Assembly: GCF_012222305.1 (NCBI RefSeq)
Contig: NZ_CP035730.1
Location: forward strand, 2,630,945-2,694,944
Direction: 5' to 3'
Length of the DNA: 64,000 nucleotides
Source of the DNA: Sulfolobus sp. S-194
GTDB lineage: Archaea > Thermoproteota > Thermoprotei_A > Sulfolobales > Sulfolobaceae
Shown here: piece by piece, positions 1 through 64,000 of the stretch
How the letters are laid out: every line of letters begins with the position of its first letter
How positions within the stretch are numbered: position 1 is the stretch's first letter
Made by a program: the position numbers and the translations under genes
The notes under the pieces: generated by a model
Told to the model about the DNA's origin: nothing
The model's input: the letters and a program-made list of their open reading frames with translations, nothing else
Database searches by the model: none

Positions 1-1
1 T

Positions 2-295
2 ATATTATCTGGACTACTTTCAGTAAGAAAAGGAGGATATGTATTACTATTCGGTGTTCCATATAAAGGAACAGTCTTGAATTATGATATTAGTGAACTT
101 CTAAATAACGAAATTTCAATAATATCAAGTAATGCTGCTGTGGAAGAGGATACAAAGGAAGCACTAAAATTAATTTATGAAGGAAAAGTTGATGTTAAAA
201 AGCTAATAACTCATAGATTCTCATTAGATGAGTTCAATGAGGCCGTAAGGATAGGTAAGGAGGGAAATGCCATAAAGGTAATAATATATGATTGA
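2..295 (+). CDS. Zinc-type alcohol dehydrogenase, C-terminal end (partial)
   Basis: The frame is open from the first bases of the window, so the gene begins upstream and only about 97 C-terminal residues are seen. A hydrophobic strand with GGYVLLFG, then an acidic helix, then a [12 protein letters not shown] segment and a closing KVIIYD strand, is the usual end of medium-chain zinc alcohol dehydrogenases (last strands of the Rossmann domain plus the C-terminal catalytic strands). Substrate cannot be judged. A TTG at 77 is internal, not a likely start. Its last 72 bp overlap the convergent cbiB gene. Confidence 0.75.
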   Translation: MLSGLLSVRKGGYVLLFGVPYKGTVLNYDISELLNNEISIISSNAAVEEDTKEALKLIYEGKVDVKKLITHRFSLDEFNEAVRIGKEGNAIKVIIYD

Positions 296-1135
296 GATGA
301 AGGTAAAATAAAGTATTAAGGTTACAACGAAAAGTCTTAATGCTCTTCTTATGTCATCTTCTCTGGGCAAATTACCTTCGCCTACTGAATAATAACCAGG
401 TTTTTCAAGTCTCACATGCAATATAGAGGACGCAAAAGATATTGGGTACCTGGCATTCAGACTTTCAATCCTACTACTCTTAAGAGCCTTACATAAATTT
501 CTAGGCTTATATCCAAGGATGTACCCCGCTATAATCATTAGGATTCCAGTAAGCCTAGAAGGTATGTAATTCATGAGAGTGTCAACTTTCGCAGAAAACC
601 ATCCCTCTTTTTGTAGTTCTAATGTTTTATAACCTACCATACTATCCATTGTATTAGAAAATCTTTGTAATAGTGCACCAGGATAGCCAAAAATAAGGAA
701 CCAGAAAATAGGTGAAGCTATTCCGTCAACGAGACTTTCAAATAGAGATTCAATAACGGCTGAGGCTACGTGAGGATCATCTAGTTCATATACGTTTCTT
801 CTAACTAATTGTTGTGCATACTTTCTATTTTCTTTATTAAGTGGGATAGATTTTTTGACCAGTTCATAAAGCATTTTAATAGAAAAACTAGTTTTAAGGA
901 AAAAAGTAAGAAGTATAATCTGTATTATTACATTAGGAATATATAGTGGGAATAAAAGAAGAATTAGGACTGGTATTATACTGATTGTCCATACGAATAC
1001 TCCGTATAAATAGCCCTTATAAGGTACTATTAATCTCTCAGATATTTTGCCAACCCAAACTACTGGATGAATGTAAATTGGAGGTTCTCCTAAGGTTAAA
1101 TCAATGAGAACAGCGAGGTAAAGAATGGGTAACAA
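224..1135 (-). CDS. cbiB: Adenosylcobinamide-phosphate synthase CbiB
   Basis: CbiB is an integral membrane enzyme that joins the aminopropanol arm to adenosylcobyric acid in late cobalamin synthesis. The N-terminal family signature is visible at residues 10-30: a D, then LGEPP, then HPV and a G. Several hydrophobic segments follow (about 40-85, 135-155, 195-215, 265-290), and the length of 303 residues is normal. The start overlaps the end of the upstream cobS by 40 bp, which indicates co-transcription. The C-terminus runs 72 bp antisense into the neighbouring dehydrogenase gene, an unusually long convergent overlap. Confidence 0.88.
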
Positions 1136-1839
1136 CTTTTTTCCGCTATAAGTAGAAATATGGGAAATGATAAAGTTATTACAGCCCCTATAAAATCTCC
1201 AGAACTTCCTCTTAGAGAGGAGTACCCTAAAAAGTAGAAAAAGAGTAATAGAATAGCAAACGAAATTAATATATAAAGATTTCCAAATAGTATTATTTCA
1301 ACTATAATTGACAAAATTTTCCATTTACTGTTTAGACTCTTATGAAAAATTTTCCCCATATAGCTTATCTCTATTGGGGGCATAATTGCCAATAAAAGGA
1401 TTCCTAAAGCCCTACTTTCAACCTCCGCAATCAATAACGAAAAGAAAGACAGAGTTTTTGTAGATAGTAATACAGTAAGAAAAATCGAAACATACACTAA
1501 TAATAAGCCTATTCCACCAGCTCCTACTTCTACGTCATGTAAAGCCTTAATTTTCTTATTATAATCTTTAGCCATTAATGCATCTCCAAAATCAAGTAAC
1601 CCGTCCAGATGATGAAAACCTCTAATTACTTCTACAGTAGGTAATATAAGGAGAAATGCAATATTGCCCAAAAACTTTGACGTTATAAATACTACAGCAT
1701 AGTCGATTAAGGCTGTAATTACGCCAACAATTATTGGGGAAATAAAGGAAGCACTAGCAACCTCCTCTAAAGTTGTTTTTGTCGAGGGAATAATAGTAAA
1801 GAATGAGATCTGCGAGGCGATCTTTTTAAATATTTTCAT
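1096..1839 (-). CDS. cobS: Adenosylcobinamide-GDP ribazoletransferase (cobalamin synthase) CobS
   Basis: CobS catalyses the last assembly step of the nucleotide loop, joining adenosylcobinamide-GDP with alpha-ribazole at the membrane. The family hallmark [15 protein letters not shown] lies at residues 76-90, with acidic residues thought to bind Mg2+. Six or so hydrophobic segments fill the rest, and 247 residues is the usual size. The ATG at 1839 lies 16 bp from the probable start of the divergent cobQ, so promoters of both genes sit inside each other's coding starts. It overlaps cbiB downstream. Confidence 0.88.
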
Positions 1840-1855
1840 CTTGTTATGGTATCAT

Positions 1856-3232
1856 GTGGCAATTATTATAGCTTCTACTATGAGTGATTCTGGGAAATCA
1901 ACAGTAACGACTGCTATCGTTAAATTACTAGGTTTGACTCCTATGAAAATTCAGAATATGTCCCTAAATAGCTTTCCTACCATGGATGGTGGAGAGATAG
2001 CTTTTATTCAAGCCTATCAAGCGTTTGCAAAGGGAATTGAACCAGAAAGATATATGAATCCTATTCTGTTAAAGCCCTCGGGTAAAGGAATAGAAGTCAT
2101 TTACTTTGGTACTCCTATAGGAATATATTCAGCTGAAGAGTACTATAATAAAATAGAAGAATTATGGTGGAAAATTAAGGATTACATTAGGAGAGATGTG
2201 ATAATTGAATCAGCTGGTGGAATTGAACCGAATTTTATAGATAAAGACTTAACGCTGGTAAGGTTAGTAAAAGAGTTTAATCTTCCTGTCATATTAGTTC
2301 TAGATATAGATAGAGGAGGAGCGTTTACTTCAGCTTATGGTGCATATCTTACTCTCCCAGAAAGTATAAGAAAGAACTTGAAAGGTTTTATAATTAATAA
2401 GTTTAGAGGAGAAGAAAGGTTACTCTACCCAGCTGTAAAATGGCTTGAAGAGAAAACTGGAATGAGATATTTAGGTTATCTTCCTTATTTTGATGAACCG
2501 CCAATAATGCAAGAAGATTCAATGAATATATTTGAATTCGGTGAGGGAGATATTGAAGTGGGTATAATAGCTTATCCTTATATGAGTAATTTTAACGAAT
2601 TTTATGCATTTAGTAAATCAAACGCACACGTTAGATTTATTAAAAAGCCTTCACAGTTATCTAAAGTTGACTTAATCATTATACCGGGTAGTAGAAATAC
2701 ATTTGAAAGTCTGGTATGGTTAACAGAGAAGGGATTTATTGAGTATATAAGAAAGAAACCAGTTCTGGGTGTATGTGGCGGTTTCCAACTTATGGGTAAA
2801 AGGCTTATAGACACCTATGGTTATGAGAGTGGGTCTATAAAGGAGCACGAAGGATTAGGAATATTTGATATCGAGATAAGGTATGATAAAGAGAAGATTA
2901 TCTCTAGAAGTTGGTCTGATATAAAAGTTAATGGTTATGAGATCAGAAGAGGTAAAATAAAATATTTGGATGAAAAGCCTCTATTAACAATTACCAAGCG
3001 TGGATATAAGGAAGTGAATGTTTATGATGGTGCTATGAAAGGTGATAAACTAGGTTATAGTATTCATGGTTCTTTATTTTCTGATGGAGGTAAAAAACTT
3101 CTATATGAATTATATGGCATAAAAGTTAATACAAAAAGTCTTGAGGAGGAAATAAAGGATCAGTCTGAGAAATTAGCTAATATATTTAAACGTTATATTA
3201 ATATGGATTTACTTAATCAAATAAATACATAG
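1856..3232 (+). CDS. cobQ: Cobyric acid synthase CobQ/CbiP
   Basis: This glutamine-dependent enzyme amidates side chains b, d, e and g of adenosylcobyrinic acid a,c-diamide. The N-terminal dethiobiotin-synthetase-like ATPase domain begins IIIASTMSDSGKST. The C-terminal class I glutamine amidotransferase domain shows the nucleophile in GVCGGFQLMGKRL, about residue 307, and a His in YSIHGS about 95 residues later. The frame is open from TTG at 1841, but GTG at 1856 is preferred. A TATA-like tttttaaat at 1824-1832 lies about 27 bp upstream of it, as expected for a leaderless start, and the family normally starts just before this strand. Confidence 0.88.
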   Translation: MAIIIASTMSDSGKSTVTTAIVKLLGLTPMKIQNMSLNSFPTMDGGEIAFIQAYQAFAKGIEPERYMNPILLKPSGKGIEVIYFGTPIGIYSAEEYYNKIEELWWKIKDYIRRDVIIESAGGIEPNFIDKDLTLVRLVKEFNLPVILVLDIDRGGAFTSAYGAYLTLPESIRKNLKGFIINKFRGEERLLYPAVKWLEEKTGMRYLGYLPYFDEPPIMQEDSMNIFEFGEGDIEVGIIAYPYMSNFNEFYAFSKSNAHVRFIKKPSQLSKVDLIIIPGSRNTFESLVWLTEKGFIEYIRKKPVLGVCGGFQLMGKRLIDTYGYESGSIKEHEGLGIFDIEIRYDKEKIISRSWSDIKVNGYEIRRGKIKYLDEKPLLTITKRGYKEVNVYDGAMKGDKLGYSIHGSLFSDGGKKLLYELYGIKVNTKSLEEEIKDQSEKLANIFKRYINMDLLNQINT

Positions 3233-3268
3233 ATGAATTTATTAATTCATTTTTAGTTAGTTAAATCA

Positions 3269-4381
3269 ATGAGTTTTGATCCACAAAAATTTGTTGATGA
3301 GATCTCTCCTCAATTAAAGGAGATTGTTGATAGTAAAGCTGTAGCTGCGGTAAGTGGTGGTGTTGATAGTACTACAGCTGCAGTTTTATCGTATAAAATT
3401 CTAGGTGATAAAGTAATTCCAGTTATGATAGACACAGGATTTTTAAGAGAAAACGAAGCTGAGAATGTAAAGAACATGCTTAAAGATTTAATGCCTCTAC
3501 AAGTTATTGATGAGAGAGAAAAGTTCATCTCGTCACTGGAAGGTATGTCAGACGCTGAAGAGAAAAGGAAAAAATTTAGGCAATTATTTTACGATACTTT
3601 ATCTAAAATTGTAAAAGAGTTTGATGCTAAATATTTAATACAAGGGACAATTGCTGCTGACTGGGTAGAAACGCAAGGTGGTATAAAAACGCAACATAAC
3701 GTTCTAATACAGCTAGGTATAGATACTGAAAAAGAATGGGGATTTAAAGTCGTTGAGCCCTTAGCTGATTTATATAAAGATGAAGTTAGGGCTTTAGCAA
3801 AGTACCTAGGTTTACCTAGGGATATATATAATAGGCAACCTTTTCCAGGTCCAGGATTACTTGTTAGAGTTGTAGGTAAGTTAACTAGAGAAAAACTAGA
3901 AATCTTAAGGAAAGTAACTACCACTGTGGAAAAGAACTTATCTGAATTAAATCTCTCCCAGTATTTTGCAGTTATTTTTGACTCAGTTGCAGAGTACAGT
4001 GAAGAGTTAAGCAAAGAAGTCGGATGTGATGTTAAGGTATATAAAACATTAGCTACTGGTGTTAAAGGTGATGTAAGGGCTTATGGTAATATAGCTGGAA
4101 TTGAATGCAAGAAAGACTACGAGAGTTTAAGAGAAATTATGAAAAAACTTACAAGTTATAATATAACTCATGTGGTTGTTAAGGTAGCAGATAAAAATCC
4201 AGAGGGTATTTATACCATAGGAATTAGAGCCGTGAATACACAAGATTTTATGACAGCTGATTTCGCTAAAATAGATTGGAATATTCTAGGAAAAATGTCA
4301 GATGAAATTAACGATAAAAAAATCAAGGAAATTGTTTATGATATAACGACAAAACCACCGGCGACTATTGAGTACGAGTAA
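3269..4381 (+). CDS. guaA: GMP synthase, ATP-pyrophosphatase subunit (split GuaA)
   Basis: It adenylates XMP and transfers ammonia to form GMP. The PP-loop [12 protein letters not shown] is at residues 29-40, and the C-terminal dimerisation domain ends in the typical [11 protein letters not shown]. At 370 residues it lacks the glutamine amidotransferase domain. This is normal in archaea, where that domain is a separate small protein; no such gene is seen in this window. A TATA-like element at about 3237-3245 fits a leaderless ATG at 3269. It ends 17 bp inside the convergent htpX gene. Confidence 0.93.
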
Positions 4382-5342
4382 GTTTTTCTAGTAATTGTAT
4401 TCTTTTTGCTGGATGTGGATGATCACTAAAGATATCTGCAAATGGACTTACCCTTATACTTCTCCAGTATTCTACAAGTTCTTGAACTTTATAAGCTGGT
4501 ATGTCTTCATTTATTTGAAATCCAGAAAATAATAGCATACTTCCAATTTGTCCATATTTTTTCTTATACCTTTCAATTATATCTGGATCTGTGGATAATA
4601 CGATTTTAGCTAATGCCGTTTGCAAATTCTTAGCACCATTAGGTACTGTTATTGCAGAGTTAACATCAGCATATGCTTCTCTCATTCTGTTTAGGAAGAG
4701 TACAAATAGATTAAATAGGAAGCTGAACGCAATTAATGCTATTCCGATTAGGAATAAGATCCCAGAATTGTTATTTCTACCCCCTCCAGCCCCGCCTAGT
4801 ATCCCTCCCCACCATAGTCCGTAACCTATCCAGTAGAGTAGAGTTGGAATAAGTCCAACTGCTAAAAGTAGTTCGGTATCTTTGTGTCTAAGATGGCCTA
4901 TCTCATGGCCTATAACTGCTTTTACTTCTTCTGGAGTTAACATTCTTAATAAAGGTAGCGTAATTGCCATGTTCTTACCATAAATAGGGCTCTCGAAAGC
5001 AAAAGCATTTGGAAATGGTACATTAGCTATGTAGACTTTCGGTGTTTCTATTCTATTATACATAGCGACTTCATGAACGAGATTATAAACCCATCCATAC
5101 TGTGGGTCAGTAGGGTCTACTTCAGTAAGATGATAAATTGATTTTATTAAAGCTGGCCCGAATAGCCATTGAAGTATTGTAAATATTGTTACAAACACTA
5201 AAGCTCCAGTAATAAGTAATGGTGCATTAGAAAAGCCGAAGAAGTAGCCTAATATACCGTAGATCAATGCAAAACCTAGAACTAATATTGCAATTGCTGA
5301 GAATATCATACTTATTCTTAATTTAGTTACTTCCCAAATCAT
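4365..5342 (-). CDS. htpX: HtpX-type membrane zinc metalloprotease (M48)
   Basis: This is a membrane-bound quality-control protease. The zinc motif HEIGH is at residues 146-150, and the probable third ligand Glu is at 222 in REAYAD. Two transmembrane segments precede the catalytic domain (about 12-32 and 42-60), and two more lie between the zinc motif and the Glu (about 155-175 and 195-218), separated by a Gly/Asn-rich loop. Length (325) is usual for the family. The start is ATG at 5342. It is convergent with guaA. Confidence 0.9.
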
Positions 5343-5451
5343 TTCAAACTTTTACTTATATTATGCGTTTAAAAACTTTTCCAAAATTTTCCGTCTACTT
5401 TAAGGTTTTGCATAAGTTATTCTTTTTAATCTCTTTATCAAATATTATACT

Positions 5452-5853
5452 ATGGAGGAAGAAATAGTAAAAGAGTATATGAAAACCCAGGTCATATCAG
5501 TTACAAAAGATACTAAGTTAAGTGAAGTAGCTAAAGTGATGACTGAGAAAAATATAGGATCTGTTATAGTTGTAGATGGAAATAAACCAGTTGGTATAAT
5601 TACTGAAAGGGACATAGTAAAAGCAATAGGTAAAGGTAAAAGTTTAGAAACCAGAGCTGAAGAGTTTATGACAGCTTCGTTAATAACAATTAGAGAAGAT
5701 TCACCAATAACTGGGGCCTTAGCGTTAATGAGGCAATTTAATATAAGGCATTTACCAGTTGTCGATGACAAAGGCAATTTGAAAGGTATTATATCTATTA
5801 GAGATATTACAAGGGCTATTGACGATATGTTTGAAACAATGGGTGAATATTAA
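5452..5853 (+). CDS. Two-CBS-domain protein
   Basis: The protein is 133 residues and consists of almost nothing but two CBS repeats (about 10-62 and 72-127). Each has the typical pattern of a variable strand, a V-V-D turn and a G(I/V)I(T/S)xRD end (GIITERDIV and GIISIRDIT). Such stand-alone Bateman modules bind adenine nucleotides or SAM and act as sensors, usually on a partner; the partner is not evident. A second one of the same design lies at 32965-33360, and both end in an RDI(T/V)RA segment. Confidence 0.88.
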   Translation: MEEEIVKEYMKTQVISVTKDTKLSEVAKVMTEKNIGSVIVVDGNKPVGIITERDIVKAIGKGKSLETRAEEFMTASLITIREDSPITGALALMRQFNIRHLPVVDDKGNLKGIISIRDITRAIDDMFETMGEY

Positions 5854-5878
5854 ACTTTTTTACCTAATTCTATCTAAT

Positions 5879-6100
5879 ATGAAAATTAATATTCCAAAGG
5901 AGTGGTACGAGATTCTTTTAAAAATTAGTAAAGATAAGAAAATAAAATTTAATGATTTATTAATTCAAATATATAATTCTTCAGAGTGTTTAAATCTGCC
6001 ATATGTGGAATCAACAAAATATAAAAGCGTTAATGTAGGGTGTGAGTGTAAAGATTTGATAAAACATTTAAAGTACTACTTATTCTGTTTGCATGAATGA
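5879..6100 (+). CDS. Small Cys-containing protein of unknown function
   Basis: Seventy-three residues from ATG at 5879; an in-frame ATG at 5819 lies inside the CBS gene and is unlikely. The N-terminal half (a short strand, then two helices with KEWYEILLKIS) could be a ribbon-helix-helix-like fold, while the C-terminal half carries four Cys, including CECKDL. The stop overlaps the start of the flippase-like gene by the ATGA arrangement at 6097-6100, so the two are probably translated together. Function is not recognised. Confidence 0.6.
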   Translation: MKINIPKEWYEILLKISKDKKIKFNDLLIQIYNSSECLNLPYVESTKYKSVNVGCECKDLIKHLKYYLFCLHE

Positions 6101-7578
6101 CCGAAAAACAGCAAGAGATTAGACTAGTTTATACTGGAGTAAGAAATTTATTCTTACGTATTATAACTTCTCCCCTTTCATTTATATTTACTTATATAGT
6201 AGCAAAGTACCTTAGTTCTTTACCTAATGGCGAAGTGGTTTTTGCCTCTTGGCAATCCTTATACGTTTTAGTTTTGGGCTACTTTACAATACCTGCTGAT
6301 ATCTTTTCTACATTAACCTCAAGATATGCAAGTGAGAATAAACCGGTAGGAGGAATACTTTTCTTTAATCTCTTATTTGGTGCAATAAGTGCTACAATTT
6401 ACGTTTTTCTAGTTCCTTATTTAGTATCTGCTGTAAATTACCCAGATTATTTTGCTTTTTATATGGCTTCTCTCTTAATAGTCTCATTTTATATTTATCG
6501 AATAGTTTATGCTATAGCTAGGGGTAAAACACCTTTAGTAATAGGAACAATTACTGTTGCCTTTCAACTAATTAGACTAGCAATAGTTTTAGTGGCTTTC
6601 TATGTATTTCACCTATCTATATTAGGAGTAATTTATGCCTATCTCGCAGGATATATTACTCAAGCACTCTTAAGTAGTTTTAGAATAAAAGCTAACTTGA
6701 AATTTGACATAAAGACAGCTATTATAACCGTTAAAAAGTCTATAGTGACAATAATTTATTATTTACAGCTCATTCTAGAGGCAACAATTGTATGGTTGAC
6801 GATTGTTATACTTCATAACGATATTCCAATCGCATATTTTGAGTCAGCCTTAATAATTGCTAATGTAGTTTCGTGGTCTTATGCTCTTTATGACGGGTTA
6901 ATTGCAAAGCTTGGAGAAACTAAGGACCCTAGCATTATAACTACTTCTTTGAGACTATATTTTTTAATATCAACTTTATGGCTTGTAGTAGTAATAAGTG
7001 AGGGTCATGCATTACTTTTCCATATAAGGAGAGATTATCTCACAGCGATATACGCTTTGATTGTCTTGTCACTTTCTAATTACATGAGAGGAATATACTC
7101 AATATTTTATTACTCTATAGTTATGAAAGATAAAGCGTTAGGCTTAGAAGAATCAGAAAATCCGTTTAAAGGTACTACTGCAAAATTAAACGTTACTAAT
7201 ATTACATTTAGTATTATTGGTATACTTATATCTGTAATATCCGTTTTTATTTTGAGAAGCTACTCACCATACATTATAGCTATTGGAATGTCACTAGGAG
7301 TCCTTATAAACTCTGTTTGGCTACTTCTTACTTCCTACTCTATCTCTAGAAAGGAATATAACTTCAAAGTCCCCAAACGAGATATTATCGTATCTATATT
7401 CTCTGGTGGTTTAATCTCGTTTATTTTCCTGCAGCTAAAATTTGTTTCCTATATTAATATGATAGAATATGGATTGTTAGCTTCTATTATATATATTGGT
7501 GTAAACTATTTGTTTAGCTCTTATGCAAGGAATTTCATAAGATCTGCAATAAAGGAGCTAAGAAAAATTCTTATGTAG
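6097..7578 (+). CDS. Polysaccharide flippase-like multi-pass membrane protein
   Basis: This 493-residue protein has about 12-14 hydrophobic segments and the general look of the MATE/MVF (Wzx-like) flippase superfamily. These proteins move lipid-linked oligosaccharides across the membrane. No diagnostic motif is short enough to prove it, so the call rests on topology and on the neighbours, which include a glycosyltransferase, a nucleotidyltransferase and Agl3. If right, it would flip the lipid-linked N-glycan precursor to the outside. The start overlaps the upstream small gene by 4 bp. Confidence 0.55.
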   Translation: MTEKQQEIRLVYTGVRNLFLRIITSPLSFIFTYIVAKYLSSLPNGEVVFASWQSLYVLVLGYFTIPADIFSTLTSRYASENKPVGGILFFNLLFGAISATIYVFLVPYLVSAVNYPDYFAFYMASLLIVSFYIYRIVYAIARGKTPLVIGTITVAFQLIRLAIVLVAFYVFHLSILGVIYAYLAGYITQALLSSFRIKANLKFDIKTAIITVKKSIVTIIYYLQLILEATIVWLTIVILHNDIPIAYFESALIIANVVSWSYALYDGLIAKLGETKDPSIITTSLRLYFLISTLWLVVVISEGHALLFHIRRDYLTAIYALIVLSLSNYMRGIYSIFYYSIVMKDKALGLEESENPFKGTTAKLNVTNITFSIIGILISVISVFILRSYSPYIIAIGMSLGVLINSVWLLLTSYSISRKEYNFKVPKRDIIVSIFSGGLISFIFLQLKFVSYINMIEYGLLASIIYIGVNYLFSSYARNFIRSAIKELRKILM

Positions 7579-7597
7579 GAATGTAAGTTATACATTG

Positions 7598-8416
7598 ATG
7601 GTTGGTTTAGAAATAAGAATGAGGAAACTGTTTGAACGCGGAAAAACATTTGTGGTTGCTTTAGATCACGGACTTGTAATGGGTCCATTAAAAGGAATTG
7701 AGAAAGTTGTAGACGTTGTAAAGAAAATAGCGTTTAACGGACCAGATGCCTTACAAATGACACCTTCAATGGTAAAACTTGTTAAAGAAAACTTTTTCTC
7801 GAGATCCTCACCTATGTTGATTGCAAGGCTCGATACTGCAAATGTTTGGAGGCAACAATACAAAAAGTATGAAAGCGGGTATTATTCAGCTGTATACAGT
7901 ATAAGAGACGCTATTGAAGCTGGTGCCGATGCAGTGGTGACATATTTAGTAGTAGGTTATGGAGAAGATCAAGTTGAAGGAGTTAACTTAGATACGTTAG
8001 CAATACTTAGAAGAGAGGCAAATGATTATGGGATACCATTTATAATTGAACCATTATATGTTTCACCAGATAATCCAGATTCGATAAAGGATCCAGAATT
8101 AGTTAAATATGTAACACGTTTAGCATCAGAAATAGGTGCTGATATTCTAAAAGTTGATTATACTGGTGATAAAGAGAGTTTTAAGAAGGTTGTTGATGTG
8201 GCCTTTGCCCCTATTTTAATTAGGGGAGGTCCTAAGACTAAAAATGATGAAGAATTTCTCTCAATGCTTAATGATGCTATTGAAGCTGGTGCCTCTGGTG
8301 TTACTGTTGGAAGAAATCTTTGGCAGGCGAAAGAACCTGATAAAATGGCTAGAGCAATCTCAGCACTAGTTCATGAAAGGAAAAAAGTTGGAGAAGTTTT
8401 AAAAATGTTGGAATAA
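7598..8416 (+). CDS. Class I fructose-bisphosphate aldolase, DhnA/DeoC-LacD type
   Basis: It is a Schiff-base aldolase of the archaeal DhnA family, which splits or forms fructose 1,6-bisphosphate; some relatives act on other ketoses. Visible hallmarks are VVALDHG near the N-terminus, the Lys in GADILKVDY (about residue 185), and the phosphate-binding strands ILIRGGPKT and GASGVTVGRNLWQ. TTG at 7595 directly precedes ATG at 7598, which is preferred. It sits 19 bp after the flippase-like gene and 11 bp before a glycosyltransferase. A role in sugar supply for glycan synthesis is possible but inferred only from position. Confidence 0.82.
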   Translation: MVGLEIRMRKLFERGKTFVVALDHGLVMGPLKGIEKVVDVVKKIAFNGPDALQMTPSMVKLVKENFFSRSSPMLIARLDTANVWRQQYKKYESGYYSAVYSIRDAIEAGADAVVTYLVVGYGEDQVEGVNLDTLAILRREANDYGIPFIIEPLYVSPDNPDSIKDPELVKYVTRLASEIGADILKVDYTGDKESFKKVVDVAFAPILIRGGPKTKNDEEFLSMLNDAIEAGASGVTVGRNLWQAKEPDKMARAISALVHERKKVGEVLKMLE

Positions 8417-8427
8417 ACGTTTTTTTA

Positions 8428-9555
8428 ATGAATAAAATTACTCTTATATCAGTTATAATTCTTGTTATAGCTTTAGCTATCTATACGTATTATACTGTAA
8501 TTACATTTGGTCCAGTTCAAGGTTATATTGGAGATGAAGTATGGTATCCCACAGCGGCATATAACATATTAAAATTAATATTCCACGTAACGCCGCCAAT
8601 GTATTTTCCTTACTCAAACGAACAGAATATTCAAACTTATATTAATCCAGAACATCCTCCATTAGGAAAATACTTTATGGATATTTTTATTCTTCTTCTA
8701 GGTTATAAGCCATTAGCTTGGAGAATACCGAGCTGGATAATGGGTGATCTAACTGTTATTGTTGCTTATCTCTTAACTAGAAAATTAGTGGGTAGTGATT
8801 TATGGGGTAATGTAGCCGGTCTTGTATCAGCAGCTCTAATAATGTTATCTCCCAACATTTGGGTAATTCATGGAATAGCAATATTAGATGTTTATGTTGG
8901 TTTCTTCTCGTTATTGGCAGTCTATCTGCTCCTTTCAGATAATAGACTTTTATGGGCATCAATAGCCTTAGGTCTAGCCTTTGCTTCAAAAGAGAGTGCA
9001 TTTCCTTTACTCTTACCATTTCTTTTCTATGTAGGAGAGTTGAGAAAAAATCCTATTCAAAGAGCCATATACGGTATAGGGATACCAGCTGCAACTTATG
9101 CTACACTTTCTGTTCCAATTATGGTTTATTTTGGTGGTTTAGATGGCTGGTTTCATAATTCCTTCCTATATATGTTAGGTTGGGATTCAACAAATGGCCA
9201 TATTGCTCTCTCTGCTGTAACTCAAATATCAGCCCCATGGGACTGGTTCTTAGATGTTCATCCATTCTATTTAGGTTATAATTTCTATGCATCTACTAAT
9301 CCAATTTTGATGTGGTTATGGGTAGGAACAACACCCCTAGCCTTTATTCTAAAGGACACAAAATTGGTAACGCTTACAATGTCTGCATGGATAATGTGGT
9401 TAGCATTTGTAGCAATATATTTCCTCGGTAATCACACACTTTTTAGTTTTTACGTTACTGATTTTGCCCCATTAGTAAATACTTATATTTCTGCCTCAAT
9501 ATTTAAAGCATTAAAGAAGGCAGATTTAAAAAACGTGATGAAATATGGTAAATAA
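8428..9555 (+). CDS. PMT/ArnT-like membrane glycosyltransferase
   Basis: The 375-residue protein has about nine hydrophobic segments. Just after the first is an acidic pair in GYIGDEVWYPTAAYN, and then NPEHPPLGKYF. This is the layout of the dolichyl-phosphate-mannose protein mannosyltransferase and ArnT families (GT-C fold), where the acidic residues take part in catalysis and the sugar donor is a lipid phosphate. Donor and acceptor are unknown. It ends inside the next gene (11-bp overlap), so it is translated with the nucleotidyltransferase. It is shorter than PMT proper, which exceeds 600 residues. Confidence 0.75.
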   Translation: MNKITLISVIILVIALAIYTYYTVITFGPVQGYIGDEVWYPTAAYNILKLIFHVTPPMYFPYSNEQNIQTYINPEHPPLGKYFMDIFILLLGYKPLAWRIPSWIMGDLTVIVAYLLTRKLVGSDLWGNVAGLVSAALIMLSPNIWVIHGIAILDVYVGFFSLLAVYLLLSDNRLLWASIALGLAFASKESAFPLLLPFLFYVGELRKNPIQRAIYGIGIPAATYATLSVPIMVYFGGLDGWFHNSFLYMLGWDSTNGHIALSAVTQISAPWDWFLDVHPFYLGYNFYASTNPILMWLWVGTTPLAFILKDTKLVTLTMSAWIMWLAFVAIYFLGNHTLFSFYVTDFAPLVNTYISASIFKALKKADLKNVMKYGK

Positions 9556-10321
9556 AGCTGTAATTACTGCTGCAGGTAAAGGAAGTAGGATGAAATATAT
9601 AACTTCTGTATTACCTAAAGCATTACTACCTCTATTCAGAAATGAAGACGGAAAGACTGTAATGAGACCAGTTATAGATTTAATAATGGATTCCCTTCAA
9701 GAAGTGGGAGTAAAAAAATTTTGCATTGTTGTGGGAAAACATGGAAAACTTTTAATGGATTATCTTTTCGAAAGGGGAGTAACTTTTGTTTTTCAACCAG
9801 AACCTAAAGGCTTCGGTGATGCTGTACTAAGGGCTGAAGACTTTTCAAATAATGATCCCTTTTTCGTTCATGCTGATGATGGTGTGTTGACTGGAGGTTA
9901 TAAAGAAGCAAATTCGTTATTTGAAGAAGTAAAACCTGATGCTATTCTTTTAATTAGAGAAGTTAGCAATCCTAAAAGATACGGTATAGTTTCGATAAAA
10001 GAAAAAGGGGAATATATGAGTCATAAGTTATATATTGTTACACAAGCTGAAGAAAAACCTTTAGAACCGAAGAGTAATCTAGGAATATCTGCAGTATATG
10101 TATTTTCTCCTAAAATATTTCAAAGTTTAAAGAGAGTAATAGTTGAAGAAAACAAAGAACTAGAATTAACATATGGTATTCAAAAAATAATTGAGGATGG
10201 GGGAGAAGTTTATGCCATTAAACTAGAAAAAGAAAAATGGTTAAATGTAGGTGATCCTCAAAGTTATTATGATGCATTAATGTATTCCTATAAAAATTTA
10301 ACTACTACTTTCTCCATTTAG
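9545..10321 (+). CDS. Sugar-phosphate nucleotidylyltransferase (GalU/RmlA-like)
   Basis: It transfers a nucleotide to a sugar 1-phosphate. The signature AAGKGSRM at residues 9-16, followed by LPKALLPL, is the nucleotide-binding loop. VHADDG (metal-binding Asp) and a late KEKWLNVGDPQSYYDA segment also match the family. Length of 258 is typical of GalU-like enzymes. It stands tail to tail with the gene for UDP-sulfoquinovose synthase (17-bp overlap), which needs UDP-glucose, so UTP-glucose-1-phosphate uridylyltransferase is the most attractive assignment. The sequence alone does not fix the substrate. Confidence 0.83.
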   Translation: MVNKAVITAAGKGSRMKYITSVLPKALLPLFRNEDGKTVMRPVIDLIMDSLQEVGVKKFCIVVGKHGKLLMDYLFERGVTFVFQPEPKGFGDAVLRAEDFSNNDPFFVHADDGVLTGGYKEANSLFEEVKPDAILLIREVSNPKRYGIVSIKEKGEYMSHKLYIVTQAEEKPLEPKSNLGISAVYVFSPKIFQSLKRVIVEENKELELTYGIQKIIEDGGEVYAIKLEKEKWLNVGDPQSYYDALMYSYKNLTTTFSI

Positions 10322-11465
10322 TTCTTGGTAATATAGTGTCTTTATATCTTTCTAGTCTCTCTCTATATGGTAATAGATCTTTTATCATGTTCTTTAACTC
10401 GTCTTTTAGATTCTTCTTTGGGTAAAATCCAAGTGATGGTAATACTTTTCTTTCTGGGTTATAATAATGTTCTTCAGCCTCTACTCTGGGGTTAGGTAGG
10501 GGTCCTATTTCTACTTTTAGCCCAAGCTCTTCACCAGCATTTTTCACCATTTCAGCAATTTTTCTTACATTATAAATCTCTGCAAATTGATTAGCTACTC
10601 TATATTCACCTTGATTTGGTGGATGCTCTAAGAGAAGTGTTAAAGCCTCCATACTATCTTCTAGAGATATAAAGCCTCTAGTTTGTCCACCTCTTCCATA
10701 TACTGTTAAAGGAATTCCTAAAATTGCTTGTACACAAAATCTATTTACTACTGTTCCCCAAGTTTCATCAAAATCGAATCTTGTCCTTAAACTTTCATCA
10801 ACAATCTCCTCAGTTCTAGTTCCATATACTGGACCTTGCATTATATCTGTTATTGTTAATCCCCAAAGTTCATGGAAGTAAAGTAAGAAATCAGTATCAT
10901 GTACTTTAGTCCAATGATATACAGAACCAGCTTTTCTAGGAACTATTATCTTATCTTTTTTACCGTTAACTATTGCTTCAACATAAATGCTTTCTGGTAT
11001 ATCAAAGTTAGGTGTCCCATACTCACCCATAGTACCCATCTTTAGTATATGAATTGTAGGGTCTATTTGCTTAACAGCGTAAATTACGTTAAGGGTACTC
11101 ACTTCATTATTAACAACTGTATAGACTGCATGATCCCTATCTTTCATAGAATAGGGAGCAGATCTCTGTTCAGCAAAGTGCACTATTGCATCCGGCTTAT
11201 GTTTTTTCATAATGTCAATTAAAAAATTGTAATCAGTAACATCTCCTATATAAAAAGTAATGTCGACATCTAAATGTCTTTTTGCTTCCCTTACTCTATC
11301 TTGTGGTCTAGGTAATGGAAATGCGGAATCTGATCCTACCTCCTCTGAAAATCTTCTTGTAGAAAGATTGTCTATTCCAATTACTTCATGACCCCTTTTA
11401 GCTAAGCGTAACGCTAATGGCCATCCAAGATAACCATCGATACCTAATATTAAAATTCTCATCAT
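10305..11465 (-). CDS. agl3: UDP-sulfoquinovose synthase Agl3
   Basis: It converts UDP-glucose and sulfite to UDP-sulfoquinovose using bound NAD+. In Sulfolobus the product supplies the acidic sulfosugar of the surface N-glycan. It is an SDR-fold protein: the GxxGxxG motif GIDGYLG is at residues 8-14, the catalytic YHWTK pair follows about 200 residues later, and the segment MGTMGEYG carries the conserved Thr. The DSAFPLPRPQDR stretch is typical of SQD1/Agl3. Size (386) is normal. A 34-bp gap separates it from the divergent hexokinase gene. Confidence 0.88.
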   Translation of the reverse strand: MMRILILGIDGYLGWPLALRLAKRGHEVIGIDNLSTRRFSEEVGSDSAFPLPRPQDRVREAKRHLDVDITFYIGDVTDYNFLIDIMKKHKPDAIVHFAEQRSAPYSMKDRDHAVYTVVNNEVSTLNVIYAVKQIDPTIHILKMGTMGEYGTPNFDIPESIYVEAIVNGKKDKIIVPRKAGSVYHWTKVHDTDFLLYFHELWGLTITDIMQGPVYGTRTEEIVDESLRTRFDFDETWGTVVNRFCVQAILGIPLTVYGRGGQTRGFISLEDSMEALTLLLEHPPNQGEYRVANQFAEIYNVRKIAEMVKNAGEELGLKVEIGPLPNPRVEAEEHYYNPERKVLPSLGFYPKKNLKDELKNMIKDLLPYRERLERYKDTILPRTKWRK

Positions 11466-11499
11466 AATCTTTAATAATTATTAAGTAAAAAGTTTTTTC
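11466..11499. promoter_or_regulatory. Compact divergent promoter between agl3 and hexokinase
   Basis: Only 34 bp separate the two divergent start codons (agl3 at 11465, hexokinase GTG at 11500). The gap is almost all A/T, with ttaataattatt at 11471-11482. At the spacing expected for leaderless genes, the two TATA elements must lie in or next to this gap, so the two promoters probably compete or are co-regulated. Confidence 0.45.
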
Positions 11500-12399
11500 G
11501 TGATGATTATAGTTGGTGTTGATGCAGGAGGGACTAAAACCAAAGCAGTAGCGTATGATTGTGAGGGTAATTTTATAGGAGAAGGTTCTTCTGGACCTGG
11601 TAATTATCATAATGTAGGGCTTACAAGGGCTATTGAGAATATAAAAGAAGCTGTTAAAGTAGCTGCAAAAGGCGAAGCTGATGTCGTGGGTATGGGTGTG
11701 GCTGGTCTTGATTCTAAATTCGATTGGGAAAATTTTACACCATTGGCTTCATTAATAGCCCCTAGAGTAATTATTCAACATGACGGTGTTATTGCACTGT
11801 TCGCAGAGACCTTAGGAGAGCCAGGAGTAGTAGTAATTGCTGGTACTGGAAGTGTTGTAGAAGGATATAACGGAAAGGAATTTCTAAGAGTTGGTGGTAG
11901 GGGTTGGTTATTATCAGATGATGGTTCTGCTTACTGGGTTGGAAGAAAGGCTTTAAGAAAAGTTTTAAAAATGATGGATGGCATAGAAAATAAGACCATA
12001 CTATACAATAAAGTTCTTGAAATGATAAATGTTAAAGATTTAGATGAGCTTGTTATGTGGTCCTATACTAGTAGTTGTCAAATAGATTTGATAGCTTCTA
12101 TTGCTAAAGCTGTAGATGAGGCAGCTAATGAAGGCGATACAGGTGCAATAGACATATTAAAACAAGGTGCAGAATTATTAGCCAGTCAGGCGGTATACCT
12201 TACTAAAAAGATTGGTGTCGATAAAGTTTATTTGAAAGGAGGGATGTTCAGATCTAATATCTATTATAAATTTTTCACATCATACCTAGAAAAAGAAGGA
12301 ATAAAGAGTGATTTAGGAAAGAGATCACCAGAAATAGGTGCTGTAATTTTAGCTTATAAGGAAGTAGGGTGTGATATTAAAAAGTTAATTAACGACTAA
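11500..12399 (+). CDS. ATP-dependent hexokinase, BadF/BcrA-type ASKHA fold
   Basis: It phosphorylates hexoses with ATP. The ASKHA phosphate-1 motif GVDAGGTKTKA is at the N-terminus, a phosphate-2-like IAGTGSVVEG at about residue 112-121, and an adenosine-side LKGGMFRS near 248. From memory the sequence is nearly identical to the structurally studied broad-specificity hexokinase of Sulfurisphaera tokodaii, which also has 299 residues and begins with two Met. GTG at 11500 gives that form; ATG at 11503 is possible. It is transcribed divergently from agl3 and overlaps ggt at the 3' end by 15 bp. Confidence 0.87.
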   Translation: MMIIVGVDAGGTKTKAVAYDCEGNFIGEGSSGPGNYHNVGLTRAIENIKEAVKVAAKGEADVVGMGVAGLDSKFDWENFTPLASLIAPRVIIQHDGVIALFAETLGEPGVVVIAGTGSVVEGYNGKEFLRVGGRGWLLSDDGSAYWVGRKALRKVLKMMDGIENKTILYNKVLEMINVKDLDELVMWSYTSSCQIDLIASIAKAVDEAANEGDTGAIDILKQGAELLASQAVYLTKKIGVDKVYLKGGMFRSNIYYKFFTSYLEKEGIKSDLGKRSPEIGAVILAYKEVGCDIKKLIND

Positions 12400-13821
12400 A
12401 GCAATTCCTTCACCTCTAGGATCAGCTACAGCAATATTAATTTTTTTATTACTTTTTAATGCTTGGACAACTCCTACTTCTGGAGAATAGTAATCAAGCT
12501 GTTCATGTTTTGTTTTTAATCTCTTCTCAGCTACTATTCTGCTTCCTAGAAACATAAACCTTGGAGCGTCTACTGCTTCATCAATTTCCAACCCATAATC
12601 AGCATAATATTCAAAAACTTGTGAATGAATCTGTGGCCTTAAATCGCCCCCAGCACATCCTATTATCAAATTCTCATCCTCCTTTTCAGCCATAAGAATA
12701 GAAAGAGTATGTAGAGGTCTCTTCCTAGGTTCTGGTTTATTATTTCCTTCAGAAAATCCGAACCCTCTATTATTAAATGGAATATTCTTAACAACTATTC
12801 CAGATCCGAATGCAAAGAATAAACTTTGGATAAATCCTACTTCATTCTCTCCGTCAGAAACCACGAAGAAAGTTGTATCTTGTGTATTCATTTTTTCTAT
12901 CATTACTCTGAATTCTTTCATTCTATTCCTAAGATATTTTTCATCTAGTAAATCAACATCTAATGGGTAAAACCTTGGATCTGCTATATAGTTATTTCTG
13001 TCATTATACACTATACCATATATCTTAATATGTTCGTTTATTCTTTTCTCGTCATCATAAGGTAGCTTATTAACATTGCTTAATTCTGCTAATTTAAGCG
13101 CTTGGAGTGTTGAGATCCCTTGAGTATTTGGAGGCAGTTCGTATAATGTGTAATCTTTATAGGTTGTTTTTAAGGGTTTTACTTCTTCTCCTTTAAAGTT
13201 AGCAAAATCTGAAAAATCTACATTAACACCTTCTTTCCTTAATCCAGAAACGATTTCTTCAGTAATTTTTCCCTCGTAAAACTCTCTGGGATCTTTAGCA
13301 ATAATCTTTAAAACTTCTCCTATCTCATTTAATTTAAGTTTATCACCAACGTTAAGATTACCATAAGTTTTAATCCAACTTTCCGGCATACCTGAGGAAT
13401 TTTTTATAGCTTTGTAAAGGGATTTACTCACATAAAATCCATTAGTAGCTAAGCTTATTGCTGGTTTTAATAACTCAAATGTAGTCATACTAGTGTATCT
13501 TTCAATTAAAAAATTCCAGAGATCCACCAATCCTGGTACAACTACTGTAGATGGGTGTCTGGGTGAAGGTATTTTCTCTACATTTAAGCCCTTAGGAGCC
13601 CATCCTGATCCATTATAGGCTATTATTCCTTCTGGAGTCTTTGCTAATAAAAAACCGTCACCACCTAATCCGCTTGTATATGGTAAAACTACTGATAAGG
13701 TTGCGCTTATAGCTATAGCAGCATCAAAAGCATTTCCGCCGTTTTCTAAAACTTTTGCACCTACATAACTTGCTACATAATTTTGTGTAGCGACAACTTT
13801 CTTTCCATAAGCTACTTTCAT
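12385..13821 (-). CDS. ggt: Gamma-glutamyltransferase family protein
   Basis: It is an Ntn-hydrolase of the gamma-glutamyltranspeptidase family, made as a proenzyme that cuts itself before a Thr. The expected features are present: ENGGNAFDAAIA (23-37), TSGLGGDGF (49-57), PPNTQGIS and a C-terminal GGDLRPQ. The probable nucleophile is Thr316 in QDTTFF. The usual TTH is here TTF, and the protein (478) is shorter than bacterial enzymes (about 550-580). No signal peptide is visible, so the protein is probably cytoplasmic. Substrate is uncertain, as Sulfolobales are not known for glutathione. Confidence 0.85.
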   Translation of the reverse strand: MKVAYGKKVVATQNYVASYVGAKVLENGGNAFDAAIAISATLSVVLPYTSGLGGDGFLLAKTPEGIIAYNGSGWAPKGLNVEKIPSPRHPSTVVVPGLVDLWNFLIERYTSMTTFELLKPAISLATNGFYVSKSLYKAIKNSSGMPESWIKTYGNLNVGDKLKLNEIGEVLKIIAKDPREFYEGKITEEIVSGLRKEGVNVDFSDFANFKGEEVKPLKTTYKDYTLYELPPNTQGISTLQALKLAELSNVNKLPYDDEKRINEHIKIYGIVYNDRNNYIADPRFYPLDVDLLDEKYLRNRMKEFRVMIEKMNTQDTTFFVVSDGENEVGFIQSLFFAFGSGIVVKNIPFNNRGFGFSEGNNKPEPRKRPLHTLSILMAEKEDENLIIGCAGGDLRPQIHSQVFEYYADYGLEIDEAVDAPRFMFLGSRIVAEKRLKTKHEQLDYYSPEVGVVQALKSNKKINIAVADPRGEGIALVVN

Positions 13822-13863
13822 CAGTATAACTTTTTTAATGAAATAAATAAATCATCATGTATA

Positions 13864-14223
13864 ATGAAAATACCAGACTATGTAAAATCACAGCTGAAGG
13901 AAGGAACTTGCATAGTATGTTGTGATGAGTATGTGGTATGCATGAGCGAGGATTTACCAAAGAGGACAGATGTTAATATAGATTTTGAAATCGATAGAGA
14001 GGAAGGAGAAGTTGTGTTAAGGAATATAATTTATGATGACCCGTCAAACCCATTGTATTTAGAGTATTTCGTAAGCAAAAAATTCGTACAGAGTATCTCT
14101 GAAAAAGGCGAGATAGAAGTGTATTTTGTTGATGCAAATTTTAATCAAAAGATGAAAATGAATATAAAAATTGATAAAGATGATATTAGGCTATTAAAGA
14201 GGGAGCTAGGAATTGGAAGTTAA
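13864..14223 (+). CDS. Small conserved-looking protein with N-terminal Cys cluster
   Basis: The start at ATG 13864 gives 119 residues; upstream in-frame codons overlap the ggt promoter region. Cys at about 16, 19, 20 and 27 (in TCIVCCDEYVVC) could bind a metal, and the rest is predicted strands with many acidic residues. It overlaps mazG by 11 bp and lies in a probable three-gene operon with mazG and tmcA. The function is not recognised. Confidence 0.65.
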   Translation: MKIPDYVKSQLKEGTCIVCCDEYVVCMSEDLPKRTDVNIDFEIDREEGEVVLRNIIYDDPSNPLYLEYFVSKKFVQSISEKGEIEVYFVDANFNQKMKMNIKIDKDDIRLLKRELGIGS

Positions 14224-14458
14224 GTATTTACAAGAAAAATTAAAAGAAATGTATTTTAAGAAAGATTCAGAAAGAGGACTATATGCAACATTTACATGGT
14301 TAGTTGAAGAAGTTGGAGAATTAGCTGAAGCTTTGCTTTCTAATAATAAGGATTCTATCGAAGAGGAGTTAGCTGATGTAATAGCCTGGACTTTTTCAAT
14401 AGCAAATCTTACCAACATCGATGTAGAAGAAGCTTTAAGGAAGAAATACAAACTATGA
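14213..14458 (+). CDS. MazG-type nucleotide pyrophosphohydrolase
   Basis: This 81-residue all-alpha protein has the MazG metal-binding pattern: EEVGELAEA followed 15-20 residues later by EEELADVIAW (ExxE ... ExxD). MazG enzymes hydrolyse non-canonical or excess NTPs to NMP and pyrophosphate. The TTG start at 14213 lies inside the previous gene (11-bp overlap), and no ATG is available before the motif. Three bases separate it from tmcA, so translation is probably coupled. Confidence 0.82.
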   Translation: MEVKYLQEKLKEMYFKKDSERGLYATFTWLVEEVGELAEALLSNNKDSIEEELADVIAWTFSIANLTNIDVEEALRKKYKL

Positions 14459-14461
14459 GTA

Positions 14462-16765
14462 ATGGACAAACAAGAATTCCTTAAACTTCTTGAAAATAGT
14501 ATCATTGATGGCATTAAAAAATACTATAGAAATTTAATCTTTATTCAAGATAAGGATTATCTGAATCACGTAAAAGAAATTTTGCAACTTTACCTCAAAA
14601 TTAATTTAAAACCATCCATTGCTTATGCATTCCATCCATGGGTTAAAGGAGCAAAAGATAGACTTAATGAAATTCGTAGTATAGTTGATATTTTAGATAT
14701 AGATTATTCGTCATCAGATAGATATTTAGGATCAACTTTCGATGTTATAATTCTAGATCTGGTTGATAATTTTGAGCCAAATTATGTAGGGAGATTAATT
14801 GATTTAGTAAGAGGTGGAGGAATAGGTATATTATACACTGATAATTTAATAGAACATAAATTATTTAGAAATTCTATAATTAAGAACGGAAATATACGAG
14901 ATATATATGAGAAAAGGTTTTTAAGAAAACTAAATGAACATCAAGGAATTTTTATGATTATTAATTCTGATTATATAGCAAAACCATTTATTGGAGAGGT
15001 TAAAGAAAAACCCTCACCTCAAATTCCTAAGAAACTCTCCATGCCTTTAGAATTACATAAACTTTGTATGAGTAAAGATCAGAATAGGGTTCTTGAAAGT
15101 TTTAATACTGTTAGGGGAGGAGGAAAGAAAGTTTTTGTAATAACATCAGCTAGAGGTAGAGGAAAGAGTGCAGTAACAGGTTTAGGTTTGGCAGGATTAA
15201 TTTCGAAAATAGAGAAAAGGAGGAAATTTAAAGTAGTTGTTACTGCTCCATCATCAACTAGTATTTCTCAACTAATGATTTTTCTTAAAAAAGGATTAGA
15301 TGCATTATCAATTCCCTATAAGACTAAAGACTCAATATATGGTTATCCACTATCCGTAGAAGGTTCAAATTTCAAAGTTTATTATGAAATTCCAGAGGCA
15401 ACGTTAGAAGATGAAGGAGATCTTCTAGTCGTTGATGAAGCTGCAGCTATAGGTATTGGATACATAGATTCAGCAATTAAAACGTGGAAAAAAGTAGTAT
15501 TAGTTACTACAGTACATGGGTACGAAGGTTCTGGTAAAGCATTTCTTAGATACTTAAAAAGAATTCTTAATACTAGAAAAGTTTCTGTAGTTTGGCAAGA
15601 ACTTATTAAACCACTTAGATATGTGGAAGGAGATCCAGTAGAAAAATGGTTATATGATACACTTCTTCTTGATGCAGAACCTGATGAACCTCCACAAAAT
15701 GTAAGCCACGTAATATACGAATCAGCAAATGTTGAAGAAATCTTTAACGATGATCATAAATTAAGGCAAATATACGGTATACTTGTCACTGCGCATTATA
15801 GGAATAATCCTAACGATCTAATGATAATGGCTGACGGAGTTCATCATAAAATTAAGACTTTGAGTACATTGGACGGTAAATATATTGGTGTAGTACAGAT
15901 AGCTGAAGAAGGTGGCTTGCCAGATAGTCTTATTGATTTAGCATTAAAAGGTGGCACTTTTGATGGGGATCTAATACCGGATAGATTAATAAAACACGTA
16001 AGGCTTAGAGACTTCGGTAAAATGAAGGGATGGAGAATAGTACGAATAGCTGTAGTTCAAGAACTCCAGGATAAGGGTCTAGGTAGTACAATGTTGAATA
16101 TGGTAGAGGAGAGTGCTAAGGAAGAAGGTGTGGATTGGGTTGGCTCAGCATTTATGGGAGATGCGAGAGTATTGAACTTTTGGATAAAAAATGGCTATGT
16201 CCCAGTTCATGTGTCTCCTAAGAAAAATGAGAAGCTTGGTGATTATCCAGTTATAGTAATAAAACCAATTAGTGAGATTGCTGTAAAAGCTACTTTTATT
16301 GCTTCTATGATATTAAAAGATAAGATACTTAATACATTACATGATATATACTTTAGCATGGATCCAGAAATTGCTAGAATAATACTAAATGGTATAAAAG
16401 TGCATAAAGAGATTAATGTAAACAAGATTTATGTAGATAAGGTTCTTGCTTTTGTTCAAGGTGTTAGCCCCTATGAATCTTCAGCGGATGGAATACATAT
16501 GATTACTTTAAAGTACTTTTGGGATGCAAAAAGAAATTGGTCATTAACGCCAGAGCAAGAAATCATATTGATAGCAAAAGTTTTACAAGGGAGACCATGG
16601 AGATTTACTTCTTCTAGTTTAAACTCTAATAGGACTACTATAAATGAATTATTATATGAAGCTGTAGCTGAACTTCTTTATAGGTACTATAATTTAACGC
16701 CAGATTCAAAAGGAGGATTAGAGATAAAAAATTTAGATGATGAGTTTCACACAAATGAGCTGTGA
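14462..16765 (+). CDS. tmcA: tRNA(Met) cytidine acetyltransferase TmcA
   Basis: It makes N4-acetylcytidine in RNA, using acetyl-CoA and an ATP-driven helicase-like module. Domain order is typical: an N-terminal DUF1726-like domain (1-170), an RNA helicase-like domain with Walker A SARGRGKSA (about 228-236) and Walker B VVDEAAAIG (about 322-330), a GNAT domain (about 430-620, with VVQELQDKGLGSTML binding acetyl-CoA), and a C-terminal tRNA-binding tail. Length of 767 is in range. In thermophilic archaea such enzymes acetylate many RNA sites. It is the last gene of a small operon with mazG. Confidence 0.9.
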   Translation: MDKQEFLKLLENSIIDGIKKYYRNLIFIQDKDYLNHVKEILQLYLKINLKPSIAYAFHPWVKGAKDRLNEIRSIVDILDIDYSSSDRYLGSTFDVIILDLVDNFEPNYVGRLIDLVRGGGIGILYTDNLIEHKLFRNSIIKNGNIRDIYEKRFLRKLNEHQGIFMIINSDYIAKPFIGEVKEKPSPQIPKKLSMPLELHKLCMSKDQNRVLESFNTVRGGGKKVFVITSARGRGKSAVTGLGLAGLISKIEKRRKFKVVVTAPSSTSISQLMIFLKKGLDALSIPYKTKDSIYGYPLSVEGSNFKVYYEIPEATLEDEGDLLVVDEAAAIGIGYIDSAIKTWKKVVLVTTVHGYEGSGKAFLRYLKRILNTRKVSVVWQELIKPLRYVEGDPVEKWLYDTLLLDAEPDEPPQNVSHVIYESANVEEIFNDDHKLRQIYGILVTAHYRNNPNDLMIMADGVHHKIKTLSTLDGKYIGVVQIAEEGGLPDSLIDLALKGGTFDGDLIPDRLIKHVRLRDFGKMKGWRIVRIAVVQELQDKGLGSTMLNMVEESAKEEGVDWVGSAFMGDARVLNFWIKNGYVPVHVSPKKNEKLGDYPVIVIKPISEIAVKATFIASMILKDKILNTLHDIYFSMDPEIARIILNGIKVHKEINVNKIYVDKVLAFVQGVSPYESSADGIHMITLKYFWDAKRNWSLTPEQEIILIAKVLQGRPWRFTSSSLNSNRTTINELLYEAVAELLYRYYNLTPDSKGGLEIKNLDDEFHTNEL

Positions 16766-16776
16766 TTTCATGCACC

Positions 16777-17538
16777 TCAGCTGAAAAATATTAGTGATAC
16801 TACTACAGCAAGAGAAAATAATTGATGTAAACCTATTACAGCCCCAGGCTTAGTAGGGTTTTTGTTTATTTGATAATAAGTCCATAATCCTACTGCACTT
16901 TCTATAAGTGCAAATATTAATGGTATCCAGTATCTTAGAATAATTAATGCTATGAAAAATATAGCAGCTACTATACCGTGAATAACCCATGCCCATTGAA
17001 GTCTATTCTTAGGCTTTCTAACATCACCAATACTTAACTTCATTCTTCTAGTTCCAGTTACTACACCTCCCATAAATATTACGAAATAAAGAAAATGAGG
17101 GGGAGTTATCGCGTTTATAAGAAACCCAATATATTTTGAGGGGGAGATATAATCAGTTGCTAAAATAAGATAAGTAATGAATGTTGTATAAGCTGCTATA
17201 TCATGCAAGCCTTGGAATACTGAAGGTAATTTTCCAGCTAGTACGTATAGTGTAGCCATCCCTAAAAGAGCGGTAGCTACAATACTAATGAAACCAATAA
17301 TAGTTATTGTGTTAAAATCTATAACGAGAAGTATTAAGGAAAATACTCCTACTAATGTAGCTACAATTCTATGTATAGCCTCTGGGTCTCCTTTTCCAGC
17401 TAGTTCTACTATATTATTAGTATAGGGCCAATTAGTTCCTAGCGATAAACCATATCCATAACCTTCTACAATACCCCCAAGTACTATTGCTGAACCAGCT
17501 AAGACAGTCGTTATGTATCCTAAAATTTCATTTATCAT
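16777..17538 (-). CDS. Heme A synthase-like membrane protein (CtaA/COX15)
   Basis: The protein has about seven or eight hydrophobic segments and four His spaced like the heme ligands of CtaA: His56 in EAIHR, His112 in GLHD, His187 in WVIHG and His228 in GLHQ. CtaA oxidises heme O to heme A, needed for aa3-type oxidases; Sulfolobales use heme A derivatives. It has no Cys, so the extracellular Cys pair of bacterial CtaA is absent. The gene is convergent with tmcA and far from the oxidase genes at 53-55 kb. Confidence 0.55.
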   Translation of the reverse strand: MINEILGYITTVLAGSAIVLGGIVEGYGYGLSLGTNWPYTNNIVELAGKGDPEAIHRIVATLVGVFSLILLVIDFNTITIIGFISIVATALLGMATLYVLAGKLPSVFQGLHDIAAYTTFITYLILATDYISPSKYIGFLINAITPPHFLYFVIFMGGVVTGTRRMKLSIGDVRKPKNRLQWAWVIHGIVAAIFFIALIILRYWIPLIFALIESAVGLWTYYQINKNPTKPGAVIGLHQLFSLAVVVSLIFFS

Positions 17539-17590
17539 AAATTAACATTAAAGATAACTCTAATAAAGCTTAATTAGTTATTTTTAGTTG

Positions 17591-17917
17591 ATGAATGAAG
17601 AGGTAGTTTCAATACTTTGGAAGGTAATAGATAACGATATACCATTAGTAAATGATGATATGCACACTTTTCTAATAAAAGACGGTGAAATTAGTGAAGA
17701 AGATCTAAAAATATGGAGTGATGCAGTTAAGAAAATAAAGGAAGCCTATAAAAAATTAATTTTTAATGAGAATGAAGCCAAATCACTTTTAAATTCTTCT
17801 TTAGAACTTTTAAATTCCATAAAACCTAAGAAACCCTTTCCTCCAGAAGTAAGAATAAGATTCGAAGAACTGAAAACTTCAGTTGCAAAATGTATAGAGC
17901 TTATGAGTAAGGCTTAG
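17591..17917 (+). CDS. Small helical protein of unknown function
   Basis: A charged, apparently all-helical protein of 108 residues with a possible amphipathic hairpin (about 45-100) and one Cys near the end. ATG at 17591 is preferred over the TTG immediately before it. It stands alone between the divergent CtaA-like gene and the repeat-bearing leader of the permease gene. No family was recognised. Confidence 0.6.
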   Translation: MNEEVVSILWKVIDNDIPLVNDDMHTFLIKDGEISEEDLKIWSDAVKKIKEAYKKLIFNENEAKSLLNSSLELLNSIKPKKPFPPEVRIRFEELKTSVAKCIELMSKA

Positions 17918-17992
17918 TTTATATGAGGATTTAAATATTTTTATTTATTATCGATCAATTTTTCCTCACGTATTTTTGAATAATTTCTTTTT

Positions 17993-18110
17993 TCCCTATA
18001 AGCTCATTTAATATTTTTTAACGGATTCTCCCTATAAGCTTTGCTGAAAGACCCGTGGATAAGTAAGGATAATTTTAAAAATATTTAGGACAGAAAAGCT
18101 TATAGGGAGA
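17993..18110. repeat. Three copies of a 12-bp operator-like motif before the permease
   Basis: The sequence tccctataagct occurs directly at 17993-18004 and 18029-18040, and inverted at 18097-18108. The second and third extend to a perfect 15-bp inverted pair (18027-18041 and 18096-18110). The third copy lies between the TATA-like box (about 18073-18087) and the ATG at 18115, over the expected transcription start. A repressor bound there would block initiation. A short mobile element with terminal inverted repeats is the alternative, but the outlying third copy argues for an operator. Confidence 0.6.
18073..18087 (+). promoter_or_regulatory. TATA-like promoter of the amino-acid permease
   Basis: ttttaaaaatattta is centred about 35 bp before the ATG at 18115, so transcription should begin at about 18103-18109 and leave a very short leader. 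The predicted start falls inside the third operator-like repeat. Confidence 0.45.
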
Positions 18111-18114
18111 TTAT

Positions 18115-19536
18115 ATGGGTCTTGCTAAAGGATCTTTGAGTATAAGAGAAGCTTACGCTCAAGCAATGGCAGTTACGGCACCCTTAGGTAGTGTAGTTTC
18201 TACAACAACGGCTGCAATTGCTTATGCCGGTAAGGCAGTAGTTTTTGCCACAGTTTTAGCTTTAATTGGTAGTGCATTATGGATTTACACACTTACAAGA
18301 TATTCATCAAAAGTAGCCTCGGCTGGAGGATATTATACATATGGTGCTGCTGCGTGGAGAAAGAAAACTCTTGCCTATTATGAAGCTGTAATTGAGGTAA
18401 TAGCTTATTCAGCTCTAAATGCAGTAAACGCCTTAGCGATATATTTACTCATTCAGACTTACTCACAGATAATTAATGTTTCTATCCCAGATTACGTATT
18501 ATATTTATTTATTTCTCTAGGTTTACTTTATCCAACAGTAATCTCATTTACGACTCACATAAGAAGTTTATTAGGCAAAATAGTTAGTGTAAGTGCTACT
18601 TTAGAAGTTATTATGCTTTACGCAATGTTTATTTATGCTGTAGCAACTAAGGGATTTAATTTATCTTATTTTAATCCTTCTGGTGCGCCATTAAGCGCCA
18701 TAGGTACTGCTATGATATTATCAATCGTAAGTATATCCGGTGCTGGTGCATCAACATATTTAGGCGAAGAATCTAAAGTACCTAGAAAAACAATAACATT
18801 AGGTATGTGGCTGTCCTTAATAATTGGTGGATCTGCGATACTAGCTGGTACTTATGGTTTAGTCGCTTTATGGAACGGTTCTCTTACAAGTTTAGAAAAC
18901 TCTAATCAACCACTTATTCAAGAGTTATTTGCATTTGGACTTCCTATAGTCATGCTTGGATTGCTAATGTCAATAAATAGTTTATTAGCATCTAATATAG
19001 GCACAACTGTAGGTAGTGCTAGGGTTCTATTTAATTTAGCTAGAGAAAAAGCTATGCCTAAATTGTTTGAAAAAACTAATAAGACACAAGAGCCTATTAT
19101 AGCAACTATGTTCGTAGGAATCTTATCAGCTTTATTTTCAGTATTTTCTATAATAATCACCGGATCTGTTCAGAATGCCTTTAACGAGATTAGTGTTGTA
19201 ACAAGTGTCTTTTGGTTAGCTGGAAGAATAATAGACGGTTTTGGTGTTCCAGTATTCTATTGGAGGATTAATTCTTTATCACTGCCAGTTTTAATAATTC
19301 CGGTATCAGCTACATTAATAAATACTACTGGTGTAATTTTATCATTCCAAACCCCTGATGTATTTCAGAGTTTATCAATTTTAGTAATACTCTTATCAGC
19401 AACAGTATGGTATATAATTAAAGCTAGAAAAGGATTAGCTGGAACTTATGTAGTTGACGATAATAATGAATTGATTAGTATTGATGAATACATTGAAAAA
19501 TTAAAGAGAGAAAGGAGCATAGTACGTCAAACTTAA
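18115..19536 (+). CDS. APC-family amino-acid permease
   Basis: The 473-residue protein has about 12 transmembrane segments. Its N-terminus (SIREAYAQAMAVTAPLGSV) and the Gly-rich SISGAGASTYLGEESKVPRK loop match the amino acid-polyamine-organocation superfamily. The second is the consensus segment after TM6, usually written as E-E-x-x-x-P-x-x. Substrate is unknown. The gene directly follows an unusual cluster of operator-like repeats, so expression is probably tightly controlled, perhaps by the transported amino acid. Confidence 0.85.
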   Translation: MGLAKGSLSIREAYAQAMAVTAPLGSVVSTTTAAIAYAGKAVVFATVLALIGSALWIYTLTRYSSKVASAGGYYTYGAAAWRKKTLAYYEAVIEVIAYSALNAVNALAIYLLIQTYSQIINVSIPDYVLYLFISLGLLYPTVISFTTHIRSLLGKIVSVSATLEVIMLYAMFIYAVATKGFNLSYFNPSGAPLSAIGTAMILSIVSISGAGASTYLGEESKVPRKTITLGMWLSLIIGGSAILAGTYGLVALWNGSLTSLENSNQPLIQELFAFGLPIVMLGLLMSINSLLASNIGTTVGSARVLFNLAREKAMPKLFEKTNKTQEPIIATMFVGILSALFSVFSIIITGSVQNAFNEISVVTSVFWLAGRIIDGFGVPVFYWRINSLSLPVLIIPVSATLINTTGVILSFQTPDVFQSLSILVILLSATVWYIIKARKGLAGTYVVDDNNELISIDEYIEKLKRERSIVRQT

Positions 19537-19561
19537 ATTGTTCATATCCTAACTTTTTTAT

Positions 19562-20734
19562 GTGAAAACAAAAGTCCTCTTTACTACTTCAATATCTCAC
19601 TTTATAAATGACGGAAATACCTGGGTTTTACCAACCGTCTATGGTTTTATGGTAAAATATCTAGGTTTTTCAAATCTACTTGTAGGTTTATTAGGAACTA
19701 TTTTCTTTGCATTGAGTGCTTTGTCATCACCATTTGTTAGCTATATAGCTGATAAAACTGGGAAACCATTACAAGCAATGAGTTTAGGAATTATATTGTG
19801 GGGACTTGGATTAATAATACTAGGTTTTGGAATTAAGGTTGATAGTTTACCTATAATAATACTATCAGTGGTAATTTCTGGTGTTGCGTCGGCTTTTTAT
19901 CATCCCCTAGGTGCTTCAGCATTAGCCTTAACCTATCAAGGAAGCGGGGGAATAGCATTAGGTATAAACGGAGCCATGGGAAGTGCTGGCAGATCATTGT
20001 ATCCGTACATTACGCTATTTCTGTTTGATGCACTAAAGGGAAACATGTCACTTGATATGATCATTATAGGCATTATTTCTATAATATTTGCTTTTCCAAG
20101 TCTAACAATAAAATTAACGTTTACTGATGATAAAAAAGATGGCAACAAGGCCTATGTTAAGACTCCAATATATGTCGTAAGTATACTGACAATTATATCT
20201 CTCTTTAGAAGTATATTTACTCAAGGAGTCTCACAATTTTTAACTATTATACTTTTACAACTTTTAGGTTTTTCTTATAATTCATATTTAGGTCTAGTAA
20301 TTACTGGGATATTAGCTGCAGCTATTATAGGCCAGCCATTACTTGGGTATCTCTCAGATATAGCTGGAAGAAGACTATTGCAAGGAGTTTCAACAGGGGG
20401 TGCAGTTATATCATTTTTACTATTCATCTATACTCACAATCTGTTTTGGTTGCCTTTATTTGGTTTCTTTACATACAGTAACTTCCCATTAACTTTATCA
20501 TTAACAAGTGACCTAGTACCTAGAAATTCAACTGGATTAGCAAATGCATTAGTTTGGGGAATAGGTGTTACAGGTGGAGGAGCTATTGGCCCTCTAATAG
20601 TAGGCTTTCTTAGTAATGTTTACGGCCTGGCCGGAGCACTTCTAATAGTCTCTATCTTTGGTTTACTGTCAGCATTAATGACACCATTGATTCCAAGACC
20701 ACCAAAAAGAAGCAAAGTCCCATTGTTTGGTTAA
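19562..20734 (+). CDS. Major facilitator superfamily transporter
   Basis: A 390-residue protein with about 12 transmembrane segments. The GYLSDIAGRRLLQG loop resembles the MFS motif between TM8 and TM9, and YIADKTGKPLQ the one between TM2 and TM3. The GTG start at 19562 comes right after a T-rich stretch and leads straight into a typical N-terminus. Substrate is unknown; the general form (SHFINDG at the start) recalls fosmidomycin-resistance-type or sugar exporters. It lies 25 bp after the permease and may share its transcript. Confidence 0.8.
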   Translation: MKTKVLFTTSISHFINDGNTWVLPTVYGFMVKYLGFSNLLVGLLGTIFFALSALSSPFVSYIADKTGKPLQAMSLGIILWGLGLIILGFGIKVDSLPIIILSVVISGVASAFYHPLGASALALTYQGSGGIALGINGAMGSAGRSLYPYITLFLFDALKGNMSLDMIIIGIISIIFAFPSLTIKLTFTDDKKDGNKAYVKTPIYVVSILTIISLFRSIFTQGVSQFLTIILLQLLGFSYNSYLGLVITGILAAAIIGQPLLGYLSDIAGRRLLQGVSTGGAVISFLLFIYTHNLFWLPLFGFFTYSNFPLTLSLTSDLVPRNSTGLANALVWGIGVTGGGAIGPLIVGFLSNVYGLAGALLIVSIFGLLSALMTPLIPRPPKRSKVPLFG

Positions 20735-20791
20735 ACAGTTTTTAGTTTTTTCAATTTTAAGAATATATACTTGTTCACCATATTCTATATT

Positions 20792-21184
20792 ATGAAAATC
20801 CTGGTAGCTTATGACGGATCAGATAATTCGAAAAAGGCATTGTTTTTTACACTTAACCTGTTAAGGAAGGAGGATGAAATATATCTAGTTACCGTAATTA
20901 AGGAGGCTCCCAAATCACCAGAACAAAAGATTATTCAAGAACGAGAAGAAGCAGAAGAAAAACAAAAACAAGTTTTAAAAGATTTAGAAGGGTATAAAAT
21001 AACTACAGAAATATTAGAAAGCGCAGATGTTTCTTCAGCAATAATAGAATACTGTAAAAAAATTAACTGTAATATGATAGTCACTGGTAGTAGGGGTTTA
21101 ACTGGTTTGAAGAAGGTAATTTTAGGTAGTGTATCATCTGCACTTGTGAGTAAGGCTGATGTACCAGTACTAGTTGTTAAGTAA
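20792..21184 (+). CDS. UspA-family universal stress protein
   Basis: This 130-residue Rossmann-like protein starts MKILVAYDGSDNS. It ends with the ATP-binding pattern G-2x-G-9x-G-S, seen as GSRGLTGLKKVILGSVS. That pattern marks the ATP-binding subclass of Usp. The start is ATG 20792; an in-frame ATG at 20771 would add seven residues and overlap the promoter. It lies between two transporters and may sense energy state for one of them, which is inference. Confidence 0.88.
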   Translation: MKILVAYDGSDNSKKALFFTLNLLRKEDEIYLVTVIKEAPKSPEQKIIQEREEAEEKQKQVLKDLEGYKITTEILESADVSSAIIEYCKKINCNMIVTGSRGLTGLKKVILGSVSSALVSKADVPVLVVK

Positions 21185-21195
21185 ATATATAAACT

Positions 21196-21230
21196 ATATA
21201 GTTAACAATAGTTTATATTGTTAACTATAT
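21196..21230. repeat. Perfect 14-bp inverted repeat between usp and MFS genes
   Basis: atatagttaacaat at 21196-21209 and its exact reverse complement at 21217-21230 are separated by 7 bp. It lies 12-46 bp after the usp stop and about 17 bp before a TATA-like ttataaat (21247-21254) of the next gene. It could be a dimeric regulator's site or an RNA hairpin at the end of the usp transcript. Archaeal terminators rarely need hairpins, so the first is favoured. Confidence 0.5.
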
Positions 21231-21284
21231 GCTCTATACGATAAGATTATAAATAGTAAAGCAGATATAAGTGCTGAAGTTAAG

Positions 21285-22766
21285 ATGTCAAATAATCCCT
21301 TCAAGTCTATAGATTCTTTGAAACTCTCCTTTAATCACATAAAAATATGGTATACTGCAGGAATGGGTTTTTTTACTGATGCATATGATTTACTAATTAT
21401 AGGTTATATAATAGCTACACTAGAAGGTGCATATAAATATGCTGGGATCGTTATACCAGGATTTACTGAATATTTAGTCGGCCATAACGCAGACTTTTGG
21501 ACAGGTTTGTTAGCATCTTCAGCAATTTGGACAGCAATTATAGGTCAGTTACTGTTTGGTTATTTAGGTGACAGATTAGGAAGAAAGAGTGTTTATGGTA
21601 TTGAAGCATCTATGTTAACACTAGGTGCTTTCCTAAGTGCATTAGCATGGAATTTACCAGCACTTATTGCATTTAGAATGTTAATGGGATTTGGAATTGG
21701 TGGAGATTACCCAATATCTTCAACTATAATGAGTGAATATGCTAACGTTAAAGATAGAGGAAAATTAGTAGCCTTGGTATTTGCTAATCAGGGTATTGGA
21801 TCTATAGTAGCTGCAGTTGTAGGTATTGTGTCAGCCCTAACATTACCACCAGACATTGCATGGAGAGTAATGGCTGGTATTGGTGCAATTCCTGCAGCAA
21901 CAGTTATATATTTGCGGAGAAAAGTTCCCGAGACGCCCAGATATTCTCTCCTCGCTAAAGGAAATATAGAAGAAGCCAAAAAAGCGGCTGAATTATTAGG
22001 GACAAAATTAAATGTAGATAAACGTGTAATATCGAAGAAATTAAGTATTAGCGAGTTCTTTGCAAAATACGGTTTATTGTTAATTGGAACTGCTGGAACA
22101 TGGTTTATTTTAGATATAGCATTCTATGGTACTGGTACATACTCTTCTGCTGTATTGGCTCCAATCTTTGGTAGCCCATTTCCAAACGGTCATGTAACCT
22201 TATCGTTAGCAGATTTTCAAGCAGATTTAGCTAAAGATTTATTTCTAGGTGCAATACCATTCTTAGTTGGTTTCCCTGGATATTTTACAGCAGTGGCGTT
22301 AATGGACAAGCTAGGAAGGAAAGTAATTCAGTTACAAGGCTTCATAATGATGGCTGTAATTTATGGAATTGTAGCATCAATAGCTCTAACTTCTGGAACT
22401 AAAATAACTGGATTTGTAATACCACCAACTTTAGCATTCGCAATATATTCACTATCTTACTTCTTCATAGATTTTGGTCCTAATACAACTACATTCGTTA
22501 TCCCATCTGAGGTTTATCCGGTAAGATATAGAACTACTGGTCATGGAATATCAGCTGCTAGTGGTAAGCTAGGAGCAGCTATAACAACTTATTTATTCCC
22601 AGTATTATTAGCATCAATAGGTATTAAGAATATCTTGATAATGCTAGCAATAGTGAGTATTATAGGTGCAGTACTAACATATTTATTCGTACCAGAACCT
22701 AAACATAAGCCTTTAGAGGAAGTAGCAAAAGAAGAACTAGAAGAAGAGCAAAATGTGCAAAGTTAA
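21285..22766 (+). CDS. MFS transporter, phosphate:H+ symporter-like
   Basis: The 493-residue protein has 12 transmembrane segments and the sugar-porter-like motifs FGYLGDRLGRKSVYG (TM2-3) and MGFGIGGDYPISSTIMSEY (TM4). The long central loop and the late FGPNTTTFVIPSEVYPVRYRTTGHG are typical of the Pho84-type phosphate symporters and their relatives for organic acids. The C-terminus is acidic. It sits downstream of the palindrome at 21196-21230 and may be regulated through it. Exact substrate is inferred. Confidence 0.78.
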   Translation: MSNNPFKSIDSLKLSFNHIKIWYTAGMGFFTDAYDLLIIGYIIATLEGAYKYAGIVIPGFTEYLVGHNADFWTGLLASSAIWTAIIGQLLFGYLGDRLGRKSVYGIEASMLTLGAFLSALAWNLPALIAFRMLMGFGIGGDYPISSTIMSEYANVKDRGKLVALVFANQGIGSIVAAVVGIVSALTLPPDIAWRVMAGIGAIPAATVIYLRRKVPETPRYSLLAKGNIEEAKKAAELLGTKLNVDKRVISKKLSISEFFAKYGLLLIGTAGTWFILDIAFYGTGTYSSAVLAPIFGSPFPNGHVTLSLADFQADLAKDLFLGAIPFLVGFPGYFTAVALMDKLGRKVIQLQGFIMMAVIYGIVASIALTSGTKITGFVIPPTLAFAIYSLSYFFIDFGPNTTTFVIPSEVYPVRYRTTGHGISAASGKLGAAITTYLFPVLLASIGIKNILIMLAIVSIIGAVLTYLFVPEPKHKPLEEVAKEELEEEQNVQS

Positions 22767-22830
22767 TAATTTCTTTTAATTTATAAAACCTTAATCATAT
22801 AAAATTCTTATGTAAAAGCTCTAATGAAAA

Positions 22831-22838
22831 TATTTATA
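22831..22838 (+). promoter_or_regulatory. TATA-like promoter of the S53 protease gene
   Basis: tatttata is centred 29 bp before the ATG at 22864, as expected for a leaderless Sulfolobus gene. No ribosome-binding site is seen. Confidence 0.5.
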
Positions 22839-22863
22839 TCTAGCATTTTTGTAATAAACAAAT

Positions 22864-25800
22864 ATGAAAAGTGTTTTATCTATACCTGTAGTTGTTATAA
22901 TATTATTTAGTATAATAACTATAATATCACCAATAAATGGTTTTTCTGCAACTTATATGGGACCTCAGTTAAAGGGAGTAAAAATAGGTTCTCTACCTAA
23001 AAATATGGAGATAACTATAGGTTTTCTAATTCCTCCAAAAAACTTTAACTTACTATATTTAACAGCAGAAGAAGTTGCTAATCATCAGATTAAGCCAATC
23101 TCATTTAAACAAGTTATGAAAGAGTTTGCACAACCAGAATTAAAAAATGAAGTTGTAAATTATTTAGTGTCTCATGGCTTTACTATTTCTGTACAAACTC
23201 CTTTTGTAGTTATAGCCGAAGCTCCAGTTTCTGTAATTGAAGAAACTTTTCACACTACCTTGGATTTATATAAGTATGGAAACGTAGTATATTATAGGCC
23301 TTCTACAAATCCAACCTTACCCTCATTCTTTGCTGGGATTACAATTAATGGTCTAACTAACTTTACTACTTATAACTATCAATTAAATCTTGAGGTTCTA
23401 GGTAAAGTTGTAAATGGTAAATTAATTCCTAATATGACATTTCCGCAAGTAACTACTTTTCAGTTTGCAGCAGATATGTATTCACCTCAAGATATTATCG
23501 GTGCTTATAATATAACTCAGGGTGGTAATGGTACTACTGTTGCAATAATTGATGCATATGGTGATCCTACAATTTATGAAGATTTACAGATCTTTGATCA
23601 GCATTTCCATTTACCGTCGGTTAATTTAACTATCATTCCTTTAGGACCTTATCATCCACTCTTTGGGTTATTTACCGGGTGGGATATAGAAACTGCTCTT
23701 GATGTAGAGACTGTTCATGCTATTGCTCCTTATGCCCATATAGTCCTAGTAGTCCCATCCAGCGCTGGCTTAATCCCAGAAGCTATTGATTATATTGTTA
23801 GTGAGGATTTAGCTAATGTAACCTCTATGAGCTTTGGAATAATAGAAAATTTAATAGGAGATACGGGATTTTACTTCGTATTTGACGGAGTTCTAATGCC
23901 CAACTTGCCTTACTGGGATTATTATTTTGCTCTAGGTACAGTTGAAGGAATTTCATTTTTTGCTGCTAGTGGAGATGAAGGCGCCTATGGTGGAACATTA
24001 ACAACATATGGTGGAGTTTCTTATCCTTCAACTTCACCCTTTGTAACTAGTGTTGGCGGAACTTCACTTTATGTAAATGTAACTTCTGGTTATCTATCTG
24101 CTCAGAACTCTAGTGCTACATATGGTTTTGAGACTGGATGGAGTATATTTAACTTAGATTTTCCATTTATAGGAAGTGATGGAGGTTATAGTACTTATTA
24201 TCCAAAGCCGTGGTATCAGTACATGATTAATGGTACTACCAGGGCTACGCCAGACGTTGCAGCTGATGCTAATCCATATACTGGTTTGCTAATATATGTT
24301 TTGGGTCAAGAAGAGGTTATAGGAGGAACCAGCTTAGCTACACCTATATGGGCTGGAATAGATGCAGATATTGTTTCAATTGTTCATAAACCATTAGGCT
24401 TATTTAACAATATTCTCTATTGGATATATTCTAACTCTACATTATATAACCAAGCATTTCACCAAGTAACGTTCGGATTTAATGGATTATATTCAGCACA
24501 TTCCGGATATAACTTAGTAACTGGTTTAGGAACTCCTGACTTTTACGGTTTATTAAAGGCTGTAGAAGATTACTTTAAACAACCTAAATTGGGAATATCT
24601 GTTACTGCTTTAGAGTCTGGTGTACCTTATCCGTGGTTTATGTATAATACGACTTTTGAAATTATTGCCAAAATTAGTTATCCAAACACTACAATGGTTA
24701 CTAGCGGATCTTTCTCAGCTTATATATACACAACTCAAGGGTTATTGTCTAAAGTACCATTAGCATTTAACGGAACCTATTGGGTAGGGACATATACTAT
24801 CTCACCTGGAAATCCGCCTAACATATGGCTAATAGTTGTTAATGGAACTTCTAATGGCATATCTGGGACTGGGGTTTACGAAATAACTGTAGGTCTTTCA
24901 ATAGATATCATTTCACCAATACCATTCCCGTTTGAAATAACTATACCTCCAAATGAGCCATTTGAAGTAGCTGCATGCATATATTATCCCAACTTAACTC
25001 CAGTAGAATATCCTTCATTCACAGCATACTTTATCCATAATAGTAAAAACATATTTAACGTAACCTTATTACCAACTAGAATTCCAGGATTATATGAAGG
25101 TATCTACGCTTTAGTAACTCCAGAGCCAGAAGGAGTTTATTTAATGTATATTAATAATTCTTATAGTTCTACATATATGTATGAGACCTTTGGAGGAATA
25201 AACATTGAAACACTTGTCTTTACTCCTATCGATGATGGATTTTCTTCTGTCTCACCTGGAGAAAACATAACTATATTCTCATTTACTTTTGATCAGAATG
25301 GTTTAGCTATTTTTACCTCTAATGCAACAGCATTTATCTACAATCCTCAAGGAAAACTTATTGCTAAAATACCACTAAAATTAGCATTGGATATTGTACA
25401 ATTTGGGAATATAATTGCTTTTGGTTTTCATGAGGCTAACTATACAATTCCATTAAATTCAACGCCCGGGATATATACTATAATAACTGAGGCGTGGTAT
25501 AATAGTTCCATAGGTGTTGAAGAATTTAATTATACAGACTTTATTTATGTCTCTCCTTATGTTATTCACACTCAAGTAAAATATGAGGGTAATGCAATTG
25601 AAGGAGAAAATATAGCAGTCTATGCTAATATTACCTATCCTAATGGCACGGAAGTAAAGTATGGTGAGTTCCAAGCTACATTAGTACCATCAGAGTTACA
25701 ATTTGAACAATTAACACTAGAATTCTACACTGAAATACCATTACAATATAATTCAACATTAAATGAATGGATAGGTGTCCTTTCGGTTCCTTCAATAAAT

Positions 25801-26766
25801 TCAACAAACATATACCAAGGAGCCCCACTTTACTTCTTAAGCGGTCCATGGTATTTAGAAGTTAGCGGCATTTCGCCAGAAGGTGCTATCACAGAGTCAA
25901 TTAACAACTTACTTTCAGTTCTTCCTTATACTGATATAGGTTCAAAAATAATTACTCCTATTAACGCAACTAGTGTGGGATTTGCTTATCAAGGGAATAC
26001 AATAGAACTCACCCAGATATATTCGCCCTCATTAACACTTATGAATGGTAAATACATATTAAATAACGTAATTGTAAATGAACTCATTATTAAGAATTCT
26101 ACTGTTACAATCATAGATTCTAAATTAAATAACGTAGAAACATATTCATCAAATGTAAATATTGTAGATAGCGAAATATCCGATACAGAGACTGGAATAA
26201 GTAGTATGTCGTCAAATATCACATTAACCTCAGTTACTTTCAGTAATGTTATTTATGCAATTAACCAGAGCGTAAATACTAATGTATATCTGCACGGTGT
26301 TAATCTAAATAATGTAACTACTTTAAGCTCAGTGCCAGCACCTAATATAGTTTCATATCCTGCTAATATAACTACTTTAACAAATAATATTACTTTATCT
26401 ATAAGCGGAAAGTATCTAAAGGTTATAAACGTGAAGGTAAATGGTAAGAACGTATCCTATTCTGTTACTCCGACAACTTCTGGGATAGATATAACTATTC
26501 CATTTAATTCTGCTTTATTACCCGCTGGAAACAATATAATTAGTATAGCAATTTCTGATGGTATAGAATATAATTACACATTAGTTGTGTATAATAGTTA
26601 TCCATTAATTCAAGTCCATTCAGCAATTAATGCCTTAAATTCATCAGTAACAAGTCTTAAGTCTTCATTATCAACTACGACAGATATATCAATAATTGGA
26701 TTAGTGATAGCTTTAATTGCAGTTATTCTTTTACTTCTACTCTTCAGAAGGGGTGGGAGAAGATGA
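22864..26766 (+). CDS. Secreted S53 (sedolisin/kumamolisin) protease with C-terminal anchor
   Basis: An acid-active serine protease. A signal peptide (about 1-28) leads to a pro-kumamolisin domain (about 40-175) and the catalytic domain (about 195-575). The catalytic Glu276 and Asp280 lie in ETALDVE, and Ser490 in GGTSLATP. The late GLGTPDFYG fits the calcium-binding end of the domain. Some 700 further residues of beta-rich, Asn/Thr-rich repeats follow, with many N-glycosylation sequons, and a final membrane segment (about 1274-1294) ends RRGGRR. The protein should be displayed on the cell surface. Its stop overlaps the next gene by 4 bp. Length (1300) is far above the usual 550-650. Confidence 0.9.
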   Translation: MKSVLSIPVVVIILFSIITIISPINGFSATYMGPQLKGVKIGSLPKNMEITIGFLIPPKNFNLLYLTAEEVANHQIKPISFKQVMKEFAQPELKNEVVNYLVSHGFTISVQTPFVVIAEAPVSVIEETFHTTLDLYKYGNVVYYRPSTNPTLPSFFAGITINGLTNFTTYNYQLNLEVLGKVVNGKLIPNMTFPQVTTFQFAADMYSPQDIIGAYNITQGGNGTTVAIIDAYGDPTIYEDLQIFDQHFHLPSVNLTIIPLGPYHPLFGLFTGWDIETALDVETVHAIAPYAHIVLVVPSSAGLIPEAIDYIVSEDLANVTSMSFGIIENLIGDTGFYFVFDGVLMPNLPYWDYYFALGTVEGISFFAASGDEGAYGGTLTTYGGVSYPSTSPFVTSVGGTSLYVNVTSGYLSAQNSSATYGFETGWSIFNLDFPFIGSDGGYSTYYPKPWYQYMINGTTRATPDVAADANPYTGLLIYVLGQEEVIGGTSLATPIWAGIDADIVSIVHKPLGLFNNILYWIYSNSTLYNQAFHQVTFGFNGLYSAHSGYNLVTGLGTPDFYGLLKAVEDYFKQPKLGISVTALESGVPYPWFMYNTTFEIIAKISYPNTTMVTSGSFSAYIYTTQGLLSKVPLAFNGTYWVGTYTISPGNPPNIWLIVVNGTSNGISGTGVYEITVGLSIDIISPIPFPFEITIPPNEPFEVAACIYYPNLTPVEYPSFTAYFIHNSKNIFNVTLLPTRIPGLYEGIYALVTPEPEGVYLMYINNSYSSTYMYETFGGINIETLVFTPIDDGFSSVSPGENITIFSFTFDQNGLAIFTSNATAFIYNPQGKLIAKIPLKLALDIVQFGNIIAFGFHEANYTIPLNSTPGIYTIITEAWYNSSIGVEEFNYTDFIYVSPYVIHTQVKYEGNAIEGENIAVYANITYPNGTEVKYGEFQATLVPSELQFEQLTLEFYTEIPLQYNSTLNEWIGVLSVPSINSTNIYQGAPLYFLSGPWYLEVSGISPEGAITESINNLLSVLPYTDIGSKIITPINATSVGFAYQGNTIELTQIYSPSLTLMNGKYILNNVIVNELIIKNSTVTIIDSKLNNVETYSSNVNIVDSEISDTETGISSMSSNITLTSVTFSNVIYAINQSVNTNVYLHGVNLNNVTTLSSVPAPNIVSYPANITTLTNNITLSISGKYLKVINVKVNGKNVSYSVTPTTSGIDITIPFNSALLPAGNNIISIAISDGIEYNYTLVVYNSYPLIQVHSAINALNSSVTSLKSSLSTTTDISIIGLVIALIAVILLLLLFRRGGRR

Positions 26767-28511
26767 GTAAGCTAGGTAAATTCTTTCTCTCTCTGTTTTT
26801 AATTTCTATGTTGTTTTTCCCTATTCTAGTTTCCAGTGCACCTACTGAAGTAAACTATCAACACCCATATATACCACTTAACATAACCTTACCCAACTAT
26901 CTTGATCCGAAGTATTATTCTTTTGAAGCATATCAGATAAAGCCACCAACTAATGTTACCCCAATCATAATACCTGTTGCCGTAAATGCAACATTTAATA
27001 ACACTGGTTTAATGCCAATTGTGAAGAAAATCTACATTCCTCCAAGTAATTATAGCTTAATTTTAATGAATGTGTCTATATGGGAGAATAATGGTGCTCA
27101 ATACGATAGAGCTGCTTACATATTCGTTAATGGTGTTCCAGTATTCTGGGGATCTACACAAGAACTCGCTAACTCTTCTTCACAAGTGGATTTAACACTA
27201 TTTGAAAATCTCTTAAAAGGTAATGTAACGTTCCAATTGGTAATTGAGAATTTCTATGATGCTAAAATAGGAATAACTGGCTTATATCACATGAACGTAA
27301 CATTAATCTTGTATCCTGGTAATAAGCCAAAAGGTTTACCAAATATGTTTATACCACTGTATTTAAGTAAATATAATTACTCTTACATAATATTGAATCC
27401 AGTGAGTCCTAGTATTACACAACAAGTTACCATACCAAATGGGACTTATAAGATGGAATTACTTCTTTATGAAGAGGGAGGAGGTTTAGACGAGTTCTGG
27501 TACACTAATGAACCCGCAACCAGGAGTATTCTTATTTACTATGATAACTTACTAGCTGGTGTAGTTAATCCTTATGAGACAATTTATACTGGAGGAATAG
27601 ATTTATTCTGGTGGAAGCCATTAACGTCAATAAACACATTATCCTTCCATTCACCAATTGTAATTGATCTAACTCCAATGTTAGCTTACGGTTTAACTGC
27701 AAATATAACAACTTGTGTGACAAACTTATTAACAGCCTATCAAATTACGGGGAGTACAGCATTTGATTGGGATATATCTGGCGTTCTAATGCTATGGGTC
27801 AATCAATCAAACCCATTAATGTTGGCAAAACCATTAACTTCAATCTCAAGATTCATAGACTCAACGCCTATATTCTCAACCGGCTTTTCAGCTGGGTATT
27901 ATCAAGAAGATGGTAATTATCTATTAAACTACTCATCTCTGCTAACATTTGAACATGGAAAAGAGCTTGCTTGGACATTACAAGTAGGTAAATTTGTTGC
28001 CTATCAAACCTTTAACCAAATTTTTGAGAAGGCATACCTTGATGAAAGATTTTATGAAGTCTCAGTGGACAAGGGAATTTATAACTCAACTTTAGTTATA
28101 TCTGGAAACTATCCTGTATTATTAGATTTTAGTGCTATTGCAGTACCAATTTCCAATCCACATGTAATACCATATAATTTATCCTATTTCCAAAATGGTA
28201 GTTTATCTCTTGGCCTAGAATATTACTACGAGTACTTGTTTAACGATTACAATACGACAATAAAAACCATGGAGAATCTAACAGCAATAGGAGGTTTCGG
28301 AGGTATTATTGAAATCATAAATTCTTATGGCGGAGCTATATTGGTTAAGCTTACTGCAAACTATGCAAATACACAAAAGAACTTGACAACATGGTTTTTA
28401 GTAAATAATGAAGGATATAAAGAAATCTTTTCAGCACAGGGAATGCAAAATAGTACAACTAACTTAACTGGATATTATAGGTATGTACACATAAGTTTTT
28501 CATCAAGTTAA
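26763..28511 (+). CDS. Secreted PNGase A-like peptide N-glycosidase
   Basis: It resembles the plant and fungal peptide-N4-(N-acetyl-beta-glucosaminyl)asparagine amidase A family, which removes N-glycans from glycopeptides at acid pH. Family landmarks are [12 protein letters not shown] (around residue 240), a following [19 protein letters not shown] and FWWKPL, and [12 protein letters not shown] signal peptide (about 1-25) is clear, and there is no C-terminal anchor. ATGA overlap with the S53 protease gene implies one operon. Together they would strip and digest glycoproteins outside the cell. Activity is inferred from the family. Confidence 0.8.
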
Positions 28512-29693
28512 GTATTTTTTCCATGTTCCTTTAACAACCCATACAGGTTCTTCTTGAACTTCTAACTCCCTAGGTTCCACTTTTAAATTCTCTATTAGTT
28601 TCTCATTAATGCCTACTCCGATCCCAGGCTTATCTGGTACTTTTACATGTCCGTTTTCTACTTTAGTCTCGTCAAAAACTATATCTCTCTTCCATTGTGG
28701 GAACCAATCGTAAAAGTTTTCCAAAAGGTAAAGGTTGGGAGTTATTGCACTCATCTGTAAAGAATAGGCGTTTTGAATAGAACCAAAAGCATTATGAAAA
28801 GCAATTTCTACATCAAATGCTTCAGCTAAACTAATAACTTTTCTCCCTATAGTTATTCCACCTATGTTGCATAAATCCGGTTGTAAAATATTTACTAACC
28901 CTTGAGAGACATAAAAGGTAGCTTCTTTTAAGCTAACAAGCCTCTCGCCTAAAGCAATATTCAAACTGGTATACTGTCTATACTTTCTTAATCCCTCAAC
29001 GTCCTCGTGATGTACTGGTTCTTCCATAAACATTGGATTATACTTTTCAAGCCTTTTAGCAATCAGTATTGCACTATCTGCGTTAAATCTACCGTGGTGT
29101 TCAATAAGAATGTCAACGTAATTACCAACCGCTTCTCTAACAGCTTTAACTCTCTCCTCAGCTTCTTTCAAACCTTTTTCATCTATCCAATTATAATAAG
29201 AACCAAATGGATCGAACTTTAATGCTTTATAACCACGCTTGACAACTTCTTTAGCTCTTTCAGCAAAATCTTCTGGGGTCACAGCATCTTGATACCAACC
29301 ATTAGCATAAACTGGTATTTTATCTCTAACTTTTCCTCCTAAAAGCTTATGAATAGGTGCTCCTAATTCCTTTCCTATTATATCCCATAATGCTTGATCT
29401 ATAGCACTAGTAGCTGTTGCAGACTCAAAAGACCTAGCCAGATAAAAGTCTTGTCTATACCATTCTTGGTAATTTTCCTCTGGCTTTTCAGCTTCCTTCC
29501 CAATGTAGCCTTTACTAACTTGCTTTATTGTATTATAGACGTTAATAACTCTTAAAGTTGGTACTCCTTCTCCGTAACCTACCATCCCATCAGAAGTAAC
29601 AACTTTTACTACAATCATTACAGATGCCCATGTAGCACTCCCTTTCTCAGTATGTGCTAATACTAATGGTTCTATCTCAGAAATTTTAGCCAT
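28503..29693 (-). CDS. gnaD: Gluconate/galactonate dehydratase (enolase superfamily)
   Basis: It dehydrates D-gluconate (and D-galactonate in relatives) to the 2-keto-3-deoxy acid in the branched Entner-Doudoroff pathway. From memory it is very close to the characterised S. solfataricus enzyme over its whole length. The enolase-superfamily features are visible: [10 protein letters not shown], the metal-ligand sites in [14 protein letters not shown] and ALGERL, and the catalytic HNAFGS. Length (396) is normal. It is convergent with the glycosidase (9-bp overlap) and stands alone otherwise, with no kinase or aldolase nearby. Confidence 0.9.
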
Positions 29694-29764
29694 AGATTAT
29701 TCTATACTCCACAGTTTATGTGTTTTTCCCATGATCGGTATTGAAGTTGTTTTTGCTAAAATGA

Positions 29765-29773
29765 TTTTTATAT
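29765..29773 (+). promoter_or_regulatory. TATA-like promoter that fixes the phosphatase start
   Basis: tttttatat is centred 27 bp before ATG 29796 but overlaps the earlier in-frame ATG at 29772. A leaderless start at 29796 is therefore favoured. Confidence 0.5.
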
Positions 29774-29795
29774 GGTAATTATACTATTTTTTAGT

Positions 29796-30665
29796 ATGAG
29801 CGAGGAGTATAGTAAGGTTTTAGAATTAATGGATGAGGCTAAAGAAATTTTCAAGATTCAAGGTCCATTTGCAGGAGAATATAAGGCAAAAAGAGTAGCT
29901 TTTGTGGGTGATACTCACGGAGCGATTGACGTTACTCAATATGTGTTTAATGAGATCTTTGATAAGGTTGATTTACTCGTCTTTCTTGGTGATTATGTAG
30001 ATAGGTATCCTCCTAGCGGAGTAGAAAATCTGATGATTATTTTAGAAAAATTTCTTAAGAATAAAGACAAAGTAGTAGTATTAAGGGGAAACCATGAAAG
30101 TCCAATAACTAATTTATATTATGGTTTTTATGAAGAGGTAGCTCTAAAATTCGGTGATGAAAAAGTTTATGAAAAATTTAAGGACTTTTTCTCCTATATA
30201 CCTTACGTTGCTATTGTAAATAACTATTTCTGTGTCCATGGCGGTCTACCTGGTAAAGATAATGGCGGTGAAATGAAACTAGGTATTCATTCTACAGATG
30301 AGATTAAATCTTTACCTTATCCAGATATAAATCCAGATGACCCTATAGCTTTCCAACTACTTTGGAATGACCCTAGAGAAGGACTAGATGATTTCGGATT
30401 TTTACCAAACATTAGAGGCGAAGGGACATTCTATTTCGGAGAAAAAATTGTAAAAGAATTTTTAGATTCTACTGGATATAGTGGTATAGTAAGGGGTCAT
30501 GAGGCTGTTGATGGTTTTAGAGTAGATATAAATAGAAAAGTAATAACTGTGTTTTCAAGTAGATATCACGGACAATCAGCTGGTGTTTTATTAATGGATG
30601 AGGGAAAGATAAAAAGAGTGTACTTATATCAAGATGGATCAGTAAAAGCGTTTGAAGGACTTTAA
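29796..30665 (+). CDS. PP1/PP2A-type serine/threonine protein phosphatase
   Basis: A metallophosphatase of the PPP family (289 residues). The three core motifs are intact: GDTHG (about 42-46), GDYVDR (about 70-75) and GNHE (about 104-107), followed by a VHGG that supplies a metal ligand and RGHEAVDGF near the end. It dephosphorylates Ser/Thr in proteins; substrates here are unknown. ATG 29796 is preferred because the earlier ATG at 29772 overlaps the TATA box. It is convergent with the DUF3501 gene. Confidence 0.92.
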   Translation: MSEEYSKVLELMDEAKEIFKIQGPFAGEYKAKRVAFVGDTHGAIDVTQYVFNEIFDKVDLLVFLGDYVDRYPPSGVENLMIILEKFLKNKDKVVVLRGNHESPITNLYYGFYEEVALKFGDEKVYEKFKDFFSYIPYVAIVNNYFCVHGGLPGKDNGGEMKLGIHSTDEIKSLPYPDINPDDPIAFQLLWNDPREGLDDFGFLPNIRGEGTFYFGEKIVKEFLDSTGYSGIVRGHEAVDGFRVDINRKVITVFSSRYHGQSAGVLLMDEGKIKRVYLYQDGSVKAFEGL

Positions 30666-31228
30666 TCACATTCTTCATAGGCTTCTTCTATTAGTTCTTT
30701 CGCTAAATCTTCTGGTAATTTCTTTGAAACTTTATAATTCTCGTGGAGAACAAAAACTTCCATTTGAGTGCTTTTTTCTCCTTCAAGATTAAAAGTTAAA
30801 TATTGTACGGTACTAAATTCATCGCCTTGTTCTCTTCCAGCTTCTGGTTCACCCTGAATTAATTTCTCACCTACTTTAAGGAAAACTGAGTTGTAAATAC
30901 CTTTTAACTCACTGAATACTTTCTTCAAGTCGTTAAAATCATACGCATTTATATATAAGGTAGCTTTAATTTTTCCTTTACAAGGCAATAATGAGGAATA
31001 AACATCAATTTCATGTTGAATATCTTTTTCATCTTCAAGTCTATCTAAATAGACCATTTCTTGAATTTGATGAAGAACTGTATCTCTGTTTTCGAAAAGC
31101 AAAGTTAGTCTATCTCCTAACTCTATTCTTCTCTTATCTTTGATCTGGGCAATTTTTCTAATTTTTTCCATCCTTATCTTCTCATATTCTTTCCACGGAA
31201 TTATATCTTGAACAGTTATTTTAACCAT
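30662..31228 (-). CDS. DUF3501 family protein
   Basis: This 188-residue soluble protein begins with the family's TVQDIIPWKEYEKIR and has a conserved QIQEMVYLDR segment about 55 residues in. The biochemical role of DUF3501 is unknown, but the gene is commonly found beside rubrerythrin and a CCG-domain Fe-S protein, as here. It overlaps the Fe-S gene upstream by 8 bp, so the three form one operon. A role with oxidant removal is inferred from company only. Confidence 0.8.
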   Translation of the reverse strand: MVKITVQDIIPWKEYEKIRMEKIRKIAQIKDKRRIELGDRLTLLFENRDTVLHQIQEMVYLDRLEDEKDIQHEIDVYSSLLPCKGKIKATLYINAYDFNDLKKVFSELKGIYNSVFLKVGEKLIQGEPEAGREQGDEFSTVQYLTFNLEGEKSTQMEVFVLHENYKVSKKLPEDLAKELIEEAYEECD

Positions 31229-32411
31229 TACTTAACACCTCTTTTAAAATTTGGATTGGATGTAAAGGTTGCCTTTTTGAAGCCTTTTGTATCTGTAATC
31301 CAGCTAGTGGGCATTCTGTCATGAATATATCTGCCTTACTTTCAGCAAAAGCATTCATCATTTTACTACCCACTACTCTGGCTTTCTCATAATTCCTTAG
31401 TCCCCATCCCCCGTCAATTCCAGAACAACCTTTATCGGATATTTCAACTTTAGCTCCTAATTTTCTCATAATATTAACCCCAGCATATCCAACTTTCAAA
31501 TACTTTAGATGGCATGGAGGGTGATAAAATATTGACTTTTCTAATTTACCAGAAATCTTTATCTTTCCTTCTCTGTCTAATTTAAGTAAATATTCCATTG
31601 CATCATAAACCTTTATCCCTTCTTTTTGTAGAATTAGAGGATATTCTTTGCTTAACATTAAAGTACATGTAGGAATTGGTGAAACAATATCATATCCTTG
31701 TTCTATAAACTTTCTCATTAAAGAGTAATTATATTCAGCGTTCTTTTTCAATCTTTTAGCATCACCAACATCTAACATTGGGGCTCCGCAACATAAAAAG
31801 TTCGCCGTAACTACCTCAATTCCCAACTTATTAAAAACTTCTATTAGGTCAAATCCAAGTTCTGGGTAAAAGTTTTCTACCAAACATGTATGAAACAATA
31901 CCACTTTGGCTATAGGTTTTTCAATTCTTTTAGGCTTAACTTCTCTTAGAAATCCTTTTTCTTTAACTAGTGGCATTGGTGCATCTTCACTTATTCCTAG
32001 TAATCTTCTGGTATGTGGATAAAGTTTAGATACTAGTGGTCTAGCTAAATTAGTACCATCAACAAGCTCAAAAAGGAAATCACGCAATGTTAATGGTTTT
32101 TGTGACCTAAAATACAGCCATGCCCAATCCATTAAATCTGCAAAATCCATTGCAAATTCATGGGGCGGTGTATATGGACAGTTATTATAACACATTTTAC
32201 AGTGGAAACATTCTTTAGTTATTTCCTCAAGATCGTCTAATGTTAAGTTTTTTGGTCCTTTCTCGTCAGTTAATTTAAACAACTTGGGAAAGGCAAAGCA
32301 ATAATTAAAACATAACCTACAACCGTGACATATTGACGCCTGTCTTATAAATTCGGACAAGAGTTTAGAAGAATCAAAAAAAGTTTTATCTTCTGGATTT
32401 AGGTTGTACAT
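31221..32411 (-). CDS. Fe-S oxidoreductase with two CCG domains (GlpC/HdrD-like)
   Basis: It has two ferredoxin-type [4Fe-4S] motifs, CHGCRLCFNYC and CFHCKMCYNNCPYTP, in the first 90 residues. Two cysteine-rich CCG-type domains follow (CCGAPMLDVG and a second around HPPCH ... GCSGIDGG). This is the layout of GlpC and HdrD-like electron-transfer subunits. There is no membrane segment. Sitting between sulerythrin (3 bp away) and DUF3501, it probably passes electrons to the rubrerythrin-type peroxidase. The partner donor is unknown. Confidence 0.85.
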   Translation of the reverse strand: MYNLNPEDKTFFDSSKLLSEFIRQASICHGCRLCFNYCFAFPKLFKLTDEKGPKNLTLDDLEEITKECFHCKMCYNNCPYTPPHEFAMDFADLMDWAWLYFRSQKPLTLRDFLFELVDGTNLARPLVSKLYPHTRRLLGISEDAPMPLVKEKGFLREVKPKRIEKPIAKVVLFHTCLVENFYPELGFDLIEVFNKLGIEVVTANFLCCGAPMLDVGDAKRLKKNAEYNYSLMRKFIEQGYDIVSPIPTCTLMLSKEYPLILQKEGIKVYDAMEYLLKLDREGKIKISGKLEKSIFYHPPCHLKYLKVGYAGVNIMRKLGAKVEISDKGCSGIDGGWGLRNYEKARVVGSKMMNAFAESKADIFMTECPLAGLQIQKASKRQPLHPIQILKEVLSNG

Positions 32412-32414
32412 CTG

Positions 32415-32849
<435 letters not shown>

Positions 32850-32964
32850 TTGTATATATTATCTCTTTCATTATTTAAAAACTTTTCTCATTTAGTTTAT
32901 GCTTCTAAATAATAGTGACTTTTAATAAAAGGTAATTTTTAATTAAAAATCATAAAAATTAAAT

Positions 32965-33360
32965 TTACCAAAAGGCTAAATCTAATGCTATAGCACCTAC
33001 AGCTCTTGCAACATCCCTTATACTAATCACACCCTTAACTTTTCCATCATGATCCACAACAATTAGATGCCTTATCTCCCTTGAAGTCATCAATGCTACA
33101 GCTTCACTTATATCACTATTTTCTTCAATAGTCACTGGATTTTGACTCATTATTTCAGAAACTGGTTTATCTAGTGGAATTTCATCTGCTATAGCATATA
33201 ATAAATCTCTTTCAGTAACAATCCCAATAGCTTTGTAATCCTTATCGACTATGACTAAAGATCCGACTTCCTCTTTTTTCATAATTCTAGCTGCTTCTCT
33301 TATTGAAATATCCTTACTTGCAATTACAGGTTTTTTAGTTATGAGTTGAGAAACAATCAC
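32965..33360 (-). CDS. Two-CBS-domain protein
   Basis: The protein has 131 residues and two CBS domains (about 8-60 and 68-122), with GIVTERDLL and GVISIRDVA at matching places. GTG at 33360 is the start. It lies 14 bp after the membrane winged-helix gene and on the same strand, so it may be the last member of the TauE operon and could sense nucleotide level for it. It is related to the CBS protein at 5452-5853. Confidence 0.87.
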   Translation of the reverse strand: MIVSQLITKKPVIASKDISIREAARIMKKEEVGSLVIVDKDYKAIGIVTERDLLYAIADEIPLDKPVSEIMSQNPVTIEENSDISEAVALMTSREIRHLIVVDHDGKVKGVISIRDVARAVGAIALDLAFW

Positions 33361-33374
33361 AAATATAATTGATT

Positions 33375-34127
33375 TTACTCCTTTTTATTCTCTTCATATC
33401 TTATTTTATTCCCCTCTCTAATTTCCTTAACGTAACCTAAATTAATAAGTCTCTTAACTCTTCTATAAACAGTCGCCCTTGATAAACCAGTCAATTTAGA
33501 GATTTTTGCTATAGAATCTGCTCCCTTTGAAATAGCCTCAAGTATTAACTTATCTCTTTCATCTAATCCAGATACTAAAATTGGTTCTTCAATTCTTCCT
33601 CTTTTTAAATTTCTAAATAATAAAAAAGAAAGTATACCAGTAGAAATTAAACTTAGGACAAAGGTTACGAGTAAAAGCAAAGAATAGAAAGAATTATTCC
33701 CAGAAGTTGTAAGGTTAGATGCATAAATCAAGGTAAGATTAGATGTATAGAAAGTTAAATTTAACAGATTGTTATTTACTGTGACTGAAGTAGGTAATGT
33801 TGAGATATATGTAACATAAGTTGAATCTGGAATTATAACGCTCACTGTTATATTATATGGTTCATTAATTCTTATTTCATTCTTGATTGAAGTTTTATAG
33901 CTTAATGTAGAATTTGGATAATTTAGAATAACTAAATTTCCAACAATTCTAAAAGGTGAAGTAGAATTAATAGTAGAATAATTTTGTACTGGAAGATAAA
34001 TCTGTGTTTGATTATACACATGTATAATTACTGAATCGTTATAGTAAATAGTCATATAAACTGATGAATGCATTATAAGAGTTATTCCAATAATGGGTAT
34101 CAGCAGTAATATAACAAACTTCCTCAC
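33375..34127 (-). CDS. Membrane-anchored winged-helix transcription regulator
   Basis: Domain order: an N-terminal membrane segment (about 3-22), an outside domain of about 120 residues rich in Thr/Asn/Ser strands, a second membrane segment (about 150-172), and a cytoplasmic winged helix-turn-helix (about 187-246). The last has the recognition pattern SIAKISKLTGLSRATVYRRV. It looks like a one-component sensor that reads an external signal and acts on DNA directly at the membrane. GTG at 34127 is the start. It follows the two TauE/DUF1634 modules and probably controls them. Confidence 0.72.
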   Translation of the reverse strand: MRKFVILLLIPIIGITLIMHSSVYMTIYYNDSVIIHVYNQTQIYLPVQNYSTINSTSPFRIVGNLVILNYPNSTLSYKTSIKNEIRINEPYNITVSVIIPDSTYVTYISTLPTSVTVNNNLLNLTFYTSNLTLIYASNLTTSGNNSFYSLLLLVTFVLSLISTGILSFLLFRNLKRGRIEEPILVSGLDERDKLILEAISKGADSIAKISKLTGLSRATVYRRVKRLINLGYVKEIREGNKIRYEENKKE

Positions 34128-34158
34128 AACTATAAAAACGCTCTATTAGTAAAAATTC

Positions 34159-34506
34159 TTAATGCATAATAATCTTGGGTATTGTAAGTATTGCTAAAAC
34201 CATTATGGTAAATACTATTATACTTATAATTACATAAATTTTATCTTTTTCTAATAAATATATTATTATTTGCTCTAAAACTACAATAAGAGGAATAGAA
34301 ATGAGAGCAATTATACCATACAAGATTATCGTCAATGGATTACTATAATTAAACAAATTAAGATTAGAAGTATTGAAATTATATACACTAGCATTAGAAT
34401 TAGTTACTAGGAATAGTAACAAACCTAATATTACAAGAGATGTCGATATAGCTACACCAATTCTTAAAGTTAATGAGATTAATTTCTTTTCATCCAAAGA
34501 TATCAA
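34159..34506 (-). CDS. DUF1634 membrane protein (copy 1)
   Basis: A 115-residue protein with three predicted membrane segments (about 12-33, 52-75, 88-110) and the N-terminal LTLRIGVAIS of DUF1634. This family is usually found next to TauE/SafE genes. Its start lies 17 bp inside the end of TauE copy 1. It is paralogous to the gene at 35385-35750, although the loops differ. It may be an accessory subunit of the transporter, which is inference. Confidence 0.75.
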   Translation of the reverse strand: MISLDEKKLISLTLRIGVAISTSLVILGLLLFLVTNSNASVYNFNTSNLNLFNYSNPLTIILYGIIALISIPLIVVLEQIIIYLLEKDKIYVIISIIVFTIMVLAILTIPKIIMH

Positions 34507-35344
34507 ACCCCCTCAAAATTAGTTGAATTCCTAAGATTATTAGAACTAAAGTAAATATTTGTCTTAGTCTTCTGTTCATTAATTTATTTAAATATCTGGA
34601 ACCAAAATTAGATCCTATAAATACACCCGGGATAGTAATTCCAACGATTATTGGGTCTATTATTCCTAATGTCCAATAAATTCCGGAACTTGTAGCTGCA
34701 GTAACACCAATCATAAAACTACTTGTAGCTGTGCTTATCTTAAATGGTAGATTCATTCCTAAATCCATAGCCAATACCTTTAGAGCTCCAGAACCTATTC
34801 CTAGAAGCCCAGATATTAGACCAGCAATATACATTCCCAATAGGCCTAAAGGATATCTAACGCCATGATATATTACCTCTTTCTTCAAAGCTTCATCATA
34901 ATAGCTTCCATTAAACCTAAGTTTTGAGGAAAATCCATCTGGATTAACGTATACTGGGACTTCGCTCTTCATTCTTATGAAGTTAGGAATAACAGAAAAT
35001 ATTAGAACACCTCCAAAAATTATATCTAAAAGCTTAAACAAGTGCTCTTCTTCAACAATATATTCTAAAAAAGATCCAGTAATAGCTCCAGTAGTCGTTG
35101 CAACTTCTAAAGCTATTGCGATTCTCATATGAGCTAATCCAGCTTTTATATATCTAGAACCAGAGGAAGCAGAAGTTGCTATAGTTGATATTAGACTTGC
35201 CCCTACAGCGTATTCAATTGGAACTCCTAAAAAAAGTACTAAGACTGGAGTTAAAACTACACCTCCGCCTAATCCAGTTAAAGAGCCTAACAGTCCAGCT
35301 ATAGTTGAGGCTACAAAAAGGAGAACTATGAATGCAAGCAACAT
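34490..35344 (-). CDS. TauE/SafE family sulfite or sulfonate exporter (copy 1)
   Basis: A 284-residue protein with eight or so membrane segments and the two half-repeats of the family: GSLTGLGGGVVLTPVLVL near the N-terminus and GLLGIGSGALKVLAM in the middle. TauE/SafE proteins export sulfite, sulfonates or other organosulfur anions. It is clearly paralogous to the copy at 35741-36598. Between the two half-repeats there is a hydrophilic loop of about 40 residues. It overlaps its DUF1634 partner by 17 bp. Confidence 0.85.
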   Translation of the reverse strand: MLLAFIVLLFVASTIAGLLGSLTGLGGGVVLTPVLVLFLGVPIEYAVGASLISTIATSASSGSRYIKAGLAHMRIAIALEVATTTGAITGSFLEYIVEEEHLFKLLDIIFGGVLIFSVIPNFIRMKSEVPVYVNPDGFSSKLRFNGSYYDEALKKEVIYHGVRYPLGLLGMYIAGLISGLLGIGSGALKVLAMDLGMNLPFKISTATSSFMIGVTAATSSGIYWTLGIIDPIIVGITIPGVFIGSNFGSRYLNKLMNRRLRQIFTLVLIILGIQLILRGFDIFG

Positions 35345-35384
35345 ATCAATAAGTTAAGGCCTGATAGTAAAAATTTATCTCTAA

Positions 35385-35750
35385 TTAATGTATGAAAAAC
35401 GGTAATATAAATATTGCTAGCATTAAGTTAAAGAATACTACTATTGTAATAATTGTATATATGATGTTTCTTTCTCTAGCAAATTGTATAATACCTATCA
35501 ATACTCTTGCTACTGGTGTTGCAATAAGAACCATTAGACCTAGGAGTATCAAATCAAGACCATTACCAGAAAATGCGTTAGTAGGTACAGAGTTTGGGTT
35601 TATTACAGAAGTATTTATCCTTGAGTAAGGGGAAACTAGTTCATTGAAATCTTTATCTCTGTAAAGGAACACAAATCCTATGAGTATTAATACAATGCTA
35701 ATTATAACACCAATACGAAGAGTGTATCCAACAACGTCATTTAAATCCAC
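35385..35750 (-). CDS. DUF1634 membrane protein (copy 2)
   Basis: This 121-residue protein has three membrane segments and the start YTLRIGVIIS, matching copy 1 at the same position. A polar loop (about 30-60) faces one side and ends near a short FSGNGLDLILLG. The start overlaps TauE copy 2 by 10 bp, so each DUF1634 gene is tied to its own TauE gene. That pairing supports a two-protein transporter. Confidence 0.75.
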   Translation of the reverse strand: MDLNDVVGYTLRIGVIISIVLILIGFVFLYRDKDFNELVSPYSRINTSVINPNSVPTNAFSGNGLDLILLGLMVLIATPVARVLIGIIQFARERNIIYTIITIVVFFNLMLAIFILPFFIH

Positions 35751-36598
35751 AATTCCACCCCTCTAATTATCATTTCAATACCTAAAAACGCTAAGATAAG
35801 CATGAAAATCAATCTTAATCTTACATTTCTTATTTTTGGTAAAACTTTACTTCCTGCAAAGGATCCAATAAGAACTCCAATCGCGGTTATACCAGCCATC
35901 ACCGGTTGTATATACCCGAAAACCCAGTATAATGAACTACTTGTAGCTGCGGTAACACCAATCATAAAATTACTAGTAGTAGTACTTACTTTAATTGGTA
36001 AATTCATAGCCCAATCCATTCCGATAACTTTTAGAGCTCCAGAACCTATTCCTAGAAGCCCAGATATCATACCGGCAAAAAACATAATTATTTCTCCTAA
36101 CCACCATCTCACTCCATAATACTCTACCTCTTGCTTTAACGCAAGGTCATAATATTTTCCATAAAGCTGAAAAACCCTCGTAGTCCAATCAGGTTTTATT
36201 GGTTTCGGGAGCTCCAATGAGGCTTTTTTTATTTGAGGATAAATAGAAGTTAAAATTACGATTCCAAAGATTATAAAGAGAATAAAAGCTAAGTGGTGCT
36301 CATAAATGAAATGTGCAATAAGTGAACCAACTATAGCTCCAGTAGTTGTAGCAATCTCTAAACCCATACCTATTTTAATGTTTGTAATTCTATCTTTGAT
36401 ATATGCACTAGCTGCTCCACTTGAGGTTGCTATAGTTGATATTAGACTAGCTCCTGTAGCATATTCTATTGGAATTGATAGAAAAAGAGTATAAATTGGT
36501 ACTAATACTGTAGCACCACCCAACCCTGTTAAGGACCCTATAAATCCAGCGATAATACTCGAAAGGAGCAAAGAAATAATAAATAAAAGATCATTCAT
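35741..36598 (-). CDS. TauE/SafE family sulfite or sulfonate exporter (copy 2)
   Basis: The 285-residue protein follows copy 1 over its whole length (GSLTGLGGATVLVPIYTL, GLLGIGSGALKVIGM, ASLISTIATSS). Divergence is large enough that the duplication is old. It is the first gene of a run that continues with its DUF1634 partner, the second TauE/DUF1634 pair, the membrane winged-helix protein and a CBS protein. ATG at 36598. Export of sulfite formed during sulfur oxidation is a plausible role in this organism. Confidence 0.85.
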   Translation of the reverse strand: MNDLLFIISLLLSSIIAGFIGSLTGLGGATVLVPIYTLFLSIPIEYATGASLISTIATSSGAASAYIKDRITNIKIGMGLEIATTTGAIVGSLIAHFIYEHHLAFILFIIFGIVILTSIYPQIKKASLELPKPIKPDWTTRVFQLYGKYYDLALKQEVEYYGVRWWLGEIIMFFAGMISGLLGIGSGALKVIGMDWAMNLPIKVSTTTSNFMIGVTAATSSSLYWVFGYIQPVMAGITAIGVLIGSFAGSKVLPKIRNVRLRLIFMLILAFLGIEMIIRGVELWI

Positions 36599-36637
36599 AG
36601 AGTGATTTTTTACTTTATCGCTTAAATTATTATCTTT

Positions 36638-37063
36638 TTAGTTTTCGGTGTTATATGTAATGTTTATAAAAATATCTGTATTATTGGGCGGAATATTTCC
36701 TTTATAAGTAATCAAATAAGTGATTTTTATTAAATATAAGCCGGCATTCAGATGAATAATTCTATGGGTTTGATTACTATTTAACTCAACGAAAAAATCC
36801 TTTGTATGTCTGTGATGATTTATAGAAATTTCTATAATTGCATTTACATACACTATATTCCTGTTTTTTATATATAGTGATACACTATATTCCCCTCCTT
36901 TTTTAATCAATAAAGTCTGGTTATATACCAATGTAATCGAATGAACCTCTTCTTTACTCTTAATATGTAAAGTAGAGTAACCTAAATATATATTAAGTAC
37001 CAATGAAAGCAAAAGTAAGACTGCAATAAGTTTTATATTCACAAATAAATATCGTGATTCCAA
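36638..37063 (-). CDS. Membrane-anchored outside protein of unknown function
   Basis: It has an N-terminal hydrophobic segment (about 8-28) followed by about 110 residues of strand-rich, Asn-rich sequence with several N-glycosylation sequons, suggesting one beta-sandwich domain outside the cell. TTG at 37063 gives 141 residues; an in-frame GTG at 37042 is also possible. Only 10 bp separate it from the divergent glycosyltransferase start. The family is not recognised. Confidence 0.55.
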   Translation of the reverse strand: MESRYLFVNIKLIAVLLLLSLVLNIYLGYSTLHIKSKEEVHSITLVYNQTLLIKKGGEYSVSLYIKNRNIVYVNAIIEISINHHRHTKDFFVELNSNQTHRIIHLNAGLYLIKITYLITYKGNIPPNNTDIFINITYNTEN

Positions 37064-37073
37064 AAATTTAAAT

Positions 37074-37997
37074 ATGGTTTCTACTACTGTAGGTATACCT
37101 ACCCTATTGAGGAATTCTTTAAAAAAGACTTTAGAAGCTTTGATGAATCAAAGCGAAGATGATTTTGAGGTATTAATAACATATAAAGGAAATTTAACAC
37201 GTGAAATAGAGAATTTTGAGAAATATTTGAACATAAGGTTCATAGAACAAAAAGAAGGGCTTTTTGAGGAAGCGTTAAATACTGTCCTATTTAACGCAAA
37301 AGGAAAGATATTAATAACTATTGATGATGACGCAATACCATTAAGAGATTGGATCAAAGATCATTTGAGTTTTCATGATAATCATAAAAACGTAGGAATT
37401 GCTAGTGGTAAAGTTACGGGAAAGCGATGGATAAATTATCCTAATTACTTATACGAGAAGTTTAAATCGACAAAATATATGGAAGAATATAATGAAGTTT
37501 TTAAAGATTACGTTGGATATTTGACAAAGACAGGTTTAAGTGTAGATAGAAAAGAACATAAGGGTAATGAAAAGACATTAGCTATTGTAGGTGCAAACAT
37601 GAGCTTAAAGAGGGAAGTTTATACTTATGTTAGGACTATTCCTTTCACACTTAGAGGAAGTTACAATGAGACTGTACTTTCCTTACAAGCCATAAAAATG
37701 GGATTTGAAACTAGAACTTTTAGTAAAGCTGAAGTGTATCATATTCAAAATCCTTCACTTTCAGCTCCTACTAAAGAGGAGGAGGGGGCTCTTATTATAG
37801 AAAAATATACTTTACCATATGCTGTTAACTTTATTTTTCCCTTAGAAGTTGAACTAATAAAGGAATTTTTAACTAAAATTCAAGGAGAAGCTAAAATTGG
37901 ATTAGAATTAGCCTTTAAAGGAATAGAAGAAAGAATAAAACCAACAGATTTTAGACTTATCTTAAAAAAGACAATTGATGGAATTAGAAATTTGTAA
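37074..37997 (+). CDS. Family 2 glycosyltransferase
   Basis: A GT-A type enzyme of 307 residues. It begins TTVGIPTLLRNSLKKTLEAL, the usual nucleotide-sugar-binding strand and helix. The metal site appears as IDDDAIPLRDW (the DXD motif at about residue 83-88), and the acceptor side as VGANMSLKRE. No membrane segment is visible. Donor and acceptor are unknown. Its 3' end overlaps the next gene by about 20 bp, so they are probably expressed together. Confidence 0.82.
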   Translation: MVSTTVGIPTLLRNSLKKTLEALMNQSEDDFEVLITYKGNLTREIENFEKYLNIRFIEQKEGLFEEALNTVLFNAKGKILITIDDDAIPLRDWIKDHLSFHDNHKNVGIASGKVTGKRWINYPNYLYEKFKSTKYMEEYNEVFKDYVGYLTKTGLSVDRKEHKGNEKTLAIVGANMSLKREVYTYVRTIPFTLRGSYNETVLSLQAIKMGFETRTFSKAEVYHIQNPSLSAPTKEEEGALIIEKYTLPYAVNFIFPLEVELIKEFLTKIQGEAKIGLELAFKGIEERIKPTDFRLILKKTIDGIRNL

Positions 37998-38463
37998 AAG
38001 TGACAGCATTTTAGGGGTAAAACTATCCTCTGGGAGAGTAGTAACTTTATTAAATAATTCTATATTTGAAATAAATCCAAATAAATGTGTTAAAACCCTT
38101 ATCGAAGTAAAAGAAAAAGAAGCAGTATTTAAGAATTTGAGAATACCACTTTACCTACACTCAGAAGAATTGAATAAGCTAAAACTACTATATATAGTCA
38201 AGGGAGAAGTTTCACATGAGATTCTATATTATAGCAACTCAGTAGAAATTCACGTGGATACAAAGTTGAAAAACGTAAAACTTACCAATAAAATTTCGTT
38301 TACTAGATTTTGTGGTAATTATGGTCTTCTCTTACCCAATTACTGCATAGGAAATGAGACTTTTGCGATCTTTGGTAAGAATAAAAATCAGGTATATTCG
38401 GCTTATCTAGAATTTAAGGAGTTTATTGACCACATTAGAAAAATTTTATTAAACTTAACATAA
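37978..38463 (+). CDS. Protein of unknown function, linked to glycosyltransferase
   Basis: The ATG at 37978 gives 161 residues; a TTG at 37975 lies just before it. The sequence is a mix of short strands and polar loops with four Cys (two at the N-terminal third, CGNYG and NYCIGN later). There is no signal or membrane segment. The start lies inside the end of the glycosyltransferase gene. No family was recognised. Confidence 0.55.
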   Translation: MELEICKSDSILGVKLSSGRVVTLLNNSIFEINPNKCVKTLIEVKEKEAVFKNLRIPLYLHSEELNKLKLLYIVKGEVSHEILYYSNSVEIHVDTKLKNVKLTNKISFTRFCGNYGLLLPNYCIGNETFAIFGKNKNQVYSAYLEFKEFIDHIRKILLNLT

Positions 38464-38474
38464 AGTTTAGCCTA

Positions 38475-38930
38475 ATGGCGGAAAAAATAACGACCTATTA
38501 CTCTTATGTTCTTGCATTAACGATAATTCTTCTATTATTTGGATTAGCTTTAGGACCATTAGCACCAATTGATGAGCCTACTTATTTCCCTGGCTACGAT
38601 CTACAAATACCAGTTGGATTAAGTTTCTCTGGGTTCATCCTACTTATTATCTTTATAATATCAGTAATACTATTTTGGGGATCAAAAAATGTCTTTCTAA
38701 ATGTTCTAATAGATGCCTCGTCATTATCATTCTCCATTATAAATTATATAAACTTCTATCTAGTTTACGTAATATGGAAACCAATAATGTATGTCCTCCC
38801 TTTTTTCTTTTACATAAAATACGATGGGGTTTCAACTTTAGTTTTCGATTTTGGTCAAATAGCCCTAATTATTTTCCTTTATCGTTTATATAAAAATATA
38901 AAAACAAGAAGGACTTATAAATCTGTATAA
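38475..38930 (+). CDS. Four-segment membrane protein of unknown function
   Basis: The 151-residue protein has about four hydrophobic segments (about 10-28, 50-70, 78-105, 120-140) and a positively charged end (KNIKTRRTYK). It lies 12 bp after the previous gene and 12 bp before mscS, all on one strand. A role in the channel's assembly cannot be shown. The family is not recognised. Confidence 0.55.
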   Translation: MAEKITTYYSYVLALTIILLLFGLALGPLAPIDEPTYFPGYDLQIPVGLSFSGFILLIIFIISVILFWGSKNVFLNVLIDASSLSFSIINYINFYLVYVIWKPIMYVLPFFFYIKYDGVSTLVFDFGQIALIIFLYRLYKNIKTRRTYKSV

Positions 38931-38942
38931 TAATTTCTTTTT

Positions 38943-39812
38943 ATGAGCTACAAGCTTCAAGTAGTTAAAATACTAGTAATTATCTTAATACTAGCAATTT
39001 TAGATTTCGTTGTAACTTATTTGGTTCAACTCCTTACAGAAGCTTATCCTAAACAGCTTTCACCTTATGAGCCTGCAATAGTAACTGGTATCCATGTGAT
39101 AATAGTAGCTGTAGGCGGTTATTATATTATAAAATTCATACAAGGAATTTTATCAATAACAGTTTACGCTAAGATAGAAAAAGGAATGGCAGGCATGATA
39201 AAATTCGCATTAGATGTAGTATTTTACACACTCTTAGTCTTGGCAATATTAGTTGTACTTCATGTAAATCTAACTGGAGTATTAGTAGGTAGTGCAGTAG
39301 GTGGTATAGTAATCGGTTTAGCTGTACAAACTATTGCCCAAAACTTATTATCCGGTGTTCTTGTAACCTCAAGTAAAACAATAAAACCTGGAGATTCAGT
39401 ATCTTTACTTTCATGGATCTGGGGAAATCCTATTATAGGGGAAGTAACAAAAGTATCTTTACTTTTCACTGAAATAAAGAGTATTACGGGTAATATCTTT
39501 AAAATACCTAACTCGGCTTTTCTAGGAAATACTGTTTTTCAGAAATTAGAATCAGAAAATTCTCTTGTTTATCCGCTACAAGTTATAGTAAACGCTGATG
39601 TCTCAGCAGATAAAGTCCTTGAAAGAGTTAAAGATATATTAAAGGATAAAATTAAGAATGATACAAAGGTTGAAGTATATTTTACTTCTAAAAATGGAGG
39701 AACTAACGTATTTACAGCTATTATCCATTTCCAAAAAATTGATGAACTTCGAGGGTTAATAGATTTAGTTAATTCAGCGTTTGATAAAGCTTATTGGAGT
39801 GCCAAATCATGA
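38943..39812 (+). CDS. MscS-type mechanosensitive channel
   Basis: It has 289 residues, with membrane segments at about 8-28, 45-68 and 88-108. A pore-lining, Gly/Ala-rich helix follows ([23 protein letters not shown], the MscS TM3 signature), then a beta domain with IKPGDSVSL and a short C-terminal domain. It opens on membrane tension after osmotic downshift. Its stop overlaps the start of the macrodomain gene by the ATGA arrangement, so translation is coupled. Confidence 0.9.
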
Positions 39813-40357
39813 TAGTTAGAATAATTAAAGGAGATATAACTGAGGTTGAAGCTGAAGCTATAGTTAATGCTGCAAATTCTTACTTAGAACATGGTGGAGG
39901 AGTAGCTAGAGCCATTGTAGAAAAAGGAGGTTATATAATTCAAAAAGAAAGTAGAGAGTATGTAAGGAAATACGGACCAGTACCAACTGGTGGAGTTGCT
40001 GTTACCTCTGCAGGAAAGTTAAAAGCAAAATACGTAATTCATGCAGTAGGTCCCAGATATGGAATAGAAGGAGAAGAGAAATTAGAAGAAGCTATAAGAA
40101 ACGCACTTAGGAAAGCTGAGGAGCTAAAATTATCTAGTATAGCTCTTCCAGCAATTTCGACTGGTATATATGGTTATCCGTATGAAATATGTGCAGAGAA
40201 AATGGCAAAAGTAATTAAAGAAGAGTACAAGAACTTCCAATATCTAAATACTATAATAGTTTCCCTTTACTCGGAAGAGGTATACAATATTTTTGTTGAA
40301 ATTTTTGAGAGAGAATTAGCTAAAGAAAAAAGCATTACCTTAAAAATATCTCCCTAA
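39809..40357 (+). CDS. Macrodomain (ADP-ribose-binding) protein
   Basis: This 182-residue protein is a single macrodomain: the [18 protein letters not shown] loop binds ADP-ribose, and [10 protein letters not shown] forms the phosphate-binding turn. Relatives hydrolyse ADP-ribose-1''-phosphate, O-acetyl-ADP-ribose or ADP-ribosyl-proteins. TTG at 39794 is in frame, but ATG at 39809 overlapping the mscS stop is the natural start. Coupling with a mechanosensitive channel is unusual and unexplained. Confidence 0.88.
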
Positions 40358-40366
40358 AATCAAAAA

Positions 40367-41443
40367 CTATGCAAATTTAAAGTAAGGGAAAATTCCTTCA
40401 GTAAGTCTAAGCCTCGATACAACTATGTTTTTCCTTTTCCTTATACATATGAAGATAGTTCGTATTATTGCTGGGATTGTAAACAGTAATAGTAGAGCAA
40501 ATAATATTGCTAATAATGATGCGTAAATACTTGGAAGTAGTGGTGATATAATAAACAGCGCAGTAGCTATAGCATAACCAATTAACCATGTTAAGACTTC
40601 TAGTATAGTTACTTTTACCGAATCCTTTAGGTCCTTTATCCTTACCCTATCCACTCCTATAGCTGTTAATGCTTCTGAAATTCCGTAAAACATTGCACCG
40701 TAGGGTATAATGATGTTTAGTGAAATTAAAGAGAAACCTAATAATGCTAGAGATAGCCCATTTCTTATCTTGCTTAAGAAAAGTGCCATTAGAATTCCTA
40801 TAGATTCTCCGATTGCATAAATTATCGGTATGAGTTTCAAAGGCATATTCACATAGAGGTATGGGAGGGAGATGGAGAGAGGAAGAATTGTAAGTATAAT
40901 AAAGGATAAATTGTCACTTCTGTCATTATTATAACTCCCTCCCATACCTCTAATATTAAGGTTAATTAATGGTAATGCTGTTAACGCCATTATTACTCCA
41001 GCTATTACGAATATACTTCTAATCCCTAGGGTTAAAACTACGCTGTCATCAAAGAAAGGTATTATTATTGCTGGTAACATTGATATTGCCCATATTTTTG
41101 CTACCTCGTCATTCATTAATAGGTAAAAAACTGGTACTGAAACCCAATACATGCTATAAAGTACTAGAGACATAATAGCCGATAATGCATTATTAGACAT
41201 TGAAAGTAAAATTAATCCTGTCCCAGAGATTATTAAAGATACTATTGTAATTTCCTTTACTCTTTTTGTGATTAATGGAATTATCGAATAAATCAATCCT
41301 ACTAGAGAAGATACTATATATAAGAACCCTATAAAATCTTCTTTAACAATATTCTTTAAAAATACTGTTAGATATGGGGAATAAAGATAATACGCTAATC
41401 CCCATAACGTCCACGAAACCACTATAGATTTTATTGAACGCAA
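40367..41443 (-). CDS. Major facilitator superfamily-like transporter
   Basis: A 358-residue protein with 10-12 membrane segments, starting WTLWGLAYYLYSPYLTVF and ending in a basic tail. The general MFS pattern is present but the usual loop motifs are weak. A TTG at 41443 is the only start that fits the first membrane helix. Substrate is unknown. It is convergent with the macrodomain gene, with 9 bp between them. Confidence 0.65.
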   Translation of the reverse strand: MRSIKSIVVSWTLWGLAYYLYSPYLTVFLKNIVKEDFIGFLYIVSSLVGLIYSIIPLITKRVKEITIVSLIISGTGLILLSMSNNALSAIMSLVLYSMYWVSVPVFYLLMNDEVAKIWAISMLPAIIIPFFDDSVVLTLGIRSIFVIAGVIMALTALPLINLNIRGMGGSYNNDRSDNLSFIILTILPLSISLPYLYVNMPLKLIPIIYAIGESIGILMALFLSKIRNGLSLALLGFSLISLNIIIPYGAMFYGISEALTAIGVDRVRIKDLKDSVKVTILEVLTWLIGYAIATALFIISPLLPSIYASLLAILFALLLLFTIPAIIRTIFICIRKRKNIVVSRLRLTEGIFPYFKFA

Positions 41444-41629
41444 TCCTCATCACCTCAGTATCCCTCATTTCCCCTTCCTTATATAATATATATTAATAAA
41501 TGTATAAAAATTTTTTCCTTTAAATTAGTCATGGTAAGTAAATATGCAATATGTATACTATTAAAATCAAAATATTGCCAATATCATAATTTTTTGATAA
41601 TGATAAAATTCGCAATCTAAATAAAAGAA
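41444..41629. other. AT-rich intergenic region without a recognised gene
   Basis: These 186 bp separate the TTG start of the MFS gene and the stop of the TPR gene. They contain a long A/T stretch (tatataatatatatt near 41480-41494), which could supply the MFS promoter. No open frame, hairpin RNA or repeat was noticed. Confidence 0.4.
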
Positions 41630-42547
41630 TTATAGATTTTTTCTAAGGAATTCTTCATAATACATAACAGCTTTTCTCAGATTTTCTAATTCATTTTCTT
41701 TCTTAGATAGTTCTACATAAGCCCTAGCGAGGAACAAATACTCTTTCTCCTTTTCAGCTATAGAAATTGCTTGCTTTAAAAAATCAATAACGCCGGTCCT
41801 TTTATATAACTCATTTAGTAGCCTTATTTTATCTTGAGGACTACCTTCATTAGATTCTTCAAGCTTTTGCAATGCCTCATAAAGCAGTTCTGATTTATAG
41901 AATGAGAGTTTATATAACGCTCTAGCTTCACCTTTTACATCCTTTAGTTCTCTAAAAATTTCTAAAGCCCTTTCAATCTTATCCTTATCATCATATGAAA
42001 GTAAAGCCTCAGCTAAAAGTCTTTTATTATGGATCAATTCGGCGTAATTCATAGCCTTATCTAAATAATCTTTTCTTCCGCTATTTCTTCCAAGGTAAAT
42101 ATAAGCAACTATTAAATCTTCAGTTGGTTCATCAAAGCTTTCAAGTATAGCTCTAGCTTCTTCAACATGTTTTATATCACCTATGCTTAAACACACTTTT
42201 GCTAACAATCTTTGGGCATGGGTTTTTAGAGGAGTATTTACCAACTCCCTAAGTATCTCATAAGCTCTAGTATAATCTTTATCTTTAAAAAGTGCCAATG
42301 CTAAGTTAAAATTTATAATATACTTGTCTTCATTACTTTTTGTCTTCCTTAAGGCTTTTTCAAAATATTCAATAGCCTTCCTTGTATCTCCTTTTTCTAA
42401 ATATGCTAAACCTAATTGATTTAGAGAATGTAACTCTTCTCTTCCTTCTAAAAGTTTTATAGCCTCATCTAACTTACTGGGATCTTTTGTCTTTTTATAT
42501 TCATCAAATAATTGTTTAGCCCTCTCTAAGATTCTGCTATCTTCCAT
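41630..42547 (-). CDS. TPR-repeat protein
   Basis: An all-helical protein of 305 residues made of TPR units. A clear one is [25 protein letters not shown] (about 39-63), with the consensus A/G/Y positions, followed by weaker repeats to the end. It is a scaffold for protein contacts. Its ATG lies 22 bp inside the end of the glycosyltransferase gene, so it is translated after it. Partner unknown. Confidence 0.82.
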
Positions 42548-43584
42548 ATATATTTATAATATTCATCAGCCGTTTTATTCCAATCGTATTTTAAAGAGCT
42601 CTCATAACTACGTTTAGACAAATATTTCATTACATTCTCATCGTCTAAGATATAATTTAATTTTTCTGCGAACATATCTATGTTTTTATACTCAACTAGA
42701 AAACCATTCACTCCATCTTCAATGATTTCTGGAATAGACCCACTAGAATATGCAACTGTTGGTGTTCCACAAGAGTTAGCTTCAACTATTGTCATTCCCC
42801 AACCTTCAATAAAGGAAGTTGAAATAACAACCCAAGCTTGTTGGTATAGTTTTATTTTTTGGCTTTCATTAACTTTTCCAAGAAAAATTATATTTTTTTG
42901 ACCGGCTATAGCTCTTTTCACATTTTCTTCTAAATCTCCTCCACCGGCAATATAAAGTATAGCTTTATTATTTCTCACTTTCTTAAAGATTTTTACTGCA
43001 TCTAAAGGATTTTTATAATTTTTTAGTCTGCCTATCCACAAGACTGTAGGAGTTGACGATTTTTCTCCAGGTTTATATATCTCATGATCAATCCCGTTAT
43101 ATATTACAGTAATTTTACTCTCATCTATTCTAAATCTCTTAATTAATTCATTTTTAGTAGTGTTTGAAACGGAAATTATGTAAGGATAATTTCTAATACT
43201 CTTTTCTAGTTGCCTTATTATAAAGGCTAGCAAGGGATTAAGCTCATATTTAACAACATCTTGGTGAACGTGATGTACTAATGCTACAGACTTTTTATTT
43301 ACTATATAAGAAAAGAAAGGTACTGCATGTGCAATACTATCAATTACTACATCATAACCTTTTTTAGCGTAAGATAAGGAGCGAAAATGAAGGGTATACT
43401 TATTCCCTGTATGTAAAAACTTAATCCCATCAAGTTCATCATTAAAACTTCCCACATTTTCACTTAACCAAGTTACATCATAACCCTTTTTTACTAATCT
43501 TCTGCTAACCTCGTAAATTACCCTTTCAGCACCACCAGCTTGAGGATGAAAAATATCTCTATGATTAACGATTAATAATTTCAC
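42526..43584 (-). CDS. Family 4 (GT-B) glycosyltransferase
   Basis: It starts with [20 protein letters not shown], the acceptor-side glycine loop. It carries the donor-binding segment [19 protein letters not shown] (the E-x7-E motif) at about residue 262-280. Size (352) is normal for GT4 enzymes using nucleotide-sugar donors. There is no membrane segment. Acceptor unknown, presumably a surface glycan. Confidence 0.87.
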
Positions 43585-43626
43585 GAAAAGTAAATGAAAA
43601 TTGAACTTAAAAAAATTTTCTAAAAA

Positions 43627-43687
43627 GAGCCGAAGGGGGACAAAGGGTTCTCATTGAGCCCTGATGGGCACTTGAAACCCCGCGGCT
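43627..43687 (+). ncRNA. GC-rich structured RNA candidate
   Basis: About 62% G+C over 60 bp in DNA of about one third G+C. The outer arms agccg (43628-43632) and cggct (43683-43687) pair, and inside them ggggg (43635-43639) with cccc (43678-43681). Within, gggttc (43645-43650) pairs with gagccc (43656-43661), using one G-U pair that exists only if the + strand is transcribed. A rival hairpin gccc-tgat-gggc (43658-43669) uses the same bases. Boundaries and strand are uncertain, because a T-run at about 43620-43626 would also suit the minus strand. Confidence 0.42.
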
Positions 43688-43710
43688 ATAAAAAAATGGA
43701 ATTTGTCTTT

Positions 43711-44103
43711 TTAACTTTTATCAAATCTCCAGAGCAGAAATGATACAACGATTAGTAATATATCTAGTATCCAGCTTTCTATGACATAGATGTTAACTGG
43801 CAGTGTTTTTCCAATAAATAATGCTGGTGCTGTTCTAGTCTCAGTCAATAATGCAAAATCAATAAGGTAGAATATGAATGCTGGTATATATAAACTTCTT
43901 ATACCCAGAATAAATGATACTGCTGCAACTATTGCTAAAGATGCTGTAAAGGCAAAGAAGGTAGAGTATATCTCAGTTGCTAGCATATCTTTAGGAAAGA
44001 CTACATGTGCTGCCAAGACGAAATGGACTCCTGCCCAAAGTGCAGATCCTAGTAAACCTATCCATCTTAGTACTTGGATTCCAACTCCTATCTTGCTTGC
44101 CAT
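43711..44103 (-). CDS. Four-segment membrane protein, possibly MarR-controlled
   Basis: The 130-residue protein has four predicted membrane segments (about 10-30, 42-64, 68-85, 105-125) and two His in the first segment's loop (GVHFVLAAHVVF). No Cys is present. The general form recalls small heme- or quinone-binding membrane proteins, but no family was recognised. The TATA-like tatttaaaaata (44121-44132) sits about 23 bp before its start, with an inverted repeat just upstream of that. Confidence 0.6.
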   Translation of the reverse strand: MASKIGVGIQVLRWIGLLGSALWAGVHFVLAAHVVFPKDMLATEIYSTFFAFTASLAIVAAVSFILGIRSLYIPAFIFYLIDFALLTETRTAPALFIGKTLPVNIYVIESWILDILLIVVSFLLWRFDKS

Positions 44104-44134
44104 GAATGAAGTTTAGGTGATATTTAAAAATATC

Positions 44135-44157
44135 TTTTCCCAAAAGTCTGGGGAAAA
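44135..44157. promoter_or_regulatory. Inverted repeat upstream of the membrane-protein promoter
   Basis: ttttccc (44135-44141) and gggaaaa (44151-44157) flank a 9-bp centre and lie directly upstream of the TATA-like element of the gene at 43711-44103. The site is between that gene and marR, so it is a candidate MarR operator. Confidence 0.35.
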
Positions 44158-44159
44158 AT

Positions 44160-44573
44160 TTAAATAGTTTCATCTTTTTCTGCTTCATTAATTAATATCT
44201 CAAAAAATTCGACGACACAAGAAGGATCTTTAATTTTACTTAATAAGGATAAAATTAACTCCTTATATTTACCTCTTACATCTTCTAATATTTTTAAACC
44301 TGCATCTGTGATCTTAACAATTACAACTCTTCTATCTTGAGTATCTCTTTCTCTAATTATGAACCCTTTTTTCTCTAGCTTATCTAATACTTCAACCATA
44401 GTAGACTTATTTACGTCAGCAAAATTTGCTAAAGAAGTAACATTTTTCTCTCCATTCTTTAAAAAGTAAAGGACTTGTACCTCAGTATATGAGAGACCAA
44501 ATTTCTCAGCCTCTTTCTGCAAGAGCCTACGAAACTTCTTGTTACCCTTAAGCACTATTTCCCATGGTTCCAA
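44160..44573 (-). CDS. MarR-family transcription regulator
   Basis: The protein (137 residues) has the MarR winged helix: LSYTEVQVLYFLKNGEKNVTSLANFADVNKSTMVEVLDKLEKKGFI, with the wing RERDTQDRRVVIVKITDAG following. It binds as a dimer to palindromic DNA, usually released by a small phenolic or lipophilic ligand. TTG at 44573 is the only start that keeps the first helix. It lies 57 bp upstream of the membrane gene and may regulate it and itself; a palindrome in its own leader supports this. Confidence 0.85.
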   Translation of the reverse strand: MEPWEIVLKGNKKFRRLLQKEAEKFGLSYTEVQVLYFLKNGEKNVTSLANFADVNKSTMVEVLDKLEKKGFIIRERDTQDRRVVIVKITDAGLKILEDVRGKYKELILSLLSKIKDPSCVVEFFEILINEAEKDETI

Positions 44574-44587
44574 ATTAAGACACCTTA

Positions 44588-44600
44588 TTTCAAATTGAAA
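44588..44600. promoter_or_regulatory. Palindrome in the marR leader
   Basis: tttcaa-a-ttgaaa is a perfect 13-bp palindrome placed 15-27 bp before the TTG at 44573, between or over the expected TATA and transcription start. Autoregulation by MarR would explain it. Confidence 0.38.
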
Positions 44601-44723
44601 ATATTGAATAAATGACTATTAAAACTGTTGACTCATAAAAAATAGGATTAGGGGTATAAATCATCTTCTAGTCATAAACTGAAAATATTTGTGCGATCAA
44701 TTTCTATTTTATTTTTATTATAG

Positions 44724-45491
44724 TTATTTATTCGATGAATTTTCTTTTCTAATTTCACATTTACTAGTCTCAAGCTTATTTACGACTTTATTTATATCTT
44801 TTAAATTTAATAAAAGAATTAGTACTGAACTTATCGGTAACCCGTACCATATAAATACGAAATAAATTGAGGATGCAAGAATAGGTAAAACAGAAGAAAT
44901 AACACCAATATCTAGTGCAACAAAATAAATAATTAAGCTAGGTAGGGAAAGACAACAACTAGTCCCAGATACTACACCTAGTGTGGGAATAGTAATTAAG
45001 GCAGTACTTCTTTTATATGCATTTAATAAGTTCTTTAATTTAAGAATTTTTTCAATGTTAGCTCCGATAAGTAAAGCTAACAATATTCCTATAAAAGTAG
45101 TGAAAGGAAATATTCCAATCTCATAACCCGCAATTATAATTCCTATTGCTGGACTATTTGTTATCCAATACAAAAAAAACTGGATTGGAGGTGTAATCGA
45201 AGCATCAACATATATACTATATATAGGTAAATATATGAAAGCTCCTAAAATAATATAATAGAAGAAACCATATAAAAGTAAGTGAAACAAAAGATATAAA
45301 GAAAACGAGATCCAGTATCCTCTTCCCTTCTTTATATTCCATGTAAGATCAAAGAATTTCTTTGGAATTAACATCCATAAACCTAACCAGAATGTTAAAG
45401 TTATTATAGAACCTAAAAGCAGATAATGAAAAGATACAAAGTAACCAATAAGAGAAAATAAGCAAAGAAAAATTCCTATAACTCTTTTCAT
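44724..45491 (-). CDS. Multi-pass membrane protein with Ser-Cys-Cys motif (paralog A)
   Basis: The 255-residue protein has about seven hydrophobic segments and the motif GVVSGTSCCLSLPSL near residue 173-187, followed by two more membrane segments. The neighbour at 45504-46280 has [15 protein letters not shown] in the same place, so the two are paralogs. The Cys pair at the membrane edge could bind a metal (copper or heme) or form a redox disulfide. Located next to the arsenite oxidase-like genes, it may serve electron transfer or metal delivery. No family was recognised. Confidence 0.65.
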   Translation of the reverse strand: MKRVIGIFLCLFSLIGYFVSFHYLLLGSIITLTFWLGLWMLIPKKFFDLTWNIKKGRGYWISFSLYLLFHLLLYGFFYYIILGAFIYLPIYSIYVDASITPPIQFFLYWITNSPAIGIIIAGYEIGIFPFTTFIGILLALLIGANIEKILKLKNLLNAYKRSTALITIPTLGVVSGTSCCLSLPSLIIYFVALDIGVISSVLPILASSIYFVFIWYGLPISSVLILLLNLKDINKVVNKLETSKCEIRKENSSNK

Positions 45492-45503
45492 AATTTATTA
45501 TTT

Positions 45504-46280
45504 TTATTTTGGGGTAAATATTTTTATTCTCATTTCTTTTGGAGGTCTAGGAATTAAGCTTCTAAAATGAATTGCCAAAGCAGCCGCAGTTATTGGAGGT
45601 AGCAAAATATAGGCTAAAAATAACGCGGTATTCCCAATAGGTAAGAAAAACAAGACATTTGTAGCAGGGATAACAGTAGCTAACAATATTGGTAATGATA
45701 TACAACAACTTCCACCAGCAATTACACCTAAAATTGGTACCAAGAGAATGCTCTTTAACTTCACTACTTTACTTAATTCTAAAACCCTAACTATTGTTAC
45801 TGTAACGATAGAACCTATTAAGAATCCCAGGAATACAGAATATAGAGACAACTCTATATAATAATTTGGGGGAAATCCTATCGTAACTGTTGGGTTAAAG
45901 ATAATGTTAATAAATGCCGTGTATAACGATAGAGGATAAAAAGGCGTAGTTGAGAGGGATATAAATGGTGTGTTAACGTAAAATAGAATGCCGTAAAAAC
46001 CAGTTAATAATCTCTCTAATGCAATACTATAAACAAAATAATGAACAGATAAGTAAGCTAACAAAATGCTAAGTGAAAATTTGTTTAAATGTTTACGTAA
46101 ATAAGTAAAAATACTATTCATGGGTCCCTTTATTAAAAAGAGAAGTAATGATGTCCAAAAGATTAGGTTTCCTAAAATTACGTACATTTCGTAATTTGGT
46201 GATAGTGGAGAAATATAAACTAACAAAAATCCTAGTACAAGACTAGATAAATAATAAAAAGATTTTACCATGATAATCAC
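45504..46280 (-). CDS. Multi-pass membrane protein with Ser-Cys-Cys motif (paralog B)
   Basis: A 258-residue protein with about seven membrane segments, laid out like its downstream neighbour; the Cys pair is in [11 protein letters not shown] (about 190-200). The C-terminus is more basic ([14 protein letters not shown]). The start is ATG 46280 or, two codons in, 46271 (MVKSF). It is 12 bp from paralog A and 23 bp after aioA, so all four genes could be one transcript starting at aioB. Confidence 0.65.
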
Positions 46281-46303
46281 TTATAAAAAACAAAATTAAA
46301 AAT

Positions 46304-49704
<3,401 letters not shown>

Positions 49705-49708
<4 letters not shown>

Positions 49709-50364
49709 GAATTACCACCCCCAGACATTTGAGCTAGACCTTGTAAAGCCGTATTATATGTACCATACACGAGCCTATTAAAACCTAAGGCATAAATATC
49801 TCCAGTAGACTCATCATATTCCAAAATTAGTTGTGGTAAAAACTGATTTGGATGACCCACAACCTGCATTCCACCTCTAGTAATATCATATTGGCTAAAA
49901 TGTTGTGGACATAATAAGCAGTTATTTGAAGGATCATAAACTAAAATATATCCCATGTGTGCGCATGAGGCTGAAAAGCCTACAATATCGTTGTTTGGGC
50001 CAACTCCATTTTCTGATGGTATTCCAGTCTTTATAATGTAAACTAAATACCCCATATACATAGTAGTAACGTATTGCCCAGGTGAAGTAAGCTGTGATAT
50101 GTTAGCAACTTTTTGTTTAACATATCCTACTTGCTGAGCTACTGTAGTAGGTACCGGGGTAGTTGTAGTGCTTACTTGAGTTATAGTACTAACTTCCTTT
50201 TCTACTGTTACTTGAGGTTGGACAACTTTAGTTGTCCTTGGAAACCCGTATCCACCAATAACTATACCAGCAGCAAGACCAGCAACAGCAGCTGCTCCAC
50301 CAATTATAACTGCACGCCTATTAGGGTCCACGTTATCTTTCTTCTTTCCTTCTGCCATTTTCAT
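49705..50364 (-). CDS. aioB: Rieske subunit of the arsenite oxidase-like enzyme (AioB)
   Basis: A twin-arginine signal ([20 protein letters not shown], Arg16-Arg17) leads to a Thr/Val-rich linker and a Rieske domain. The [2Fe-2S] ligands are Cys134 and His136 in CAHMG and Cys152 and His155 in CPQHF. Neither loop has the second Cys that normally forms a disulfide (MGY and FSQ stand there), although Cys149 is nearby. Its stop overlaps the aioA start (ATGA), so the enzyme is made as a pair. It takes electrons from AioA to a carrier outside the membrane, most likely sulfocyanin. Confidence 0.87.
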
Positions 50365-50385
50365 TACACCCTATTGTCATTAACA

Positions 50386-50394
50386 ATTTAAAAT
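50386..50394 (-). promoter_or_regulatory. TATA-like promoter of aioB-aioA
   Basis: On the minus strand attttaaat is centred 26 bp before the ATG at 50364, the distance for a leaderless transcript. The same 250-bp gap must also hold the promoter of the divergent sulfocyanin gene. Confidence 0.5.
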
Positions 50395-50652
50395 AATATA
50401 TTTAAAAAACTTAACTCTCGAAAATATATATATGACTGAGTAAACATATTTTTGTAACTGAAAAATATTTTAATTTAATATAACTAAATTTTATTATAAT
50501 GAAATAAAGTTTAAAGCTGTGAAAGTTTCATATCCTAGATGTTTGTTTACTTTTTATTATAATAATTTAAATAAGATCAAAGTATTTATGTAAAGATATA
50601 AGTTTTATTAATGAAAAATCTTTTAATCTGCTATTTAAAACTATTAACTAAC

Positions 50653-51327
50653 ATGGCGTCAAATACACCTATAGTAATAGCTATAGTAATAGCTATAATT
50701 CTAGTGGGGGTAGCCGCATATTATATTGCTACACGATCTTCAACTACAGTGACTACAACTCTCCCACCAACAACAGTATCTACAATAACTACAAGTTTAA
50801 CTTCTACAACTAGCATTTCTACTTCTACTACCACTACCACTACAACATCAACTACAACAACATCAACTTCATCATTACCTCCTGGTGCTATTGCCTTACC
50901 TTATGACGCTAGCAATCATACTGTATTCTTATATTTAGCTGCATTATCTACTGGTAACACTTTCAATTTTAATGGAACTTCTTTTGGAAAACTACACGTA
51001 TACATACCAGCTGGTTGGACTGTAATTGTGTATTTCACCAATGAACAAAGTGGTCTACCACATAACCTTTTGATAGTACAAAATGACACAGCAACACCAA
51101 ATAGCTCAGATGTAGGAAATGATGGAAAAATATTATTATACGTAGGAACAACACCAAGCTCCTACACCGCAAATGGATTAATAAGCGGACAGTCAGCTAG
51201 TGGATCAATAACACTACAACCAGGATACTATTGGTTCTGCTGTGGAATAGCAGGACATGCAGTAGCGGGAATGTGGGGAGTAATAATAGTATCATCCTCA
51301 ATAACAATACCATATGCAACAACATAA
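50653..51327 (+). CDS. soxE: Sulfocyanin-like blue copper protein, copy 1
   Basis: A membrane anchor (about 6-28 from ATG 50653), a Ser/Thr-rich linker, and a cupredoxin domain of about 140 residues. The type 1 copper ligands fit sulfocyanin: His in LPHNLL, then Cys, His and Met in [14 protein letters not shown]. Sulfocyanin replaces cytochrome c in Sulfolobales. ATG at 50611 would add 14 residues and is possible. The last 530 bp are identical to the inverted copy at 52128-52657. It is transcribed away from aioBA and should carry electrons to the CuA oxidase. Confidence 0.85.
50798..51327. repeat. 530-bp inverted repeat, left arm (sulfocyanin domain)
   Basis: Read base by base against the right arm (52128-52657), the sequence is identical, including synonymous sites. 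It begins in the Ser/Thr-rich linker and ends exactly at the stop codon; the bases after TAA differ. Such sharp edges and full identity point to gene conversion or a very recent inverted duplication. Confidence 0.92.
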
Positions 51328-52127
51328 ATTGAAAGAGGAAAGTTACTATTTTCGCTACTCAAAGTTGAAAAGACTTTTTTATTTTATTGCCTATAAGTAA
51401 GTTATATTTTCTATTTTCAAATTTATTAGTAAAATTAGTTTTTTAAGTGTTATTTTTATATATATTATGATCTTAACTCTCCAATTAGCGTTTATCGGAA
51501 AATCTTTACAGTTTTAGGGCAAACCTTAAAAACTTTTTAAAAATTAACCAAAATAAAATATAAATGTGGAAATAGCACAAGCAACAACGCAAACTACAAA
51601 ACTTGATTTTTGTCTTAAACTCTGCTTTCTCACCCCTTTCCTTGAGTATTTGAGTAACTTTTTGTGGTACATAGGGTGTTATTGTTAGTATGTATGATTC
51701 GTTTGTCTATAGGTCTTTTATTGCAATTATTAGTAGTTGTATTGCTGATTCGTTGACAAGCTTGAGAAAATACACACACTAGCAAAACTAGTATTGAGTG
51801 GAATAATTTGTGAGACAGCAACAGAAATAGTGTCGTCATTTGTATATAATTTCATTAATTTAGGCTAATCTCTATAAAAAGAAGATGCTAAGATAAAGTT
51901 ATTGTACGCCATTTTTAATATAGAAATATAAATAGTCCACACTTCAAAATATAGTGCAAAACCACCCGGTATAGCTAATAGTAGATGATACACATGACCA
52001 CAAACAGGGGCTACTTAAATTATTCTTCCTTTGATTACTTTTATTATACAATAAAAGAGAAAGGTAGAGAATATTAGTTGGATTATTTATTAATTTAAAA
52101 ATTAATAAATAAAAAAGAATCTATTTC
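51328..52127. other. 800-bp spacer between the inverted sulfocyanin genes
   Basis: Both edges are T-rich terminator-like tracts (tttttattttatt at about 51378-51390; on the minus strand, cttttttattta near 52108-52119). In between is no intact gene. A decayed frame at about 51678-51868 and an open but start-less minus-strand stretch are the only coding traces. Homologous recombination between the repeats could invert this spacer, but as it holds no gene ends the two genes would be unchanged. Confidence 0.6.
51678..51868 (+). pseudogene. Decayed reading frame in the spacer
   Basis: In one frame 51678-51780 encodes VIVSMYDSFVYRSFIAIISS and a little more. In another frame 51761-51868 continues LEKIHTLAKLVLSGIICETA, then TEIVSSFVYNFINLG and a stop. 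The two pieces overlap, as expected if a frameshift broke one helical, partly hydrophobic protein. No start or parent gene is recognised; an old insertion-sequence or membrane-protein fragment is possible. Confidence 0.3.
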
Positions 52128-52657
52128 TTATGTTGTTGCATATGGTATTGTTATTGAGGATGATACTATTATTACTCCCCACATTCCCGCTACTGCATGT
52201 CCTGCTATTCCACAGCAGAACCAATAGTATCCTGGTTGTAGTGTTATTGATCCACTAGCTGACTGTCCGCTTATTAATCCATTTGCGGTGTAGGAGCTTG
52301 GTGTTGTTCCTACGTATAATAATATTTTTCCATCATTTCCTACATCTGAGCTATTTGGTGTTGCTGTGTCATTTTGTACTATCAAAAGGTTATGTGGTAG
52401 ACCACTTTGTTCATTGGTGAAATACACAATTACAGTCCAACCAGCTGGTATGTATACGTGTAGTTTTCCAAAAGAAGTTCCATTAAAATTGAAAGTGTTA
52501 CCAGTAGATAATGCAGCTAAATATAAGAATACAGTATGATTGCTAGCGTCATAAGGTAAGGCAATAGCACCAGGAGGTAATGATGAAGTTGATGTTGTTG
52601 TAGTTGATGTTGTAGTGGTAGTGGTAGTAGAAGTAGAAATGCTAGTTGTAGAAGTTA
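52128..52657. repeat. 530-bp inverted repeat, right arm (sulfocyanin domain)
   Basis: Exact reverse complement of 50798-51327. The divergence begins within the linker at 52658 and after the stop at 52127, so the repeat matches a functional unit and not a mobile element; no target duplication or transposase is seen. Confidence 0.92.
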
Positions 52658-52784
52658 GTATTATTGCTGCATGTGACTTAGGTAATGGGTAAGTTACCAT
52701 AGCGAAATTGTATGCAATAAATCCTGCCATGATTGCTGTGCCAGCGAAAATTATAATTAGCAATGCTACTCCTAGCTTATTCAT
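52128..52784 (-). CDS. soxE: Sulfocyanin-like blue copper protein, copy 2
   Basis: The copper domain and linker are the same as in copy 1, residue for residue, with His in LPHNLL and Cys-His-Met in the [14 protein letters not shown] loop. The N-terminus is different: [21 protein letters not shown] plus a short YPLPKSHAA stalk. ATG 52784 is preferred over TTG 52802, because a TATA-like cttttaaaa at 52803-52811 lies 24 bp upstream. Two anchors on one domain suggest placement in different complexes or different promoters. It faces away from the terminal oxidase genes. Confidence 0.85.
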
Positions 52785-52802
52785 AGCTATCTCAATTCTC
52801 AA

Positions 52803-52811
52803 CTTTTAAAA
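52803..52811 (-). promoter_or_regulatory. TATA-like promoter of sulfocyanin copy 2
   Basis: The minus-strand ttttaaaag, extended by T and A, is centred about 23 bp before ATG 52784 but only 5 bp before TTG 52802, so it favours the shorter protein. Confidence 0.45.
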
Positions 52812-52963
52812 AGTAGTATTTATTTTTATCTATTTTTTCCAAAAGCTCAATTAAGTTTTTATTTTCATATATATTGGTTTGGTTTTTTATTAAAATATAA
52901 GATTTATGAAGAAAAAGTAGTAAAATTTATAAATTATTATTCATTTTAATTAGTTGATAGGCT

Positions 52964-53110
52964 ATGTTATTCGTAATGGCTTCAACTGTTGCACCTCCAT
53001 CTAGTATTCCTTTCGAAGATGCGTTTGGTTTTCTACTTGCTGGTCTAGCTATAATTGCCGGTATAGTCTTTTATTTATTGATAAGGAAAAAGATAGTAAA
53101 TATTTTTTGA
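52964..53110 (+). CDS. 48-residue membrane subunit beside the oxidase
   Basis: ATG at 52964 opens a frame that ends TGA at 53110. It encodes a short polar start (MASTVAPPSSIPFEDAF), one membrane helix (about 22-42) and a basic RKKIVNIF end. Small one-helix proteins are common accessory subunits of Sulfolobales terminal oxidases, such as DoxE or SoxI-type proteins. It lies 133 bp before the CuA subunit. Function is inferred from size and place. Confidence 0.6.
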   Translation: MLFVMASTVAPPSSIPFEDAFGFLLAGLAIIAGIVFYLLIRKKIVNIF

Positions 53111-53243
53111 GCTGACTATAGTTTGTTTCTTTTTTTATATTTTTAGTTAAATGAATTATATTATTTAAAAGTAATATCATTCAATATCATTTATACTAAG
53201 AAAAACTTTTAAACCAATATATGTATTTAAATCTTGAAGTAAG

Positions 53244-53783
53244 ATGAGTGAACATAAAAGAGATTGGGAGAAGATTTGGTTTATAGTAATGTTAGTATTG
53301 GTTGCTGCTTTTACTGGTTATAGCTATTTTAGCGTTATAACTGGTTCTGCTGCAACTTATAGATATGGTTTACCATTAGGGAGTGGTGTTCCTAAACCAT
53401 TGCCTAACGGGACCATAGTAATTTATATGTTAGGTGTACAATGGGCCTGGGAGCCTATTAATGCTACCGAAATAGTCTATTTGCCTAACGGGACCATGGA
53501 GAATATTAGTGTAACTTCTTCAGTAATTACTTATGTTAACGGTATTGCAACTATTAAGGTCGATCCTGGACAGCCAATATTATTAGTTCTCTTTAGTAAT
53601 AATGTGATGCACGCTTTCTATCTTAGGCTACCTCATGGTCCACAGAATTGGAATATTGTACCCGGTGTTAACAGTTATGCTTTCTTTTATGCCCCAATGA
53701 CTCCTGGTAATTATACTTTCCATTGTGCGGAATATTGTGGCATTGGTCATTCTTACATGTATGGCTATTTATGGGTGATGTAA
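53244..53783 (+). CDS. Heme-copper oxidase subunit II with CuA site
   Basis: One N-terminal membrane helix (about 12-30) anchors a cupredoxin domain outside. The CuA ligands are all present: His123 in NVMHAFYL, and Cys161, Glu163, Cys165, His169 and Met172 in [14 protein letters not shown] short version (179 residues) like that of ba3-type oxidases. It receives electrons from a soluble carrier; with no cytochrome c in these organisms, the neighbouring sulfocyanins are the obvious donors. One base separates it from subunit I. A 17-bp direct repeat (ttgcctaacgggaccat) occurs twice inside the gene. Confidence 0.9.
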
Positions 53784-53784
53784 G

Positions 53785-55359
53785 ATGGTGAAGCTATATC
53801 CTAAAACAAGTTTAGGTATGGGACTAGTATATATTTCTGGGGGAATAGCGTGGCTTATTGTAATGGGAATAGCTGCTTTATGGTTCCGAACAATTTTACT
53901 AAATCCGCATACTAACCCTACTGTTGGCTACGCTATTTCTCCGCTTTACTACTTTCTAGTTACTCTTCACGGAATGTCTGCGATGTATATAATTGTTGAA
54001 GACCTCTCTTTAGGAATATTTGCTTATGCGCTACATAAGAGTGGAATGTCTGTAGTTCATTTCAGAACACTTGCTATCTTGTTCTGGGTTTTAAATCTAG
54101 CCCCTATAATAACTTTTGCTGGGGGTCCAATAACTGGTTGGTATATGTATCCTCCTTTAGCCTTGCAGACTCAATCATGGCTTAACTATCATTCAAGTGC
54201 ATTAATAGGGATGGCATATTTCTTCCTATTTTTAAATTCATTAGCTGCCATATTAGCCTCATTGGTAATGTTTGTTGATGCTATAAAGACAAGACCAAAG
54301 GAAGCCAAAATACCAATTTTTGCTGCTTATGCTATGATGTTTGCTGGTGCATTAATCTTCTTAACAGAACCAGCATTAGCTGCGGGAGAATTATGGTACA
54401 CATTATATTTCTGGGCTAATGTTCCAGTTAATCCATTAACGTGGGTAGTTTTATTCTGGTTCTTTGGTCATCCGGTAGTTTATTATGTACCATTTACAGT
54501 ATTTGGAGGTTTGTACGCATTAATTCCACAGTATGCTAGAAGACCTTTATATAGTGAAAGATGGGCTAGATGGAATATAATTCTATTGTTTACTTTTAGT
54601 ATGTTAGCTTGGGTTCATCACTTGCAAACGTTTCCATTACCAGTGTATATAAGAGCATTTATTACACCAACTACGCTGATTCTAGCTGCTGGATCCGGAT
54701 TAACCGTACTTAATTTAGCTTTGACGATATTTTACAGTCCTACTGGATATAACTATAAGGATCCAGTAGGTTTTGCGGCCCTAATAGCATATATAGGTTT
54801 TATACTAGCGGGGCTACAAGCGTTGATTCTTCCACTAAACATAACTAATGTGATTGTTCACAATACTTATTATGTAGTTGGGCATTTCCATTTAATGATT
54901 TGGACAATAATTCTAGTTGGAAGCATAGCAATAGTTCTTGATATGCTAAGGAATCAGATGGGTGCTAAATTAGACTTCTCTTCGTTAGGTAGAGGGTTCT
55001 TGTTTGCAGGATTATCTATGTGGACTGTTGGTGCATTTTTGACTGGCTATACAATGAGTTATGCTGGCTATTTAGGTTTAATAAGGAGATGGGATGCATA
55101 TCCAGTTAAATTCTTACCATTTATGGATATTATGAGTTATGGTGCTATGATTATGGGATTGAGTTTTGTGTTTATTGCACTACCAATTGTGTTAACAATG
55201 ATTAGAGTGGGAATTCCAATATTCTGGACTCCTACTAGTGGTGTTATAACTTCTCCAGGCATAACAATGAATACACAACCACCTAGTTCTGGAACTCCTT
55301 CAATTACTAAAGAAGTAAGTGCAAATGCTGATAATAATAATGTAACAAAGTTAAAATAA
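53785..55359 (+). CDS. Heme-copper oxidase subunit I (B-type-like)
   Basis: The catalytic subunit reduces O2 to water and pumps protons. CuB and heme ligands are visible: His229 and Tyr233 in GHPVVYY (the His-Tyr crosslink), His278-His279 in WVHHLQT, and His367 and His369 in VGHFHLMIW. The other low-spin ligand is probably His59 in [12 protein letters not shown]. About 12-13 membrane segments; 524 residues. Its brevity, with a short CuA subunit, suggests the B (ba3) family. The Ser/Asn-rich C-terminus is outside the usual domain. Confidence 0.9.
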
Positions 55360-55427
55360 ATTGATCTTTTTTAATCTGCTTTTCTTTTAAAAGAAAATTT
55401 TTAAATCCTCTAACTCAAATATTTTTT

Positions 55428-55988
55428 ATGATAAAGTATACTGGTATGAGAAACTGGAAAGACTTGATACTTCCTGCAGTATTTGTTTTGGCTTTTGTTA
55501 ACCCATATGTTGAGCTTTTACAATATTACAATCCATTAGTTTATATGTTAGATCATTATGCATTATATGCTTCTGGTGTACTAGTGGGTTATAAATTCTT
55601 TAAAGGTTCTATAATATCATTTATTCTCGGTATTATTCCAGCTGGATTCTGGCATATTCCATTATTTTTCGCGTTAGGAGCAGCTTTTCCATTATATAGG
55701 GGTTTATCAGAAGTAACACTATTTTTAGGCGGTATTCTTGCGGGTTCTTATATTCCTAAAATGTCATTGACATTTAAGATAGGTACACTAGGAATCTATA
55801 TGTTTGCAGATTCTTTACTTAGTATATTCTTTGTTTTAGGTTATCCTCAGTATTCTAATGTGGACTTTAAGTTCTTATCATGGGGTAGTGGTATACTTCC
55901 ATTTGTAGGTGTTGAGATGTTTATTGTTATGAATATTGTACTGGTTTATTCGCTTTATAAACTATTAAAAAATATTTCCCTTTTTTAA
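55428..55988 (+). CDS. DUF1404-like membrane protein
   Basis: The 186-residue protein has about six membrane segments and a conserved-looking [11 protein letters not shown] loop (about 75-85). Size and position after oxidase genes match DUF1404, a family known mainly from Sulfolobales and some haloarchaea and of unknown role. A His at the membrane edge might bind heme or metal. It starts 68 bp after subunit I. The family call is from memory of pattern and is not certain. Confidence 0.5.
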
Positions 55989-56165
55989 AAGTTGATATAC
56001 TCTTTTTTTGATCTATGAAGTAGGTAGTAGCTATCGTAAATGATTAAGCGTAAAAATTATATTAGACTATATTTCAATTTAGGTTTTGTATAGTTCGATT
56101 TATAAGCTTCTAATTGACATAAATATTGATTCGATTTTAGGTAAATAAATTCCGATTTCAGTATA
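55989..56165. other. Intergenic region, no gene seen
   Basis: A T-rich tract (tactctttttttgatc near 55999-56014) probably ends the oxidase transcript. The rest is A/T-rich without repeats or open frames of note. Confidence 0.4.
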
Positions 56166-56537
56166 TTAGTCTTCTCCTTTTATTCTTTCTAATATAGCAA
56201 GGAAACTTGAATATATTATTTCTTTTATACTAACTTCCCTTATTTCTGGCGAATCTAAACTATCATGGATATTCGAAATTAGAATTCTTATATTCGCTTT
56301 TTTAAGTATCATATATGAAGGATAACACAATGATCCGTGCGGTGCTATAACTTTATCTGCTTTCAACTTTACACATTCTTTAGCTACAGATGGTCTTTTT
56401 GCACTTGAATAAAGGGCCGGATTTTCTTCTTTATAAATTATTTCTTTAGTGTTTTCATCTAAAAGTATTAAATATTTAGCTTTTGAAAACTCTTCCAACG
56501 TTTTTAGATCTTCTAGTACAGTTGTGCACGTAATCAT
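56166..56537 (-). CDS. Small protein, possibly NifX-like fold
   Basis: The 123-residue protein has an alternating strand-helix pattern and a segment KRPSVAKECVKLKADKVIAP followed by HGSLCYPSYMILKKANIRIL. This recalls the NifX/NifB C-terminal (dinitrogenase cofactor-binding) fold, where a chain of strands and a helix ends in a Gly/Ser loop. Three Cys are present. The start overlaps the stop of the gene upstream by ATGA, so the two form a unit. No function can be given. Confidence 0.5.
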   Translation of the reverse strand: MITCTTVLEDLKTLEEFSKAKYLILLDENTKEIIYKEENPALYSSAKRPSVAKECVKLKADKVIAPHGSLCYPSYMILKKANIRILISNIHDSLDSPEIREVSIKEIIYSSFLAILERIKGED

Positions 56538-57619
56538 TTTTCACAAGACTCCTTTAGTCTTCTATTTCCAGTTATTATAATAACTTCATGCTCCTTATCT
56601 AGGTTTTTAAGTAATTGTATAATTTTGTCGATTTCTTCCTCTACTAAATACTCCTCTGGGTATTCTATCACTATAAGAGCTTTTCCTTTAATTGTGGAGA
56701 GCTCTGCATCTATCAAGGCTAAAGACTTCACTGAAGGGGGAGCTTTATATATACTTTCATTACCCCAATATAATACTCCATTTTCGTTTTTAACGTCAGC
56801 TGAAAATATGGATTTAAAGTTCTTTATTCCTTCTTTCACTCTTTGTATTGCAAAGACACATTTATCTGAGAACAGTTGGACAATTTCCTCATTAGATAGT
56901 GCCGATTCAGACGCATTAAGTAACAACGCTCTGTTACTCGGTATATAAATAAAGTCTCTTATTCCAGTTTTTATCTCAAACTCTTCTTTTTCTCTTAACA
57001 ATACGGGTTCTATCATGCTTTCTATTAAGTTCTCCCCTATTTCATCTAACTGTGATTGTGAAATTAAGGACTTTTGATTTACTTCCCTAGCGGTTACTTG
57101 AAGAAGTTTATTTATTTCTTCTTCATTCACGTTCTTAGAAACTCCCTTATTTTCGATTTTGAGAGAGAGATCAAGAGTTGCTGTAAGTTTTTTATTTTCA
57201 ATTTTTAGTTTTGCTTTTAATTCAAAGTTCTTAATTCCCGTAAGCTGAAAAAGATCAATAGTTACGCTAGATTCTATATTTTCATTAAAATCGGTTTGTG
57301 TCTCTATTTTTATAGGCTGTCGTAATGATAACTCGTTATTCTTCCATGATAATGGTAGCGAGGTATTTACTTTGTTAACAAGAGATGGTAAAGCGTAATT
57401 TGGATTAATCATTCTAAAGTTAAGTTCTCTCATAATGGAGGATAGTTCAAAAATGGTGAAGTAAAGGTTTCTAAGTTTTTCTGCGTTTTCCCTCTGTAAT
57501 TTGAAATTTAAATCAAATGCCAACTTCTTTTTGTAGTTAGAAAATCCAATAGGGTCTAATATGTAATACTGTTTAATTTCGTCTGTTAAGTCCTTATATC
57601 CATAAATAACTCTGCACAT
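56534..57619 (-). CDS. Protein of unknown function with degenerate ATPase look
   Basis: The 361-residue soluble protein is helical at the N-terminus (about 1-75), strand-rich in the middle (about 95-160) and alternating at the end. FIYIPSNRALLL (about 220-231) and KALIVIEYPEEYL (about 313-325), followed by VIIITG, resemble the sensor and Walker B parts of OLD/AAA-type ATPases. However, no Walker A GxxGxGK(S/T) loop is found. It may be a derived, non-hydrolysing relative or something else. It is coupled to the 123-residue protein downstream. Confidence 0.5.
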   Translation of the reverse strand: MCRVIYGYKDLTDEIKQYYILDPIGFSNYKKKLAFDLNFKLQRENAEKLRNLYFTIFELSSIMRELNFRMINPNYALPSLVNKVNTSLPLSWKNNELSLRQPIKIETQTDFNENIESSVTIDLFQLTGIKNFELKAKLKIENKKLTATLDLSLKIENKGVSKNVNEEEINKLLQVTAREVNQKSLISQSQLDEIGENLIESMIEPVLLREKEEFEIKTGIRDFIYIPSNRALLLNASESALSNEEIVQLFSDKCVFAIQRVKEGIKNFKSIFSADVKNENGVLYWGNESIYKAPPSVKSLALIDAELSTIKGKALIVIEYPEEYLVEEEIDKIIQLLKNLDKEHEVIIITGNRRLKESCEK

Positions 57620-57666
57620 AATATATTAACCAGTTTCGTTGTATAAAAACTAATTTTAATAAATTT

Positions 57667-58842
57667 TTAACTGCTTGTGGTTTTCCGCTTTTCCTTTAGT
57701 AACTTATAATAAATATACCCCCCTACTGCTTGCAATATGCCACCAGTTAATTCTGGTAATGGTATCCAGGCTTCTAATAGATAGCCACTTAATCCACTAC
57801 TTAATTGTGCTATTCTAGTTGATATTCCTTGAAGGCTTGTGGCTGTTCCGTAATCCTCTTCTGATATGCCTCTAACATTTATTGCTGTCCTATTTGGTGC
57901 ACCAATTCCAGCATTTAATCCCCTTAATGCATAAAGTGCTGAAGCTAAGTAAAACCATGGCGAGAACGCAATTCCAATTAAAAGTACTCCGTTTAAAACT
58001 CTAGTTATAGACGCAATCTTGAGTGTATCAAACTTTATCCTAGTCGCTAAAAATGAACCTATAGAAGTTAATGCATAAGAGAGTGTGAAGACTAAGCCTA
58101 TTTCAAAATCATTTGCATGATAAGCTATTTTGAACCATAAGGGTAGAAGTGGTATTGCTAGTCCTATCCCAGCACCAGTTACTGTGTTGGACGCTATTAC
58201 CCTTAGAATATAATTAAAGCTAGATTTTTTCATTATCTTAGTAGTCTTTTTCGGTCTTTGAACTTCTTCTACGAAAAGTAATGAAATAACAGATACAAAT
58301 AAGAGCAAAGAAGAAATACCGAATATAAATCTATAGTCCTCTGAGGACGAAAAAGGTAAGAATTGTTTTATAGATATTAAAAGACTTCCTATAATACTTG
58401 CAGCAGAGGCGGCAGAACTAATTAGTCCTAATCTTTTTACCCTTTCTTTCTCATCCCTCCAATTAGAGGCAATTAGTGCCGAGATTCCTGGACTCCACAT
58501 TCCTCTTAATCCTCCAGAAGCTCCTCCACCTATTCCAGTAATAATCAGTAGAGGTATGATTAGCTTAACGTTAGTTACGATAACTAATAATGCGGTTCCA
58601 ATAAGGGGAAGAACATCACCAATTATTAGGCTTTTTTTATAACCTATTCTATCGCCAAGCATTCCGAGCCCAAGAGATAATGATGCATAAAATCCTACAA
58701 CACCAAAAACTATTAGCCCAATCGTTATTGGAGATAAACCTAAAAGTGAGAGATATAGCGGTATTGATAAACTTACGTAAATTAAACTAATGCTCCTCGA
58801 GACTCTAGAAATTAAAAGGAATTTAAAAGTATTATCACTCAT
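57667..58842 (-). CDS. Major facilitator superfamily transporter
   Basis: A 391-residue protein with 12 membrane segments and the MFS motif GLGMLGDRIGYKKSLIIG after TM2, and an RGMWSPGISALIA segment near TM4-5. The C-terminus is basic (KLLKEKRKTTSS). Typical of drug or sugar efflux proteins; the substrate is unknown. It lies 47 bp upstream of the two-gene unit on the same strand and might be co-expressed with it. Confidence 0.82.
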   Translation of the reverse strand: MSDNTFKFLLISRVSRSISLIYVSLSIPLYLSLLGLSPITIGLIVFGVVGFYASLSLGLGMLGDRIGYKKSLIIGDVLPLIGTALLVIVTNVKLIIPLLIITGIGGGASGGLRGMWSPGISALIASNWRDEKERVKRLGLISSAASAASIIGSLLISIKQFLPFSSSEDYRFIFGISSLLLFVSVISLLFVEEVQRPKKTTKIMKKSSFNYILRVIASNTVTGAGIGLAIPLLPLWFKIAYHANDFEIGLVFTLSYALTSIGSFLATRIKFDTLKIASITRVLNGVLLIGIAFSPWFYLASALYALRGLNAGIGAPNRTAINVRGISEEDYGTATSLQGISTRIAQLSSGLSGYLLEAWIPLPELTGGILQAVGGYIYYKLLKEKRKTTSS

Positions 58843-58997
58843 ATCTTATTACTGTTATTCTTTTTTGTCATAAAATTTCTTTTTATAAATTAGGATACAA
58901 ATGGCATAAAGCACATATTTTTAACATTATAATTTGAACTTTTAGTAATTCTTTCAAAGAAAGATTTATTTGGATCCGAACAAAACATATATATTTG

Positions 58998-60587
58998 ATG
59001 AAGAGAGAGTGGGATGTTATTTTAACTGCAGATAGAGGTTCGTTTACTGACTATGGAGGCTCTAGTGTATTAGGATACGTTGCTTGTATGCCATATAGAC
59101 TAGTACCTAGATTCTTTATGGATAGATTCTTTACACCCCCCATTAAAGTTGATAAAGACGGTGAAGCTATATATGCACCTTACGCCTTAAGAAAGGTTGA
59201 AGCGTCTCTACTCTCTCATGGTTTTAATGTTGCAGTAATTCCACCAGAGTATTTAGAGAAATCTGTAAGTGAGAAGACTAAAGTTTTGGGCTTAACTGTT
59301 CACGACCCATTTGGTTTAAATCCAGTATCATTCAAACTCTCTATGCTTTTTGGTGGAGGTCCTACATGGACCGCTAAGTTCTTTGAAGAACTTGGGGAAG
59401 AGGTCAAAAAGTTAAAGGCTAAGTATAATTTTAAGGTAATTGCTGGTGGACCCGGAGCTTGGGAATTACTTAATAAAAAACCTGAGTGGATAGATATTGT
59501 CTTTATTGGTGAAGCAGAAGTTACATTACCAGAAGTTGTAAAGAAGTTAATGGATGGTGAAGAGGTTCCTACGATTGTTAGAGGTAAAGATCCTAAGGTT
59601 GACCAAATACCTCCAATAGTTAACCCAGCAAGACTTGGAGAGGTCCAAATAACTAGGGGTTGTCCTAGAGGTTGTCAATTTTGTTCTATAACTCCGGAGA
59701 CTTTTAGATCTATGCCGCTTGATGTAATTAAGAAAGAAGTTGAGGTTAATATAAAGGGTGGATGGAATAGGGTTGAGTTTATTACTGACGATGTAATGCT
59801 TTATGGCTCTCAAAAGCTTAGGACTAATCACGACGCTATTGTTAAGCTGTTTACTGAAATTATGAATATGGGCGTTGATGGTATATGGTGGCCTCATATT
59901 TCCGCTCCAGCAGTTAGGGAAAGTCCTAAGACTGTTAAGGCTATGGCTGAGATTGCGAGGTATAGCTTTGATAGGGCTGTAGCACCTGTAGTGGGATTAG
60001 AGACTGGTAGTGTAAAGATTATGGAAAAATATATGAGGGCAAAGGCCTTTCCATGGACTCCTAAAGAATGGGCTGATGTTATAATTGATGCCACTGCTAT
60101 TATGAATGATAACTATATATTCCCTTGTTACACTATGACTATCGGTTACCCGGAAGAAACTGATGAAGATGTTCAACAGTCTATTGATCTTGTTCAGAAA
60201 ATAATTGACCATGGATTCGTAGCTTGGGTATTTCCATTACCAGTAATTCCTATGGCCACAACAAGGATAAGGGATAATCCATTTCCCTTCTTGGAAAGGT
60301 TACCTTCAAAATATTGGGATTTACTTTACATTAGCTGGAAGTATAATTTCAAAATTACTAGGCAATTAATTCCTATATTAACTAGTGGGATAAAGAACAA
60401 TGTAGTTAAAAGGATTGTGAAAATAATGATTGATAAAGTCTTTGACTCCATAGATCAAATATTTTATGAATTAAAGGAAACTAAGGGTAAAAAGTCAATG
60501 GAGTTTTCAAGTATTAACTTAAACAACACTATCGGTGTTATAAAATCTATATATTGGTTAACTAGGTTAGCTTTCAAAAATCAATAA
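58998..60587 (+). CDS. B12-binding radical SAM protein
   Basis: It has an N-terminal Rossmann-like cobalamin-binding domain (about 60-190, with VLGLTVHDPFG and KVIAGGPGAWEL). A radical SAM barrel follows, with the [4Fe-4S] motif at Cys222, Cys226 and Cys229 (TRGCPRGCQFC). GEAEVTLPEV and GLETGSVKIMEKYM are typical of the family of methylases and other B12-dependent enzymes. Size is 529 residues from ATG 58998; TTG 58995 is in frame. Product unknown. The cobalamin genes at 0.2-3.2 kb would supply the cofactor. Confidence 0.87.
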   Translation: MKREWDVILTADRGSFTDYGGSSVLGYVACMPYRLVPRFFMDRFFTPPIKVDKDGEAIYAPYALRKVEASLLSHGFNVAVIPPEYLEKSVSEKTKVLGLTVHDPFGLNPVSFKLSMLFGGGPTWTAKFFEELGEEVKKLKAKYNFKVIAGGPGAWELLNKKPEWIDIVFIGEAEVTLPEVVKKLMDGEEVPTIVRGKDPKVDQIPPIVNPARLGEVQITRGCPRGCQFCSITPETFRSMPLDVIKKEVEVNIKGGWNRVEFITDDVMLYGSQKLRTNHDAIVKLFTEIMNMGVDGIWWPHISAPAVRESPKTVKAMAEIARYSFDRAVAPVVGLETGSVKIMEKYMRAKAFPWTPKEWADVIIDATAIMNDNYIFPCYTMTIGYPEETDEDVQQSIDLVQKIIDHGFVAWVFPLPVIPMATTRIRDNPFPFLERLPSKYWDLLYISWKYNFKITRQLIPILTSGIKNNVVKRIVKIMIDKVFDSIDQIFYELKETKGKKSMEFSSINLNNTIGVIKSIYWLTRLAFKNQ

Positions 60588-60648
60588 AAGATCAAGATAT
60601 TTCTCTTTTTTCAAAAAGTTTATTAACTTACTCCCCTTCTAAATTCTA

Positions 60649-62028
60649 ATGAATAAATATCAGATAGTTTCTGTTGTTATCGGTATAATACTTATTTTAT
60701 CTTCCTCATTTTTCGTAGTATTATATCAAATTCACAAAGAACCTTCCGTTGGTATTCATAGTATAACGACAACTCTTGTAGGTAATACAAACCCAACTCC
60801 TAATATTACAATACCTAAAATTATACAATCAATACCGGAGAATACCAAAGGATATTTCAGTAATACTATAATGTTTGAAGGTAATCCACAACACATTTAT
60901 TTTTTACCCGTCACAACCGGATACTTTTTAATTAATATTTCTGGTGCAATAATAGTTCCTCCTTCTATATATAATGATTTACTCTTTATTACAACTTCTG
61001 GACCTATGAATATGTCTTCTAGGAGTTTACCTTATAATATCGGCTGTGTTTATGCTATTAATATTACTGATGGTGAAATTGTCTGGAGTGATAAATTTCC
61101 AAACCAGATCATGACTCAACCTGTTATCGTTGACGGAATTCTTGTTGTGGGTTTAGGTAACAATCAGTTTGTTAATTCTACTGTAAGGGGCACTGGAACT
61201 AATATGGTAATAGCCTTAAATGCATTTAACGGTAAGGTTTTATGGAACTATACTACCCTAGGAGAAGATATGCCAACTCCAGTATATTATAAGGGGATGA
61301 TAATTGAAGCTAATGGTAACGGAGAGGTTTTTGCATTAAATTTAACGAATGGTAAATTAATATGGAGCGATTATATAGGTTCTTATGTAAGTATGAGTTC
61401 TCCGTTACTTGTTAATAACATTATTTACTTTGGTTCTGCTCATCCATATATTTTCTGGGCTATAAATGCTGAAAATGGTAAGATCTTATGGTATGATAAT
61501 TTTTCAGCGAACTTCTATAATTTGGGTGGTTTAGATGATTCTTCACCAGCATATGCTAACGGTATTGTTGTAACTTCTCTAGCTATTCATTTTCAAAATG
61601 ATACAATGGAAGAAGTATTGGTTGCTATGAACGCCTTTAGTGGTAAAGTAATTTGGTGGTTAAATGAGGGTATAGCTCCGTTACCTCCTAATCTTGAATC
61701 GCCTCCACCAGTTATTTATTATGGTATTGTTTTTCATGATTCCCCCGTAGGCATATTATACGCTGTTAATTTGACTAATGGTGAAATTTTGTGGAATTTT
61801 ACTACTGGTTTTACTATTAGTAATGTAAATGTATTTAAAGGAAGAATTCTAATACAAAATAATCAGGGTGTGCTATTTGTCCTCTCTATTAACGGGAAAT
61901 TGATAAAGAAAATTTTAACTCCAGTAATTCCTGGTCCTGGTAATATACTAGTTACGTTAAATTCAGTAATTTTAGTTGGGGTTAACGGAATAATTGACTC
62001 AATTCCTATTCAATCAATCATATATTAA
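60649..62028 (+). CDS. Membrane-anchored PQQ-like beta-propeller protein
   Basis: It begins with an N-terminal membrane helix (about 6-26). After it come repeated propeller blades with the motif N-x3-G-x-(I/V/L)-x-W, such as [27 protein letters not shown] and NLTNGEILW. The fold is that of quinoprotein dehydrogenases and of BamB-like scaffolds. Calcium and PQQ ligands cannot be confirmed, so it may be a binding protein and not an enzyme. Many N-glycosylation sequons fit an outside location. It stands 61 bp after the radical SAM gene. Confidence 0.78.
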
Positions 62029-62149
62029 TTTAACTATTCAAGGAAATGAAATTTTTTAAAAGTTTTTAATATTACCTTATTAATCTACTAAAAAGTTAAG
62101 GGGTTATACGTTGCAAAAAGAATTTAAACCCAATTATATAGGTTAGAGT

Positions 62150-62350
62150 GTGAAACGGATAATAACGTTGTCATTAGAAGATCTGAGTGAAGCTAAAGAT
62201 AAAGTAAGGAGGGTATTAAAAAAATTACAGTATGAAGATGAGGTTATCATTCTTTCAAAGTCAGATATTTCTTATCTTTTTAGGGGTTATAACGTAGAAA
62301 AGGAGAAAAATGAAGAAGGTTTATGGATAATTAGGATTAAAAAGAATTGA
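62150..62350 (+). CDS. TusA-like small protein lacking the catalytic Cys
   Basis: The 66-residue protein starts at GTG 62150. The helix LEDLSEAKDKVRRVLKKLQY and the following strands with EVIILSK and GLWIIRIKK match the TusA/SirA two-layer fold. The CPxP sulfur-carrier motif at the N-terminus is missing and there is no Cys, so sulfur transfer by the usual route is unlikely. The stop overlaps a possible TTG start of the next gene (TTGA), which suggests coupling to the deaminase. Confidence 0.6.
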   Translation: MKRIITLSLEDLSEAKDKVRRVLKKLQYEDEVIILSKSDISYLFRGYNVEKEKNEEGLWIIRIKKN

Positions 62351-62364
62351 TCATATTTCCTTAT

Positions 62365-63603
62365 ATGCTTATAAAAAATGCAAGACTTTTAGATGGTAAA
62401 ATAGTTACCATTTACATTGAAGATGGGGTCATTAACTGTTTTAACTGTAGAGAGCGTGACGACGAAATTATTGATGCTGAAAATCACTTGGTAATTCCTC
62501 CTTATTTTAATATGCATTTTCATCTAGATAGCGTATTTCTTCCAGAATTGAATAAGAGCGGAACTTTATGGGAAGGTATAAGGATTTGGAAGGAGGTTAA
62601 AGGTAAACTGACAGAAGAGGATGTGATAAAAAGGGCTATTACAGCTGTGAAACTAATGGTTGCACAAGGTACTTTGTGGATAAGGACGCATGTTGATATT
62701 ACTGAAAAGTCCTTAACTCTTCTTCATGCACTTCTAAAAGTTAAAGAAGAAGTAAAGGAGATTGCTGATATTCAGATTACTGCTTTTCCCCAAGATGGTA
62801 TTTATACTGATAAGGGAAATGATGAGATATTACGTAAGGCTATTCAACAAGGTGCAGATAACGTAGGCTTAATACCTCATAATGAGATTACAAGAGAAGA
62901 TGGGATTAAATCTATAAAATTTGCTCTTGAGTTGGCAAAGGAGTATAATAGGAAAGTTGATGGTCATATTGATGAGACTGATGATCCAAATTCGAGATTT
63001 TTAGAAGTTTTAGCTAAGTATACGTTAGAGTATGATTATGAGGGTAAAGTCTCAGCTGGGCATGTTACGGCTATGCATTCGTGGGATCCAGCTTATAGAT
63101 ACAGAATTCTACCTACAGTTGCAAGGGCCGGTATCCATATAATTCCTAATCCTTTAGTTAATGTTTCTCTTCAGGGAAGGTTTGATAATTATCCTAAGAG
63201 GAGAGGTATGGCACCTATTAAAGAGATGTTAAGTTATGGTATAAATGTTGCTTTAGGTCATGACTGTATCATGGATCCTTGGTATCCTTTAGGTAGTGGT
63301 AATATGCTACATGTCCTTTTTATGGCTATTCATTTAGATCAAATGTTGTCCCCAGACGAGATTAACTATTCTATTAACTTAATAACATATAATGGCGCTA
63401 AGGCTTGGCCGCTTAAAGATTACGGCATTAACGTTGGTAATAAGGCTAATCTGCTTATTACGGCTGAAGATGACGTGTTTGATCTTTTGAGATTTATGTC
63501 TCCTCCTCTTTATGTCATAAAAGATGGAAGGGTAGTTGCTAGGGAGGGTAAATTAGTCTATTTTAAGGGAAAATGGGAGAATGTCTTGAAAAAACCAATA
63601 TAG
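62365..63603 (+). CDS. CodA-type amidohydrolase (cytosine deaminase family)
   Basis: A metal-dependent deaminase. The metal site starts NMHFHLDSVFL (His at about 51 and 53). WIRTHVDI, VDGHIDETDDP, AGHVTAMHSWDP and LGHDCIMDPWYPLGSGNML give the rest, as in cytosine deaminase. Length is 412 from ATG 62365, or 418 from TTG 62347, which would overlap the upstream stop. The exact substrate (cytosine, isoguanine or another amino-heterocycle) is open. A codon before the catalytic strands makes ATG the safer start. Confidence 0.82.
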   Translation: MLIKNARLLDGKIVTIYIEDGVINCFNCRERDDEIIDAENHLVIPPYFNMHFHLDSVFLPELNKSGTLWEGIRIWKEVKGKLTEEDVIKRAITAVKLMVAQGTLWIRTHVDITEKSLTLLHALLKVKEEVKEIADIQITAFPQDGIYTDKGNDEILRKAIQQGADNVGLIPHNEITREDGIKSIKFALELAKEYNRKVDGHIDETDDPNSRFLEVLAKYTLEYDYEGKVSAGHVTAMHSWDPAYRYRILPTVARAGIHIIPNPLVNVSLQGRFDNYPKRRGMAPIKEMLSYGINVALGHDCIMDPWYPLGSGNMLHVLFMAIHLDQMLSPDEINYSINLITYNGAKAWPLKDYGINVGNKANLLITAEDDVFDLLRFMSPPLYVIKDGRVVAREGKLVYFKGKWENVLKKPI

Positions 63604-63755
63604 ATTTAATAAAAATTCAATCTCAGATAAGAGAAAAGGTAATATTTACGGAAATATATGGTAACACCATTCGTCAGAAAAAGAACCTAACTAAACAATT
63701 TTCATTAATGCATTATAATGTATTAAAAAGATATAATATTGCGATCAAGAGATAG
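63573..63755 (+). CDS. Doubtful 60-residue open frame
   Basis: It starts inside the last 31 bp of the deaminase gene and encodes a polar, basic peptide with IDLIKIQSQIREKVIF near the start. That phrase is faintly like the start of archaeal endonuclease V, but the rest is not. It may be a decayed fragment or chance. It has no clear promoter of its own. Confidence 0.2.
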   Translation: MGECLEKTNIDLIKIQSQIREKVIFTEIYGNTIRQKKNLTKQFSLMHYNVLKRYNIAIKR

Positions 63756-63861
63756 CAAGTTAATATTTAGATAATATAGTGCATTTTTACGTAAATATTT
63801 AACAAGTTTTATTTTAGTATTGCTTAATAACTGGTTTTAGATATCATATTTTAGACCTAAT

Positions 63862-63924
63862 ATGGCGAAGAAGAAGAAAGAGGGCCAAGGTCAACAGCAG
63901 CAAGGCGGTTCACAGAAGAAATAA
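63862..63924 (+). CDS. 20-residue Lys/Gln/Gly-rich peptide gene
   Basis: ATG at 63862 and TAA at 63922-63924 enclose a frame with lysine clusters at both ends and a Gln/Gly centre. A TATA-like cttaataa at about 63822-63830 lies at a suitable distance. The stretch is clearly richer in G/C and purines than its flanks, as if coding. It could be a basic peptide that binds nucleic acid. No family was recognised, and chance cannot be excluded. Confidence 0.4.
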   Translation: MAKKKKEGQGQQQQGGSQKK

Positions 63925-64000
63925 GTGTAATGAGATTGTAATCACACCTAATAAAGTTAACCTATTTTTTAATCGCGTTATTTTTCTTTCTCTTTTTCAT

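Follow-up and report, generated by a model that had tools for sequence, protein, structure and literature searches.

Two adjacent genes on the + strand of the window, the 64,000-nt stretch of Sulfolobus sp. S-194 DNA analyzed here, encode an S53 acid protease and a homolog of peptide N-glycanase A (PNGase A). They probably constitute a leaderless two-gene operon with which the cell digests N-glycosylated proteins outside itself under hot, acidic conditions; the protease would act first and the PNGase would follow. Within this explanation, we infer the activity, the order of action, the substrate and the nutritional purpose. Both enzymes are members of known families by sequence and fold. What appears to be new is that PNGase A has an archaeal branch, and that this branch is joined to an S53 protease in a near-obligate operon.

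The synthesis of N-glycans in archaea is well studied. For their removal, no description was found in the literature searched, and the PNGase A literature (including PMC12381499) names plants, fungi, Acidobacteria, Actinobacteria and Proteobacteria, with archaea not named. Literature searches, with many subscription journals outside their coverage, returned no archaeal PNGase and no paper describing an archaeal PNGase A-S53 operon. If confirmed, the pair would explain how N-glycans of the archaeal kind are taken off by archaea themselves, which is directly testable because the conserved operon is also present in the genetically tractable S. acidocaldarius. The operon could in addition supply glycan analysis with a useful PNGase, one that works in hot acid.

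The S53 protease and the PNGase A homolog

The first open reading frame (ORF; 22864-26766, + strand, ATG start) encodes 1300 residues, a length for which the label "giant" given by a first-pass annotation is fair. Pfam, sequence matches, alignment and hydropathy identify the product as the precursor of an S53 (sedolisin/kumamolisin-type) acid serine-carboxyl protease, predicted to be surface-anchored. Its main hydrophobic segments by hydropathy are an N-terminal signal (∼residues 1-30, with the signal peptide placed at ∼1-29, 22864-22950) and a C-terminal segment (∼1267-1299) preceding RRGGRR, within which a transmembrane anchor (∼1267-1295, hydropathy 3.39, with a model helix at 1274-1295) followed by a basic tail is predicted (26662-26763). 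Between them lie a pro-kumamolisin activation domain (PF09286, E 5.8e-16; residues 39-166, 22978-23361) and the catalytic domain (residues ∼204-570, 23473-24573), which matches sedolisin with E 1e-22 and kumamolisin with E 1e-18. The Glu/Asp/Ser triad and the oxyanion Asp typical of the family are complete, consisting of E275 and D279 (E-x3-D), S490 within GGTSLATP, and D370, and none of the four is lost from any paired S53 homolog aligned. The signal, pro-domain, catalytic site and C-terminal anchor described in the first-pass annotation are thus all found.

The catalytic domain is followed by a stalk of ∼700 residues (∼581-1254, 24604-26625), mostly β-sandwich. In an AlphaFold model of residues 581-1300 (pLDDT 74.7), the stalk comprises tandem β-sandwich/MG2-like domains, a β-helix-like segment and one more β-sandwich; structural matches liken the run of β-sandwich domains to macroglobulin and Ig-type domains, and Pfam gives a weak MG2 match. 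The protein is accordingly modeled as a protease head on a stalk. Residues ∼1046-1170, which are strand-rich and have high model confidence, are read as β-helix-like by their strand pattern; this stretch lies near the membrane end of the stalk and could bind glycans.

This architecture brings to mind thermopsin-like Saci1846/M164_1049 (PMC12207459), and the S53 protein might likewise be mainly a structural S-layer anchor, with its PNGase partner incidental. The stalk and C-terminal membrane segment (from the model and hydropathy) would suit such a function, and S. acidocaldarius SlaB is among the middling structures matched by the model of the stalk (rank 41, with Z 9.8 and rmsd 32.9). We regard this as very improbable, given the catalytic residues kept in all paired homologs examined and the presence of the pro-domain in the window protein, and it would not explain why the partner is almost always an enzyme from a degradative family.

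The second ORF (26763-28511, + strand, ATG start) encodes a 582-residue homolog of PNGase A (predicted EC 3.5.1.52), and overlaps the S53 ORF by the four bases ATGA. It contains a PNGaseA domain (PF12222) at residues 75-350 (E 1.1e-30; 107.1 bits against a cut-off of 25.3), and hydropathy indicates an N-terminal signal-like segment and no second membrane segment, as would suit a secreted enzyme. The ORFs and the PF12222 match therefore agree with the first-pass annotation, which had ATGA joining the gene for an acid protease to that for a secreted PNGase A homolog. The only significant sequence relative among solved structures is PNGase Bb (9VLA, solved with a glycopeptide; phmmer E 7.8e-9, profile search E 9.6e-12), with which it has in common the motifs G-x-QYDR, G-T-QE, DE-x-W and Y-x-GG...W-x-P. 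In the window enzyme, alignments place QYDR (Q113-R116) and GSTQE (G130-E134) at 27099-27164, and DEFW (D243-W246) at 27489-27500. Across 43 archaeal homologs D115, D243 and E244 never vary, and PNGase Bb has them as well, so the presumed key active-site residues of PNGase A, whose absence the first-pass annotation would have taken as a refutation, are in place. In PNGase F, the catalytic Asp60 lies within Trp59-Asp60-Arg61 (PMC12753239), for which Tyr114-Asp115-Arg116 is the natural counterpart; D115 would be equivalent to Asp60, and E244 to Glu206 of PNGase F. The catalytic role of E244 is presumed from conservation and homology.

Comparison of folds points in the same direction. The AlphaFold model of the PNGase homolog, built from six sequences, has a low mean pLDDT of 53 and was used for fold ranking only. 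The best 10 Foldseek chains are all PNGases or PNGase-fold entries, and the same holds for the top eleven entries in VIA alignment (Z 13.6-15.0, with the next row at Z 11.1), in which 230-251 residues are aligned with an rmsd of 3.6-4.6 Å for 10 of the 11. The two-jelly-roll PNGase catalytic fold is thus recovered, on a low-confidence model. The matches include PNGase F (1PNF) and zebrafish Ngly2 (9LWG) (Z 13.7-15.0, ∼245 residues), both of which contain an analogous (W/Y)DR motif but belong to different Pfam families (PF09112/PF09113 for PNGase F) and are not detected by sequence. Pfam, sequence and fold matches all agree with the identities first proposed for the two enzymes.

Operon signals and distribution of the pair

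A TATA-like box (∼TTTATATC; 22832-22839, + strand) is located 25-32 nt before the S53 start codon, which fits a leaderless transcript, and a Shine-Dalgarno (SD)-like GGGGTGGGAG (26748-26760, + strand) lies ahead of the PNGase start codon, still within the 3' end of S53. The region upstream of S53 is near-identical in three congeners. Across 33 pairs, a TATA-like motif occurs 18-42 nt upstream of S53 in 26 (11.3 expected from shuffles) but at that distance upstream of PNGase in only five, while a SD-like motif precedes PNGase in 29 (7.4 expected from shuffles) and S53 in one. A leaderless first gene and a SD-led internal gene are the usual pattern in Sulfolobales, and from these signals S53 and PNGase look like a two-gene operon. 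The upstream MFS transporter gene (21285-22766) was excluded from the unit, since it lies beside the pair in only two genera.

PF12222 proteins are encoded in 33 of the 398 Thermoproteota genomes sampled, and in all 31 Sulfolobaceae genomes of the collection. In every one of these 31, PNGase directly follows a close S53 gene on the same strand, the spacing ranging from -20 to +8 nt and usually being the 4-nt overlap, a recurrence that argues against a chance arrangement. The genes are therefore paired in relatives, and the other outcome that the first-pass annotation had named as refuting it, unpaired genes in relatives, did not occur. Beyond Sulfolobaceae, S53 is adjacent in four of the 14 other sampled PNGase-bearing loci: two in the genus to which the Caldisphaera locus belongs (L032 and L039, the latter with a gap of 110 nt), one in a second genus of the same family (L031) and one in a more distant family (L059). 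In two congeners of L031 the genes are apart, with a paired-type S53 (48% identity) kept ∼0.4 Mb away.

Among 197 genomes of the order, PNGase is present in 36 of the 37 with a paired-type S53 and in 14 of the 160 without (p = 9e-27, a value that ignores shared ancestry); the one paired-type-S53 genome lacking PNGase is 75% complete. The paired S53s cluster as a single clade that excludes the other four S53 paralogs in the host genome. S. acidocaldarius carries both families. A second S53, similar to the paired type but located away from PNGase, is found in two Sulfolobaceae genomes (G325:C1:2155322-2158882 and G244:C1:2748075-2751878, with 42% and 35% identity to the window S53, respectively).

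Two suggestions regarding the origin of these genes were discarded. A viral or plasmid origin of the pair is without support, because no relatives of the PNGase were found in IMG/VR viral contigs or plasmids, and neither S53 nor PNGase has a match in PHROG or NCBIfam. Transfer of PNGase beyond Thermoproteota, first suggested by a locus labeled Euryarchaeota (L069), was dropped because L069 belongs to the same genome as a sampled Sulfolobaceae species; the contig title 'Euryarchaeota archaeon CPBay_Spr30G08_79' is misleading, and PNGase has an identical location in G398 and G708. A Marsarchaeota contig (L074:3335-9381) contains a thermopsin gene, a disrupted gene for PNGase A and what looks like part of an amino-acid permease, possibly reflecting a swap of partner from S53 to thermopsin.

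Substrates and order of action

The best reading of the pair is a glycoprotein-degrading system, as had been proposed in the first-pass annotation, a role supported by the identities of the enzymes, the presumed active site and the tight genetic coupling. The N-glycans of Sulfolobales, as in the S. acidocaldarius S-layer, are attached through chitobiose (PMC2948927), which is the linkage that PNGases cleave, and PNGase F has been used to release Sulfolobus N-glycans (PMC12042106). Enzymes of the PNGase A type prefer short or partly digested glycopeptides and are poor on intact proteins (PMC12381499). In addition, N-x-S/T sequons number 37 in S53 and 22 in PNGase, compared with 16.4 and 7.2 expected from shuffled sequence, a two- to three-fold excess which suggests that both enzymes are probably themselves glycoproteins. 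This conflicts with indiscriminate removal of glycans from folded glycoproteins by the PNGase, and together with the substrate preference of PNGase A suggests that the protease probably acts first and PNGase second.

The first-pass annotation had envisaged the reverse order, in which PNGase strips intact glycoproteins and opens the chain to the protease. Sulfolobus surface proteins are densely glycosylated (PMC2948927), and the operon layout implies co-expression, both of which would favor such a sequence of events. We nevertheless consider it improbable, since a PNGase A would act poorly on the intact substrate and the two sequon-rich partners would be stripped too; wholesale stripping of folded glycoproteins ahead of proteolysis is unlikely.

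With the protease acting first, S53 would be exported and lose its pro-domain at low pH, and from its membrane-anchored stalk would cut proteins near the cell. The co-expressed, soluble, secreted PNGase A would then act on the glycopeptides so produced, hydrolyzing their GlcNAc-Asn amide bond to give chitobiose-based glycans and Asp-containing peptides, the latter usable by other peptidases and by peptide and amino-acid transporters. Likely substrates would be glycoproteins with chitobiose-linked glycans of the Sulfolobales type, namely surface proteins either shed by the cell itself or belonging to dead neighbors.

The surrounding genes lean towards feeding or recycling, since peptide and amino-acid transporters and peptidases occur near the pair or PNGase in several lineages. 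Two oligopeptide ABC ATPases lie just upstream of the pair in L059, a SBP_bac_5 (oligopeptide-type) binding protein and an amino-acid permease lie beside PNGase in L036, and M24 and M19 peptidases and a permease surround it in L058. An amino-acid permease is encoded within ∼9.5 kb in 24 of 45 PNGase loci, compared with six of 40 similarly sized stretches drawn at random from 20 of the genomes sampled, an enrichment inflated by common descent (∼7 of 20 when counted by genus). For the lineage of the window, the closest amino-acid permease is five genes upstream of PNGase. No glycan-uptake or glycan-breakdown genes were found linked to the pair in these neighborhoods.

A different purpose would be self-directed quality control, with the pair trimming and removing S-layer and surface glycoproteins of the cell itself as it grows or divides; old SlaA/SlaB would be cut by the anchored protease, and PNGase would recycle their glycans. 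The Sulfolobaceae carrying the pair include lineages of differing lifestyle, and its universality in that family, together with the predicted anchoring of the protease at the cell surface, would suit such a housekeeping role. The S53 stalk architecture also recalls SlaB and S-layer-associated thermopsin-like proteins (PMC12207459), and S-layer maintenance is kept as a rival because membrane-anchored protease-like proteins serve the S-layer in these organisms. On balance it seems rather unlikely: the S. acidocaldarius S-layer grows by SlaA insertion into gaps (PMC12207459), neither slaAB nor N-glycosylation genes were noticed as linked to the pair in the neighborhoods read, and the recurrent neighbors are peptide and amino-acid transport genes. 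The chitobiose linkage, the substrate preference of PNGase A, the sequons and the peptide-use neighbors lead us to favor extracellular digestion and recycling of N-glycoproteins, with the protease acting first.

A broader proposal, which we put forward tentatively, is that the near-obligate protease-PNGase A unit might be a dedicated archaeal N-deglycosylation system recycling chitobiose-linked, sulfoquinovose-bearing surface glycoproteins of the host or its neighbors, and as such the degradative counterpart to the eukaryote-like core found in Sulfolobales N-glycans.

Related systems and divergent homologs

The window PNGase shares its Pfam family, fold and secretion signal with the PNGase A/PNGase H+ family (PF12222), which includes almond PNGase A, Terriglobus roseus PNGase H+ and PNGase Bb, the last also sharing the motifs described above. 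An acid optimum is expected to be shared as well, PNGase H+ reportedly having a pH optimum of 2.6. Unlike these enzymes, to which its sequence identity is low, it comes from a hyperthermoacidophilic archaeon, is operon-linked to a protease and probably has a sulfoquinovose-bearing archaeal N-glycan as its natural substrate. The S53 partner likewise shares the pro-domain, E-x3-D, oxyanion Asp and GTS Ser with the acid-active sedolisin/kumamolisin family, and differs in its added ∼700-residue stalk, membrane anchor and operon with PNGase.

Multidomain thermopsin-like proteases of Saccharolobus solfataricus, SsMTP and SsMTP-1 (SSO2045, SSO1175), are N-glycosylated and produced on peptide-rich media (PMC3958906). 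They resemble the predicted form of the window S53 in being secreted or surface multidomain acid proteases, but belong to thermopsin family A5 rather than S53, and a PNGase partner has not been reported. Bacteroides PNGases are also secreted or surface prokaryotic enzymes that gain nutrients from glycoproteins, their loci serving dietary N-glycan use (PMC9522356, PMC12381499), but these belong to the PNGase F superfamily and are linked to glycoside hydrolases instead of a protease.

A divergent group of archaeal PNGase A homologs (L040:8593-10413, L049, L054:1261-3036, L057:8998-10761 and L062:4717-6555) keeps D115, D243 and E244, while the Glu of GSTQE is replaced (e.g. GTTAQR, GSTVQR), possibly reflecting a different glycan specificity. 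A search of four of these genomes (L040, L054, L057 and L062) gave no S53 match. Elsewhere, PNGase is encoded as two overlapping ORFs (L073:7914-8585 and 8582-9712, also in L060; L059:8910-9722 and 9640-10761). The split, in Vulcanisaeta distributa and an f52 genome, lies near the boundary of the two jelly rolls and represents either a frameshift or a genuine two-chain enzyme; in a congener (L055) the gene is intact.
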